In this document: positions 1 to 40,313 of the stretch, piece by piece
Layout: each line of letters begins with the position of its first letter
How positions within the stretch are numbered: the first letter of the stretch is position 1
Assembly: GCA_001604135.1 (NCBI GenBank)
Contig: LVAT01000013.1
Location: forward strand, 324,896 to 365,208
DNA from: Clostridiales bacterium Firm_14
GTDB taxonomy: Bacteria; Bacillota; Clostridia; Saccharofermentanales; Saccharofermentanaceae
DNA: 40,313 nucleotides
Direction of reading: 5' to 3'
Notes under the pieces: model-generated
What the model saw: the letters and a program-made list of their open reading frames with translations, nothing else
The model's database searches: none
What the model was told of the DNA's origin: nothing
Position numbers and translations under genes: made by a program

Positions 1-195
1 CATCTGCCCGTTCTTAAGGCCCCTAAAAGAGAGCGTGCTCGTCGCACTGTTCTCATAACTTGATACTTCACCCTTAAGGATGTCAATGCTCATGGAAGAA
101 TCCTGCGCAAACGAAGCCTCGCACTCCTCAAAGCCGTAATCGATGCCGGCCTTAACGAGCTTTTCCATAAATTTCTCAGCTGTCTTTATATCCAT
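1..195 (-). CDS. TldE/PmbA-family protein, N-terminal part only (cut by window edge)
   Basis: This is the first 65 codons of a gene that runs off the left edge. The reading frame begins with an ATG at 195 and opens MDIKTAEKFMEKLVKAGI, followed by an acidic stretch with a Ser-rich segment, as in the N-terminal domain of PmbA/TldE proteins. It begins 3 bases after the stop of tldD, so the two are almost certainly cotranscribed. TldD and TldE form a heterodimeric zinc protease known to act on unfolded peptides and on some peptide antibiotics; TldE is the subunit lacking the metal site. The assignment rests mainly on position next to tldD and on the typical tldD-tldE order, because the conserved C-terminal region is outside the window. 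Confidence 0.75.
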   Translation of the reverse strand, partial: MDIKTAEKFMEKLVKAGIDYGFEECEASFAQDSSMSIDILKGEVSSYENSATSTLSFRGLKNGQM

Positions 196-198
196 GGT

Positions 199-1584
199 TT
201 ACGCCTCTCTTCCGCCTACAAGTATTGAAGAAACCCTTATCGTCGGCTGTCCGACCGTTACCGGAACGCCGCCCGACACAGATCCGCACATACCAGCCGA
301 GAGCATCAGGTCATTGCCGACCATATCGATGTTCTTCAGGATCTCCTGGCCCTTGCCGATAAGCGTCGCGCCCCTTACAGGCTCAGCGATCTTACCGTTC
401 CTTACCATGAATCCTTCATTTACCGCGAAATTAAAGTCGCCCGTGGATGTATCAACGGAACCGCCGCCCATCTGTGTGGCATAAAGTCCGTACTCGGTAT
501 TAGCAATAATGTCCTTAGGATCAGACTCGCCGTTGCAGATATAGGTGTTGCTCATGCGTGACGTCGGCGCGTACGAATAGTTCTGTCTGCGCGCGCATCC
601 TGTCGGATTGGCGTTCATACGTCTGCTGCCAAGTTCATCAATGAGATAGTTCTTGAGAATGCCGTTCTCGATAAGCAGCAGATCAGATGAAGTGTTGCCC
701 TCATCGTCAGTCGCATATGAACCCCACTCACCGTCAATCTGTGCATTGTCTCTCGCGCTTACGACGGGTGATGCGATCTGCTGGCCAAGCATATCCGTAA
801 AGTAAGACATCTTGATGCCTACTGCTGTCGCTTCAAGCGCATGTCCGCATGCCTCATGGAAAATAACGCCGCCAAAGCCGTTACCCAGGATGACAGGCAT
901 TTTCGCAGACGGCGCATATCCTGCATTGACCATCCTGATCGCCGTATCGCAGCACTCTCTGGTCTTATCGATGAGCGGATATTCGTTGATGAATTCATAT
1001 CCTCTCATGGTACCCGGAGCGACTCTGCCCGACTGCTTCTCATTGCCCTTCGTGGCAATGGTCTCAACCGAGAGCCTGATGCGCTTCGTGGTATCTTCCT
1101 TGTTCACACCTCTGGTGTTAATGACTCTTGCAGTTCTTGTGGATGCAGCGATTGATCCGGCAACCTGAGTGATGAGCGGATCGTAGTTAAGCGCGTAGTC
1201 GGATGACTTCCTTAAGAAATCGACCATCTCAGACTTCTGTGTAGTCATAGGGTCGATTAGCACCTGTGACTTAGTGGTCTTGCAGAGCTGTTCCAGCGCT
1301 GCAATCTGGCCCTTGTCGTTGCCCTTGATCGCAGCGGCCGCTTCTTTCGCGAGCTTCAAAAGAACTTCCAGATCGTTATCGCTGGAATAAACATAAACTG
1401 AATTGGTTCCTGCCAGAAGCCTAATACCCGTGCCCGAATCAAAACCCGTAGCGGCCCTGATAACCTGGCCGTTAAGAAGGCTCACAGACTTGGATTCCGT
1501 GACTTCCTGGAACACTTCGGCAAAATCTGCCGTAGTTGACATTGCCTCTTCCAATATACGAAGGCAATCAGCGTCGTTAAACAT
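199..1584 (-). CDS. tldD: Metalloprotease TldD
   Basis: A 461-residue TldD-family metalloprotease, the usual length for the family. The zinc motif HEACGH lies at residues 243-248 (His243, Glu244, His248) inside the conserved context GVIFHEACGHALEA. The C-terminal half is Gly-rich with conserved NTY, GG and GLYA-type segments, including MQMGGGSVDTSTGDF-like sequence typical of the C-terminal beta domain. The ATG at 1584 is preceded by AGAGG eight bases upstream. The following gene, starting 3 bases on, is the partner TldE. In characterised systems the heterodimer degrades peptides threaded into a narrow cavity and matures microcin B17 or degrades CcdA; the substrate here is unknown. No peptide-antibiotic precursor is visible nearby, so a housekeeping role is more likely. 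Confidence 0.93.
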   Translation of the reverse strand: MFNDADCLRILEEAMSTTADFAEVFQEVTESKSVSLLNGQVIRAATGFDSGTGIRLLAGTNSVYVYSSDNDLEVLLKLAKEAAAAIKGNDKGQIAALEQLCKTTKSQVLIDPMTTQKSEMVDFLRKSSDYALNYDPLITQVAGSIAASTRTARVINTRGVNKEDTTKRIRLSVETIATKGNEKQSGRVAPGTMRGYEFINEYPLIDKTRECCDTAIRMVNAGYAPSAKMPVILGNGFGGVIFHEACGHALEATAVGIKMSYFTDMLGQQIASPVVSARDNAQIDGEWGSYATDDEGNTSSDLLLIENGILKNYLIDELGSRRMNANPTGCARRQNYSYAPTSRMSNTYICNGESDPKDIIANTEYGLYATQMGGGSVDTSTGDFNFAVNEGFMVRNGKIAEPVRGATLIGKGQEILKNIDMVGNDLMLSAGMCGSVSGGVPVTVGQPTIRVSSILVGGREA

Positions 1585-1617
1585 AAAAATACCTCTATTC
1601 CATTTAAATCAAAGATT

Positions 1618-1623
1618 ATTATA
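1618..1623 (-). promoter_or_regulatory. Possible -10 element for tldD
   Basis: The minus strand has a perfect TATAAT about 30 bases upstream of the tldD ATG. No convincing -35 box lies at 17 bases, so this is only a candidate promoter. Confidence 0.4.
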
Positions 1624-1658
1624 TCGTATTTGTTGGCTAAATTAACTGTCCTAATTCT

Positions 1659-1678
1659 CAAAAAGGCGGCCGTCCGCC
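1659..1678 (-). terminator. Second hairpin-plus-T-run on minus strand
   Basis: On the minus strand GGCGG-ACGG-CCGCC is followed by TTTTTG. It lies 257 bases beyond the terminator of the acyl-CoA ligase gene and just before tldD, so it is either a back-up terminator or ends an unrecognised short transcript from 1679-1934. The stem is only five pairs, all G-C. Confidence 0.5.
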
Positions 1679-1841
1679 AGTATGGTCAGGACTATATTAC
1701 GATGTAGGTTTTTTGTTGGGTTTTGTCGACCAGATTGTCGGTTGTCAAACAAAAATGATGACAATTTGCAGGTTCGTTGTCGATTTATAAGTTCTGGTGT
1801 CGGCTTTTAATAAGAGTTTTGTATTCTTTTGTCGGGACGGT

Positions 1842-1947
1842 TCTAATAAGAGATCATTTTAACTGGCGGAAATCTGGCTATAAAAAAGGCCGGATCTAAT
1901 AAGATATCATCTTAACATGCGGAAATCTGGCCATAAAAAAAAGCCGT
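1842..1947. repeat. Two tandem 53-bp imperfect repeats
   Basis: Copy one spans 1842-1894 and copy two 1895-1947. Both begin TCTAATAAGA and share GCGGAAATCTGG followed by an A-run. Copy two runs into the terminator of the upstream gene, so the repeat seems to have duplicated part of the terminator 3' arm. No coding potential is seen in 1585-1980 beyond these repeats and the hairpins listed. Confidence 0.7.
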
Positions 1948-1962
1948 CCCTTTCGAGACGGC
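1935..1962 (-). terminator. Rho-independent terminator of the pyr operon / acyl-CoA ligase gene
   Basis: On the minus strand, 18 bases after the stop codon, GCCGTC (1962-1957) pairs with GACGGC (1948-1943) and is followed by eight T residues. This is the clear 3' end of the pyrR-to-ligase operon. Confidence 0.88.
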
Positions 1963-1980
1963 CCTATAAGCGAAACTAAA

Positions 1981-3690
1981 TTAATATCTCTTGATCTTCT
2001 TCGACGTGTTCTTCTCGAACTCGGTCATACGAAGCACGGTGTTCTTGATCTTCTTGTAGCTCTCGAGCTTCTCGTTGGTGGCAGCGACGACTTCCTTTAA
2101 GATGCCCATGATCTGCTCCTCGGTAGGATCAGTCTCGATGCCAAGCTTGGCCTTGATCTCCTCTATATCAGGGAAGATCGTTGCTGTTACGACGATGTCG
2201 TCTTTGACCTCATCGTTGACGCCGGATACGACGGATTCAGCAACATAAGGAGACAGAGACAAGAGGTACTCGATCTCTTCAGGGAATACGTTCTTGCCGT
2301 TCTTGGCGATGATGACGTTCTTCTTACGGCCTGTAATGATGCAGAATCCGTCTTCATCGATATAGCCCAGGTCGCCTGTGTGATAGTAGCCGTCCTTATC
2401 GAGCGCGATTGCCGTGTTCTCGGGATCGTTGTAGTAACCCATGAAGTTGTTGTCGCCCTTGGAGATGAACTCGCCGATGCCGTTCTCGTCAGGATTAAGG
2501 ATCTTAACGTCACATCCGGGCAACGGCAGACCGGCAGCGTGATTTTTAAAGAACTTATCACGATTGAGTGCCAAAATAGGTGCGCACTCTGTAAGGCCGT
2601 AGCCCTGAACGCACTTGAAGCCCATTGTCTGGAAGAATGTGAGGATCTCAGGGTTTACCGGAGCGCCGCCTAAGATGATGAGTCTCATCCTGCCGCCGAA
2701 GATATCGTGAATCGGCTTAAAGAGCTTTCTGCGCATCGACACAGGCAGATGCAGAGCGTTTGCAAGCTTCATGCCTGTTTGGAGCTTTTTCGCCTTCTTG
2801 GGGTCTTCTTTAAGGCCCTTCATGATCTTCTTGTAAAAGAGTTCGAGCATTACGGGAACCATGAGGATACATGTAGGTCTTACTTCCTGAAGGTTCTGAG
2901 CGATGTAGCGGAGGCCTTCGCAGATACCTACTGTCGTGCCTCTGTAGACCTGGCCCAAGAAGCCGCATGTACACTCATATGTGTGATGCAGAGGCAGTAC
3001 TGAGAGCCAGACGTCGTTACGGTCGATATAGAGCATCGAGAACATGGACATCAAGTTCTTGCAGATGTTCTTCTGGCAGAGCATAACGGCCTTTGACTTA
3101 GCAGTCGTGCCGGAAGTAAACAGTAAGATAGTCATCTCCTCAGGATCGATCGTAGCTTCCGTGAAGGTCTTATCGCCTGCAGCGAGCTTTTCTTCGCCGG
3201 CCTTCAGGCAATCCTGATAGAAGAGGAATCTGTCGTCGTCTAATTTTTCTGTGCAGATCCAGTACTTGATCGTGTCGACCTTGCCGTAGACCTGCTTTAC
3301 GATGTCGAGCTTGGACTTGGAGAAGACCAATATCTCAACTTCAGCTCTGGTGAGCATGTTGAGGACGTCGTCTACAGGAAGTTCCTTATCGAGAGGGATG
3401 ATGCAGCCGGTGCCGTTGGTTGTTGCGAGATATGTCGTGTACCACTCGTATCTGGTCTCAGCGAAAATCGCGATCCTCGCGCCTTTCTTGACGGTGCTCA
3501 TGAAATAAGTACCGAGTGAATCGATATCGTGGTCGTACTTCTCTGTTGAGATCGGGATATACTCTCCGCCCTTCTTTTCCTTTACAAGGAATACGGGGTT
3601 TTCCGGGAATTCATTAACTCTCTTCTTGATAACGTCTCTTAAGTTGTGGATCTCTGTTACTTCATATAAGCCGGAATAGGGATCTTTCAT
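1981..3690 (-). CDS. AMP-forming acyl-CoA ligase family protein, last gene of the pyr operon
   Basis: A 569-residue ANL-superfamily adenylating enzyme, closest in look to long-chain acyl-CoA synthetases. The P-loop-like motif LLFTSGTTAKSK is at residues 189-200, YGLTECAP at 364-371, the hinge-region TGDLGYIDEDG at 438-448, and GRKKNVI followed by KNGKNVFPEEIE at 454-473. The C-terminal lysine-rich tail ends KKIKRY. It should activate a carboxylate to an acyl adenylate and then to a thioester; the chain length cannot be read. Its ATG overlaps the stop of the pyrE-like gene in an ATGA arrangement, so translation is probably coupled and expression would follow pyrimidine supply. The strong terminator follows directly. 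Its presence in a pyr operon is odd, and it may simply be a passenger gene. Confidence 0.85.
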   Translation of the reverse strand: MKDPYSGLYEVTEIHNLRDVIKKRVNEFPENPVFLVKEKKGGEYIPISTEKYDHDIDSLGTYFMSTVKKGARIAIFAETRYEWYTTYLATTNGTGCIIPLDKELPVDDVLNMLTRAEVEILVFSKSKLDIVKQVYGKVDTIKYWICTEKLDDDRFLFYQDCLKAGEEKLAAGDKTFTEATIDPEEMTILLFTSGTTAKSKAVMLCQKNICKNLMSMFSMLYIDRNDVWLSVLPLHHTYECTCGFLGQVYRGTTVGICEGLRYIAQNLQEVRPTCILMVPVMLELFYKKIMKGLKEDPKKAKKLQTGMKLANALHLPVSMRRKLFKPIHDIFGGRMRLIILGGAPVNPEILTFFQTMGFKCVQGYGLTECAPILALNRDKFFKNHAAGLPLPGCDVKILNPDENGIGEFISKGDNNFMGYYNDPENTAIALDKDGYYHTGDLGYIDEDGFCIITGRKKNVIIAKNGKNVFPEEIEYLLSLSPYVAESVVSGVNDEVKDDIVVTATIFPDIEEIKAKLGIETDPTEEQIMGILKEVVAATNEKLESYKKIKNTVLRMTEFEKNTSKKIKRY

Positions 3691-4541
3691 ACGTTTGTAT
3701 ATCCTTTCTCTATGGCGAGCTCAGCGCGCTCCTTGTTCTTACCGCCCTTTGCGATCTCGGAGGCGATGAAGTCAGGATTGCTCTTAAGGAAAGCTGTCAT
3801 ATATTCTGAAGGCGATTCAAGGAAATGCATGATCATGGCCTTCTGTGTTTCATTTATAATACCATTCTTGGTTGCTTCATCAAAAAGTTCTTCGTCGATT
3901 CCTGTAAGAGCGTGGAGCTCAACGCCCAAGTTCTTAAGGACTTCCCTGCCGCTCTGGCATCTGTCGACGACTGCGACAGTATCAGTAATCTCTGAACCAA
4001 GGCCTCTGATTACAGGGATCCATGCTCTCTCATATGAAGATGCCTCAGTGATGAGGTCAGCAATGTGGAGTGCCTTCTTGCCCTTGAGATTGACTTCAGA
4101 AGAATCAACAGCGGGTCCGTCGATTGCTTCGGAATATACGGAAGTCATGTCCTTATAGATCGTGAGATGAGGCTTGCCGAGCAGGTATGCGGGCATCATG
4201 GAGAAGAAATAGTCTCTTCTCTCGCCGCCGGAGATGTAATCGAAGTCTAAGCCCTTAGCTGCTTCTGCGAGCTTGTCGGATACCATCTTGAACGTGCCGC
4301 CCTTGTTGTAGTAAGCGAGCATCATGTCGAAGATCTCTTCGGGAGCCGTAAGCTTGCTGTCGGCGATCGCCTTCTCAATGCGCTTAAGGACTTCGCCTGC
4401 AGCTGCCTCATTCTCAAGAAGGAAGTGGGTATTGATGAAGAAAGGTCCTAATCTTCCTGATGTGTACCAGAAAGGCTGGTTCTCAGGTGCTACCCTTATT
4501 GCCTTGGTCGCGAAAAGCGCTTCGATTATTGTGTTTTCCAT
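3687..4541 (-). CDS. pyrE: Orotate phosphoribosyltransferase-like protein
   Basis: A 284-residue protein that takes the place of pyrE in the operon. Features in common with orotate phosphoribosyltransferases include YTSGRLGPFFIN at residues 26-37 (the orotate-contact loop region) and ISGGERRDYFFS at 103-114. It is longer than the usual ~200-220 residues, with an insertion at about 62-98 and an extra helical C-terminal tail after about 215. The expected PRPP loop, normally two acidic residues then TTG, reads HIADLITEASSYE (159-171): one acidic residue is kept at Asp162 but the Thr-Thr-Gly part is missing. Family membership is likely; catalytic competence is uncertain. Spacing is 74 bases from pyrD and a 4-base overlap with the ligase gene. 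A ribosome site AGGAG lies 9 bases before the ATG. Confidence 0.72.
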   Translation of the reverse strand: MENTIIEALFATKAIRVAPENQPFWYTSGRLGPFFINTHFLLENEAAAGEVLKRIEKAIADSKLTAPEEIFDMMLAYYNKGGTFKMVSDKLAEAAKGLDFDYISGGERRDYFFSMMPAYLLGKPHLTIYKDMTSVYSEAIDGPAVDSSEVNLKGKKALHIADLITEASSYERAWIPVIRGLGSEITDTVAVVDRCQSGREVLKNLGVELHALTGIDEELFDEATKNGIINETQKAMIMHFLESPSEYMTAFLKSNPDFIASEIAKGGKNKERAELAIEKGYTNV

Positions 4542-4569
4542 ATCTCTATCTCCTATGTCTTATTTTGAA

Positions 4570-4604
4570 ATCTGCACCGCAGCGTATGGTGCTGCAGTGC
4601 AGAT
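4570..4604 (-). promoter_or_regulatory. Intercistronic stem-loop between pyrD and the pyrE-like gene
   Basis: ATCTGCAC (4570-4577) and GTGCAGAT (4597-4604) form a perfect outer stem, with GCAGC/GCTGC inside and a seven-base loop. No T-run follows on either strand, so it is unlikely to be a normal terminator. It may protect or process the long pyr mRNA. Confidence 0.55.
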
Positions 4605-4615
4605 CTTTAAGTCTT

Positions 4616-5533
4616 TTACCAGCGCTGAAGCGTGCCTGTAAGGTCTTTGAGCTCTATGCCATTGTCTTCGCAGTACTTCTCAAGGTCAGCCGTGATATCG
4701 ACCGGAAGCGCGGGATGAACGAGGCATGCCGTACCGATCTCGACTGCCGAAGCGCCCGCGATCATGAACTCAATGACGTCCTTATAATCAGCGATGCCGC
4801 CGCATCCGACGATCGGGATATCAAGCACCTGAGCGCACTCGGCGACCATGCGGATCGCAACGGGCTTTACCGCAGGGCCGGAATAACCGCCTGTGTTGTT
4901 TGTGAGGACAGGTCTTCTGGTCCTGATGTCGATCCTCATTCCCATGAGCGTATTGATGAGAACGACAGCGTCAGCTCCGCCCGCTTGTGCTGCTAGCGCC
5001 GTAGCCTTGATGTCGGTGACATTAGGTGTGAGCTTTATCCACAAAGGAAGATCCGTAAGTCTTCTGAGCTTGGAAGTTATAGCCTTGATCGCCTCCGGAT
5101 CAGATCCGATCGTCATGCAGCCTGCCTTAACGTTCGGGCATGAGAGGTTGATCTCAAGAGCGTCGATCTTATCCTTGTGAGGATCCAACGTCGTTACCAT
5201 GTCTATGTAGTCTTCGAAAGAATGCCCAGCCACGTTAACGATAACCGCAGCGCCGGACTCCTTCATGAAGTCTAAGTCGTTTTCGATGAAATAATGAACG
5301 CCAGGGTTCTGAAGGCCGACGGAATTAAGCATTCCGGAAGCGCACTCAGCGACTCTGACACCGGGATTGCCGTTCCTGGGCTTTATCGTAAGGCCCTTGG
5401 ATGAGATGCCGCCAAGGATCGAGAGATCGTAGTATTCAGCGAGCTCGCGGCCGAAGTTGCACGTGCCGGATGCAAGGATTATGGGGCTCTTGAGGTTGAC
5501 TGAACCGACATTGACATTAAGAAGTTTGCTCAT
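4616..5533 (-). CDS. pyrD: Dihydroorotate dehydrogenase B, catalytic subunit
   Basis: About 305 residues; an FMN TIM-barrel dihydroorotate dehydrogenase of type 1B, oxidising dihydroorotate to orotate with electrons leaving through PyrK. Visible motifs are ASGTCNFGREL near the N-terminus, the FMN/substrate segment NLSCPNVKAG, ALAAQAGGADAVVLINT, and the phosphate-binding GCGGIADYKD followed by AGASAVEIGTA. The active-site base in this type is a cysteine, consistent with the LSCPN segment. I place the start at 5533, where the ATG overlaps the pyrK stop as ATGA; an ATG two codons upstream is also possible because GGGAGGTGG lies just before it. The longer open frame to 5581 would overlap pyrK by 52 bases and is less likely. 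Confidence 0.93.
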   Translation of the reverse strand: MSKLLNVNVGSVNLKSPIILASGTCNFGRELAEYYDLSILGGISSKGLTIKPRNGNPGVRVAECASGMLNSVGLQNPGVHYFIENDLDFMKESGAAVIVNVAGHSFEDYIDMVTTLDPHKDKIDALEINLSCPNVKAGCMTIGSDPEAIKAITSKLRRLTDLPLWIKLTPNVTDIKATALAAQAGGADAVVLINTLMGMRIDIRTRRPVLTNNTGGYSGPAVKPVAIRMVAECAQVLDIPIVGCGGIADYKDVIEFMIAGASAVEIGTACLVHPALPVDITADLEKYCEDNGIELKDLTGTLQRW

Positions 5534-6303
5534 GACCATGCCACCTCCCTGCTGTCGAAAACAGGGCCTTCCTTGCAGCATCTGACGTTCTTATATCCGT
5601 CAGGGCCGTCGTCCTTTACCTTGACCGTGCAGCAGAGGCAGATTCCTGCGCCGCATGCCATTCTCTGCTCCATGGAGACAAGGCACTTCATGCCCTTCTC
5701 TTCTGCCCAAGCGCTAACAGCCTTCATCATGGGGATGGGGCCAACGCAGCATACAAGCGTCTTAGCAGGATCTTCTATCGTCAGAGTATCAAGACCTGCA
5801 ATGACAGTTCCCTTGATGCCCATGTCGCCTGCATCAGTCGTGAGGATATATCCGTCCTTGTTAAGGATTACCTGTCTTGCATCGCGGAAACCTTCACAGA
5901 CAGTGACGTTCTTGCCAATTACCGTCAACGTCTCATATGCGAAGTTGATCGGGAAAACGCCGGTGCCGCCGCCTGTAAGGATAACGTTGTCGCAGCCTTC
6001 GAAGTCGAAGCCGTTGCCAAGAGGGCCAAGGCAGTCGACTTCAGTGCCGACTTCAAAATCCTTGATCTGCTCTGTGCCTTTGCCTACGACCTTAACGCCG
6101 ATGTTAAAGGTGCCTTTTTCGCGGTCAACGGATGCAATACCGAAGGGGCGCTTTAAGAACATCGTCCCTGCGGAGATATTTACAAACTGTCCGGGAATAC
6201 AAGAACTTGCTATCTCAGGACAGTCAAATCCGAGATAGCAAGTGTCTGCGTTCAGTAATTCTTTTGAGATTAATTTGATTCTATATTCTTTTCGAGTTGC
6301 CAT
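5530..6303 (-). CDS. pyrK: Dihydroorotate dehydrogenase B, electron transfer subunit
   Basis: A 257-residue FAD/2Fe-2S subunit that passes electrons from PyrD to NAD. The order is a ferredoxin-reductase-like FAD barrel (FLKRPFGIASVD supplies the FAD-binding Arg-Pro-Phe), a nucleotide-binding domain (ILTGGGTGVFPINFAYE and CCVGPIPMMKAV), and a C-terminal iron-sulfur segment with ACGAGICLCCTVKV and a later paired cysteine RCCKEGPVF. These four-cysteine groups match the 2Fe-2S ligands of PyrK. It begins 4 bases after pyrF stops and overlaps pyrD, matching the heterotetramer it forms with PyrD. The presence of PyrK indicates an NAD-linked enzyme suited to anaerobic growth. Confidence 0.93.
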   Translation of the reverse strand: MATRKEYRIKLISKELLNADTCYLGFDCPEIASSCIPGQFVNISAGTMFLKRPFGIASVDREKGTFNIGVKVVGKGTEQIKDFEVGTEVDCLGPLGNGFDFEGCDNVILTGGGTGVFPINFAYETLTVIGKNVTVCEGFRDARQVILNKDGYILTTDAGDMGIKGTVIAGLDTLTIEDPAKTLVCCVGPIPMMKAVSAWAEEKGMKCLVSMEQRMACGAGICLCCTVKVKDDGPDGYKNVRCCKEGPVFDSREVAWS

Positions 6304-6307
6304 TAAA

Positions 6308-7261
6308 TTATACGTACTTACGGTTCATCAAAGCTGCGTTGAGCTTTTCCTTCATGTCTTCTGCTTCAAATCTTGCTGCCTTGCCGAAATCTTCAGGCTT
6401 GAAGAAATCCTTTCTCTTCTGCCAAGCAGTCATGATGGATCTCGAAGCATTGACGATACCGCCCTTTCCATATGCTGTAAAGCTTGCTACAGCTTCATCT
6501 GCGCCTGCGCCCTGTGCGCCGTAGCCGGGGATAAGCATGAATGCGTTGGGCATTCTCTTTCTGAGGTCTACAGCCTGCTCAGGCCATGTAGCGCCGATAA
6601 CAGCGCCTACTGATGAGAAGCCTTCCTCACCGATCAGGGACTCGCCCCACTCAGCTACCTTGTCAGCTACTGCTTCATAGAGCTTTCTGCCGTCACCCAG
6701 TTCCAGATCCTGGAAGTCGCCGGCTGAAGGATTGGATGTTCTTACGAGGCAGAAAATGCCCTTGCCATCTCTTGCTGCTACATCAATGAAAGGCTTAACG
6801 CCGTCAATACCGAGATAGCAGTTAACCGTGGATGCATCAAAGCCGCTCATCTCCATGGTCTCGCCAAGGAGGATGTCTGTCTTGCCGATGATGCCCTCAG
6901 CATAAGCTGTTGCAGTAGAGCCGATGTCGTTACGCTTAGCGTCTGCGATAACGAGCATGCCCTTTCTCTGGGCATAACGAGCTGTAAGGAGCATTGTCTT
7001 TATTGCGTCAACACCATACATCTCATAGTATGCGAACTGGAGCTTTAATGCCGGAACGATATCGTATGTATGGTCGATGATCTCTTTGTTGAAGAGCCAG
7101 ATAGCCTTTGCCGTAGCCTTTGTAGCTTCCTCAGGGAAAAGCTGCTCAGCATAGTGCTTGATGTGATCAGGAATATAATCGAGCTTGGGGTCAAGACCAA
7201 TTACTGTAGGATTGTTTACTTCATCGATCTTTCTTACCAGCGCATCAGCAAAGTTTCTCAT
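6308..7261 (-). CDS. pyrF: Orotidine 5'-phosphate decarboxylase, type 2
   Basis: A 317-residue OMP decarboxylase of the longer subfamily found in clostridia and actinobacteria, catalysing the last step to UMP. The N-terminus has PTVIGLDPKLDYIP, and the catalytic Asp-Lys-Asp set is seen in VIADAKRNDIGSTATAY. Further family signs are CLVRTSNPSAGDFQD, GAVIGATWPEQA and LIPGYGAQGAG near the C-terminus (phosphate binding), then a final Ala-rich RSIMTAW segment. The ATG at 7261 overlaps the 3' end of pyrC by 17 bases. The last residues form a Lys/Glu-rich helix. Confidence 0.94.
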   Translation of the reverse strand: MRNFADALVRKIDEVNNPTVIGLDPKLDYIPDHIKHYAEQLFPEEATKATAKAIWLFNKEIIDHTYDIVPALKLQFAYYEMYGVDAIKTMLLTARYAQRKGMLVIADAKRNDIGSTATAYAEGIIGKTDILLGETMEMSGFDASTVNCYLGIDGVKPFIDVAARDGKGIFCLVRTSNPSAGDFQDLELGDGRKLYEAVADKVAEWGESLIGEEGFSSVGAVIGATWPEQAVDLRKRMPNAFMLIPGYGAQGAGADEAVASFTAYGKGGIVNASRSIMTAWQKRKDFFKPEDFGKAARFEAEDMKEKLNAALMNRKYV

Positions 7262-8504
7262 AAGTGACTTTTCCTCCCATTACTGTTAATAACGTGTCGC
7301 CGTAGAGCTTCCAGCCGTCGTAAGGAGTGTTCCTGGACTTTGAAAGCATCTTTTCCTTGTCGAATGTGAACTCATTCTCAAGGTCAAAGACTGCGAGATC
7401 CGCATCGTCACCTATGTTCATGCCGCCTCTGCCAAGCTTCAAGATATTGGACGGGCCGTAGCACATAAGGTCAATGAGTCTTTCCATTGAGATCTCACCT
7501 GTCTTAACAAGATAAGTGTACCCCAAAGCGAACGCAGTCTCAAATCCTAATATACCATTCAAAGCGACAGAAAACTCACACACTTTCTCGTCAGCATGAT
7601 GAGGAGCATTGTCAGTTGCGATCGCGTCGATCGTTCCGTCCTTGATTCCTTCGATGATCGCCTCAAGGTGATCACGTGTGCGGAGCGGCGGATGCATCTT
7701 GAAGTTCGTATCGTAAGTCTCGCAGCAATCGTCAGTCAGCGTGAAGTAATGAGGGCATGTCTCGCATGTGACCTTTACTCCCCTTGCCTTAGCGTCTCTG
7801 ATCATACGCACGCCGCCCTTAGTGGATACGTGGCAGATGTGGACAGGGATATTGAGATATTCAGAAAGGATTATGTCTCTTGCGATCATGATATCCTCAG
7901 CTGCCGTGGGGATTCCCCTGATGCCGATCGTTGTGGATACGGTCCCTTCGTTCATAGCCCCTTCCGAAAGGCTCTTGTCTTCACAGTGATTTAATACTGG
8001 AAGATCAAAGTCTGAAGCGTATTCCATGACTTTTCTCATGATGCCTGCGTTCTTGATCGGGTGGCCGTCGTCAGATACTGCGACGATCCCCGCTTCCTTC
8101 ATGAGACCCATCTCTGAGATCAGCTCGCCGTCGATGCCCTTTGTTGCAGCGCCGATCGGATATACTCTGCAGTTGTCAGCTTCCTTGGCCTTCTTCATGA
8201 TGCCGCTGATTACTGCCGCATTGTCTGCTACAGGATTTGTGTTAGGCATCGGGCAGATCGATGTATAGCCGCCCTTTGCAGCAGATGCTGTACCTGTCTT
8301 GATGGTTTCCTTGTACTCGCCGCCGGGTTCTCTTAAGTGGCAGTGCATGTCGACAAGGCCCGGTGTAACGGTAGCGCCCTTAAGGTCGATAACTCTGTCA
8401 GCTTCTGCTTCCGCGAACTCAACCGCGAACTTACCGTCTTCAATGTAGATGTTACTGAGTTTGTCTTCATTGTATTTTTTCGCATTCTTTAAGATTAATT
8501 TCAC
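7245..8504 (-). CDS. pyrC: Dihydroorotase, class I
   Basis: A 419-residue zinc amidohydrolase, the usual length for class I dihydroorotase, which cyclises carbamoyl aspartate to dihydroorotate. The metal-binding HCHLREPGGEYKE starts at residue 54 (His54, His56), and further ligands are expected in LNHCEDKSL and HICHVSTKGG. The catalytic aspartate lies in DAIATDNAPHH. The C-terminus contains GGMNIGDDADLAVFDLE, a composite beta domain typical of amidohydrolases. The start overlaps the pyrB stop by 4 bases (ATGA type), so it is translationally coupled to pyrB. Confidence 0.95.
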   Translation of the reverse strand: MKLILKNAKKYNEDKLSNIYIEDGKFAVEFAEAEADRVIDLKGATVTPGLVDMHCHLREPGGEYKETIKTGTASAAKGGYTSICPMPNTNPVADNAAVISGIMKKAKEADNCRVYPIGAATKGIDGELISEMGLMKEAGIVAVSDDGHPIKNAGIMRKVMEYASDFDLPVLNHCEDKSLSEGAMNEGTVSTTIGIRGIPTAAEDIMIARDIILSEYLNIPVHICHVSTKGGVRMIRDAKARGVKVTCETCPHYFTLTDDCCETYDTNFKMHPPLRTRDHLEAIIEGIKDGTIDAIATDNAPHHADEKVCEFSVALNGILGFETAFALGYTYLVKTGEISMERLIDLMCYGPSNILKLGRGGMNIGDDADLAVFDLENEFTFDKEKMLSKSRNTPYDGWKLYGDTLLTVMGGKVTYEKLC

Positions 8505-9430
8505 AGCTGGTTCCTCCTTGCCATGAGCAGGTATAGCACAGCCATTCTGACTGCTACACCGTTTGTTACCTGTTCATTTATTACCGACTGGTCGCAGTCG
8601 TAAACTGCTGTCGGGAGTTCAACACCATGGTTGCAGGGGCCGGGGTGCATAAGGAATGCATCGGGCTTGGCCAGTGCCAGCATCTCAGGTGTGATTGCAT
8701 AGAATTTTGCGTACTCTGCGATAGAGGGGAACAATGATTTCTGCTGCCTCTCGAGCTGTACTCTGAGGCCCATTACAGCGTCAGCATCCTTGATGCAGTC
8801 TGCAACGGAATCAGCGATCCTGACGCCCATGTTCTCAATGCCAATGGGCATCATGGTCTTAGGTCCGTAGACCGATACGTTTGCGCCGAGCTTCTTTAAG
8901 CCGATCGCGTTGGATCTTACAACTCTTGAGTGATAGATATCGCCGCAGATCGCTATATTCTTGCCCTCGAAAGTATCGAATCTCTCATACATAGTGAGCA
9001 TGTCGAGCAATGCCTGAGTCGGGTGCTCGTTCATGCCGTCGCCTGCGTTTACTACGCTTGCCTTGAGGTAAGGCGCGATGAAGTGCGGCGCACCGGATTG
9101 GTTATGTCTCATGATGATGATGTCCGTACCCATCATGTCTATTGTTCTTGCGGTATCAAGGAGCGATTCGCCCTTGTTAACCGAGCTTCCCGAAGTTGAG
9201 ATGTTAGCCGAAGCCGATCCCATGTATTTCGATGCAAGCTCGAAAGAAAGCCTTGTTCTTGTTGAATTCTCGTAGAAAAGCGTAACTACAGACTTTCCCT
9301 GAAGGTGCGATGTCTTCTTGTTGGCAGACGAAATAACGAGCTTCATTGTTTTCGCTGTATCCAAGATCTCCATAATCTCATCCGCGGTAAGTTGCTTCAT
9401 ACCGAGGAGATCTTTACTCTTAAGTCCCAT
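8501..9430 (-). CDS. pyrB: Aspartate carbamoyltransferase, catalytic chain
   Basis: A 309-residue catalytic chain that condenses carbamoyl phosphate with aspartate. The carbamoyl-phosphate motif ENSTRTR is at residues 54-60, the second phosphate contact is in RHNQSGAPHF, HPTQALLDM lies near residue 136, and the aspartate-binding region has MGLRVQLERQQ and HPGPCNHGVELP. No regulatory chain pyrI is next to it, so regulation is more likely through PyrR at the transcript level. It overlaps pyrR by one base and pyrC by four. Confidence 0.95.
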   Translation of the reverse strand: MGLKSKDLLGMKQLTADEIMEILDTAKTMKLVISSANKKTSHLQGKSVVTLFYENSTRTRLSFELASKYMGSASANISTSGSSVNKGESLLDTARTIDMMGTDIIIMRHNQSGAPHFIAPYLKASVVNAGDGMNEHPTQALLDMLTMYERFDTFEGKNIAICGDIYHSRVVRSNAIGLKKLGANVSVYGPKTMMPIGIENMGVRIADSVADCIKDADAVMGLRVQLERQQKSLFPSIAEYAKFYAITPEMLALAKPDAFLMHPGPCNHGVELPTAVYDCDQSVINEQVTNGVAVRMAVLYLLMARRNQL

Positions 9431-9981
9431 TATCCTTCCTCCTCCTTAAGCAGTATTACTCTGTCCTGGCCGTCGACTTCCTTGACTTCAACGTCGATGT
9501 GCTCAGTGATCGCCGTAGGCACGTTCTTGCCCACATAGTCAGCTCTGAACGGCAGCTGCCTGTGGCCTCTGTCGATCAGTATCGCGAGCTGGATGTTCGC
9601 AGGCCTGCCCATATCAAAAATGTTCTCTATAGCAGCTCTTGTCGTCCTGCCTGTGAAGAGAACATCGTCAACCAAGATTATCTTCTTGTCATTTACATCA
9701 AAGGGAATGTCCGTGCCGTTGACCACGGGGTGAGCCGAGAGCATCGAGAGGTCATCTCTGTAGAAAGTGATATCAAGGATTCCCATAGGAACCTTAACGC
9801 CCTCGATCTCCTCCAAAAGCTTTCTGATCCTTGTTGCAAGAGGCACGCCTCTTTTCTGGATACCGATGATGGCAACGTTTTCCAAGCCGTCGTTATGCTC
9901 GACGATCTCATGCGAGATCCTTATGAGCGCTCTTGACATCGCCGCTTCGTCCATCAGTTCATGACCGGGAATTAAGACCAT
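9430..9981 (-). CDS. pyrR: Pyr operon attenuation regulator / uracil phosphoribosyltransferase
   Basis: A 183-residue PyrR, first gene of the operon. The PRPP loop IILVDDVLFTGRTTRAAI is at residues 101-118 and GIQKRGVPLATRI at 40-52; LIDRGHRQLPFRADYVGKN is the PyrR-typical segment near the C-terminus. PyrR binds UMP and then the nascent leader RNA, stabilising the terminator; it also has weak uracil phosphoribosyltransferase activity. The ATG is preceded by AAGGAG with a seven-base T-rich spacer, which lies inside the attenuator terminator, so pyrR translation itself would be blocked when the terminator forms. Confidence 0.95.
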   Translation of the reverse strand: MVLIPGHELMDEAAMSRALIRISHEIVEHNDGLENVAIIGIQKRGVPLATRIRKLLEEIEGVKVPMGILDITFYRDDLSMLSAHPVVNGTDIPFDVNDKKIILVDDVLFTGRTTRAAIENIFDMGRPANIQLAILIDRGHRQLPFRADYVGKNVPTAITEHIDVEVKEVDGQDRVILLKEEEG

Positions 9982-9982
9982 A

Positions 9983-10060
9983 AAAAAACTCCTTCCGCCT
10001 AATCTAAATGTGGCTATGCGCTTATCCGCTTATGCGCCACCGTCCGGCTAAAGAAGGAAT
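9983..10060 (-). terminator. pyr leader attenuator terminator overlapping the pyrR ribosome site
   Basis: On the minus strand ATTCCTTC (10060-10053) pairs with GAAGGAGT (9995-9988), followed by seven T residues up to the pyrR ATG. An inner GTGGC/GCCAC stem (10040-10036 with 10014-10010) sits in its loop. The 3' arm contains the Shine-Dalgarno AAGGAG. Upstream, GTCCGGC (10110-10104) can instead pair with GCCGGAC (10048-10042), and CCGTAAGTG (10099-10091) with CATTTACGG (10069-10061); together these form a competing antiterminator. The structures are drawn by eye. Confidence 0.72.
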
Positions 10061-10091
10061 CCGTAAATGCAATTATATGTTGTTTACAGCC

Positions 10092-10113
10092 ACTTACGGC
10101 CTCGCCGGACCGT
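10092..10113 (-). promoter_or_regulatory. pyrR box: PyrR-binding loop in the leader RNA
   Basis: The minus-strand leader reads TCCGGCGAGGCCGTAAG, close to the conserved PyrR-binding loop of Bacillus-type pyr leaders (TCC-N-G-N-GAGGC then AAG). It lies just upstream of the antiterminator/terminator pair and about 110 bases before pyrR, the expected place. Confidence 0.75.
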
Positions 10114-10133
10114 TTAAAGTTTTGCTGTAATGA

Positions 10134-10162
10134 ATTCTATATTTAATGGTCCGGAAATGCAA
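10134..10162 (-). promoter_or_regulatory. Promoter of the pyr operon
   Basis: On the minus strand TTGCAT (10162-10157) and TAGAAT (10139-10134) are separated by exactly 17 bases. Transcription would start near 10127, giving a leader of about 145 bases that carries the PyrR site and attenuator. Confidence 0.7.
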
Positions 10163-10282
10163 GGAAGATTCTTGGGAAAAATGGGTATTTATCGAGATGG
10201 TGGGGTAAGGCTGGCCTTTTTTGGAGAGGTCCGCTTCTGCGGATTATCGAAATACTCCTCTGGCAGCCCCTAACAAAGGGAA

Positions 10283-10479
10283 TGTATCTCAAAACTCAAG
10301 CAAAGGCCCGCTTGAGATACAGGAAGCGAGCAATATGTATCTCAAAACCACCTTTGGCGGTCTAAGGAGATACAATTTAATCAGCACTGTGTCTCAAAGC
10401 TCTCATTTCGGGCACATTAAGATACATTTCAATGAAGAACTGTATCTCAAATTATCAACTTAACCGCAATTAAGATACA
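10283..10479. repeat. Array of four 39-bp palindromic units at 52-53 bp spacing
   Basis: Units at 10283-10321, 10336-10374, 10388-10426 and 10441-10479 each start TGTATCTCAA (or TGTGTCTCAA) and end with its approximate reverse complement TTGAGATACA or TTAAGATACA. All four are 39 bases long, with spacers of 14, 13 and 14 bases. The arms are conserved, while the 19-base loops and the spacers differ. The array sits between the pyr promoter and the promoter of the plus-strand membrane genes. An 80-codon frame across it is not a believable gene. The rest of 9982-10631 holds only the regulatory sites listed. Confidence 0.85.
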
Positions 10480-10514
10480 TCACGGTATTCCGTGAAGAAT
10501 CAAGCACCAGGAAT

Positions 10515-10543
10515 TTGACTAAGACAACCAATTTACGTACTAT
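10515..10543 (+). promoter_or_regulatory. Promoter of the two small membrane-protein genes
   Basis: TTGACT (10515-10520) and TACTAT (10538-10543) are 17 bases apart. The leader of about 80 bases contains a small hairpin GCCGG/CCGGC at 10567-10583. The -35 box is 36 bases downstream of the palindromic array. Confidence 0.65.
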
Positions 10544-10631
10544 GACCTTAAGGAAACAACATCAAGGCCGGCATACAACCGGCAATTTGAAGATATGTCA
10601 GTCGATCGCGCATTTCATGTGAGGTGTCGAA

Positions 10632-10952
10632 ATGGAAAATAAGTCTTCAGCAAACAGATTATCGTTGATTGGAATGATAATGGGGATCTTAAGCGCTGCC
10701 TATGGCGCCGTAATGTACCTGTTCGTCTGGCCGATAATGCTGAGCCCTTATAACGGCCCGACAAAAGCGGTCATAGCAGTTGCGGCAGGCATCATCGTCA
10801 GCATTGTTGCGTTGGTTATATCTAAGACCGCGCAGAAAAACGGAGCCAATTCCAAGACTTTTCAAGCAGGCATAGGCACAAGTACAGGCGGGATCATAGT
10901 CTGCGCTGCGCTGATGGCCATTGTGCTTGCCTATATAAATTTCGTTTTATAA
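10632..10952 (+). CDS. Small three-helix membrane protein
   Basis: A 106-residue hydrophobic protein of unrecognised family. Hydrophobic segments lie at about residues 10-32, 43-63 and 82-104, joined by short loops; the polar link KTAQKNGANSKTF at about 65-77 is likely cytoplasmic. The N-terminus MENKSSANR is polar with no signal peptide, suggesting an integral membrane protein of the DUF4190/DUF6142-like small type, although I cannot name a family. GAGGTG lies 7 bases before the ATG. It shares a promoter with the next gene, which starts 34 bases downstream. Confidence 0.7.
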   Translation: MENKSSANRLSLIGMIMGILSAAYGAVMYLFVWPIMLSPYNGPTKAVIAVAAGIIVSIVALVISKTAQKNGANSKTFQAGIGTSTGGIIVCAALMAIVLAYINFVL

Positions 10953-10986
10953 CAAAAGCCACAGCGTAGAAGAAAGGTTTAACACT

Positions 10987-11331
10987 ATGGACAATAAAGA
11001 AAAAACTCAGGAAAAGCGCAAGACATTTATAAACTTCTACTGGCCATACCTGGTCGTTGTGTTCGGACCTATAGTGCTTTATCTGATATTTGCGCTCATC
11101 TATTCATTGGTAACTCAGAACTTTTTCTTATTCCATCCGGCTGTTTATGGGACAGTGTTCGCCCTTGTGGTGCTCTTCTTCGTGATAAGGCTCGGATACT
11201 TCGGATTCGTTGTAGCGGCACTGATCTTCTCGATACCTATACTGATCCTGCTGTTCGGTGCCGTCATATCTTTCAAGAAGGCGAAAAAAGCAAAGGCAAT
11301 AGCAATGATAAATAACGAGGGCGAAGCTTAA
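10987..11331 (+). CDS. Small membrane protein
   Basis: A 114-residue protein with a charged N-terminus (MDNKEKTQEKRK), then hydrophobic segments at about residues 19-41, 50-66 and 71-92, and a lysine-rich KKAKKAKA tail. No known family is recognised. GAAAGG is 9 bases before the ATG. It is probably in an operon with the preceding small membrane gene and ends in a hairpin that overlaps its stop codon. The pair has no visible enzymatic motif; a role in the envelope is only a guess. Confidence 0.7.
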   Translation: MDNKEKTQEKRKTFINFYWPYLVVVFGPIVLYLIFALIYSLVTQNFFLFHPAVYGTVFALVVLFFVIRLGYFGFVVAALIFSIPILILLFGAVISFKKAKKAKAIAMINNEGEA

Positions 11332-11348
11332 GTGCTCCGCCCTTTGAT
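11319..11348 (+). terminator. Terminator overlapping the stop codon of the small membrane gene
   Basis: GGGCG-A-AGC pairs with GCT-C-CGCCC around the stop codon (stem arms 11319-11327 and 11334-11342), followed by TTTGATTTTG. The T-run is interrupted, so strength is uncertain. Confidence 0.6.
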
Positions 11349-11376
11349 TTTGTCATTTAAATTCAACTCTAAGAAT

Positions 11377-11772
11377 TTATCTCTTCAAATAAACTATGTC
11401 GCTACCGTTTAAGCTTCTGATCGTAAGCTGTTCGTCTGTAAGACTGTAGGAATACGTGTAGCAAGTTTTGCCGTAGGTTCCGTCATCAGGATAAAACATT
11501 ATGCGGCCGTTTTTGTCGTCGATCTCGAAAGTGCCGTCTTCGACCGGCGCGTTGCTGGAGAAGCCGACGTGATCATAGCTGCTGATCCTGTTGTATTTGC
11601 CGTTCTTGGAGAACTCGACTTCGCCGAATTCGTCCTTGAGCTCTGAATAGCCGGAATTGTAGCTGGACTGCTTCCACTTGCCGAGGATCTTATCTTTGTC
11701 ACCGCAGCCGGTAAAGCCCAAAAGAACACAGAAAAGCAATAAGACAGATAATGCCTTTACACCCTTTCGCAT
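11377..11772 (-). CDS. Lipoprotein with a small lipocalin-like C-terminal domain
   Basis: About 131 residues. The start is set at 11772 because GGGAGG lies 7 bases upstream and the N-terminus then reads as a clean signal peptide MRKGVKALS, a hydrophobic core and the lipobox GFTGC with Cys23; the longer frame would add 14 unlikely residues. The mature part has ILGKWKQSS, SKNGKYNRIS, EIDDKNGRIMFYPDDG and ends in LTIRSLNGSDIVYLKR, a repeating beta-strand pattern also seen in the lipoprotein gene at 15643. Such patterns (GxW, then xxDGxY, then a strand ending in Arg) occur in small extracellular calycin-like domains. It follows the zinc-ribbon genes after 109 bases and has its own likely -10 box. 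The function is unknown. Confidence 0.75.
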   Translation of the reverse strand: MRKGVKALSVLLLFCVLLGFTGCGDKDKILGKWKQSSYNSGYSELKDEFGEVEFSKNGKYNRISSYDHVGFSSNAPVEDGTFEIDDKNGRIMFYPDDGTYGKTCYTYSYSLTDEQLTIRSLNGSDIVYLKR

Positions 11773-11840
11773 ATTTATACCTCCCAAATACCCAAAACAA
11801 AGCACCTTACTCAATGGGCAAAAATCACCCGATCATTTGC

Positions 11841-11846
11841 ATTATA
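11841..11846 (-). promoter_or_regulatory. Extended -10 promoter for the lipoprotein gene
   Basis: The minus strand carries TGTTATAAT, an extended -10 (TG-N-TATAAT), 69 bases before the lipoprotein ATG. No clear -35 box is seen, which extended -10 promoters may not need. Confidence 0.5.
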
Positions 11847-11881
11847 ACAAAGAATTTACATTCGTTTATTACGTTCTCAAA

Positions 11882-13732
11882 TCAGTTTTCTTTTTTCCCG
11901 AAGAACAGCTTCGTGTCCAGCTCGATAAGCTTCTTATGAAGCGAATTGAATTGGGACTTGTAACGCTTATCGTCCGACTCAAGTCTGTTTGCTTTCTTCT
12001 GGAAAGCTTCCCATTCATACGAATCTTCCTGCGAGTTCATGCGAAGTCTGACTTCATTCTCGGTCTTGAACTTGGACAGATTTAGCTTAAACGTCGAATA
12101 AGCGCTGAGCAGATTTACAAACTTATCCCAAATCTCGAAATATTCTTTAAATTCACCCTCTGATCTTGCTTTCGCATCCAAGATGACCAAATCCACTTTA
12201 TCCTTCAGCTCCGGATCAAACGGGTCGGCAGGATCGATAAGGTCAATGGAGATCCAATTGCCGCTTCTGATAATTTTCATTCTGAACGAGAACATGCTGA
12301 AGGGTTCATCAGCAGGGTTCGCTTCAGCATCACCGTTAATCCGCGCCATGATCTTAATGTCCTCATTGTGGAACTCTCTGTGAAGCCGCTCAAAATCTTT
12401 GGTAATTCTGTCCTTAGACCGGATCAGCTCCTCATCATCGGCATTATCCTTCAGCTTCATGCTGATCTCATTGTAATCCTCAGCCTTGCCGGTCATGACC
12501 TTCATCATCGCGAAATATTCGCGGTCAGCATCTTCGGTATTCATGATCGCGTCATTAATAGCCTTCTCTACGCTGTTCCAATCGACATTATTAAGCTTGT
12601 CATTTAAACTGATCTCGACAAAGCTTGTCCATTTTCCGGCGCAGAGCACAAGTCCCCTTAATGCTTCGATGTTTGCCGGATTATCGGCTAATATCTTCGA
12701 AAACCACTTTTCTGCCTGATCAAACTCCCTGTTCTTAAGAAGCACTTTCGCTTTGCTCCTGTCGTTTCCGACAAACAGCTCATAATCGTAAGAAGCGCCG
12801 CAATGAGCACAAACATAAAGGCGGCGGATTTTATCGAGTTCAAGTTCAGCTCCGCAAGTCTTACAGATGAGATCAGTCTGTTCTTCCTCTTTCTTATCTT
12901 CTGCTTCAGGAACATCGAAAACTGATTCCGGCTTTAGATCTCTGAGCATCCTGTGAGCTTTTTTATATTCATGTTCCAGCCGCTTGACACCTGTCTCGAG
13001 CTTATCCGAACGCTCATTCATCTCATGGTAAGGAGTCAGTTCAGCCTGTGTCTCCGGAGTCCCTTCTTCACGTTCCCTGTCGTTGATCACGCCGGCAATC
13101 CCAAATATGATCAGCGGCATGAATATCCAGAATGCGATTATAAAAGGAACCGGCGGCGAATCCATATATTGTCTCGATAAAAAGTGTATTGCCGGTCCGA
13201 TAATAAGCCAATGAATACCGGCATAAACCCACAGACCGGTCTTCATATCTCTTGCTTTCAGAACATCTATCATGCCCCTAGTGGCATTATTTCTCAGCTC
13301 ACCGCTCTTCCGGTTCATTCCAATGATCTTAAGATTGATGTTATACATCTCCAAAAGCTTTGAAAAATAAGGTGCACCGGCTCCCTTAATGTATCTGGGG
13401 TCTGCGGTTAAGAGCTTAACAAGCTGGGTGTTGAATCTCTTAGGGCTGTCAATATCATCCAAAGATTTCAGGCCGCCAAGCGCACAGGCATAGCCATATT
13501 GGAATTCGAACTCATCCGGCATTTTGGATAAGAGGTATTGGTATTTCTCTCTGGCCTGCTTAAAGTCTCCTTTATCAAGCAAATCGTTAGCCTGAGCAGA
13601 GAGCTCTTCACCATGGAAAGTCACGGTGTCAAAATGACTGCCGCAGAACGGACAATCGAGAGTGTCCTGATTTCTGTCGACATCAAGAAAACTTCCGCAC
13701 TTGGGACATGAATAACACTTAAGCTTCGCCAT
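11882..13732 (-). CDS. Zinc-ribbon membrane protein with TPR-like repeats (paralog 2)
   Basis: A 616-residue protein. An N-terminal zinc ribbon has CPKC (residues 9-12) and CPFC (27-30), followed by a TPR-like helical region with QAREKYQYLLSKMPDEFEFQYGYA. Two membrane-spanning segments lie around residues 167-220 (GLWVYAGIHWLIIGPAIHF and a second hydrophobic stretch to GVI). A charged linker leads to a second zinc ribbon (CKTCGAEL and CAHCGASY), another TPR-like stretch (FDQAEKWFSKILADNPANIEALRG), and a long helical C-terminus. The protein next door at 13719-15617 has the same order, so they are tandem duplicates. The start overlaps the previous gene by 14 bases, with GGAGGAG before the ATG. 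No enzymatic motif is found; a scaffold or secretion-linked role is possible but not shown. Confidence 0.75.
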   Translation of the reverse strand: MAKLKCYSCPKCGSFLDVDRNQDTLDCPFCGSHFDTVTFHGEELSAQANDLLDKGDFKQAREKYQYLLSKMPDEFEFQYGYACALGGLKSLDDIDSPKRFNTQLVKLLTADPRYIKGAGAPYFSKLLEMYNINLKIIGMNRKSGELRNNATRGMIDVLKARDMKTGLWVYAGIHWLIIGPAIHFLSRQYMDSPPVPFIIAFWIFMPLIIFGIAGVINDREREEGTPETQAELTPYHEMNERSDKLETGVKRLEHEYKKAHRMLRDLKPESVFDVPEAEDKKEEEQTDLICKTCGAELELDKIRRLYVCAHCGASYDYELFVGNDRSKAKVLLKNREFDQAEKWFSKILADNPANIEALRGLVLCAGKWTSFVEISLNDKLNNVDWNSVEKAINDAIMNTEDADREYFAMMKVMTGKAEDYNEISMKLKDNADDEELIRSKDRITKDFERLHREFHNEDIKIMARINGDAEANPADEPFSMFSFRMKIIRSGNWISIDLIDPADPFDPELKDKVDLVILDAKARSEGEFKEYFEIWDKFVNLLSAYSTFKLNLSKFKTENEVRLRMNSQEDSYEWEAFQKKANRLESDDKRYKSQFNSLHKKLIELDTKLFFGKKEN

Positions 13733-15617
13733 TTACCGGCTCCTCCTGAAAATCATCACCTTTCTCAAAGAACAATTTCTTGTCCATCTCAACAAGTTCG
13801 TTATGAATATCGTCGAACCGCTTTTTGCGGCCTTTAGCTTCCCCGTCGTATTTACTGATAGTCTCCTTAAGAACAGTCAAGTCATCAGTGTGATTCTTCA
13901 GAGCAAACTCTTCATCCTTTGCCTTGAGCTGCTTATGCTTCATCACGAAAAGCGAATACGATACGAACTCATCAATGAACCTGCCCCAAAGGTTGAAATA
14001 ATCGTAGTATTCGTCCTTTGAAACGTCCTTGGCTTCATCGATCAGAGTCATTAAGCTGTATTTAACGCCGGGTGCGAAAACCACATCAGGATCAGCCGCC
14101 TCGATACTCTCCCACGAAGTACCGGAGATAATGCGCAGGCGGTAAGCGAGCATCTTGTCAGCCGCATATGCCAGGTCATTGGAAATGGCAATACGGTGCT
14201 TCTTATCCTTTTCGATGAAGTCACGGTAGATACGATTGTATTCTTCGACAAGCCCGTCCCTTTTCCGGATCAACGCCGGAAGCTCGGCATTGTCGCCGTC
14301 ACCCTCCATCTGAAGGCACGTATCAAAGTATTCCTTTGCATTATCGAGCAGGCCCTTAAGTTCCAGAAAATAAGACTTATTGAAATCATTGGAGTTTTCC
14401 AGAGCGAATCCTAACGTCTCTTTAACGCCGTCCCAGTCAACCTGCTCAAGCTTGTCGTTAAGCTTGACCTGAAGGAAACCGAGCCACTTGCCGGCACAGA
14501 GAATACGGCCCCTGTTGGCATCGAAACTGCCCGGCTCGTTCTCAAGGCACTTGGAAAACCACTTGTCGGCCATCGCAAATTCGCGGTTCTTAAGGTGGGT
14601 ATTAGCCTTGGTGATATCGTCGCCTATGAACGTCGAATAATCGTAACTGACGCCGCAGTGACTGCAGATATAGAGCTTGCGCTCCTTATCGTTTGTCAGC
14701 TCCGCGCCGCACTTCTTGCAGATGACTGCTCTCTTCGGATCTGCGGTAACTTCGCTCTTCTTAGGATCTCTGTTAACGGGCACAGGATCTAAGAATCCTG
14801 AAGCCTTAGGCTTAAGCCCGGGGAGTTCTTTATAATAATGCGAATACATCTTCTCGAGCTTGTCTATCTCGTCACTAAGCGTATCTGCGCGTTTCTTCAT
14901 GTCGTTGTAAGGCGCAATTCTTGCAGCATATTCTTCAGATTTCTTCCCCTGCTTAAATATGTTAATGGAATAATTGACAATGATCAGCACGATTGGGAAC
15001 AGGATATAGAATAGTAAAATTAATGTGCCCCAGGCTTTACCCAAATCGAACTTGTCACCAATGCTTATGAGGATAACTGCGCCGATAAAATAATGCATGG
15101 CAGCATATATTCCGATTCCTGCACCGATAACTCCCTGTTCTCTCTTGATCTCCAAAATGCCGTTCTCTGCTTCAGTTACCAGTTTCTTGTGTAATATCTT
15201 CTTCTCTAAGACCTCATTTGCTGTGTTGAACATCTCCAGAAGCTTTGCAAAATAAGCCGCTGCAGACCCCACCTGAAATCTCGGGTCGTTCTTAAAGAGA
15301 CTTACCAGTTTGCCGTTCATGCTTTTCGGGAATTCGAAATCATCAAGAGTATCGACTTCTCCCACGGAACATGCATAGCCATAGAGAAATTCAAACTCAT
15401 TTGGCTTCTTCGACAGCAGATACTCGTACTTCTCTCGCGCTTTCTTAAATTCTTTCCTGCGCATTAACTCAGCTGCCTGATCAAGCAGCTCCTTGCCGTG
15501 GAAATCTGCGACATCAAAAACGCTGCCGCAGAATGGACATTCGAACATGTCCTGATCTCTGTCGACATCAAGGTAGCTTCCGCACTTAGGACATGAATAA
15601 CTTTTAAGATTTGCCAC
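13719..15617 (-). CDS. Zinc-ribbon membrane protein with TPR-like repeats (paralog 1)
   Basis: A 632-residue paralog of the downstream protein. The N-terminal ribbon CPKCGSYLDVD plus CPFCGSVFD matches position for position; next come EFKKAREKYEYLLSKKPNEF and a two-helix membrane region around residues 163-210 (IGAGIGIYAAMHYFIGAV and GTLILLFYILFPIVLII). A second ribbon reads CKKCGAEL and CSHCGVSYDYS, with FAMADKWFSKCLENEP after it. It starts with GTG at 15617 following a GGGGG run, 25 bases after the lipoprotein gene stop, so the two are in one operon. The soluble parts on both sides of the hairpin are large, so most of the protein is probably cytoplasmic, with the ribbons coordinating zinc. 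The function is unknown. Confidence 0.75.
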   Translation of the reverse strand: MANLKSYSCPKCGSYLDVDRDQDMFECPFCGSVFDVADFHGKELLDQAAELMRRKEFKKAREKYEYLLSKKPNEFEFLYGYACSVGEVDTLDDFEFPKSMNGKLVSLFKNDPRFQVGSAAAYFAKLLEMFNTANEVLEKKILHKKLVTEAENGILEIKREQGVIGAGIGIYAAMHYFIGAVILISIGDKFDLGKAWGTLILLFYILFPIVLIIVNYSINIFKQGKKSEEYAARIAPYNDMKKRADTLSDEIDKLEKMYSHYYKELPGLKPKASGFLDPVPVNRDPKKSEVTADPKRAVICKKCGAELTNDKERKLYICSHCGVSYDYSTFIGDDITKANTHLKNREFAMADKWFSKCLENEPGSFDANRGRILCAGKWLGFLQVKLNDKLEQVDWDGVKETLGFALENSNDFNKSYFLELKGLLDNAKEYFDTCLQMEGDGDNAELPALIRKRDGLVEEYNRIYRDFIEKDKKHRIAISNDLAYAADKMLAYRLRIISGTSWESIEAADPDVVFAPGVKYSLMTLIDEAKDVSKDEYYDYFNLWGRFIDEFVSYSLFVMKHKQLKAKDEEFALKNHTDDLTVLKETISKYDGEAKGRKKRFDDIHNELVEMDKKLFFEKGDDFQEEPVNGEA

Positions 15618-15642
15618 TTACAACCCCCACCCAAAGATCGCT

Positions 15643-16047
15643 TTATGACTGCTTCTGGTACCTCTCAGTTCCAAGACCTGTCGTAAATGTCAGATACTGA
15701 TTTGTCAGTGTGTATTCGTACCAGATCTCCTGATCGCCGAACGTATCGTCATGCCAACCATCATCAGGCTTCAATATGATGTAATGTTCCTTTGTATTAA
15801 GCTCATACTTGCCAGTCTTGTTATAAACTGATGTCCCAAGGAAGTTCATCGTCTCAACTTCCTTATATGTTCCATCTTCATTAAATGTCCAGACAGAAGA
15901 AGATGTCGAACCCATGAACTCAGTCTCGCTTCCGGGCGATGGTTTCCATGTGCCTACGATCATCTTCTTATCGCCGCTCTCACAAGCCGTTAGCGCGAAC
16001 AAAAGAGACAGTATTAAAACTGCCGAAACCAGCCTTACCTTATTCAT
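15643..16047 (-). CDS. Lipoprotein, lipocalin-like
   Basis: A 134-residue lipoprotein. The signal peptide is MNKVRLVSAVLILSLLF with lipobox ALTAC (Cys22). The mature region has MIVGTWKPSPGS, WTFNEDGTYKEV, TGKYELNTKEHYIILKPDDG and EYTLTNQYLTFTTGLGTERY, the same strand pattern as the lipoprotein at 11377-11772. A strong GGGAGGTG site precedes the ATG. It is the first gene of an operon with the two zinc-ribbon paralogs. Its partner lipoprotein lies at the other end of the cluster, so the set is lipoprotein, ribbon, ribbon, lipoprotein. The role is unknown; exposure on the outside of the membrane is expected. Confidence 0.75.
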   Translation of the reverse strand: MNKVRLVSAVLILSLLFALTACESGDKKMIVGTWKPSPGSETEFMGSTSSSVWTFNEDGTYKEVETMNFLGTSVYNKTGKYELNTKEHYIILKPDDGWHDDTFGDQEIWYEYTLTNQYLTFTTGLGTERYQKQS

Positions 16048-16113
16048 GAAAACACCTCCCTATTCCATTAACAAATGCTCATGAATCTTTGTGATATTTT
16101 AAATTTATCAAAT

Positions 16114-16142
16114 AAAAAGGGCTATATCAACTGATATAACCC
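16114..16142 (-). terminator. Terminator after the lipoprotein gene at 16190
   Basis: On the minus strand GGGTTATATCA (16142-16132) pairs with TGATATAGCCC (16129-16119), then TTTTTATTTG follows. It separates the 16190 gene from the 16047 gene. Confidence 0.8.
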
Positions 16143-16189
16143 CTTTCAAATGCTCTATGCTTTTTATAAATTGTGTGTCGTTTTTCCTG

Positions 16190-16729
16190 TTATCCTACTG
16201 CCTCCTCGTTTGTCATCGTTCTCTTATACATCGACGTAAGATCGACTTCTTCACCTGCGAAGTTCTTGCCGATACCAGTTTTGCGGTCAACGACATACCA
16301 CTCCAGCGTAGTTCTGTGTCCGGGATCCGATTCACCTTCCTTGGCCGGTTCGAGGTCCTCGAAAAAGTGGATGTGAACCATATCTCCTTCAACGTGGTCT
16401 ATCTCAATGTTCGGCGCCTTATTGCCGCTGGTGAATTCATAGTATTTCGAAGCCCAGGTAAGAAGTTCTTCATCCCTGTACCCGTTGTTGTTTGTGGGGA
16501 CATCAACAGCGTCTGCATCGCTTGAGCCGTCAGTGTTCTGAGCGTTATCAGTATCTGTCTGCTCACCTTCCTGAACGACAGGAACGTCGATCACCGCCTT
16601 CGGATCTTCCGTAGCGTTAGTCGCGGAAACGCTGTCTGATCCTCCCAAACCCGGTAAAGTAGTGGCACAGCCCGCTGCGAAGGCCGCAACAAGCGCCACG
16701 CCAATAACCGTTAAAATAGTTTTTCTCAT
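16190..16729 (-). CDS. Lipoprotein with an acidic linker
   Basis: A 179-residue lipoprotein: signal peptide MRKTILTVIGVALVAAF with lipobox AAGC (Cys21), then a low-complexity Asp/Thr/Asn-rich linker from about residue 30 to 80, then a compact domain. That domain reads DEELLTWASKYYEFTSG, IEIDHVEGDMVHIHFFED and WYVVDRKTGIGKNFAGEEVDLTS and clearly resembles the domain of the next lipoprotein, at 16915. The shared element DRKTGxG, with the alternating hydrophobic pattern before it, suggests a small alpha/beta domain. No family is recognised. A hairpin lies in the leader at 16767-16789, and a terminator follows the gene. Confidence 0.7.
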   Translation of the reverse strand: MRKTILTVIGVALVAAFAAGCATTLPGLGGSDSVSATNATEDPKAVIDVPVVQEGEQTDTDNAQNTDGSSDADAVDVPTNNNGYRDEELLTWASKYYEFTSGNKAPNIEIDHVEGDMVHIHFFEDLEPAKEGESDPGHRTTLEWYVVDRKTGIGKNFAGEEVDLTSMYKRTMTNEEAVG

Positions 16730-16766
16730 AAAAGTACCATCCTAATATCTCTAAAGTTTTCCCAGG

Positions 16767-16789
16767 CGTCCGGATTCCCCTGCCGGACG
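16767..16789 (-). promoter_or_regulatory. Leader stem-loop before the 16190 lipoprotein gene
   Basis: CGTCCGG (16767-16773) and CCGGACG (16783-16789) form a seven-pair stem with a nine-base loop in the presumed leader, about 40 bases before the ATG. No T-run follows, so it is not an ordinary terminator. A regulatory role is only a guess. Confidence 0.4.
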
Positions 16790-16914
16790 TTAAGTCCACT
16801 TTAACAATGGTGCCCAATCTGAACAACGAGATAATTAGGCACAAAAGGAGCAGAAATTAGGCAATCTGGGTTGTTTTGTTCGAAAATCTGGTAGTTGTAG
16901 GGCTTTTCGAGCGA

Positions 16915-17340
16915 TCAGACATATCCTGTCAGATCGATCCTGAAATTGCGCGAATCATAGCCGACACCGGTCTTTCGGTCGACGCGGTATGTCTCATCAG
17001 CATATCTTTCCGGCGGATAATAATAATCGCTGAAATAAAAACTGATATAAACGACGTCGCCGTCTACCGCGTCAATCTCAACGCGATCAGGCACATAACC
17101 GGTAAACTCAACATATCTCTTCCTGCTCATCTCGATCAGTTCTTCATCCGTAAATGCGACATCGGCTGTCTCAAGCGAGAATTCCGGTGATTCGTCGAAA
17201 ACATATTCTTTCGGGCGTTTCGAAGTATCAGAAGGCACGGTCTCCGTAGCATTCGCTTCTGCACGCGACGGCAGGCTGCAGCACGCAACTGCTGCAATCA
17301 AAACAAGAGATAATATCGCTGTCGTGATCTTCTTAATCAT
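16915..17340 (-). CDS. Lipoprotein, paralog of the 16190 product
   Basis: A 141-residue lipoprotein: signal peptide MIKKITTAILSLVLIAAV and lipobox around VACC (Cys20/21). After a short linker it has FTDEELIEMSRKRYVEF, VEIDAVDGDVVYISFYF and YRVDRKTGVGYDSRNF, which align with the C-terminal domain of the neighbour (DEELLTWASKYYEF, IEIDHVEGDMVHIHFF, YVVDRKTGIGKNF). The two genes are tandem duplicates that have diverged in linker length. The family is unknown. The gene lies 185 bases upstream of its paralog and may have its own promoter. Confidence 0.7.
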   Translation of the reverse strand: MIKKITTAILSLVLIAAVACCSLPSRAEANATETVPSDTSKRPKEYVFDESPEFSLETADVAFTDEELIEMSRKRYVEFTGYVPDRVEIDAVDGDVVYISFYFSDYYYPPERYADETYRVDRKTGVGYDSRNFRIDLTGYV

Positions 17341-17410
17341 GTGAATAACGAGTGCGAATGTTCCCTAATAATTCCCATCCAGTCTTAACCGGCCCCACAC
17401 TGCAATTATA

Positions 17411-18334
17411 TCACGCAATTCCGATGTTTTTCAGGAACTTCTCGATATAACCGGTGTAAGCCTCAAAACCCGCGACCTGACGGCTCATCGCATGACCTGC
17501 GCCCTCAACGAGAACGAGCTCTGAGTAAGCGCCGTTCTTCTTCGCTTCCTCGTACAAAGTCTCAGCATTATACGGCTTTACGAAAGTATCCCCTGCACCG
17601 TGAATAAACAATATCGGAGTCTTGTGCCCCTTAAGGCACCTGAGCGAATTCGTCTGCTTGATATCGACGTTGTATATGATCTTTCCTGCGAGCCACACGA
17701 AAGGCATCAGCGCCTGCATATGAATGTTCTTATAGCAATCTTTAACTTCCTCATAAGTACCGATAAAGCAACAGTCCGCAACAATGAAATCGATCTTCGG
17801 ATCGAACCTCAATGAGTGTATCGCAGTCGAGCTTCCCATCGATTCGCCCTGGATGCCTAGAACTTTAAGGTCTTTATATCTGGCGCGCGTATCGTCGATC
17901 ACGTGCATCAGATCTTCGGATTCAACGTAGCCCAACGTGCACTTATCGGGCTTATTCTCACCATGAGTGCGCGCATCATAAGTAATGCACGAAAAGCCGA
18001 GCTTAATGTAGCAGTTGACGTACTTAACGGCACCGTTCCTGCTCGAGGTGTGCCCATGGCAGATAATTGCGTATTTACCGGTACCTCTTGTCTGCTCAGT
18101 GCTGACGAACGTCGTGTGAAGGACATAACCGTCCTTGCCTTCGATCGTGTAATTCTTCTTGTCATAAGAATCGTAGTCGAGCCAGAGCCCGCGCTTCTTA
18201 TTACCATTGATCTCGCGCTCAGCCGGTATCAGCTTCGGCTTAACCGATGCTTTAGCATTACGCCACGAGAAGATGACGAGTCCGATAAGAAAGATCGCAA
18301 CAACTACGATTAATACGATGATTGCCCAGTGCAT
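17411..18334 (-). CDS. Membrane-anchored alpha/beta hydrolase
   Basis: A 307-residue hydrolase of the alpha/beta fold. Residues 3-24 form a single N-terminal membrane anchor. The catalytic set is visible: the oxyanion region CHGHTSS at 92-98, the nucleophile elbow GESMGS with Ser165, the acid in HGAGDTFVKP and the base in GAGHAMS. It is similar over its full length to the gene at 21924, sharing DYDSYDK, TRGTGKY, YDARTHGENK versus YDLRGHGAN and GESMGSS. The substrate is unknown; such anchored hydrolases often act on lipids or esters outside or at the membrane. AGGAA lies 6 bases before the ATG. Confidence 0.85.
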   Translation of the reverse strand: MHWAIIVLIVVVAIFLIGLVIFSWRNAKASVKPKLIPAEREINGNKKRGLWLDYDSYDKKNYTIEGKDGYVLHTTFVSTEQTRGTGKYAIICHGHTSSRNGAVKYVNCYIKLGFSCITYDARTHGENKPDKCTLGYVESEDLMHVIDDTRARYKDLKVLGIQGESMGSSTAIHSLRFDPKIDFIVADCCFIGTYEEVKDCYKNIHMQALMPFVWLAGKIIYNVDIKQTNSLRCLKGHKTPILFIHGAGDTFVKPYNAETLYEEAKKNGAYSELVLVEGAGHAMSRQVAGFEAYTGYIEKFLKNIGIA

Positions 18335-18404
18335 AAGTGTTCCTATAGTTTTGATATGTTGATTATAACTTATTCAGAAGATTTTGAGGCCGTGTTTGTT
18401 CCGC

Positions 18405-18715
18405 AACTCTATAAAATCGAACTACCAGTACGATTTTGTCGGTTTTAGATCCGAGAGCGTGTTGCTGCCCAACTCTATAAAATCGAACTACCAGTACGAT
18501 TTTGTCGGTTTTAGATCTGAGCCAGCGTTCGTCCCCAACTATATAAAATCGAACTAACGGTACGATTTTGTCGGTTTTAGTCTCAAAACCCTGAAAACTG
18601 AACTACCGGTTCGATTTTATATATTTCAGAAGAAGTACATAGAGGCCTTGTTCACTTTGTCGGTTTTTGATAGATAAAGCCCCCAAATCGAACTGTCGGT
18701 TCGATTTTAGGGGCT
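18405..18715. repeat. Array of palindromic repeats with 66-bp period
   Basis: Three long units at 18405-18451, 18471-18518 and 18537-18582 start AACTATATAAAATCGAAC or a close variant and end in CGATTTTGTCGGTTTTAG; they begin exactly 66 bases apart. Two shorter, more diverged units follow at about 18595-18625 and 18679-18715. Within each unit AAAATCG pairs with CGATTTT, and the last unit is a perfect nine-base palindrome AAATCGAAC/GTTCGATTT. The 408-base gap between the hydrolase gene and the ABC permease gene holds nothing else that I can see. Confidence 0.85.
18679..18715 (-). terminator. Long hairpin after the ABC transporter genes, possible terminator
   Basis: On the minus strand AGCCCC and the nine-base AAATCGAAC arm pair with GTTCGATTT and GGGGCT. 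The stem is very strong, and it lies 27 bases past the permease stop, but only a weak TTTAT follows. It is also the last unit of the repeat array. Confidence 0.45.
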
Positions 18716-18742
18716 GAGGATAGCAAGTGCCAATCGGTCAGA

Positions 18743-19654
18743 TTATCTTCTTCTGTAAGTCTTGTTATACAGAACCGTCATGACTGCGATGCATAAGAGC
18801 GCGATTGCAGCAACATATAAGACGGAAGTCGCGGTCTGGAAATCGAATCCGAACGAGGATGCGTTGAAGCTGAATACATCTTTGATCGAGGAGATGAATT
18901 CGCCGCCGTCGAGACCGTTGATGTCTGAATTGATGCTGTCTGCTACGCCTGAAAGCAGTACGTTCTTAAGCATCGATGTAATGTGGCTTGCCGGGAACAA
19001 ATTGCAGAAGGACTGAATGCCGTCTGAGAACTGCGACAACGGAATGTAAGCGCCGATCACAAAGCCTGATGCGGCAGTCAGGATACCGAAGAATGCCGTG
19101 CAGCTGGAAGTTTTCTTGAACAACAAAACTATTACCATGAAGAGCGCCGTTGATGAGACTGAACCAAGAAGCACGATGCCGTAAGCTGCAGCAATCTGTG
19201 CGAGGCCGAGGTGCGTGTCACCCATGGCGTTAAGAATGATGAGTCCGACTGTAAGGATGATGCCTGTCATTATGAACGCGCTGATTGAAGATGCTGTGAA
19301 GTATGAGAGTATGATCTTCCATCTCTTGAGAGGCGTGGAGCAGATGTCTGCGTCGACGCCGGCTTCCTTGTCTTTGACGATCGTCTGCAGGCATGTGTAA
19401 GGAACAGTGATTATCGCTGAGCCGAGGATGCCGGAGAGCAGGATGCCGTTGACGAACATTTCGATGTCGCCCGAAGACACTATGTTTTCGAGACCACGCA
19501 TCGTGTCATTGAGAGCGTTGACGAACGTGCCTTTGAGGAACAGCAGGTACAGTACGAACACGATGGTCGACGTCATGAGCGAGAAAACGATCGCGAGGAC
19601 GTCCTTGAAATATATTGATAAATTTCTTCTTGTGAATCCGATAAAGTCTTTCAT
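18743..19654 (-). CDS. ABC-2 type transporter permease
   Basis: A 303-residue membrane protein with about six hydrophobic segments: residues 20-40, 67-87, 110-137, 145-175, 180-205 and 275-295. The N-terminus MKDFIGFTRRNLSIYFKD and the ABC-2 pattern of a short lead followed by clustered helices match drug or lipid export permeases. The ATG shares a base with the stop of the ATPase gene (TAATG), so the two are coupled. The large loop at about 215-265 is likely extracellular. It forms the channel of the exporter driven by the ATPase upstream. The substrate cannot be read. Confidence 0.85.
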   Translation of the reverse strand: MKDFIGFTRRNLSIYFKDVLAIVFSLMTSTIVFVLYLLFLKGTFVNALNDTMRGLENIVSSGDIEMFVNGILLSGILGSAIITVPYTCLQTIVKDKEAGVDADICSTPLKRWKIILSYFTASSISAFIMTGIILTVGLIILNAMGDTHLGLAQIAAAYGIVLLGSVSSTALFMVIVLLFKKTSSCTAFFGILTAASGFVIGAYIPLSQFSDGIQSFCNLFPASHITSMLKNVLLSGVADSINSDINGLDGGEFISSIKDVFSFNASSFGFDFQTATSVLYVAAIALLCIAVMTVLYNKTYRRR

Positions 19655-20556
19655 TATGCGAGCTCCCTTCCTGTGAGGTTCAAGAAAACGTCGTCCATCG
19701 TTCCCTTGATAAATTCGTAATCCGTGATCTGATCCTTGTGTTCGTGGATGAATTCCGTCGGCACGTTGTCAGTCGTGATGTTGTAGTGGTCGGCGTCGTA
19801 AGCGAAAGTGTTGCTGATGCTGCTGATAAGGGCTTCCGCTTCGGTGTTCTTCGGCGTGTACCAGACGAGCTTGGAATGTGCGAATTTCGATTTGAGTTCG
19901 GCCGGCGTGCCCTTTGATACGATGTGACCCTTGTCGAGGATGACTACGTGGTCGGCGTCTCTGGTCTCTTCCATGTAGTGGGTCGTGAGGAAGATCGTCA
20001 TCTTGTGTTCCTTGCGGAGGTAATTTATGTAGTCCCACACGAGCTTTCTTGATTTGGGGTCGAGGCCGGTCGTCGGCTCATCGAGGAATAAGATCTTCGG
20101 ATTGTTGATCAGAGCCCTCATGATGTCGACCCTTCTCCTCTGCCCGCCCGAGAGCTTGTCGTAGCGCCTGTCCCAGATATCCTTCATCTCGAACTTCTCT
20201 GAGAACGGCTCAAGGCGCTTAAGCACTTCTTTCTTTGTGAGGCCGTAGTATGAGCCTCTGGTGAGCAGGTTTTCCTTAACGGTCAGGACCTTGTCCAATA
20301 CTGAATTCTGGAAAACGATGCCGTTGATCTTGCGGATCGCGTCGTCATCTTTGCCGAGCTCATGGCCGGCGATAAAGGCCTGGCCGTCAGTCTTTTCGAG
20401 CACTGTGGTGAGCATATTGATCGTCGTGGACTTACCCGCACCGTTCTCGCCCAGGAATGCGAAAAGCTCGCCTTCCTCAACTTCGAATGAGATACCGTCT
20501 ACCGCGGTATGCTCCTTGTACTTTTTTGTCAGATTTGCAACTTCAATGATTTTCAT
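19654..20556 (-). CDS. ABC transporter ATP-binding protein
   Basis: About 300 residues; the start at 20556 is chosen for the AGGAGG six bases upstream and the clean MKIIEVANLTKKY opening. Walker A GENGAGKST, Q-loop FQNSVL, signature LSGGQRRRVD, Walker B ILFLDEPTTGLDP and H-loop TTHYMEET are all intact. The protein resembles DrrA/CcmA-like ATPases of ABC-2 drug exporters, with a C-terminal extension of about 80 residues as in that family. It pairs with the permease downstream. Its upstream region carries two AAGTTGCGG repeats that fit a LytTR site, and the LytTR regulator gene is two genes upstream, so transporter expression is probably under that regulator. Confidence 0.92.
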   Translation of the reverse strand: MKIIEVANLTKKYKEHTAVDGISFEVEEGELFAFLGENGAGKSTTINMLTTVLEKTDGQAFIAGHELGKDDDAIRKINGIVFQNSVLDKVLTVKENLLTRGSYYGLTKKEVLKRLEPFSEKFEMKDIWDRRYDKLSGGQRRRVDIMRALINNPKILFLDEPTTGLDPKSRKLVWDYINYLRKEHKMTIFLTTHYMEETRDADHVVILDKGHIVSKGTPAELKSKFAHSKLVWYTPKNTEAEALISSISNTFAYDADHYNITTDNVPTEFIHEHKDQITDYEFIKGTMDDVFLNLTGRELA

Positions 20557-20620
20557 GTCAATTCCTCCTTGCAAGGCCAAATTACCTCAAGTCGGAACGC
20601 ATGAAAATAGCCGCACTACC

Positions 20621-20650
20621 AAGTTGCGGATTAGGGGTACTAAGTTGCGG
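20621..20650. promoter_or_regulatory. Direct-repeat candidate binding site for the LytTR regulator
   Basis: AAGTTGCGG occurs at 20621-20629 and again at 20642-20650, separated by 12 bases (21 bases centre to centre, two helical turns). LytTR regulators usually bind two such direct repeats at this spacing. The site lies between the DUF3021 gene stop and the ABC ATPase start. Confidence 0.6.
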
Positions 20651-20659
20651 AAAAATGGA

Positions 20660-21100
20660 TTATTCTTCGTCCCTGATGTCGTCTAACGCCTTGTTGATCT
20701 GGCTGTCTTCGCGCTTGTGGAACCAGAGCGTAACGATCCATGTAAATGCATAGACCGCGAAGTAGATCACGGTCATGAAGACGAAGCCGTCAAGCTGCGT
20801 GTACCACTTAAACAGCCATCCGAAAAGGCTGACGATCGCATAAAGTCCGATGCAGTGAAGCACCATGCGCACGATGAACTTGTTCTTCGGAATGTCGGTG
20901 TCCGTAAGCCAGATGATCGTCGGCAGCGAACAGACCGCGCCCGTCAGCACGATCGAAACCATCTGGAGCCAGTCCATATTGAACTCATAAAGCGGATTGC
21001 CGCCAAACAGCGAAAAGAAAGCACCTTCGATTATGACTCCGACGAGGATTGCGAAAGATATCATCATTGTCTGTTCAAGCCACAGCTTAAATTTGTTCAT
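20660..21100 (-). CDS. DUF3021 family membrane protein
   Basis: A 146-residue membrane protein of the DUF3021 type. Hydrophobic segments are at about residues 12-32, 46-64, 78-98 and 105-125, with conserved FALLVGVIIEGAFF-like and FKWYTQLDG-like elements, and an acidic C-terminus DDIRDEE. DUF3021 genes are commonly found right after a LytTR regulator; the membrane protein is thought to hold or modulate the regulator, similar to anti-activators such as BrsM. The start overlaps the LytTR gene stop by four bases. It ends about 10 bases before a LytTR-like direct repeat that precedes the ABC ATPase. Confidence 0.85.
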   Translation of the reverse strand: MNKFKLWLEQTMMISFAILVGVIIEGAFFSLFGGNPLYEFNMDWLQMVSIVLTGAVCSLPTIIWLTDTDIPKNKFIVRMVLHCIGLYAIVSLFGWLFKWYTQLDGFVFMTVIYFAVYAFTWIVTLWFHKREDSQINKALDDIRDEE

Positions 21101-21534
21101 CCGATTCCGAGCCTCCTCTTAACTTCCTTTACATAGCCTCTCGAAATGACCACGACCTCATCGTTCAGCAGCGTCGCGTCGATCCTGCCGCTGATCTGCG
21201 ACTTAACTGTCCTGACCTTCTTCAGATTGATGATCATGGACTTGGAGCACCTCATGAAATAGCCGCCCAGCATGACCTCAAGCTCATAGAGCCTGTACTT
21301 CGTGTCATAGCAGCCCTGCTTGGTATAAACGAACGTCTTCTTGTCGACGGATTCAATGTAGTAAACGTTGGAAGCCTTCAGGATGTAGGTCTTCCCGTCC
21401 TTGCTGACGGCAAAGCCTTTCGCGTCACCCTCCAGAAGCTCGATCGCGCCCGAAATCTCATCAGTGATCTCGACCGCCTTAATGACGGCTTCCTCCTGCT
21501 CCTTATTGTCTACCTTCTCTAAACGTACCTGCAT
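21097..21534 (-). CDS. LytTR-family DNA-binding regulator
   Basis: A 145-residue protein with a C-terminal LytTR domain: KTYILKASNVYYIESVDKKTFVYT, LYELEVMLGGYFMRCSKSMIINL and VVISRGYVKEVKRRLG are the conserved segments. The N-terminal 50 residues are not a receiver domain, so this is a free-standing LytTR protein like those paired with DUF3021 proteins. It overlaps the DUF3021 gene. It likely controls the ABC transporter operon downstream, through the repeats at 20621-20650, and may control itself. GGAGAG lies 4 bases before the ATG. An extended -10 promoter is seen at 21564-21569. Confidence 0.9.
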   Translation of the reverse strand: MQVRLEKVDNKEQEEAVIKAVEITDEISGAIELLEGDAKGFAVSKDGKTYILKASNVYYIESVDKKTFVYTKQGCYDTKYRLYELEVMLGGYFMRCSKSMIINLKKVRTVKSQISGRIDATLLNDEVVVISRGYVKEVKRRLGIG

Positions 21535-21563
21535 TGCGCTCTCCTATTTATCATCCAGCAAAG

Positions 21564-21569
21564 ATTATA
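21564..21569 (-). promoter_or_regulatory. Extended -10 promoter of the LytTR regulator gene
   Basis: The minus strand reads TGCTATAAT, an extended -10, about 30 bases before the ATG. It lies back to back with the tRNA-Leu promoter; the nearest boxes are 21 bases apart. Confidence 0.5.
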
Positions 21570-21590
21570 GCAGATTCGCGGCCTTTGAAA

Positions 21591-21619
21591 TTGACAAAGA
21601 ATAGGCACTTTAATATAAT
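21591..21619 (+). promoter_or_regulatory. Promoter of tRNA-Leu
   Basis: Consensus TTGACA (21591-21596), 17-base spacer, TATAAT (21614-21619), then the tRNA starts 11 bases later. This is the best match to a housekeeping promoter in the window. Confidence 0.9.
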
Positions 21620-21630
21620 TACTTCGCTAC

Positions 21631-21715
21631 GGGGTTGTGGCGGAATGGCAGACGCAGCAGACTCAAAATCTGCCGACCATAAATCGTGTGGGTTCAAGTC
21701 CCACCAGCCCCACCA
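21631..21715 (+). tRNA. tRNA-Leu (anticodon CAA)
   Basis: An 85-base type II tRNA. The acceptor arm GGGGTTG pairs with CAGCCCC, the discriminator is A, and CCA is encoded (21713-21715). The anticodon stem GCAGA/TCTGC holds the loop CTCAAAA with anticodon CAA for the codon TTG. A long variable arm lies between it and the T arm (GTGGGTTCAAGTCCCAC). It has its own promoter and terminator and is a single gene, not part of a cluster. Confidence 0.95.
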
Positions 21716-21725
21716 AGATCTTTGA

Positions 21726-21753
21726 AGCTGTCCGGTTGAGGGCAGCTTTTTTG
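21726..21753 (+). terminator. Terminator of tRNA-Leu
   Basis: AGCTGTCC (21726-21733) pairs with GGGCAGCT (21740-21747) with one G-T pair and is followed by a T-run. It begins 10 bases after the CCA end. Confidence 0.88.
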
Positions 21754-21777
21754 TTTTTTGTCGTATTCTCGAAATTG

Positions 21778-21895
21778 CCGGGCGGAATCTCAGGCGGCGC
21801 CTGAAGTTTTGCCCGAAGTTTGGGTCTAAAACGGTCGAATTCCAGGCGGAATTCTAGGCGGCGCCTAGATTTTTGCCTGGATTTTTGATTCTAAA
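21778..21895. repeat. Palindromic repeat array, two units, family shared with 38.3-38.5 kb
   Basis: Two units about 64 bases apart. Each has a palindrome around GGCGGCGCC: TCAGGCG-G-CGCCTGA (21790-21804) and CTAGGCG-G-CGCCTAG (21854-21868). Two base pairs are swapped between the units but pairing is kept, which supports a structure. The units match, in reverse orientation, the array at 38309-38479 (GGCGGAATTC and GCCTGAAGTTTT parts). It fills most of the space between the tRNA terminator and the end of the next hydrolase gene. Confidence 0.8.
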
Positions 21896-21923
21896 GCACT
21901 AAAAGGCAGTCGGAACTAAAGCT

Positions 21924-22904
21924 TTACGCCGCGGCGGCCTCTTCCTCACCCTCTACCTCAACAACGCCGGCAGCAACCAGGAACGCGGCGATGTGGTCGC
22001 GGTAGTTGTAGCGGCCGGCTTGGTCGCGGGCTTCTGCGTGCTCGGCGTCGGGAACGAGCCAGAGCTCGCAGTGCGCGTATTTCGAGGCTTCTTCGTACAT
22101 GTCGCGGCTGTTATCGACGTCTATAAAAGTATCATCTTCGCCGTGGACGAAAAGGATCGGAACGCCCTTGTTCTTGATCGCGTCGATGCCGCTGACTTCG
22201 GCGTCGTTGATGCCAAAGAGCAGGAAGCCTAAGTCGGCGCAGTAGCCGAAGATGTTGAGATGCATGTCGTTGTACATGTCGTGGACCATGTACTTGAGGC
22301 TCTTGAAGCCGCAGTCGGAAACGATGAAGTCGACCTTGTCGGTGTAGCGCAGGACGTTCATGGATGCCGAAGAGCCCATGGATTCGCCCTGAAGGCCAAG
22401 TATCGATACGTCTCCGAAGCGCTCGAAAGTATCCTCTATCAGGAAATTCAGGTCCTCAGCTTCAAAGCCGCCCATGGAGCATGTGGCTTTGACGTTGGCG
22501 CCGTGGCCTCTGAGGTCATATGTGATACAGGTAAAGCCCAGATCTATATAGGGTGCGACGAACTTAACGACGCCGAAGTGGTTGCTCTTGTGGCCGTGGG
22601 AGATGATGACGTACTTGCCCGTGCCGCGAGTCTCAGGAGTGGCAATGGAAGTTACGTGGAGCTCGTAGCCGTCCTTGCCTTTAACTATATAATCCTCTTT
22701 ATCATAAGAGTCGTACTCGCCCCACATATTGCCTTGCTTAGTGTAGCTGATGCGGTCATCGTAGGATTCGAGCTTGGGGTGCGTTATGGACCAGGAAGTG
22801 CCGATGGCGGCGCCGATCAGGTTGATGACGATGAAGGCTGCAAGGCAGATGAGAACGATCTTAAGGACCTTTTTCTTATTGACTGGTTTTCGAGCTTTGG
22901 ACAT
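21924..22904 (-). CDS. Membrane-anchored alpha/beta hydrolase, paralog of the 17411 product
   Basis: About 326 residues. The start at 22904 (ATG) is preferred over a GTG three codons upstream, because GGGGTGAT lies just before it. A lysine-rich N-terminus is followed by one anchor helix (about residues 16-37), then a hydrolase domain: oxyanion region SHGHKSN, nucleophile elbow GESMGSS, acid in HGEDDTFIDV and base in DAEHAEA. It is similar along its length to the hydrolase at 17411, with the LytTR/ABC unit and tRNA between the two, so the pair may come from an old duplication. The C-terminus ends in an unusual Glu/Ala-rich tail. The substrate is unknown. Confidence 0.85.
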   Translation of the reverse strand: MSKARKPVNKKKVLKIVLICLAAFIVINLIGAAIGTSWSITHPKLESYDDRISYTKQGNMWGEYDSYDKEDYIVKGKDGYELHVTSIATPETRGTGKYVIISHGHKSNHFGVVKFVAPYIDLGFTCITYDLRGHGANVKATCSMGGFEAEDLNFLIEDTFERFGDVSILGLQGESMGSSASMNVLRYTDKVDFIVSDCGFKSLKYMVHDMYNDMHLNIFGYCADLGFLLFGINDAEVSGIDAIKNKGVPILFVHGEDDTFIDVDNSRDMYEEASKYAHCELWLVPDAEHAEARDQAGRYNYRDHIAAFLVAAGVVEVEGEEEAAAA

Positions 22905-23036
22905 ACAGATCACCCCACATTTTTATTCTAAATTAGTATAGCAAATTAAAGTGAAAATCATTCTATCGATAAGAATCGGGTTTTTGACATAAACCGACAA
23001 TTCTCAAACAAAACTGACGTAAAATCACAAAATTTT

Positions 23037-23068
23037 TCGACAACTTTTGAAGATTAAAGTTATATAAT
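23037..23068 (+). promoter_or_regulatory. Probable promoter of pckA
   Basis: TCGACA (23037-23042) and TATATAAT (23061-23068) give a spacer of 18 if the -10 is TATATA or 20 if it is TATAAT. GAAAGAGG lies before the ATG at 23105. The gap 22905-23104 is A/T-rich and holds nothing else clear. Confidence 0.45.
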
Positions 23069-23104
23069 GACGTTGTTAAAATTTAAGGAAAGAGGTTACC
23101 GATT

Positions 23105-24718
23105 ATGGCAAACATTGATTTGACAAAGTACGGCATTACCGGCACAACCGAGATCGTTTACAACCCTTCTTATGAGCTTCTCTTTGAAGAAGAGACAAAG
23201 GCTGGTCTCGAGGGATACGAGGTAGGTAAGGTTACTGAGCTTGATACTGTTAACGTTATGACAGGTATCTTCACAGGCCGTTCCCCTAAAGATAAGTACA
23301 TCGTTATGGATGCTAACTCCAAGGATACAGTTTGGTGGACATCTGACGAGTACAAGAACGACAACCATCCTATGTCTGAAGAGACTTGGGCAGTTGTTAA
23401 GGGCATCGCTCAGAAGGAGCTCTCCAACAAGAGACTTTTCGTTGTTGACGCTTTCTGCGGTGCAAACAAGGATACAAGAATGGCTATCCGTTTCATCGTT
23501 GAGGTTGCTTGGCAGGCTCACTTCGTAAAGAACATGTTCATCGTTCCTTCTGAGGAAGAGCTCGCTTCTTTCGAACCTGACTTCGTTATCTACAACGCTT
23601 CTAAGGCTAAGATCGAGAACTATGCAGAGCTCGGACTCAACTCTGAGACATGCGCTGCTTTCAACATCACATCCCGTGAGCAGGTTATCATCAACACATG
23701 GTACGGCGGTGAGATGAAGAAGGGTATGTTCTCCATGATGAACTACTACCTCCCTCTCAAGGGCATCGCTTCAATGCACTGCTCTGCTAACACAGACATG
23801 GAAGGTAAGCACACAGCAATCTTCTTCGGTCTCTCCGGAACAGGTAAGACAACACTTTCCACAGATCCTAAGAGACTCCTCATCGGTGACGACGAGCACG
23901 GTTGGGACGACAACGGCGTATTCAACTTCGAGGGCGGCTGCTATGCTAAGGTTATCAACCTCTCCAAGGAGAATGAGCCTGACATCTACAACGCAATCAA
24001 GAGAAACGCTCTCCTCGAGAACGTTACAGTTGCTGAAGACGGCAAGATCGACTTCGCTGATAAGTCCGTAACAGAGAACACACGTGTTTCTTACCCGATC
24101 GACCACATCGAGAAGATCGCTAAGAACGTTAACAAGATCTCTGCAGGCCCTGCAGCTGAGAACGTAATCTTCCTTTCTGCAGACGCTTTCGGCGTACTCC
24201 CTCCTGTTTCCATCCTCACACCTGAGCAGACAAAGTACTACTTCCTCTCAGGCTTCACAGCTAAGCTTGCTGGTACAGAGCGTGGAATCACAGAGCCTAC
24301 ACCTACATTCTCCGCTTGCTTCGGTCAGGCATTCCTTGAGCTCCACCCTACAAAGTATGCTGAAGAGCTCGTAAAGAAGATGGAGAAGTCCGGCGCTAAG
24401 GCTTACCTCGTAAACACAGGTTGGAACGGCACAGGCAAGAGAATTTCCATCCCTGATACACGTGGTATCATCGATGCTATCCTCGACGGTTCTATCAAGA
24501 ACGCTCCTACAAAGAAGATCCCTTACTTCGATTTCGAAGTACCTACAGAGCTTCCCGGCGTTTCTACAGAAATCCTTGATCCTCGCGACACATATGCTGA
24601 TGCAGCTGAGTGGGACAAGAAGGCTCAGGATCTCGCTGGCAGATTCATCAAGAACTTCAAGAAGTATGAGACAAACGAGGCTGGTAAGGCTCTCGTTGAG
24701 GCTGGTCCTAAGCTCTAA
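23105..24718 (+). CDS. pckA: Phosphoenolpyruvate carboxykinase (ATP)
   Basis: A 537-residue ATP-dependent enzyme, normal length. It interconverts oxaloacetate plus ATP and PEP, CO2 plus ADP; in many anaerobes it runs towards oxaloacetate to make succinate. The oxaloacetate/PEP site TGRSPKDK is at residues 57-64, the kinase P-loop [11 protein letters not shown] at 242-252, the metal site GDDEHGW at 261-267, and [13 protein letters not shown] near 395-407. Codon use differs from neighbours: CTC, TCC, ACA and AAG dominate, with few rare codons, the sign of a strongly expressed gene. A single-gene unit with a leader and a strong UUCG-loop terminator. Confidence 0.97.
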
Positions 24719-24748
24719 TTCTTTAGAGGTCAACATTAAGACTTTAAG

Positions 24749-24776
24749 AGGCTGTCCTTCGGGACAGCCTTTTTTT
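24749..24776 (+). terminator. Strong terminator of pckA with UUCG loop
   Basis: AGGCTGTCC-TTCG-GGACAGCCT (24749-24770) is a perfect nine-pair stem with a stable UUCG loop, followed by a run of seven T residues. Confidence 0.95.
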
Positions 24777-24909
24777 GTATCTTCGAAAATAAAGTCCCAC
24801 TTTTTAGGACTGTGTTATAAATGTATGAAATTTTTGCGAAGTCTGTGAAATAAAGTATTTTTAAGTGGTATATTAAAATTATCTCAAAATAATAATAAGG
24901 GTGAGATTT

Positions 24910-25470
24910 ATGAAAAACACCAGAGACATCAGAGTTATCCGCACCCAGACCGCTATTCTCAAAGCGCTGGCTGAGCTAATTCAGAAGAAGAAGCTCTCTG
25001 CCATCACGATCACGGACCTTTGTGCCAAGGCTAACATCAATCGAAATACTTTCTATTACCACTACAACAATATTTTCGAGTTCCTCGAAGAGCACAAGCA
25101 GATCGTTATCGAAGATATCAAGAAGGTCACAGAGAAGTCCAAGAGTCATTGCAAGGAGGTTCATATCGACCTCTGCCATGCACTGAAGAATCACCCGAAC
25201 TTCCTAAGCATCATGCTCTCCCCTAACTGCGACATTGACTACTTCAGCGACATTTTCGCAGCAGCATCCAAAGTCACGGAAGCATTCGTTGCCAACTCAC
25301 AGGACACAACCGCCAGAGGCAGATTCATTAACACTTACTGCAATGCCGGCACAAATGCCATTATCAAAAAATGGATCCAGGGCGGCATGGTCGAGTCTCC
25401 AGAAGAGATCGGCGACATCATCTGGGAAATCTCAAGCAAGGGACCTTTCAATCTGATGAACCTCAACTGA
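24910..25470 (+). CDS. TetR/AcrR-family transcriptional regulator
   Basis: About 186 residues; the ATG at 24910 is chosen over a GTG three codons earlier because AAGGGTGAG lies just before it. The N-terminal helix-turn-helix domain reads AILKALAELIQKKKLSAITI, then TDLCAKANINRNTFYYHY, the classic recognition helix of TetR proteins. The remainder is an all-helical ligand-binding region. Its nearest neighbours are pckA upstream (with a terminator in between) and a convergent membrane gene downstream, so its targets cannot be guessed from position. A shared hairpin with flanking A and T runs follows. Confidence 0.85.
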   Translation: MKNTRDIRVIRTQTAILKALAELIQKKKLSAITITDLCAKANINRNTFYYHYNNIFEFLEEHKQIVIEDIKKVTEKSKSHCKEVHIDLCHALKNHPNFLSIMLSPNCDIDYFSDIFAAASKVTEAFVANSQDTTARGRFINTYCNAGTNAIIKKWIQGGMVESPEEIGDIIWEISSKGPFNLMNLN

Positions 25471-25492
25471 TCATTGCTTTTTATGAGCACGA

Positions 25493-25522
25493 AAAAAGGG
25501 CGCCTGAACCGACGCCCTTTTC
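25493..25522. terminator. Bidirectional terminator between convergent genes
   Basis: AAAAGGGCG (25494-25502) pairs with CGCCCTTTT (25513-25521), with A-run before and T-run after, so it can stop transcription from both the TetR gene and the membrane gene on the other strand. Confidence 0.85.
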
Positions 25523-25541
25523 TAATGCTTTTTTCGTGAAC

Positions 25542-25985
25542 TTATTCCTCAGCGAATCCGCACCAGATCATCATAATGAGCATGACTGCCGCACCAAGGA
25601 GCAGCAAGACCATCGCCGGACCGTCTACGATCTTATAATTCACTGCCGCACCGCTAAGACCAGACATGTACTTGCTTGTCAGACCAAGTATGCCAGCAGA
25701 AGCTTCCTTGCTGATCATCATATTCCAGCAGGAATAGAACGTGACACCTGCACTGATGAATGTCGCAATAACATAACCCTTCTTAAGACCAACAAGCGCG
25801 GAACCGAAAACAACGAGATCAGCCAAAAGGATCACAATACCGTAAATGACAGAATTGCCGTTCATCAGCGAAATGACGCCGTCTCTGACAGTCTGACCGT
25901 CTGCCTGAATGAGGTACATCGGTACAAACAAACCAACGGCTGAAAGCACGCAGCCGACCATTAAAAGAATTCTTCTAAAACTCAT
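25542..25985 (-). CDS. Small four-helix membrane protein
   Basis: About 147 residues. The start at 25985 follows GGGAGG by seven bases; the open frame upstream to 26057 has no such site. Hydrophobic segments lie at about residues 4-26, 41-65, 72-92 and 118-142. The loop after the first segment (QADGQTVRDGVISLMNG) is polar. No family is recognised; there are no cysteine or charged catalytic motifs. It is a stand-alone gene on the minus strand, with a seven-base inverted repeat (26057-26074) in its upstream region. Confidence 0.7.
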   Translation of the reverse strand: MSFRRILLMVGCVLSAVGLFVPMYLIQADGQTVRDGVISLMNGNSVIYGIVILLADLVVFGSALVGLKKGYVIATFISAGVTFYSCWNMMISKEASAGILGLTSKYMSGLSGAAVNYKIVDGPAMVLLLLGAAVMLIMMIWCGFAEE

Positions 25986-26056
25986 AAAAACCTCCCTTAT
26001 TCGTAAAAATTCCTTGATAACAATATTACCATTAAACCCCTGCTTTGAAAAGGACA

Positions 26057-26074
26057 ATTCTACAAAAGTAGAAT
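26057..26074. promoter_or_regulatory. Inverted repeat upstream of the small membrane gene
   Basis: ATTCTAC-AAAA-GTAGAAT, seven-base arms, 72 bases before the ATG of the 25542-25985 gene. Its place fits an operator, but this is a guess. The rest of 25986-26187 has a degenerate copy of the repeat family seen at 21.8 and 38.4 kb (around 26115-26160, GCCTGGATTTTT). Confidence 0.35.
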
Positions 26075-26187
26075 GGATTTATTAAAATCGGCGTCGGCTC
26101 GAAAACGCCTAGTCTTATTGGGTTTGGGAAGTGTGAGGGTTTGCCTGGATTTTTAATTTATCTGCTAGTATTCGGCCTTCAGCCTAA

Positions 26188-26219
26188 CAAAAAAGAGGTT
26201 GCCGTTTCCGACAACCTCT
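26188..26219 (-). terminator. Terminator of the TIM-barrel/acyl-CoA ligase fusion gene
   Basis: On the minus strand AGAGGTTG (26219-26212) pairs with CAACCTCT (26201-26194), followed by six T residues; it starts 24 bases past the stop codon. Confidence 0.9.
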
Positions 26220-26242
26220 GTGATTCTTTTAGGTATTTAAGA

Positions 26243-28768
26243 TTAAGCAGTTACGATCTTGTTTGCATTCTCCAGGCCGTGCCTCTCGACTGCCTCTTCC
26301 CTCATCTTGTACTTGAGGATCTTGCCTGCGGCATTCATCGGGAAGCCGTCAACGAAGTCAACGTATCTCGGGATCTTGTGCTTGGCCATGTGAGTCTTTA
26401 CGTATTCCTTAATTTCTTCTTCAGAAGACTCTTCGCCGGGCTTAAGGACTACTGCTGCGAGGATCTCTTCGCCGTAGTCGGCATCAGGAACACCGATGAC
26501 CTGAACGTCCTGGATCTTGGGATGTGTGTAAAGGAAGTCTTCGATCTCCTTGGGGTAAATGTTCTCGCCGCCGCGGATGATCATGTCCTTGATACGGCCT
26601 GTGATCTTGTAGTAACCGTCTTCAGGTCTCTTGAGAGCCAGGTCGCCGGAATGGAGCCAGCCGTCTTCGTCGATAGCTGCTGCCGTAGCTTCGGGCATCT
26701 TGTAGTAGCCCTTCATGATGTTGTAGCCACGTGCGCAGAATTCGCCCGGAACACCGTCAGGGAGCTCTTCGCCTGTCTCAGGATCAACGATCTTGGTCTC
26801 AACGCCGAAGATGGAAGGTCCGACTGTGTTAACTCTCTGCTCGATCGTGTCTGTTGTCTTGGACATCGTTGTTGCAGGAGAAGCTTCTGTCTGGCCGTAT
26901 GTGATAACGATCTCAGGCATGTGCATCTTCTCGATAACTTCTTCCATTGTCTTGATCGGGCAAGGTGAACCTGCCATAATGCCTGTTCTCATGTGCGAAA
27001 AGTCTGTCTTCGGGAAGTTCTCATGGCCGAGCATTGCGATGAACATCGTCGGAACGCCGTGGAAGCATGTGATCTTCTCCTGGTTGATGCAGTGTAAGCC
27101 TTTTCGAGGTGAGAAAGCAGTGATAGGAGACATTGTAACTGCGTGAGTTACGGATGCAGTCATAGCGAGAACCATGCCGAAGCAGTGGAACATAGGAACC
27201 TGGATCATCATACGGTCGAAGGAAGACAGATCCATGCAGTCGCCGATCGCCTTACCGTTGTTTACTACATTGTAGTGTGTGAGCATAACGCCCTTAGGGA
27301 ATCCTGTAGTGCCGGATGTGTACTGCATGTTGCAGACATCGTGCTTGTCGATCGTTCTTCTGATCTTTTCAACATCAGCAACGCTTACCTTCTCTGCCAA
27401 AGCGGGAAGCTCATCCCAGTGGAAGCATCCCGGAACGTGAGATTCGCATGTGATTACGTTCTTCAATACAGGAAGTCTTGCAGATTCGAGCTTACCGGGC
27501 TCGGAATCCTTTAATTCAGGGCAGATCTCGTTGATGATCTGGAGATAATCGCAGTCCTTGAACTTGTCGATCATGACCAAAGTGCATGTGTCGGACTGAC
27601 GGAGCAAGTACTCGATCTCGTGGATCTTGTAAGCTGTGTTGACTGTTACGAGAACGCAGCCGATCTTTGTTGCTGCCCAGAATGTGAGATACCACTGGGG
27701 AACGTTGGTTGCCCAGATCGCGATGTGGTCGCCCTTCTTGCAGCCCATTGCGAGGAATGCGCGTGCGAGGTTATCTACATCATCCCTGAACTCAGGATAT
27801 GTACGTGTATAGTCTAATTCCGTATATCTGAAAGCATACTGGTTCGGGAAGAGCTCGCAGATCTTGTCCAATACATCCGGGAATGTGAGGTCGATCAAAG
27901 TCTCCTTGGGCCAGGGATAGTAACCTGTTCCTCTGGTGTCCATCTGGAGTTCGATCTTCTTCTGGGGGCGGTATGTCTCCATGTAGTTTGCGAACTGAGG
28001 GATAACGATACCGGCATTCTCAAGATCCTTGGACCATCTGTAGACCCACTCGAGTGATACGTAGCCAAGGTAATCAATCGACTGGAGAGCATCGAACATA
28101 GCCTTCAAAGGCATGTCGCCCATGCCCATGAGCTTGTAGGATACCTTGCCGTCGACCATTACAGAGTCTTTAACGTGAACGTGCTTGATGTATTCGCCTA
28201 AGTTGTTGACTGTCTCTTCAGGAGTCTCGCCCATGAATCTGTAAGGGTGATGCATGTCCCAGAGAGCTGCTGCTTTTCGAGAACCAATGGCATCAAGAAC
28301 CTTCTTAAGTCTCTTGGTGTCAGCATAAACGCCGTTTGTCTCGAGGAGCAAAGTGACGTTCATCTCTTCAGCGTAAGGAACGAGCTCTTTCATGATGGAG
28401 ATAACGACTTCGTCATCGATCTCCTTCTCAGGTGCGGGATTCCTGTCGCCCAGGACACGGATATAGGATGTGCCGAGCTTATTTGCGAGCTCGATATAAG
28501 CGCGGATCTCAGCGATCGCCTTATCCTTTGTCTCGAGTTTATTTACCGGCTCACCGGAAGAAAGGCACGGAATGGCAAGCTTTAATTCCTTGAGCTTTGC
28601 TACTGTCTTAGGGAGATTTGCTTCAGTGAATGGCGGAGCCTTAACTGAAAATATATCCTGGCCGAGGCCTCTGATCTCAATTCCGTTGAAATTGAAGTCC
28701 TTTGCCATTGAGTAAATGTCCTGCCATGAGAAATCGGGACAAGCGAGTGTTGAAAAGCAAGTTAACAT
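26243..28768 (-). CDS. Fusion of sugar isomerase-like TIM barrel and acyl-CoA ligase
   Basis: An 841-residue two-part protein. Residues 1 to about 268 are a xylose isomerase-like TIM barrel (AP endonuclease 2 family). The metal ligands are in place: Glu143 (LLETNG), Asp171 (LWDMHH), His196/198 (HVHVKD) and Glu240 (SLEWV). Residues from about 285 on are an ANL-type acyl-CoA synthetase: YTSGTTGFPKG (483-493), YGQTEASP, GWLHSGDLA, GRIKDMIIRGGENIYPKEIE and the C-terminal lysine region NAAGKILKYK. No stop or frame break separates the halves. The order is epimerase/isomerase then carboxylate activation, so one polyfunctional protein may act on a sugar acid or an acyl group. The gene has its own promoter, terminator and a GAGG ribosome site. 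The substrate is unknown. Confidence 0.88.
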   Translation of the reverse strand: MLTCFSTLACPDFSWQDIYSMAKDFNFNGIEIRGLGQDIFSVKAPPFTEANLPKTVAKLKELKLAIPCLSSGEPVNKLETKDKAIAEIRAYIELANKLGTSYIRVLGDRNPAPEKEIDDEVVISIMKELVPYAEEMNVTLLLETNGVYADTKRLKKVLDAIGSRKAAALWDMHHPYRFMGETPEETVNNLGEYIKHVHVKDSVMVDGKVSYKLMGMGDMPLKAMFDALQSIDYLGYVSLEWVYRWSKDLENAGIVIPQFANYMETYRPQKKIELQMDTRGTGYYPWPKETLIDLTFPDVLDKICELFPNQYAFRYTELDYTRTYPEFRDDVDNLARAFLAMGCKKGDHIAIWATNVPQWYLTFWAATKIGCVLVTVNTAYKIHEIEYLLRQSDTCTLVMIDKFKDCDYLQIINEICPELKDSEPGKLESARLPVLKNVITCESHVPGCFHWDELPALAEKVSVADVEKIRRTIDKHDVCNMQYTSGTTGFPKGVMLTHYNVVNNGKAIGDCMDLSSFDRMMIQVPMFHCFGMVLAMTASVTHAVTMSPITAFSPRKGLHCINQEKITCFHGVPTMFIAMLGHENFPKTDFSHMRTGIMAGSPCPIKTMEEVIEKMHMPEIVITYGQTEASPATTMSKTTDTIEQRVNTVGPSIFGVETKIVDPETGEELPDGVPGEFCARGYNIMKGYYKMPEATAAAIDEDGWLHSGDLALKRPEDGYYKITGRIKDMIIRGGENIYPKEIEDFLYTHPKIQDVQVIGVPDADYGEEILAAVVLKPGEESSEEEIKEYVKTHMAKHKIPRYVDFVDGFPMNAAGKILKYKMREEAVERHGLENANKIVTA

Positions 28769-28805
28769 AAATAAATCCTCTTTATATTAAAATAACAACC
28801 TTGTG

Positions 28806-28834
28806 ATTATATAGGTTAAGGTGTGATTTGTAAA
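28806..28834 (-). promoter_or_regulatory. Promoter of the fusion gene
   Basis: On the minus strand TTTACA (28834-28829) and TATAAT (28811-28806) are 17 bases apart; the start codon is 38 bases beyond the -10. The fusion gene is therefore likely a separate transcript from the acyl cluster upstream. Confidence 0.75.
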
Positions 28835-28893
28835 ATTCCTCACAATTAATGGCTTGTGACTGCCGGCTGAACAATATAAAATTACGGCCTGGA

Positions 28894-29025
28894 TCAGCCT
28901 AGCTCGAGAAGTAGGTCGTTAAGAAGAGAATTTGCGGAAAGAAGGCCAAATGCCAAAGCAGGCGCCAATAAAGCACCGCTAACATTGTAGTTAATTGAAT
29001 TGTCTTCTAAGGTGATCTTCACCAT
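28894..29025 (-). CDS. Possible 43-residue small protein
   Basis: A short open frame of 43 codons, MVKITLEDNSINYN followed by a hydrophobic run (SGALLAPALAFGLLS), ending LLELG. It lies 40 bases past the DAK2 gene stop on the same strand. No convincing ribosome site precedes the ATG. It could be a small membrane-associated peptide or noise. No family is recognised. The rest of 28835-29065 holds nothing clear. Confidence 0.25.
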   Translation of the reverse strand: MVKITLEDNSINYNVSGALLAPALAFGLLSANSLLNDLLLELG

Positions 29026-29065
29026 CAGACATCAATTCGACCTGGCCTTTCTTCAAAAATCGCGA

Positions 29066-30670
29066 TCATAAGAACGCAACAACGTAATTATATATTTTTT
29101 GTCCGCCTAAGCAAGAAGAAATTTCAGCTAAGGGGCAAATTGCCTTAATCTCGGATTTCATGGAATCCGACAATGCCATATCTTCATCGTTTCCTGCAAA
29201 GATCTGGACTGACCTGCATGAGTCAGCACCGGGAACCGTAGGAATAAATGAAGCAAGGCACTCCTTAAGATCAGAAGAAGCGCATGTTATGATGTCATCG
29301 TCCAGAACGCCAATGTAATCGCCGGCCTTAACGTCTACGCCGTTATAGATGCCGGTCTTATCGGACTTGGCGATAAGTCCGGTGTGAACGCCGGTCAAAA
29401 CCTTGTTCATGGCATTCTCGATCTCGGAAGCAGTGCCCTTCGTGCCTGCCAGCGTGATCGCAAGATAGCCTTCAGCCATTGACTTGGTGGGAACGATCGA
29501 GATCTTGGAATCCTTATATACTTCCCTGACCTTTTCTGCGGTCATGATGATGTTCTTGTTATTAGGCAGGATTATTATGTTCTTTGCAGAAGCAGCCTTG
29601 CATGAATCTGAAAGGCTCTGAACAGACACGTTATTGGACTGTCCGCCCTTGACGATCTCATTTACTCCGTTGTTCTTGAAAAGCTCTGCAAAGCCGTCAC
29701 CGTCAGCGACTGCGACGATTGCCACATCTTTCTTTCCGGAAGCGAAGCTCTCGTTATGCTGGATCGTCATGTTCTCGATCTTGATCTTAATGAACTCACC
29801 ATATCTGTGATAGTAAGTCATTACGGACTCAGGCTTTAAGGTGTGGATATGGATCTTTACCTGTTTGCCTTCCTGTACAAGAACAAGGGAATTACCGAAG
29901 TCTCTCATGTCGGATCTTACAAGTGTCTCATTAAATGAAGCTATCTTATCATCGTCGATCCTGACGATCAGCTCTGTGCAGTATCCGAACTCTGCAAGGC
30001 CTTCGCCAACTGCTGCAGAATCCGTTTTCGCAACAGATTCAAATTCAGAAAGATCGATGTTAAAGGACTCGTCCAATGCTTCAAGCATACCGGTAACAAG
30101 GCATACGAAGCCCATGGCGCCTGAATCCAGTACATCATACTGCTTTAAGACAGGAAGGAGCTCAGGTGTGTTTTTCAAAGACTCTGAAGCGCCCTCAACG
30201 ACGTCTTTCATGAACTGCTCGGTCGTCGTGTCTTCATCGAGGTTATCTTCCGCATTTTCCTGCGCCTCACGGCATACGGTAAGGAATGTTCCTTCGACAG
30301 GTTCTGCGACGGAGTTATATGCACTCTCGGTACCTGCAAGGAATGCAGCATAAAGAGATCCGGCATTCAGTTCATCAAAATCCTTGAAAGCCTTAAGGAA
30401 GCCCTTGAGCCATTGTGAGAGGATGACGCCTGAGTTGCCCTGTGAATTCATGAGAGCACCGGTATAGAGATCATCAAAATCAGAAGGTCTCAAGTCTCTG
30501 TCACCGATCTCGGCGAGGACGCTCAATACGCCGCCCATCGTCTTATCCATGTTCGTTCCCGTATCACCGTCAGGGATCGGGAATACGTTCATCTCATTTA
30601 ACTGCTGCTTGTTATCGAGGATCTTTTTCGCTCCGCCGATGAGCATTTTCTTAAGAACTGATAATTCCAT
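29066..30670 (-). CDS. fakA: DAK2-domain protein, FakA-like fatty acid kinase
   Basis: A 534-residue YloV/FakA-type protein, usual length about 550. The N-terminal DAK2 kinase-like domain has NVFPIPDGDTGTNM (residues 28-41), which binds nucleotide and metal, followed by NSQGNSGVILSQWL near residue 93-106 and GAMGFVC near 180. The C-terminal part is the FakA-specific region, with IHIHTLKPESVM and several ALADGDG-like and NNKNII segments. FakA phosphorylates a fatty acid held by a FakB partner; the DegV/FakB gene is two genes upstream in the same transcript, with a hydrolase gene in between. The acyl phosphate normally feeds PlsX/PlsY or acyl-ACP. A GAGGAAGAG site lies before the ATG. Confidence 0.88.
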   Translation of the reverse strand: MELSVLKKMLIGGAKKILDNKQQLNEMNVFPIPDGDTGTNMDKTMGGVLSVLAEIGDRDLRPSDFDDLYTGALMNSQGNSGVILSQWLKGFLKAFKDFDELNAGSLYAAFLAGTESAYNSVAEPVEGTFLTVCREAQENAEDNLDEDTTTEQFMKDVVEGASESLKNTPELLPVLKQYDVLDSGAMGFVCLVTGMLEALDESFNIDLSEFESVAKTDSAAVGEGLAEFGYCTELIVRIDDDKIASFNETLVRSDMRDFGNSLVLVQEGKQVKIHIHTLKPESVMTYYHRYGEFIKIKIENMTIQHNESFASGKKDVAIVAVADGDGFAELFKNNGVNEIVKGGQSNNVSVQSLSDSCKAASAKNIIILPNNKNIIMTAEKVREVYKDSKISIVPTKSMAEGYLAITLAGTKGTASEIENAMNKVLTGVHTGLIAKSDKTGIYNGVDVKAGDYIGVLDDDIITCASSDLKECLASFIPTVPGADSCRSVQIFAGNDEDMALSDSMKSEIKAICPLAEISSCLGGQKIYNYVVAFL

Positions 30671-30704
30671 TTGAACTGGTCTCTTCCTCTTATTCCATTA
30701 TGTT

Positions 30705-31661
30705 TTAGCCATTATAGTTGATGAAATCAGTGACGGCCTTATCGTAAGCTTCAAGGTTTCTGATCCTAAGGTGAGAATGTGCGCCCTCATCGAACCAGAC
30801 CATCTGCTTTCTCTTAGATCCGCTGGCTTCATTGATCTTATCGAAATACTTAGGCAATGATGATACGTCCTGTCTGCCGCAGATCATGAGCTGAGGCACT
30901 TCGACCTTCTTGATCGCATCGATGGGCTTGTTCTTGAAGATGTCGATCTTGGCATACTTCTTGAAGAGAAGTCCCATCTGGAGACATACAGGGAACGTAG
31001 GCTTGCCGAGGTTCTTTGTCCTCTGCTTGAGAACGTTATAGAAGGAAATGAAAGGTCCTTCCAGCACGATGCAATCCACATAAGGATTGTGCTCAGCTGC
31101 AACATTGATCGCTGCTACAGAACCGATGCAGATTCCGTGTATTACGAAATGGTCGATCTTAAACTGATCGTGAACCTTTCTGATCCAGGCATCAAGGTCC
31201 TTGCCTTCGAGGATACCGGAACCGGTATACTTACCTTCGCTAAGGCCTGCCGCTCTGGGATCTACAACGATTATGTTGTAGTTATTCTTCTGATAGAGAT
31301 CAGCGAAATAATAGCAGTACTTGCAGGTCTCAGCCCTGCCCGCCATTATTATCGCCGCCTTATCATATCCGAAGTCGAAATATTCGCCCTTCATCTTGAG
31401 CCCGTCGAAAGAAGTAACTTCGATCTCCGTCATGTATGAAGCATTCTCATTGCCCCACTTCATTCCGGTATCGAACATTACCGTGTGCTCAGCATTCTCG
31501 GGCGCACTGTTTCCGCGGGCCCACTTTTCCTTGGACTCGCGGATAAACATGTTCGCGTACTGTTTCTTTGCGATCTTCATGCAGAAAGTCCACATGAAGA
31601 TAAAGCCGCCTATGAGCAGCACCGCAATAACGATCAGAACTACAGCTAATACGGGATTCAT
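30705..31661 (-). CDS. Membrane-anchored alpha/beta hydrolase with a cysteine in the nucleophile elbow
   Basis: A 318-residue protein. One anchor helix is at about residues 4-27. The nucleophile elbow reads HGICIG with Cys178 in the place of the usual serine. The acid and base follow in ICGRQDVSSLP and DEGAHSHLR. Oxyanion-region sequence MAGRAETCKYC (106-116) contains extra cysteines. Cysteine nucleophiles are known in dienelactone hydrolase-like enzymes. It is distinct from the paired hydrolases at 17411 and 21924. Its start overlaps the DegV/FakB stop by one base, and it sits between FakB and FakA, so a link to acyl handling is likely; the reaction is unknown. Confidence 0.8.
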   Translation of the reverse strand: MNPVLAVVLIVIAVLLIGGFIFMWTFCMKIAKKQYANMFIRESKEKWARGNSAPENAEHTVMFDTGMKWGNENASYMTEIEVTSFDGLKMKGEYFDFGYDKAAIIMAGRAETCKYCYYFADLYQKNNYNIIVVDPRAAGLSEGKYTGSGILEGKDLDAWIRKVHDQFKIDHFVIHGICIGSVAAINVAAEHNPYVDCIVLEGPFISFYNVLKQRTKNLGKPTFPVCLQMGLLFKKYAKIDIFKNKPIDAIKKVEVPQLMICGRQDVSSLPKYFDKINEASGSKRKQMVWFDEGAHSHLRIRNLEAYDKAVTDFINYNG

Positions 31662-32590
31662 CAGAGCTTAGCCTTGATCTCTTCGAGGATCTTTGTCTCT
31701 TCAACGAGGCCCTCGGAGATCTCCTTACCCATATAGAAAGCAACTACCATGCCGGGGCCGATAGATGAACCGTTTGCCATGTTAACTGTTGTGGGAATGA
31801 TCTCAGCTGTAGGGAAATTCTCGCGGATGAGTTCCTGAAGCTGGAGCCACTGTGCCTTACGGTATGTGTGTGATACGAAGATCCTCTTCGGCTCAGGCTC
31901 GATCGTAGCCTTCATGTAGTCGATCATTGCAGAGAAGAGCTTCTTATAGCCTGTAACCTTTGTGATGATCTGGTTCATGCCGTCACGGTTGAATTCAGCG
32001 ATAGGCTTGATGTTGATGAGAGATCCCATGAATGCGGAAACGTTGGAGCAACGGCCCATCTTTGCAAGGAACTTAAGGTCATCAACTGTACCTGTCTGGT
32101 GGCAGCGGTGCTTATTGTTTTCGAGCCATTCAGCAACCTCTTCCAAAGACTTGCCTTCCTTCTTCATCTCGCCTGCCATGGAGCAGAGGAGACCGTCACC
32201 GCCGGAATAACGGAGTGAGTCAACGCAGACGATCTTACGGTCAGGATACTTTTCCTGAAGGTTCTGTGCAGCCTTGCGGCAGCCGTCAAATGTATTTGAA
32301 AGTGAGTGAGAAAGTGAAATGCTCAGGATATCCTTGCCCTGCTTCAGATACTTCTCGAAGAATGCTTCCTGAACTTCAATGTTCTTGATACCTGTTGTAT
32401 ACATGGAATCCTTGGACATTGATGTGTAGAAGTCCTGAGGTGAGATATTCTCCCAGTCAAGCGTAGAATCCTCGGTATGTCCGTCAGGGAAGGTAATGTT
32501 TCCTGCAAGATAATCATCAATACCGAATCTTTCTCTAAGATCCTTGGTAAGGTCTGTTGAGCTGTCTGTGAGAATTACATAATCAGCCAT
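31661..32590 (-). CDS. fakB: DegV/FakB family fatty acid-binding protein
   Basis: About 309 residues; the start at 32590 is set by AAGGAG with an eight-base spacer, while the ATG two codons earlier is only two bases from it. Family features: YVILTDSSTDLTKDLRERFG at the N-terminus, TTGIKNIE in the first third, ISLSHSLSNTFDGC for the lipid-head contact (Ser-rich), VDSLRYSGGDGLLC, and RCSNVSAFMGSLINIKPI. FakB proteins hold a fatty acid while FakA phosphorylates it. FakA is present downstream in the same operon. A hairpin-like segment in the 32591-32685 gap is too weak to call as a terminator. Confidence 0.88.
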   Translation of the reverse strand: MADYVILTDSSTDLTKDLRERFGIDDYLAGNITFPDGHTEDSTLDWENISPQDFYTSMSKDSMYTTGIKNIEVQEAFFEKYLKQGKDILSISLSHSLSNTFDGCRKAAQNLQEKYPDRKIVCVDSLRYSGGDGLLCSMAGEMKKEGKSLEEVAEWLENNKHRCHQTGTVDDLKFLAKMGRCSNVSAFMGSLINIKPIAEFNRDGMNQIITKVTGYKKLFSAMIDYMKATIEPEPKRIFVSHTYRKAQWLQLQELIRENFPTAEIIPTTVNMANGSSIGPGMVVAFYMGKEISEGLVEETKILEEIKAKL

Positions 32591-32685
32591 TTTCATTTCT
32601 CCTTATATAGTTATATTTTTGAAGACTTGATTTAAAAGATCATTTAAGATCTCCGGAGGATTGCTCCGCCTATTATCGCTCTTTC

Positions 32686-34080
32686 CTATTTTCCACCCGC
32701 TTTTGCACTCCTCGCCTCTTCGATCTCCTTACTTATCGCAGCAAGATTTGCCTTCATTTGGGCTCTAATCTTCCTGATGTAAGAATTCATTTCAGGCTTG
32801 GTCTCGGAGATTGCCTGACGCTTCAGGCTGTATATAGCTTCACGCATGATTTCGTTGGCTTTCTCCACCGACTCATTATCTGTTACAAGGCCTTCTTTGT
32901 CAAACTCTATGGGGTCTCCGACAACGAATCTCGTAGGCTTGAACATCTTATACGAAGTATGGATGTAAACCGGTACGACAGGCCTCTTGGAATAGAGCGA
33001 CAGCATCGCAGGTCCCTTCATGAATTCGATCAGTTCATCGTCGTAATTCATGTGTCCTTCCGGGAAGATAATGAACGGCTCATGGTTCTTAAGTCCGTTC
33101 ATCATGGTCTTTAATGAATTCCAGTCAAAGCCCGAACGGTCGAGCAATACGCATCCCATGGCCTTCTCGAAAAAGCCCCATGACTTATTTACTTCAGCAA
33201 CGTCCTTTGCCGCCAAGCTCCTGCAGTAAACTCTCCTGAAAACATAATAGAGCAAAGCAGAATCGATCCACCATGAATGGTTCGCAACGATTACCATGCC
33301 CTTGTCCATGTATCTTGTGCCGCGAGCGAGGTCGCCGCCGTAAGAGATCTTCGTCCTCATGAGGAGCTTTATGCCGGGCAGAGCCGTGTATTTCATGAAG
33401 TTATAAAGGAATCCCGCATACTTCGGGCGCTTGAGTTTCTCGCCGTCAGCGATCATGAAGTTCCTGAGATAGAACTGTCTGTAAGTTTCAGTTCTCTCCT
33501 GAAGTTCTTTAGTAAAGACGGTTGCTCTCTCCTGCAATGTTTCAAGGCCTTCGCGGCAGATATAAGTGTCAGGATACATAAGGCTTCCGACAAATACGAG
33601 ATCACGCTTGCCGGGGCCGATCCTTCCGTTATGGAATACGGGAACGATGGGGCAACCTGAGCTCAGCGAAATGAGAGCTGCTGCCTGCTTATATTCAAGG
33701 AGCTTTCCTTCAGTCTCGATATGGCCCTCCGGGAAGATAAGGATGTCATGGCCTTTGTTAAGGATCTCAACAGCCTTATTTACGGCATCCATGTTGCCCG
33801 TTACTTCATCAACGCGGATAACGCCCATAGCCTTAAGCATGAACGTAAGGAACGGATTAAAAGCATAGAACTGCGCACCGACCAACACATACTTCCTTCT
33901 GCCGGGGAACGCCAGCAAAGCCTCAACATAATCGAGGAAAGCCGTGTGGTTCATGGAAATGATCTTAGGACCCTTGTACTTCTCCTTCTTTTCCTTACGA
34001 AGATAGATCTTCTTGATCGGGAAAAGGATAAGCGCAGGGATAATGCTGTTTAAGATAAGGAACCATCTGATAATAAACAT
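32686..34080 (-). CDS. Tandem PlsC-like acyltransferase (two domains)
   Basis: A 464-residue protein with two copies of the glycerol-phosphate acyltransferase fold. The first has NHTAFLD at residues 44-50 and FPEGH at 116-120; the second has NHSWWID at 267-273 and FPEGH at 339-343. Both keep the His-x4-Asp catalytic pair and the FPEG substrate motif, so both halves look active. One copy may have come from duplication and then diverged. A hydrophobic N-terminus (FLILNSIIPALILFPI) may sit on the membrane. It overlaps the adenylating-enzyme gene by one base. It could transfer two acyl groups to one or two acceptors. Long charged helix at the C-terminus. Confidence 0.88.
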   Translation of the reverse strand: MFIIRWFLILNSIIPALILFPIKKIYLRKEKKEKYKGPKIISMNHTAFLDYVEALLAFPGRRKYVLVGAQFYAFNPFLTFMLKAMGVIRVDEVTGNMDAVNKAVEILNKGHDILIFPEGHIETEGKLLEYKQAAALISLSSGCPIVPVFHNGRIGPGKRDLVFVGSLMYPDTYICREGLETLQERATVFTKELQERTETYRQFYLRNFMIADGEKLKRPKYAGFLYNFMKYTALPGIKLLMRTKISYGGDLARGTRYMDKGMVIVANHSWWIDSALLYYVFRRVYCRSLAAKDVAEVNKSWGFFEKAMGCVLLDRSGFDWNSLKTMMNGLKNHEPFIIFPEGHMNYDDELIEFMKGPAMLSLYSKRPVVPVYIHTSYKMFKPTRFVVGDPIEFDKEGLVTDNESVEKANEIMREAIYSLKRQAISETKPEMNSYIRKIRAQMKANLAAISKEIEEARSAKAGGK

Positions 34081-36032
34081 TATTCTTTGGACTCCTTACT
34101 CTGCTCGATAAGATAATCAGCGATTGCCATAGGCGTAATAAGCGGAGTCTCGGTCATGGCGATCGGCCTTCCGGTAACCTCTGTAACCTTGGAAAGCATC
34201 TCCACATACTGCATCGAATCGCCGCCAAGCGAAATGAAATTTGATGTCTCAGTGATCTCTTCCCTGTCCTTGTTAAGAACGTCAGCATATACATCGCAGA
34301 CCTTAGTGATGATCTCTGTATACTCAGCGGTTCTTGTACGTGTAACTTCTTCGTCTGTAGGTCTCGTGCACTCTGTTGCAAAAAGCTCCTGATTTTCGAG
34401 CTTCTCAGAAAGAGCCTTACGGTCAATGCCCTTGAAGTTCTCAGGCATGGAACCGATGAGGTTAAGCACCTTAACCGGCCTCTCAGACATCGTGAGCGTA
34501 TCGATGGAAGCGAAAACGCCCTTAAGTGATGAAGCTTTTTCGAAAGCACCCATCGAACCGTCATCAGCAAGAACTAATATCATCTGCTTCTCTTCAGTGC
34601 CGGGGAGCTTGCAGTTGATCATGGCCTCCTGCGTGAAGGCGCCCTTGATGATCCTGGACTCTATTTCCTCAGGTGAGATGTTCTCACCATTGGGTCCGAT
34701 GATGACATCGTCCAGACGGCCGATAATATGGAGTCTTCCTGTCTCATCGATATTAACGAGATCGTTTGTAGGATAGAAATCTTCATTAAACTCATTGAAA
34801 TTGCCGTCAACATAGATGCCGTTCATTGAGTGTTCTCTCGGGATCAGGAGCTCGCCCTCTTCACTGACCTTATACTTAACGTTTGAGAATATCTTACCGG
34901 TGCTCGTACCGTTCCTGAACTTCGCATTTCTGGAGAGCTCAACGCAGATTACTCCGCACTCTGTAAGTCCGTAACCCGCATAGATCGAATAGCCCAGACC
35001 GTTTAATACTTCCAATGTTCTGGGCGCGATGAATCCGCCTCCGGAGATAAGGAATGCAAGCTTCTCGCCCATCAGCTGGCGTCTGATCTTCTTGAAGATG
35101 ATCTTTCTGACGATAACAGGTCCCAAGAGCGGGAAAATATTCTGAAGCTTATTCGAGAACTTAATAGCCTTGTTGAACTTCTCAGTCTTTCCCTGCTTTG
35201 CTACTTCTCTCTCAAGCGCTGCAACGGTCTTGTTCCAGACCAGAGGGATCGCGAAGAAATGCGTTACGCCTACGCGCTTGCAGATAAACTGAATGCTCTG
35301 CGCATCGTACTTCGGCAGGAACACAAAACATCTTCCGAAGAACATAAACCACATCAGTGTCGCGATAAGACCGAAGATGTGATAGAACGGCAGGAACGCA
35401 AGATTGTGGATGTCGAGCCTGGCGTTGTACTGAATAGACTGGTTTGCCTGAACGATATCAGCGCTCATCTCGACCTGAAGGCAGATCGTCTTTCCGCTGT
35501 GAGAGATTATCTTGGGCTTGGATGTGGAACCTGAAGTAATGAGGATTATCTCGTCAGCCCAGTTAACCATGGACTTATCGAACTTAACGCCCTTACCCTC
35601 TTCAAGCAGTCCCTTAACAGTAATTGCCTTATCGATCCTGGAATCTTCGGATACTACGAAAACAGGATCCATCTCCTTAACGATGTCGTTATTGATCGAG
35701 ATGTTATGTCTTGTATTAAGTAAGATCGGCTTAAATCCTGCCTGCAAAAGGCCCCAGAACAAAGCTACCCAGTCGCAAGAATTCTCAAGAAATATCCCGA
35801 CGAATTTGCTGTCGGAACCGCTCTTATTTGCATAGGTAACTGCTGCCTTTGAGAAGTGGTCTGCCCTCTCGTAAAGCTCATAATAAGACATCTTGCAGAT
35901 CTCACCGTTTTCGAGCCATTCGCCGAATGTCTCGCTCGTAAATCTGTTCTTGATTATCGTATAAATCGACTCAAACGTCTGCGGCGCATTCTTCAGCGCT
36001 TCGATGTTCTCAGTAACAATTCTCGATACCAT
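34080..36032 (-). CDS. Adenylating enzyme fused to an acyl carrier domain
   Basis: A 650-residue two-part protein. Residues 1 to about 540 are ANL-type adenylating: LITSGSTSKPKIISHSG (A3), GYGLTECGV (A5), then TND at 422-424, where the usual motif is TGD, then GRLDDVIIGPNGENISPEEIE (A8), and FKGIDRKALSE at the end with the A10 lysine. Residues from about 565 form a carrier domain with the attachment motif SLGGDSMQYVEM; Ser606 should carry phosphopantetheine. It can therefore load its own carrier with an acyl or aminoacyl group. There is no condensation or thioesterase domain. It overlaps the PlsC-like gene by one base and follows the esterase by 6 bases, so the acyl chain is likely passed to the acyltransferase. 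Confidence 0.88.
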   Translation of the reverse strand: MVSRIVTENIEALKNAPQTFESIYTIIKNRFTSETFGEWLENGEICKMSYYELYERADHFSKAAVTYANKSGSDSKFVGIFLENSCDWVALFWGLLQAGFKPILLNTRHNISINNDIVKEMDPVFVVSEDSRIDKAITVKGLLEEGKGVKFDKSMVNWADEIILITSGSTSKPKIISHSGKTICLQVEMSADIVQANQSIQYNARLDIHNLAFLPFYHIFGLIATLMWFMFFGRCFVFLPKYDAQSIQFICKRVGVTHFFAIPLVWNKTVAALEREVAKQGKTEKFNKAIKFSNKLQNIFPLLGPVIVRKIIFKKIRRQLMGEKLAFLISGGGFIAPRTLEVLNGLGYSIYAGYGLTECGVICVELSRNAKFRNGTSTGKIFSNVKYKVSEEGELLIPREHSMNGIYVDGNFNEFNEDFYPTNDLVNIDETGRLHIIGRLDDVIIGPNGENISPEEIESRIIKGAFTQEAMINCKLPGTEEKQMILVLADDGSMGAFEKASSLKGVFASIDTLTMSERPVKVLNLIGSMPENFKGIDRKALSEKLENQELFATECTRPTDEEVTRTRTAEYTEIITKVCDVYADVLNKDREEITETSNFISLGGDSMQYVEMLSKVTEVTGRPIAMTETPLITPMAIADYLIEQSKESKE

Positions 36033-36038
36033 TTCCCC

Positions 36039-37142
36039 TTAAATTCCCCATACCTTTCTTATCTGATCGCACATTTCCAGAAGCGCCGCCTGTGCCTGCG
36101 GAACGATCCCGAAATAATCCAGGAACGCATGTGACACACCCCTGTATCTGATATGCTTATTCGGAATTCCGGCCTTATCCAAAAGCCTGGAATAATATTC
36201 TGACTGAATGCGGAGTCCGTCGTACTCGGCAGTAAAAATGCCCGTGTAAGGCATTCCGCTGAGATCAGCATAAATAGGGCTTACGTCAGGATTGCACCTT
36301 ACTTCCTCATACCTTCCGCCGGAATAAGCGAAAAGGATATTAGCCATCAGGTCGTTATTGCCGTTGCCGTCAGCCCTTCCGAGCTGCAGTCTGGAAGTGA
36401 TCAGCTCCTTCTGCTCTTCAGCAATGTCATACATAGCGATATCCCAATCGTAGAGCTTGTCCTGTGAATAAAGGTCAACGCAAGGATAGAACAATCCCGC
36501 ATATGTGATCTTAGCCTCAGACTTGTTATCAAGTATTGCCGCGAGCGCAAGGTTAGCACCTGCGCTGTCACCGAAAAATCCGATGTGCTCCTTATCAACG
36601 CCAAGAGATGCACTGTTGTCGTAGATGTTTTCGAGCGCTGCAAGAACATCCTCGATAGCTGCCGGATAAACATTCTCCGGAGCGAGGCTGTAGTCAACAT
36701 TAAAGATCCTGATGCCCAGATTCTCTGCAACATAGCGGCAGGGCTCCTTGTAAAACTCAGCCTTCGAAGCCATGAAGGAACCGCCGTGGATATAGATCAT
36801 GGCAGGCAATGTCTCGCTCTTCCTGTCAGCAAGAACATATGAGAACACCTTAACGCTTCTGCCCTTCACATCGATATCGAAAGACTCTTCACAGATATCC
36901 TTCGTGCACATATCCTTGCAGTAAGTCTTTGTCGTCTGACGCATTCCCTCTACCGAGAACTTCATGGGCGTCGACTTCTGGAAAGCATAGATCGCGCTTC
37001 TTATGAAGAACTCTCTCTTATCCATCTTGCCGGTGCCGTCGCCGTCAGGTACAGCCTTTACGATGATCCTTCCCTCACCGTTATCAATGACCTCTTCCGA
37101 AGCCATGATCTTCTTTACCAACTCAAAATCACAACTGTCCAT
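36039..37142 (-). CDS. Alpha/beta hydrolase, hormone-sensitive-lipase type esterase
   Basis: About 367 residues. The oxyanion motif HGG is in MIYIHGGSFMAS, the nucleophile elbow is GDSAGAN, the acid is in TAEYDGLRIQ and the base in GVSHAFLDYF; all parts of the catalytic triad are present. The family acts on short to medium acyl esters. I use the ATG at 37142; a TTG at 37157 is possible and has an AAGGA stretch just before it. It is placed between the glycosyltransferase (6-22 bases downstream of it) and the carrier-fused adenylating enzyme, in one operon. No signal peptide is visible. Confidence 0.88.
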   Translation of the reverse strand: MDSCDFELVKKIMASEEVIDNGEGRIIVKAVPDGDGTGKMDKREFFIRSAIYAFQKSTPMKFSVEGMRQTTKTYCKDMCTKDICEESFDIDVKGRSVKVFSYVLADRKSETLPAMIYIHGGSFMASKAEFYKEPCRYVAENLGIRIFNVDYSLAPENVYPAAIEDVLAALENIYDNSASLGVDKEHIGFFGDSAGANLALAAILDNKSEAKITYAGLFYPCVDLYSQDKLYDWDIAMYDIAEEQKELITSRLQLGRADGNGNNDLMANILFAYSGGRYEEVRCNPDVSPIYADLSGMPYTGIFTAEYDGLRIQSEYYSRLLDKAGIPNKHIRYRGVSHAFLDYFGIVPQAQAALLEMCDQIRKVWGI

Positions 37143-37163
37143 AAAAACTTTTCCCAAATTCCT

Positions 37164-38174
37164 TTATACCTTTCCTAAGATTCCGGAACGTCCGAAAACG
37201 TAACTTAATAACATGATTATCACGAGACAGAGCGCTCCGCCCAGGAACATGTTCCATCCCATGAAATAGAACAGCAGCATTATCAGCGTCGAAATAAAAT
37301 ACTTGATCGAACACGTAATGTAATAGATAACGCTGATCTTCTGCTTGTGTCTTATACCTGCAGAGAAAACATTGAGAACCGCATGCATCGCGGTAACCCA
37401 CATAAAGATACCGATAAGCCAGAAATAGAAATACGGAATCCCGAACCACACCAAAATGGAAATGGTCAGCAGATAAAGCGTATAGAGCAACGCAGAAATA
37501 AGTCCGTAAGCCCAAAGCGACTTCTGGATCCTTATCGTATCCTTGATCGGCCTGAAATGCGTATTCTTATTGTTGTTCTCGTAGATAGTCTTAATATCAA
37601 TGCCCGTAACCTTCATGCCCTCTTTATGAGCCGTCGCAAGGACATTCAACTCGAACTCATACTTATTGCCGGGAATATCCTGAAGCCACATGCAAAGCCT
37701 CGTCGGGAAGCCTCTCAATCCGGACTGGTTATCCCTAAGGTACACACCCGTAACGATCGTATAAACGACCTTGGACATGTCATTACCTATCCTGGACTTG
37801 ATCGGGATATGCTCTGAGAGGTCTCTCATGCCGAGCACGATACCGTCAGTCTTCCTTGTGAGCTTTGCAACTCTTTCGATATCCTCAATAGCGTGCTGCC
37901 CGTCAGAATCTGCCGTAACGATATAATCGACTTCCTCACTCAAGTTGTTGCCGATATACTCAAAGCCGCGCTTCAAGGCATAACCCTTGCCCTTATTATC
38001 CTTATAGCCGATAACGTCCGCAAAAGCCTGCGCTCTCTTGAAAAACTCGTCACACCTCTCCATGCTGCCGTCATTAACGGCAACCACCTTAAATCCGCGC
38101 TTATAAAGCTCCTCAACCAATCGAAGAAACTTCTCGTCAGGATTATAAACCGGCAAAAGAACCGCAGTCTTCAA
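37164..38174 (-). CDS. Family 2 glycosyltransferase with a membrane C-terminus
   Basis: About 336 residues. The start is inferred at a TTG at 38174 because GGGAAGG lies 7 bases upstream and the sequence then opens with KTAVLLPVYNPDE, the usual GT2 start; the open frame extends 15 codons further. NDGS at 34-37 binds the nucleotide, DSDGQH with Asp89 and Asp91 is the metal motif. The catalytic half ends around residue 215. The rest is hydrophobic with about four helices (GLISALLYTLYLLTISILVW and later), like dolichol-phosphate sugar transferases or GtrA/GtrB-type proteins. It starts the acyl cluster and probably adds a sugar to a lipid carrier. Confidence 0.85.
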   Translation of the reverse strand: MKTAVLLPVYNPDEKFLRLVEELYKRGFKVVAVNDGSMERCDEFFKRAQAFADVIGYKDNKGKGYALKRGFEYIGNNLSEEVDYIVTADSDGQHAIEDIERVAKLTRKTDGIVLGMRDLSEHIPIKSRIGNDMSKVVYTIVTGVYLRDNQSGLRGFPTRLCMWLQDIPGNKYEFELNVLATAHKEGMKVTGIDIKTIYENNNKNTHFRPIKDTIRIQKSLWAYGLISALLYTLYLLTISILVWFGIPYFYFWLIGIFMWVTAMHAVLNVFSAGIRHKQKISVIYYITCSIKYFISTLIMLLFYFMGWNMFLGGALCLVIIMLLSYVFGRSGILGKV

Positions 38175-38308
38175 GCTTAAGCCTTCCCAAAACCTTTCCC
38201 TTAAACCATCTAAGCACAATAATCGAGTTTAAGATTCAAACAACATATTTTACTATAATTAAATATTAAAATATAGGGTGACGAAGCGACTCAAACTTAA
38301 GAAAACTC

Positions 38309-38479
38309 AAAACTTCAGGCAAAACTTCAGGCAAAACTTCAGGCAGCGCCTGGAATTCCGCCGGGAATTCGGTCGTTTTAACCCCAAACTTCAGGCGGCG
38401 CCTGGAATTCCGCCGGGAATTCGGCTGTTTTAACCCCAAACTTCAGGCAAAACTTCAGGCGGCGCCTGGAATTCCGCCG
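38309..38479. repeat. Palindromic repeat array with 52-bp period and 12-bp tandem repeats
   Basis: Three tandem copies of AAAACTTCAGGC (38309-38344) lead into units that each contain CAGGCGGCGCCTG (a palindrome around a central G) followed by GAATTCC-GCCG-GGAATTC (a second hairpin). Unit starts (AGGC-GGCGCC) are at 38341, 38393 and 38457; the last is delayed by 12 bases, one extra AAAACTTCAGGC. Related units in reverse orientation lie at 21778-21895. It fills most of 38220-38499, the gap between the 38500 gene and the glycosyltransferase. No gene is seen here. Confidence 0.9.
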
Positions 38480-38499
38480 AATATTTTAAGGCTACAGCT

Positions 38500-39303
38500 T
38501 TAGATCTTTTTTGATTCATCTTCCCATATCAGAGCACTATCAGGAATCATATCATTATAGGCTGACAAAACCTGACTGACGAAGTACTCTTTATCGAAAT
38601 TGTATTTGTCATACATAAAAACATAGATTACTTCCCGGCCAGGCCTATAGTTCTCTTTAGAAAAGCCATATATCTTGTTACATGTTTTTACAAAATACTC
38701 AATCTTATCGTTCATACCCAGGATTTCCAGATATGCGCATCGATCAATCTCATAAAAGCTGACTAGGCAGTCAGGATTTATGGTTTCATTAATCTCTTTA
38801 AGATAAATCTCTGTCTCGTATTTGAATGGAATTCCTAATTCTTTAAGCAGATCCAAACCCATTAGTTCATTTTTGGACTTTAGTTCCCCGTGTTCACTCA
38901 CCGTCGGGTTATCAGCTGTATACTTACCTAATTTATCCTGACGTTCGTTATAGTAATCATTATTCATGTGGTGCGGATCAGAATACTGAACTATAGGAAA
39001 CTTCACCTTTGGCGGAGCAAAACTATATCTTGAATTCCAGTCATGTAATAGCGCGTCATACTCCGCTTTCAGCTTTTGGTACTCATTGATTTGTTCTGCA
39101 TAAGCCTTGCCCAATTTTGTTCTGGGACTAAGTAACCGTTGATGCCTGGTCGTTATTTTAGAAATAGACGGATCACGAGTAATAACAATATAACGCTTAC
39201 CTTTTTTCTCGATATAATGACCTTGCACCATCTTCTCCAGCAACAGCCTTCTGTACTCGAGTTTTACCGCGTGCACTTTCATTGGAAAAACGATGTTGTT
39301 CAT
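38500..39303 (-). CDS. Protein with a possible PD-(D/E)XK nuclease-like fold
   Basis: A 267-residue protein. The first half is a helical, basic segment with SPRTKLGKAYAEQINEYQKLK. In the second half SKNELMGLDLLKELGIPFKYETEIYL is followed by NPDCLVSFYEIDRCAYLEILGM. This looks like a catalytic set Glu146, Asp178 and Glu193 (the E-x-K position is E-I-L, so the usual lysine is not obvious), as seen in many restriction-like nucleases of the PD-(D/E)XK type found as single genes in Clostridia. No methylase, toxin or phage gene is next to it. A small promoter-like region and no ribosome-site doubt. Enzyme activity is inference only. Confidence 0.55.
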   Translation of the reverse strand: MNNIVFPMKVHAVKLEYRRLLLEKMVQGHYIEKKGKRYIVITRDPSISKITTRHQRLLSPRTKLGKAYAEQINEYQKLKAEYDALLHDWNSRYSFAPPKVKFPIVQYSDPHHMNNDYYNERQDKLGKYTADNPTVSEHGELKSKNELMGLDLLKELGIPFKYETEIYLKEINETINPDCLVSFYEIDRCAYLEILGMNDKIEYFVKTCNKIYGFSKENYRPGREVIYVFMYDKYNFDKEYFVSQVLSAYNDMIPDSALIWEDESKKI

Positions 39304-39415
39304 GGTGTCATTCTCCTTTGGTTTTTCCCAGATTATGAATGACTAAAATGCTCTTGTGCGCACGACTTGCTCGAAAATGAAAATAACACCCCTAAAATGA
39401 GACTTTTTCGCAAAA

Positions 39416-39433
39416 ATTGAGACTAGTCTCAAT
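39416..39433. promoter_or_regulatory. 18-bp perfect palindrome, possible operator
   Basis: ATTGAGACTAGTCTCAAT reads the same on both strands. It lies 128 bases before the promoter of the 39621 gene and about 113 bases before the start of the minus-strand gene at 39303, so it could serve either. A half site TGAGAC also occurs about 20 bases upstream. The rest of 39304-39560 shows no gene. Confidence 0.5.
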
Positions 39434-39560
39434 CTTCAGGCGGTAAATTCAATCGCAAGATCAGAATTGAAGCAGCCGAACGCTCACAAAAAACAAGGAC
39501 GCTCAAAACTTCCAAAAGCCCTTGCTGGCGCAAATTAAGACAATCTTAAGATAAGGTTTA

Positions 39561-39589
39561 TTGCAGCCCAAAATCAATAATGTTAATAT
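39561..39589 (+). promoter_or_regulatory. Promoter of the zinc-ribbon membrane protein gene
   Basis: TTGCAG (39561-39566) and TAATAT (39584-39589) are exactly 17 bases apart. This also shows that the true start codon is 39621, since the upstream TTG at 39561 lies in the -35 box. Confidence 0.7.
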
Positions 39590-39620
39590 CTTTTTATCTC
39601 AAAAAATGGAGGGTAATATA

Positions 39621-40241
39621 ATGTTCTGTACCAATTGTGGATCACAATTTGAAGATGGTAATTCTTTCTGCCCTAACTGTGGCACTAAAGTTGAATCTGT
39701 TGCACAGCCCGTCGCAGCAGCTGCTCCTGTGGCAGCTCCCGTAGAAGCAGCTCCGGTTCAGGCAGCACCTGTTGAGGCAGCTCCCGTTCAGGCAGTTCCT
39801 GTTGCTGCTGCAGCAGCCGTTGCTGCACCCGTTCAGCCTGCACCTGCACCCGCTCCGGCACCTGCGCCCGTTGCGACACCCGTTCAGCCCGTAGCACCTG
39901 TAGCTCCTGTTCAGCCCGTTTATGCTCAGGCTACACCTGTTGCTCCTGCCGGCGGAATCGGCGCAAACGACAGTCTTGGCAAGCAGGTACTTGTTTTTGG
40001 TATCATCGCTGTTGCTTGCTGCATTTTCTATTTCTTCTCTATTGCAGCTATCATCTGCGGTGCTATCGGTCTTTCAAAGGCTAAGAAGTTCTTGGAAGAA
40101 TGCGGCCAGCTCTATGGCGTTGCAAAGGTTGGTAAGTACCTTTCATTGGGCGGACTTATCGGCGGCTGCGTAATCACAGGTATCGTTGCATTCTACATTA
40201 TCATCTATGTGCTTGCAGCTGTTGCAACTGCAATGAATTAA
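39621..40241 (+). CDS. Zinc-ribbon protein with Ala/Pro/Val-rich linker and membrane helices
   Basis: A 206-residue protein, starting at 39621 after GGAGGG. The N-terminal zinc ribbon MFCTNCGSQFEDGNSFCPNCG has CxxC twice. Residues about 28 to 110 form a low-complexity linker of repeated AAPV, PVEAAPVQ and APAP units; this is likely an extended spacer. The C-terminal part has two hydrophobic segments (ILVFGIIAVACCIFYFFSI and GGLIGGCVITGIVAFYIIIYVL) joined by a polar loop KAKKFLEECGQLYGVAKVGK. The ribbon resembles those of the proteins at 11882-15617 but the rest differs. The function is unknown. A hairpin follows 18 bases after the stop. Confidence 0.75.
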   Translation: MFCTNCGSQFEDGNSFCPNCGTKVESVAQPVAAAAPVAAPVEAAPVQAAPVEAAPVQAVPVAAAAAVAAPVQPAPAPAPAPAPVATPVQPVAPVAPVQPVYAQATPVAPAGGIGANDSLGKQVLVFGIIAVACCIFYFFSIAAIICGAIGLSKAKKFLEECGQLYGVAKVGKYLSLGGLIGGCVITGIVAFYIIIYVLAAVATAMN

Positions 40242-40259
40242 TTGCTGATCATCAATCAT

Positions 40260-40283
40260 AACCACCCGTCAAACGGGTGGTTT
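40260..40283 (+). terminator. Hairpin after the zinc-ribbon gene
   Basis: AACCACCCGT (40260-40269) pairs with ACGGGTGGTT (40273-40282), a perfect ten-base arm with a three-base loop, then TTTG. The T-run is short. A second small hairpin AGGCTATAAGCCT follows at about 40290, close to the window end. Confidence 0.65.
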
Positions 40284-40313
40284 GCACTGAGGCTATAAGC
40301 CTCTGTTACCGGC

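Follow-up and report, generated by a model that had tools for sequence, protein, structure and literature searches.

Array at the pyrR locus

The window, which is the whole stretch of 40,313 nucleotides that was analysed, contains a short palindromic array in the gap between two divergent genes. The features of this locus are as follows.

9430–9981, minus strand: pyrR (named from sequence), the left neighbour, heading a pyr operon
10283–10479, no strand assigned: the whole array of four palindromic units, about 197 bp, beginning with TG and finishing with CA
10283–10321, no strand assigned: unit 1, both half-sites identical to the consensus
10336–10374, no strand assigned: unit 2, with AGGAGATACA as the right half-site
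10388–10426, no strand assigned: unit 3, with TGTGTCTCAA as the left and TTAAGATACA as the right half-site
10441–10479, no strand assigned: unit 4, with TTAAGATACA as the right half-site
10632–10952, plus strand: a predicted membrane protein of 106 aa, the right neighbour, with a weak Pfam match under the curated cut-off

The array lies 302 bp from the start of pyrR and 153 bp from the start of the 106-aa ORF. Units 1 to 4 deviate from TGTATCTCAA-N19-TTGAGATACA by 0, 2, 2 and 1 mismatches, and the pattern of the array found no match in 100 dinucleotide shuffles (chance expectation 0), which confirmed the four 39-bp palindromic units of the original prediction. The loops are 19 bp, the spacers are 14, 13 and 14 bp, and the start-to-start distances are 53, 52 and 53 bp. 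These values agree with the 19-base loops, 13–14 base spacers and 52–53 bp spacing that had been read from the sequence. The arms had been called conserved, which is true overall, but the right arm is exact in unit 1 only and the left arm of unit 3 is a variant. The setting had been described as a divergent promoter region. This is correct for the window, with pyrR on the minus and the 106-aa ORF on the plus strand, but it is not the rule, because 10 further arrays exist in the genome.

When the window was searched with Rfam, a tRNA was the sole match at gathering scores and none fell on the array. The leader upstream of pyrR (window 9982–10180) looks strongly conserved in the 11 loci that were printed out of 30 and is probably a regulatory leader; no Rfam family reached the gathering score for it.

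Copies in the source genome

The genome containing the window (G000) is a 3.12-Mb draft of 45 contigs and is 99% complete. At three or fewer mismatches, 40 units were found genome-wide, all inside 11 arrays; with the pattern reversed as a control, there were none. Under relaxed criteria, the fetched G000 loci yielded 46 units, with four units in each of ten arrays and six in the remaining one; L017 also has two weak matches (4 and 5 mismatches), which were excluded from this count. The six-unit array is L022, in which two units share an identical loop, and in both L019 and L025 one extra half-site stands directly past the last unit. All 35 start-to-start distances within the 11 arrays are 52 bp (n = 15) or 53 bp (n = 20), with a mean of 52.57 bp. 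The period stays at 52 or 53 although loop length ranges over 18–20 bp and spacer length over 12–14 bp.

The half-site consensus is 10–11 bp long, TGTRTCTYAA usually followed by A, and occurs eight times per four-unit array, as four inverted pairs. Exact matches to TGTRTCTYAA numbered 99 in G000 and 21 in the reversed control, and about 33 of the matches are away from arrays by our count. A further half-site cluster outside the arrays was sought in G000 as a mark of the gene for a binding protein, and none was found.

Several G000 arrays are diverged copies of one element of about 197 bp. Overall identity was 79% for L016/L025, 78% for the window array and L021, 73% for L017/L020 (inverted) and 71% for L016/L018, and the alignment scores of the pairs were 182–251, compared with a maximum of 149 when the loops were shuffled. 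Between the window array and L021, the identities were 78/80 in arms, 48/75 in loops and 25/39 in spacers; the corresponding values were 73/80, 39/72 and 27/39 for L017 and L020, and 73/80, 40/74 and 23/37 for L016 and L018. The contrast was weaker for L016 and L025 (69/80, 54/74 and 30/40). The loops of the copies diverged by point changes and small indels. The flanks look unrelated in both pairs printed, and by eye the window array and L021 cease to be similar where the arrays end. Loops of the same array are alike in the same direction (mean scores 5.2–5.6 for loops one to three units apart, against a background of 1.2), thus the array is a direct tandem repeat.

Copies at loci that are empty in relatives, as expected for a transposon or MITE, were observed at four loci. 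The array behind the citrate synthase gene is missing in G020, G083 and G005. The array of the L025 locus is missing in G083, G084, G020, G005 and G044 when their sequences are read, and also in G043 and G090 as judged by gap size. The array of the L017 locus is missing in G044, G083, G084 and G090 (read), and that of the L020 locus in G083. By our subtraction, the stretch present only in G000 exceeds the array by 20–90 bp at these four loci, so the ends of the insertions are not defined exactly by these empty sites. The L018 and L016 loci are too divergent in relatives for a call of presence or absence. At the pyrR loci of 29 other genomes, one of which had just 215 bp upstream, no array with a period of 49–56 bp was present; the intergenic DNA there is too different, so these loci offer no clean empty site.

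Half-sites as probable double-stranded DNA sites

T3, T5, C6 and T7 are invariant over 92 half-sites. Among the 46 units, position 4 (A/G) is changed in the left arm only in 8, in the right arm only in 10 and in both arms in 0; position 8 (C/T) is changed in the left arm only in 8, in the right arm only in 12 and in both arms in 1. Changes in the would-be stem of a structured RNA are therefore not compensated (18 one-sided versus 0 in both arms, and 20 one-sided versus 1 in both). RNA pairing should give compensation or a left-right bias, so one-sided changes balanced between left and right point to a double-stranded protein site.

Of the uses suggested originally, a cluster of small hairpin RNAs is accordingly disfavoured, because the arm changes are uncompensated and occur at about equal frequency on the left and on the right. 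An RNA element was rejected on these changes together with the lack of an Rfam match at gathering scores.

Arrays with other half-sites

A degenerate pattern was searched in 85 genomes of the genus. Matches were found in 36 of the 85, mostly as a single match and close to the chance level, and repeated or clustered matches were found in G044, G046, G050, G084, G090, G020 and G008. G044, G084, G090 and G008 belong to the same genus as G000. In the fetched stretches of relatives, arrays built in the same way but with different arms were detected, including TGTATCTGAA, TCTATCTTAA, TGTATAATTA, TGTGTAATTTT, TGTGCAATTG, GTATCCCAAA and more. This detection skipped the redundant loci L001–L015, L026 and L028–L033, and when its 394,616 bases were shuffled once, the array detector gave 0 matches. 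G000 itself has other families, TACCGTCAAAA, TGTTGCAAAA, AATTCCGGA and TCGTACGTTTT at 62–63 bp and ACAGACAAAA and TTACGGATAA at 73–74 bp. The pattern search of the genome and its relatives that had been proposed as a check thus yielded 11 arrays in G000 and variant arrays in the same genus. The units are neither scattered at random, single positions, as all 40 lie in the 11 arrays, nor absent from relatives, as variants occur in the same genus.

Between the ACT-domain gene and rdgB, G000 has four units of TGTATCTCAA and G083 has a TCAACTTTTT array; other palindromic repeats are seen by eye at this locus in G020, G044 and G090, and the gap is short in G005 and G043. A two-unit TCTATCTTAA array is orthologous in G044, G084, G090 and G020. 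Its invariant columns are 32/36 in arms, 13/38 in loops and 4/14 in spacers; the comparison covers a single array in four species, in which the left flank beside the gene end is also conserved. In a GTDB scan, pairs of TGTATCTSAA were found in 22 stretches, 12 with an array and 10 with a single match and without an array.

On contig 16 of G000, a protein of 1027 aa with a TIR / ThsB-like domain (L020:876–3959) adjoins a TCGTACGTTTT array.

Helical phasing

Periods were surveyed openly from 30 to 130 bp, with exact 8-base arms, in 2,407,878 bases (2.41 Mb), from which L026, L084–L091, L095, L099, L104, L106–L108, L325–L329 and sequence duplicates were omitted. The scan gave 59 matches, which are not 59 separate arrays since several come from one array, at 50–53 (19), 62–64 (13), 72–74 (15), 83 (2), 89–90 (2), 105 (4) and 124–126 bp (4), with nothing between. 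Forty-nine of the 59 are thus at 50–53, 62–64, 72–74 or 83 bp, and the 8 at 105 or 124–126 bp are double periods. The matches at 89 and 90 bp are irregular arrays, one of which (L321) has a first distance of 53. When mismatches were tolerated (1,659,266 bases), matches were found at 51–53 (12), 61–64 (13), 66 (1), 72–74 (9), 89 (1), 105 (7), 115 (1) and 125 bp (1).

The periods of 32 families were compiled by hand with related arms merged, and 30 of them deviate by at most 2 bp from a multiple of 10.5 bp (38% expected). The Rayleigh R of the 32 families was 0.857 against a maximum of 0.58 in 100,000 uniform simulations, where the null, uniform over 49–85 bp, is arbitrary and simple, the five-turn class was found first and steered the choice of fetched loci, and the families are not independent because those of one period class may share ancestry. 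The best scanned pitch was 10.7. The exceptions are one 66-bp family (window 18400–18580 and L135 of G020) and one 50-bp family. The arrays are nearly always spaced by whole helical turns, in families with near-integral periods. The proposal that a period of about five turns places all sites on one face holds, with the mean of 52.57 bp over 35 intervals, and the other families are near six, seven and eight turns.

In 400 kb from G017, G001, G064, G051 and G042 (same genus), no array was found at periods of 30–130 bp (Markov control 0), and because this sample held no array the phasing was not replicated on held-out data or new families. Outside the sample, G042 does carry an array with a 64-bp period, which lies at its pyrR locus (L190). 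Likewise, 200 kb of one G083 contig gave no array, and an array is present at another G083 locus (L240). The E. coli K-12 control (200 kb) gave 0 arrays, and 77 kb from other families of the order gave a single match, located in a run of N. When applied to the same stretches, Tandem Repeats Finder additionally reported the 66-bp family (window and G020), a 59-bp repeat in G020 and a 46/54-bp repeat in G046, as well as many repeats of 36–72 bp whose periods are multiples of three and which are probably coding.

Three other repeats of the window were noted. The intergenic tandem repeat at 18400–18580 (66-bp period, 2.8 copies) has a palindromic core AAAATCG...CGATTTT. A similar repeat is present in G020 (L135 14534–14717), the period is not a whole-turn one, and a 20-base piece of the window repeat matches at a single place in G000. 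A 53-bp period tandem repeat of 1.9 copies lies between ORFs at 1838–1940. At 38334–38449, also between ORFs, a 52-bp tandem repeat carries GCCTGGAATTC and CTTCAGGC motifs and resembles by eye the 64-bp array of G020 (L136).

Neighbouring genes

The neighbours of the TGTATC arrays, with names taken from sequence only, include pyrR, MATE transporters, a sigma factor, citrate synthase, rdgB and lipoproteins. They are functionally unrelated, unlike the targets expected for the operator of a regulon, and the settings are convergent, tandem and divergent. A regulon was therefore rejected. When all array families were pooled, 13 of 31 gene gaps were convergent, 13 tandem and 5 divergent. Orientations were set by hand, the convergent call for L016 disregards a doubtful 180-aa ORF (12/31 otherwise), and L110 and L139, which have a neighbour on one side only, were omitted from the 22 other-family sites. 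Convergent gaps were enriched, with 13/31 compared with 103/641 gaps by crude ORF calls (Fisher p = 0.0008).

Forty neighbour proteins were scanned with Pfam, 36 of the 42 beside other-family arrays and 4 of the 22 beside TGTATC arrays. No DNA-binding family stood out among these 40; HTH_3, GntR and AraC regulators were each seen once, and a TFIIB-type zinc ribbon and DHH proteins were each seen twice.

Transposase genes and extrachromosomal DNA

No RAYT/Y1 transposase (PF01797) was detected in G000 (99% complete), G008, G020, G044 (77%), G084 or G090 (89%), and one each was detected in G046 and G050. A RAYT/REP system was rejected, the Y1 transposase being missing from six array-bearing genomes. 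An insertion sequence of the rve type was rejected as well; the rve domain (PF00665) is absent in G000, and 29 of 30 fetched rve loci have no array with a period of 49–56 bp. The single array among the 30 rve loci is a TTTTCTATCA array with a 52-bp period in G063 (L288, 579–670).

A search of 50,697 phage records and 72,556 plasmid records gave no match to the window array. In IMG/VR, four stretches contain a match, and in none of them is it surrounded by an array. A phage or plasmid origin was rejected.

Discussion

The window array is one copy of a dispersed element of about 197 bp, which would serve as a platform of eight half-sites in four inverted pairs. The probable ligand of each pair of half-sites is a dimeric protein that binds DNA sequence-specifically. 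With a period of 52.57 bp (5 × 10.5), the dimers would sit on one face of the helix, so that once bound they could contact each other, or bend or bridge the DNA. The element sits between unrelated genes, in many cases close to their 3' ends, and its copies differ between close species. The data suggest that the arrays are docking platforms for putative proteins. Our best guess for their role is chromosome topology or architecture at the ends of transcription units, similar to that proposed for BIMEs, and they may also act in segregation. What can be said most safely is that a dispersed intergenic element, a four-unit platform of phased palindromic sites, combines traits of a mobile repeat (copies and empty loci) with those of a maintained protein-binding array (half-site conservation, in the copies as well as in one orthologous array, and phasing).

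BIMEs and REPs are bound by gyrase, IHF or Pol I, and BIMEs have been proposed to act in chromosome topology or architecture at the ends of transcription units. The 11 arrays located between genes resemble them as dispersed palindromic intergenic units. However, the units described here are 39 bp long, keep a strict phase of 52–53 bp and have TGT...ACA ends; GTAG, CTAC, CGTC or GACG occurs within 8 bp of the unit end in only 1 of 46 units on either strand, and G000 has no Y1 transposase. The REP families with GTAG or CGTC tags are palindromic units in intergenic DNA, often forming dimers or tandem groups, with many families that are unevenly distributed between species, and the GTAG families have stems of 5–13 bp and loops of 2–20 bp (PMC3733652). 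REPINs are extragenic palindromic repeats, dispersed in the genome, which are subject to selection and spread as one unit, and they are discussed with others as hairpin elements tied to Y1 transposases (PMC3116915). Some two-unit arrays of the relatives resemble by eye one long imperfect hairpin, as in REPINs, but the G000 units are direct repeats rather than an inverted doublet, and no Y1/RAYT gene was found in G000. The favoured view is that the arrays are BIME-like in kind but outside the REP/BIME family if RAYT and GTAG are taken as its defining features.

The arrays share with CRISPRs the regular spacing of repeats with variable parts. In the arrays, however, the constant parts are inverted half-sites of 10 bp and the variable parts are the loops and spacers of 12–20 bp, and the loci are 11 and dispersed. 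A CRISPR had been dismissed in the original prediction, and this is right on anatomy alone; no cas-like neighbour was seen by eye. Plasmid iterons and centromere arrays also hold several protein sites in helical phase, but the arrays here are dispersed between chromosomal genes, and no rep or par gene was recognised among the neighbours read or scanned. No such arrays are described by title or abstract start in the literature searched, whose coverage leaves out most subscription journals.

Four other readings were weighed against protein platforms. The main rival is a MITE-like, non-autonomous transposable element of about 197 bp with TG...CA ends, whose internal repeats would be binding sites of a transposase; the arm families would then be ends read by different transposases, and the phasing would reflect transposase assembly. 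Such an element would account for array copies at loci where relatives have none, for copy similarity that ends at the array ends, for the TG...CA termini and for families that vary between species. Conserved half-sites are also expected for transposase sites, and the TTTTCTATCA array is about 1 kb or less from an rve-domain gene. Yet no recognisable transposase was found among the neighbours of TGTATC arrays that were read or scanned, the rve domain is absent from G000 and the Y1 transposase from G000 and five other array-bearing genomes, and just one of the 30 rve loci has an array with a period of 49–56 bp. The search for a related autonomous element with the same ends covered half-site clusters and the rve and Y1 domains, and in G000 it gave no further cluster and neither domain. 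The half-sites of one array have also been held in place across four species. Target duplications are not obvious by eye at the 11 arrays, where the copies have diverged and the observation would be uninformative if they are old. Mobility of this kind is a serious possibility that we nevertheless consider rather unlikely. A functionless, decaying tandem repeat would fit the units that are alike as direct repeats within an array, the loop similarity above background and the variable unit number (six in L022). It has little probability, because conservation of the half-sites exceeds that of loops and spacers by far in three of the four copy pairs and to some extent in the remaining pair, and all 35 intervals stay at 52 or 53 bp despite loops of 18–20 bp and spacers of 12–14 bp.

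A chain of hairpin RNAs, acting as an sRNA cluster, a 3'-UTR stabiliser or a protein sponge, is suggested by the palindromic units with their 10-bp stems and by the enrichment of all array families in convergent-gene gaps. Against it, the right arm changes as often as the left and without compensation, whole-turn spacing would be unnecessary for an RNA, and Rfam reports nothing at the array; we regard it as very improbable. The lowest probability goes to the idea that the array is a multi-site operator for its two divergent neighbours, the pyr operon and the 106-aa ORF. The array does lie between two divergent genes, and its sites are palindromic and phased, but it recurs 10 more times near unrelated genes in convergent, tandem and divergent settings and is absent from all 29 other fetched pyrR loci. 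The earlier idea of a multi-site operator therefore survives in its general part, a multi-site protein-binding element, and not as an operator of the flanking genes, which is unlikely because the 11 arrays adjoin unrelated genes in all orientations. We give an even chance to the reading of dispersed platforms for putative dimeric DNA-binding proteins, BIME-like in kind and without a Y1/RAYT transposase or a GTAG tag.

The constraint on these platforms looks like that of double-stranded DNA, with whole-turn spacing, uncompensated half-site changes and half-sites kept over loops. If a protein or protein family reads the sites, it would constitute a new sequence-specific system for architecture or mobility, and the half-sites, which differ between sister species, would offer a direct test of how recognition evolves. 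More tentatively, part of the genus may carry a new class of chromosomal platforms, with many palindromic-array families per genome, each with its own half-sites and with a near-integral period of 5, 6, 7 or 8 turns, and with different families at the same intergenic site in sister species. If true, this would imply a fast-evolving family of DNA-binding proteins, each member with its own platforms, which shapes the chromosome or moves the platforms.

Mixed arrays were also seen in the relatives. Several loci of G044 (L064–L069), some of them near-identical by eye, have mosaic arrays composed of one TGTATCTGAA, two TGTATAATTA or TGTGCAATTG and two TGTGTAATTTT units. At an orthologous locus of G044 and G090 (L068/L077), the G090 unit looks by eye like a recombinant of TGTGTAATTT and TGTATAATTA arrays.
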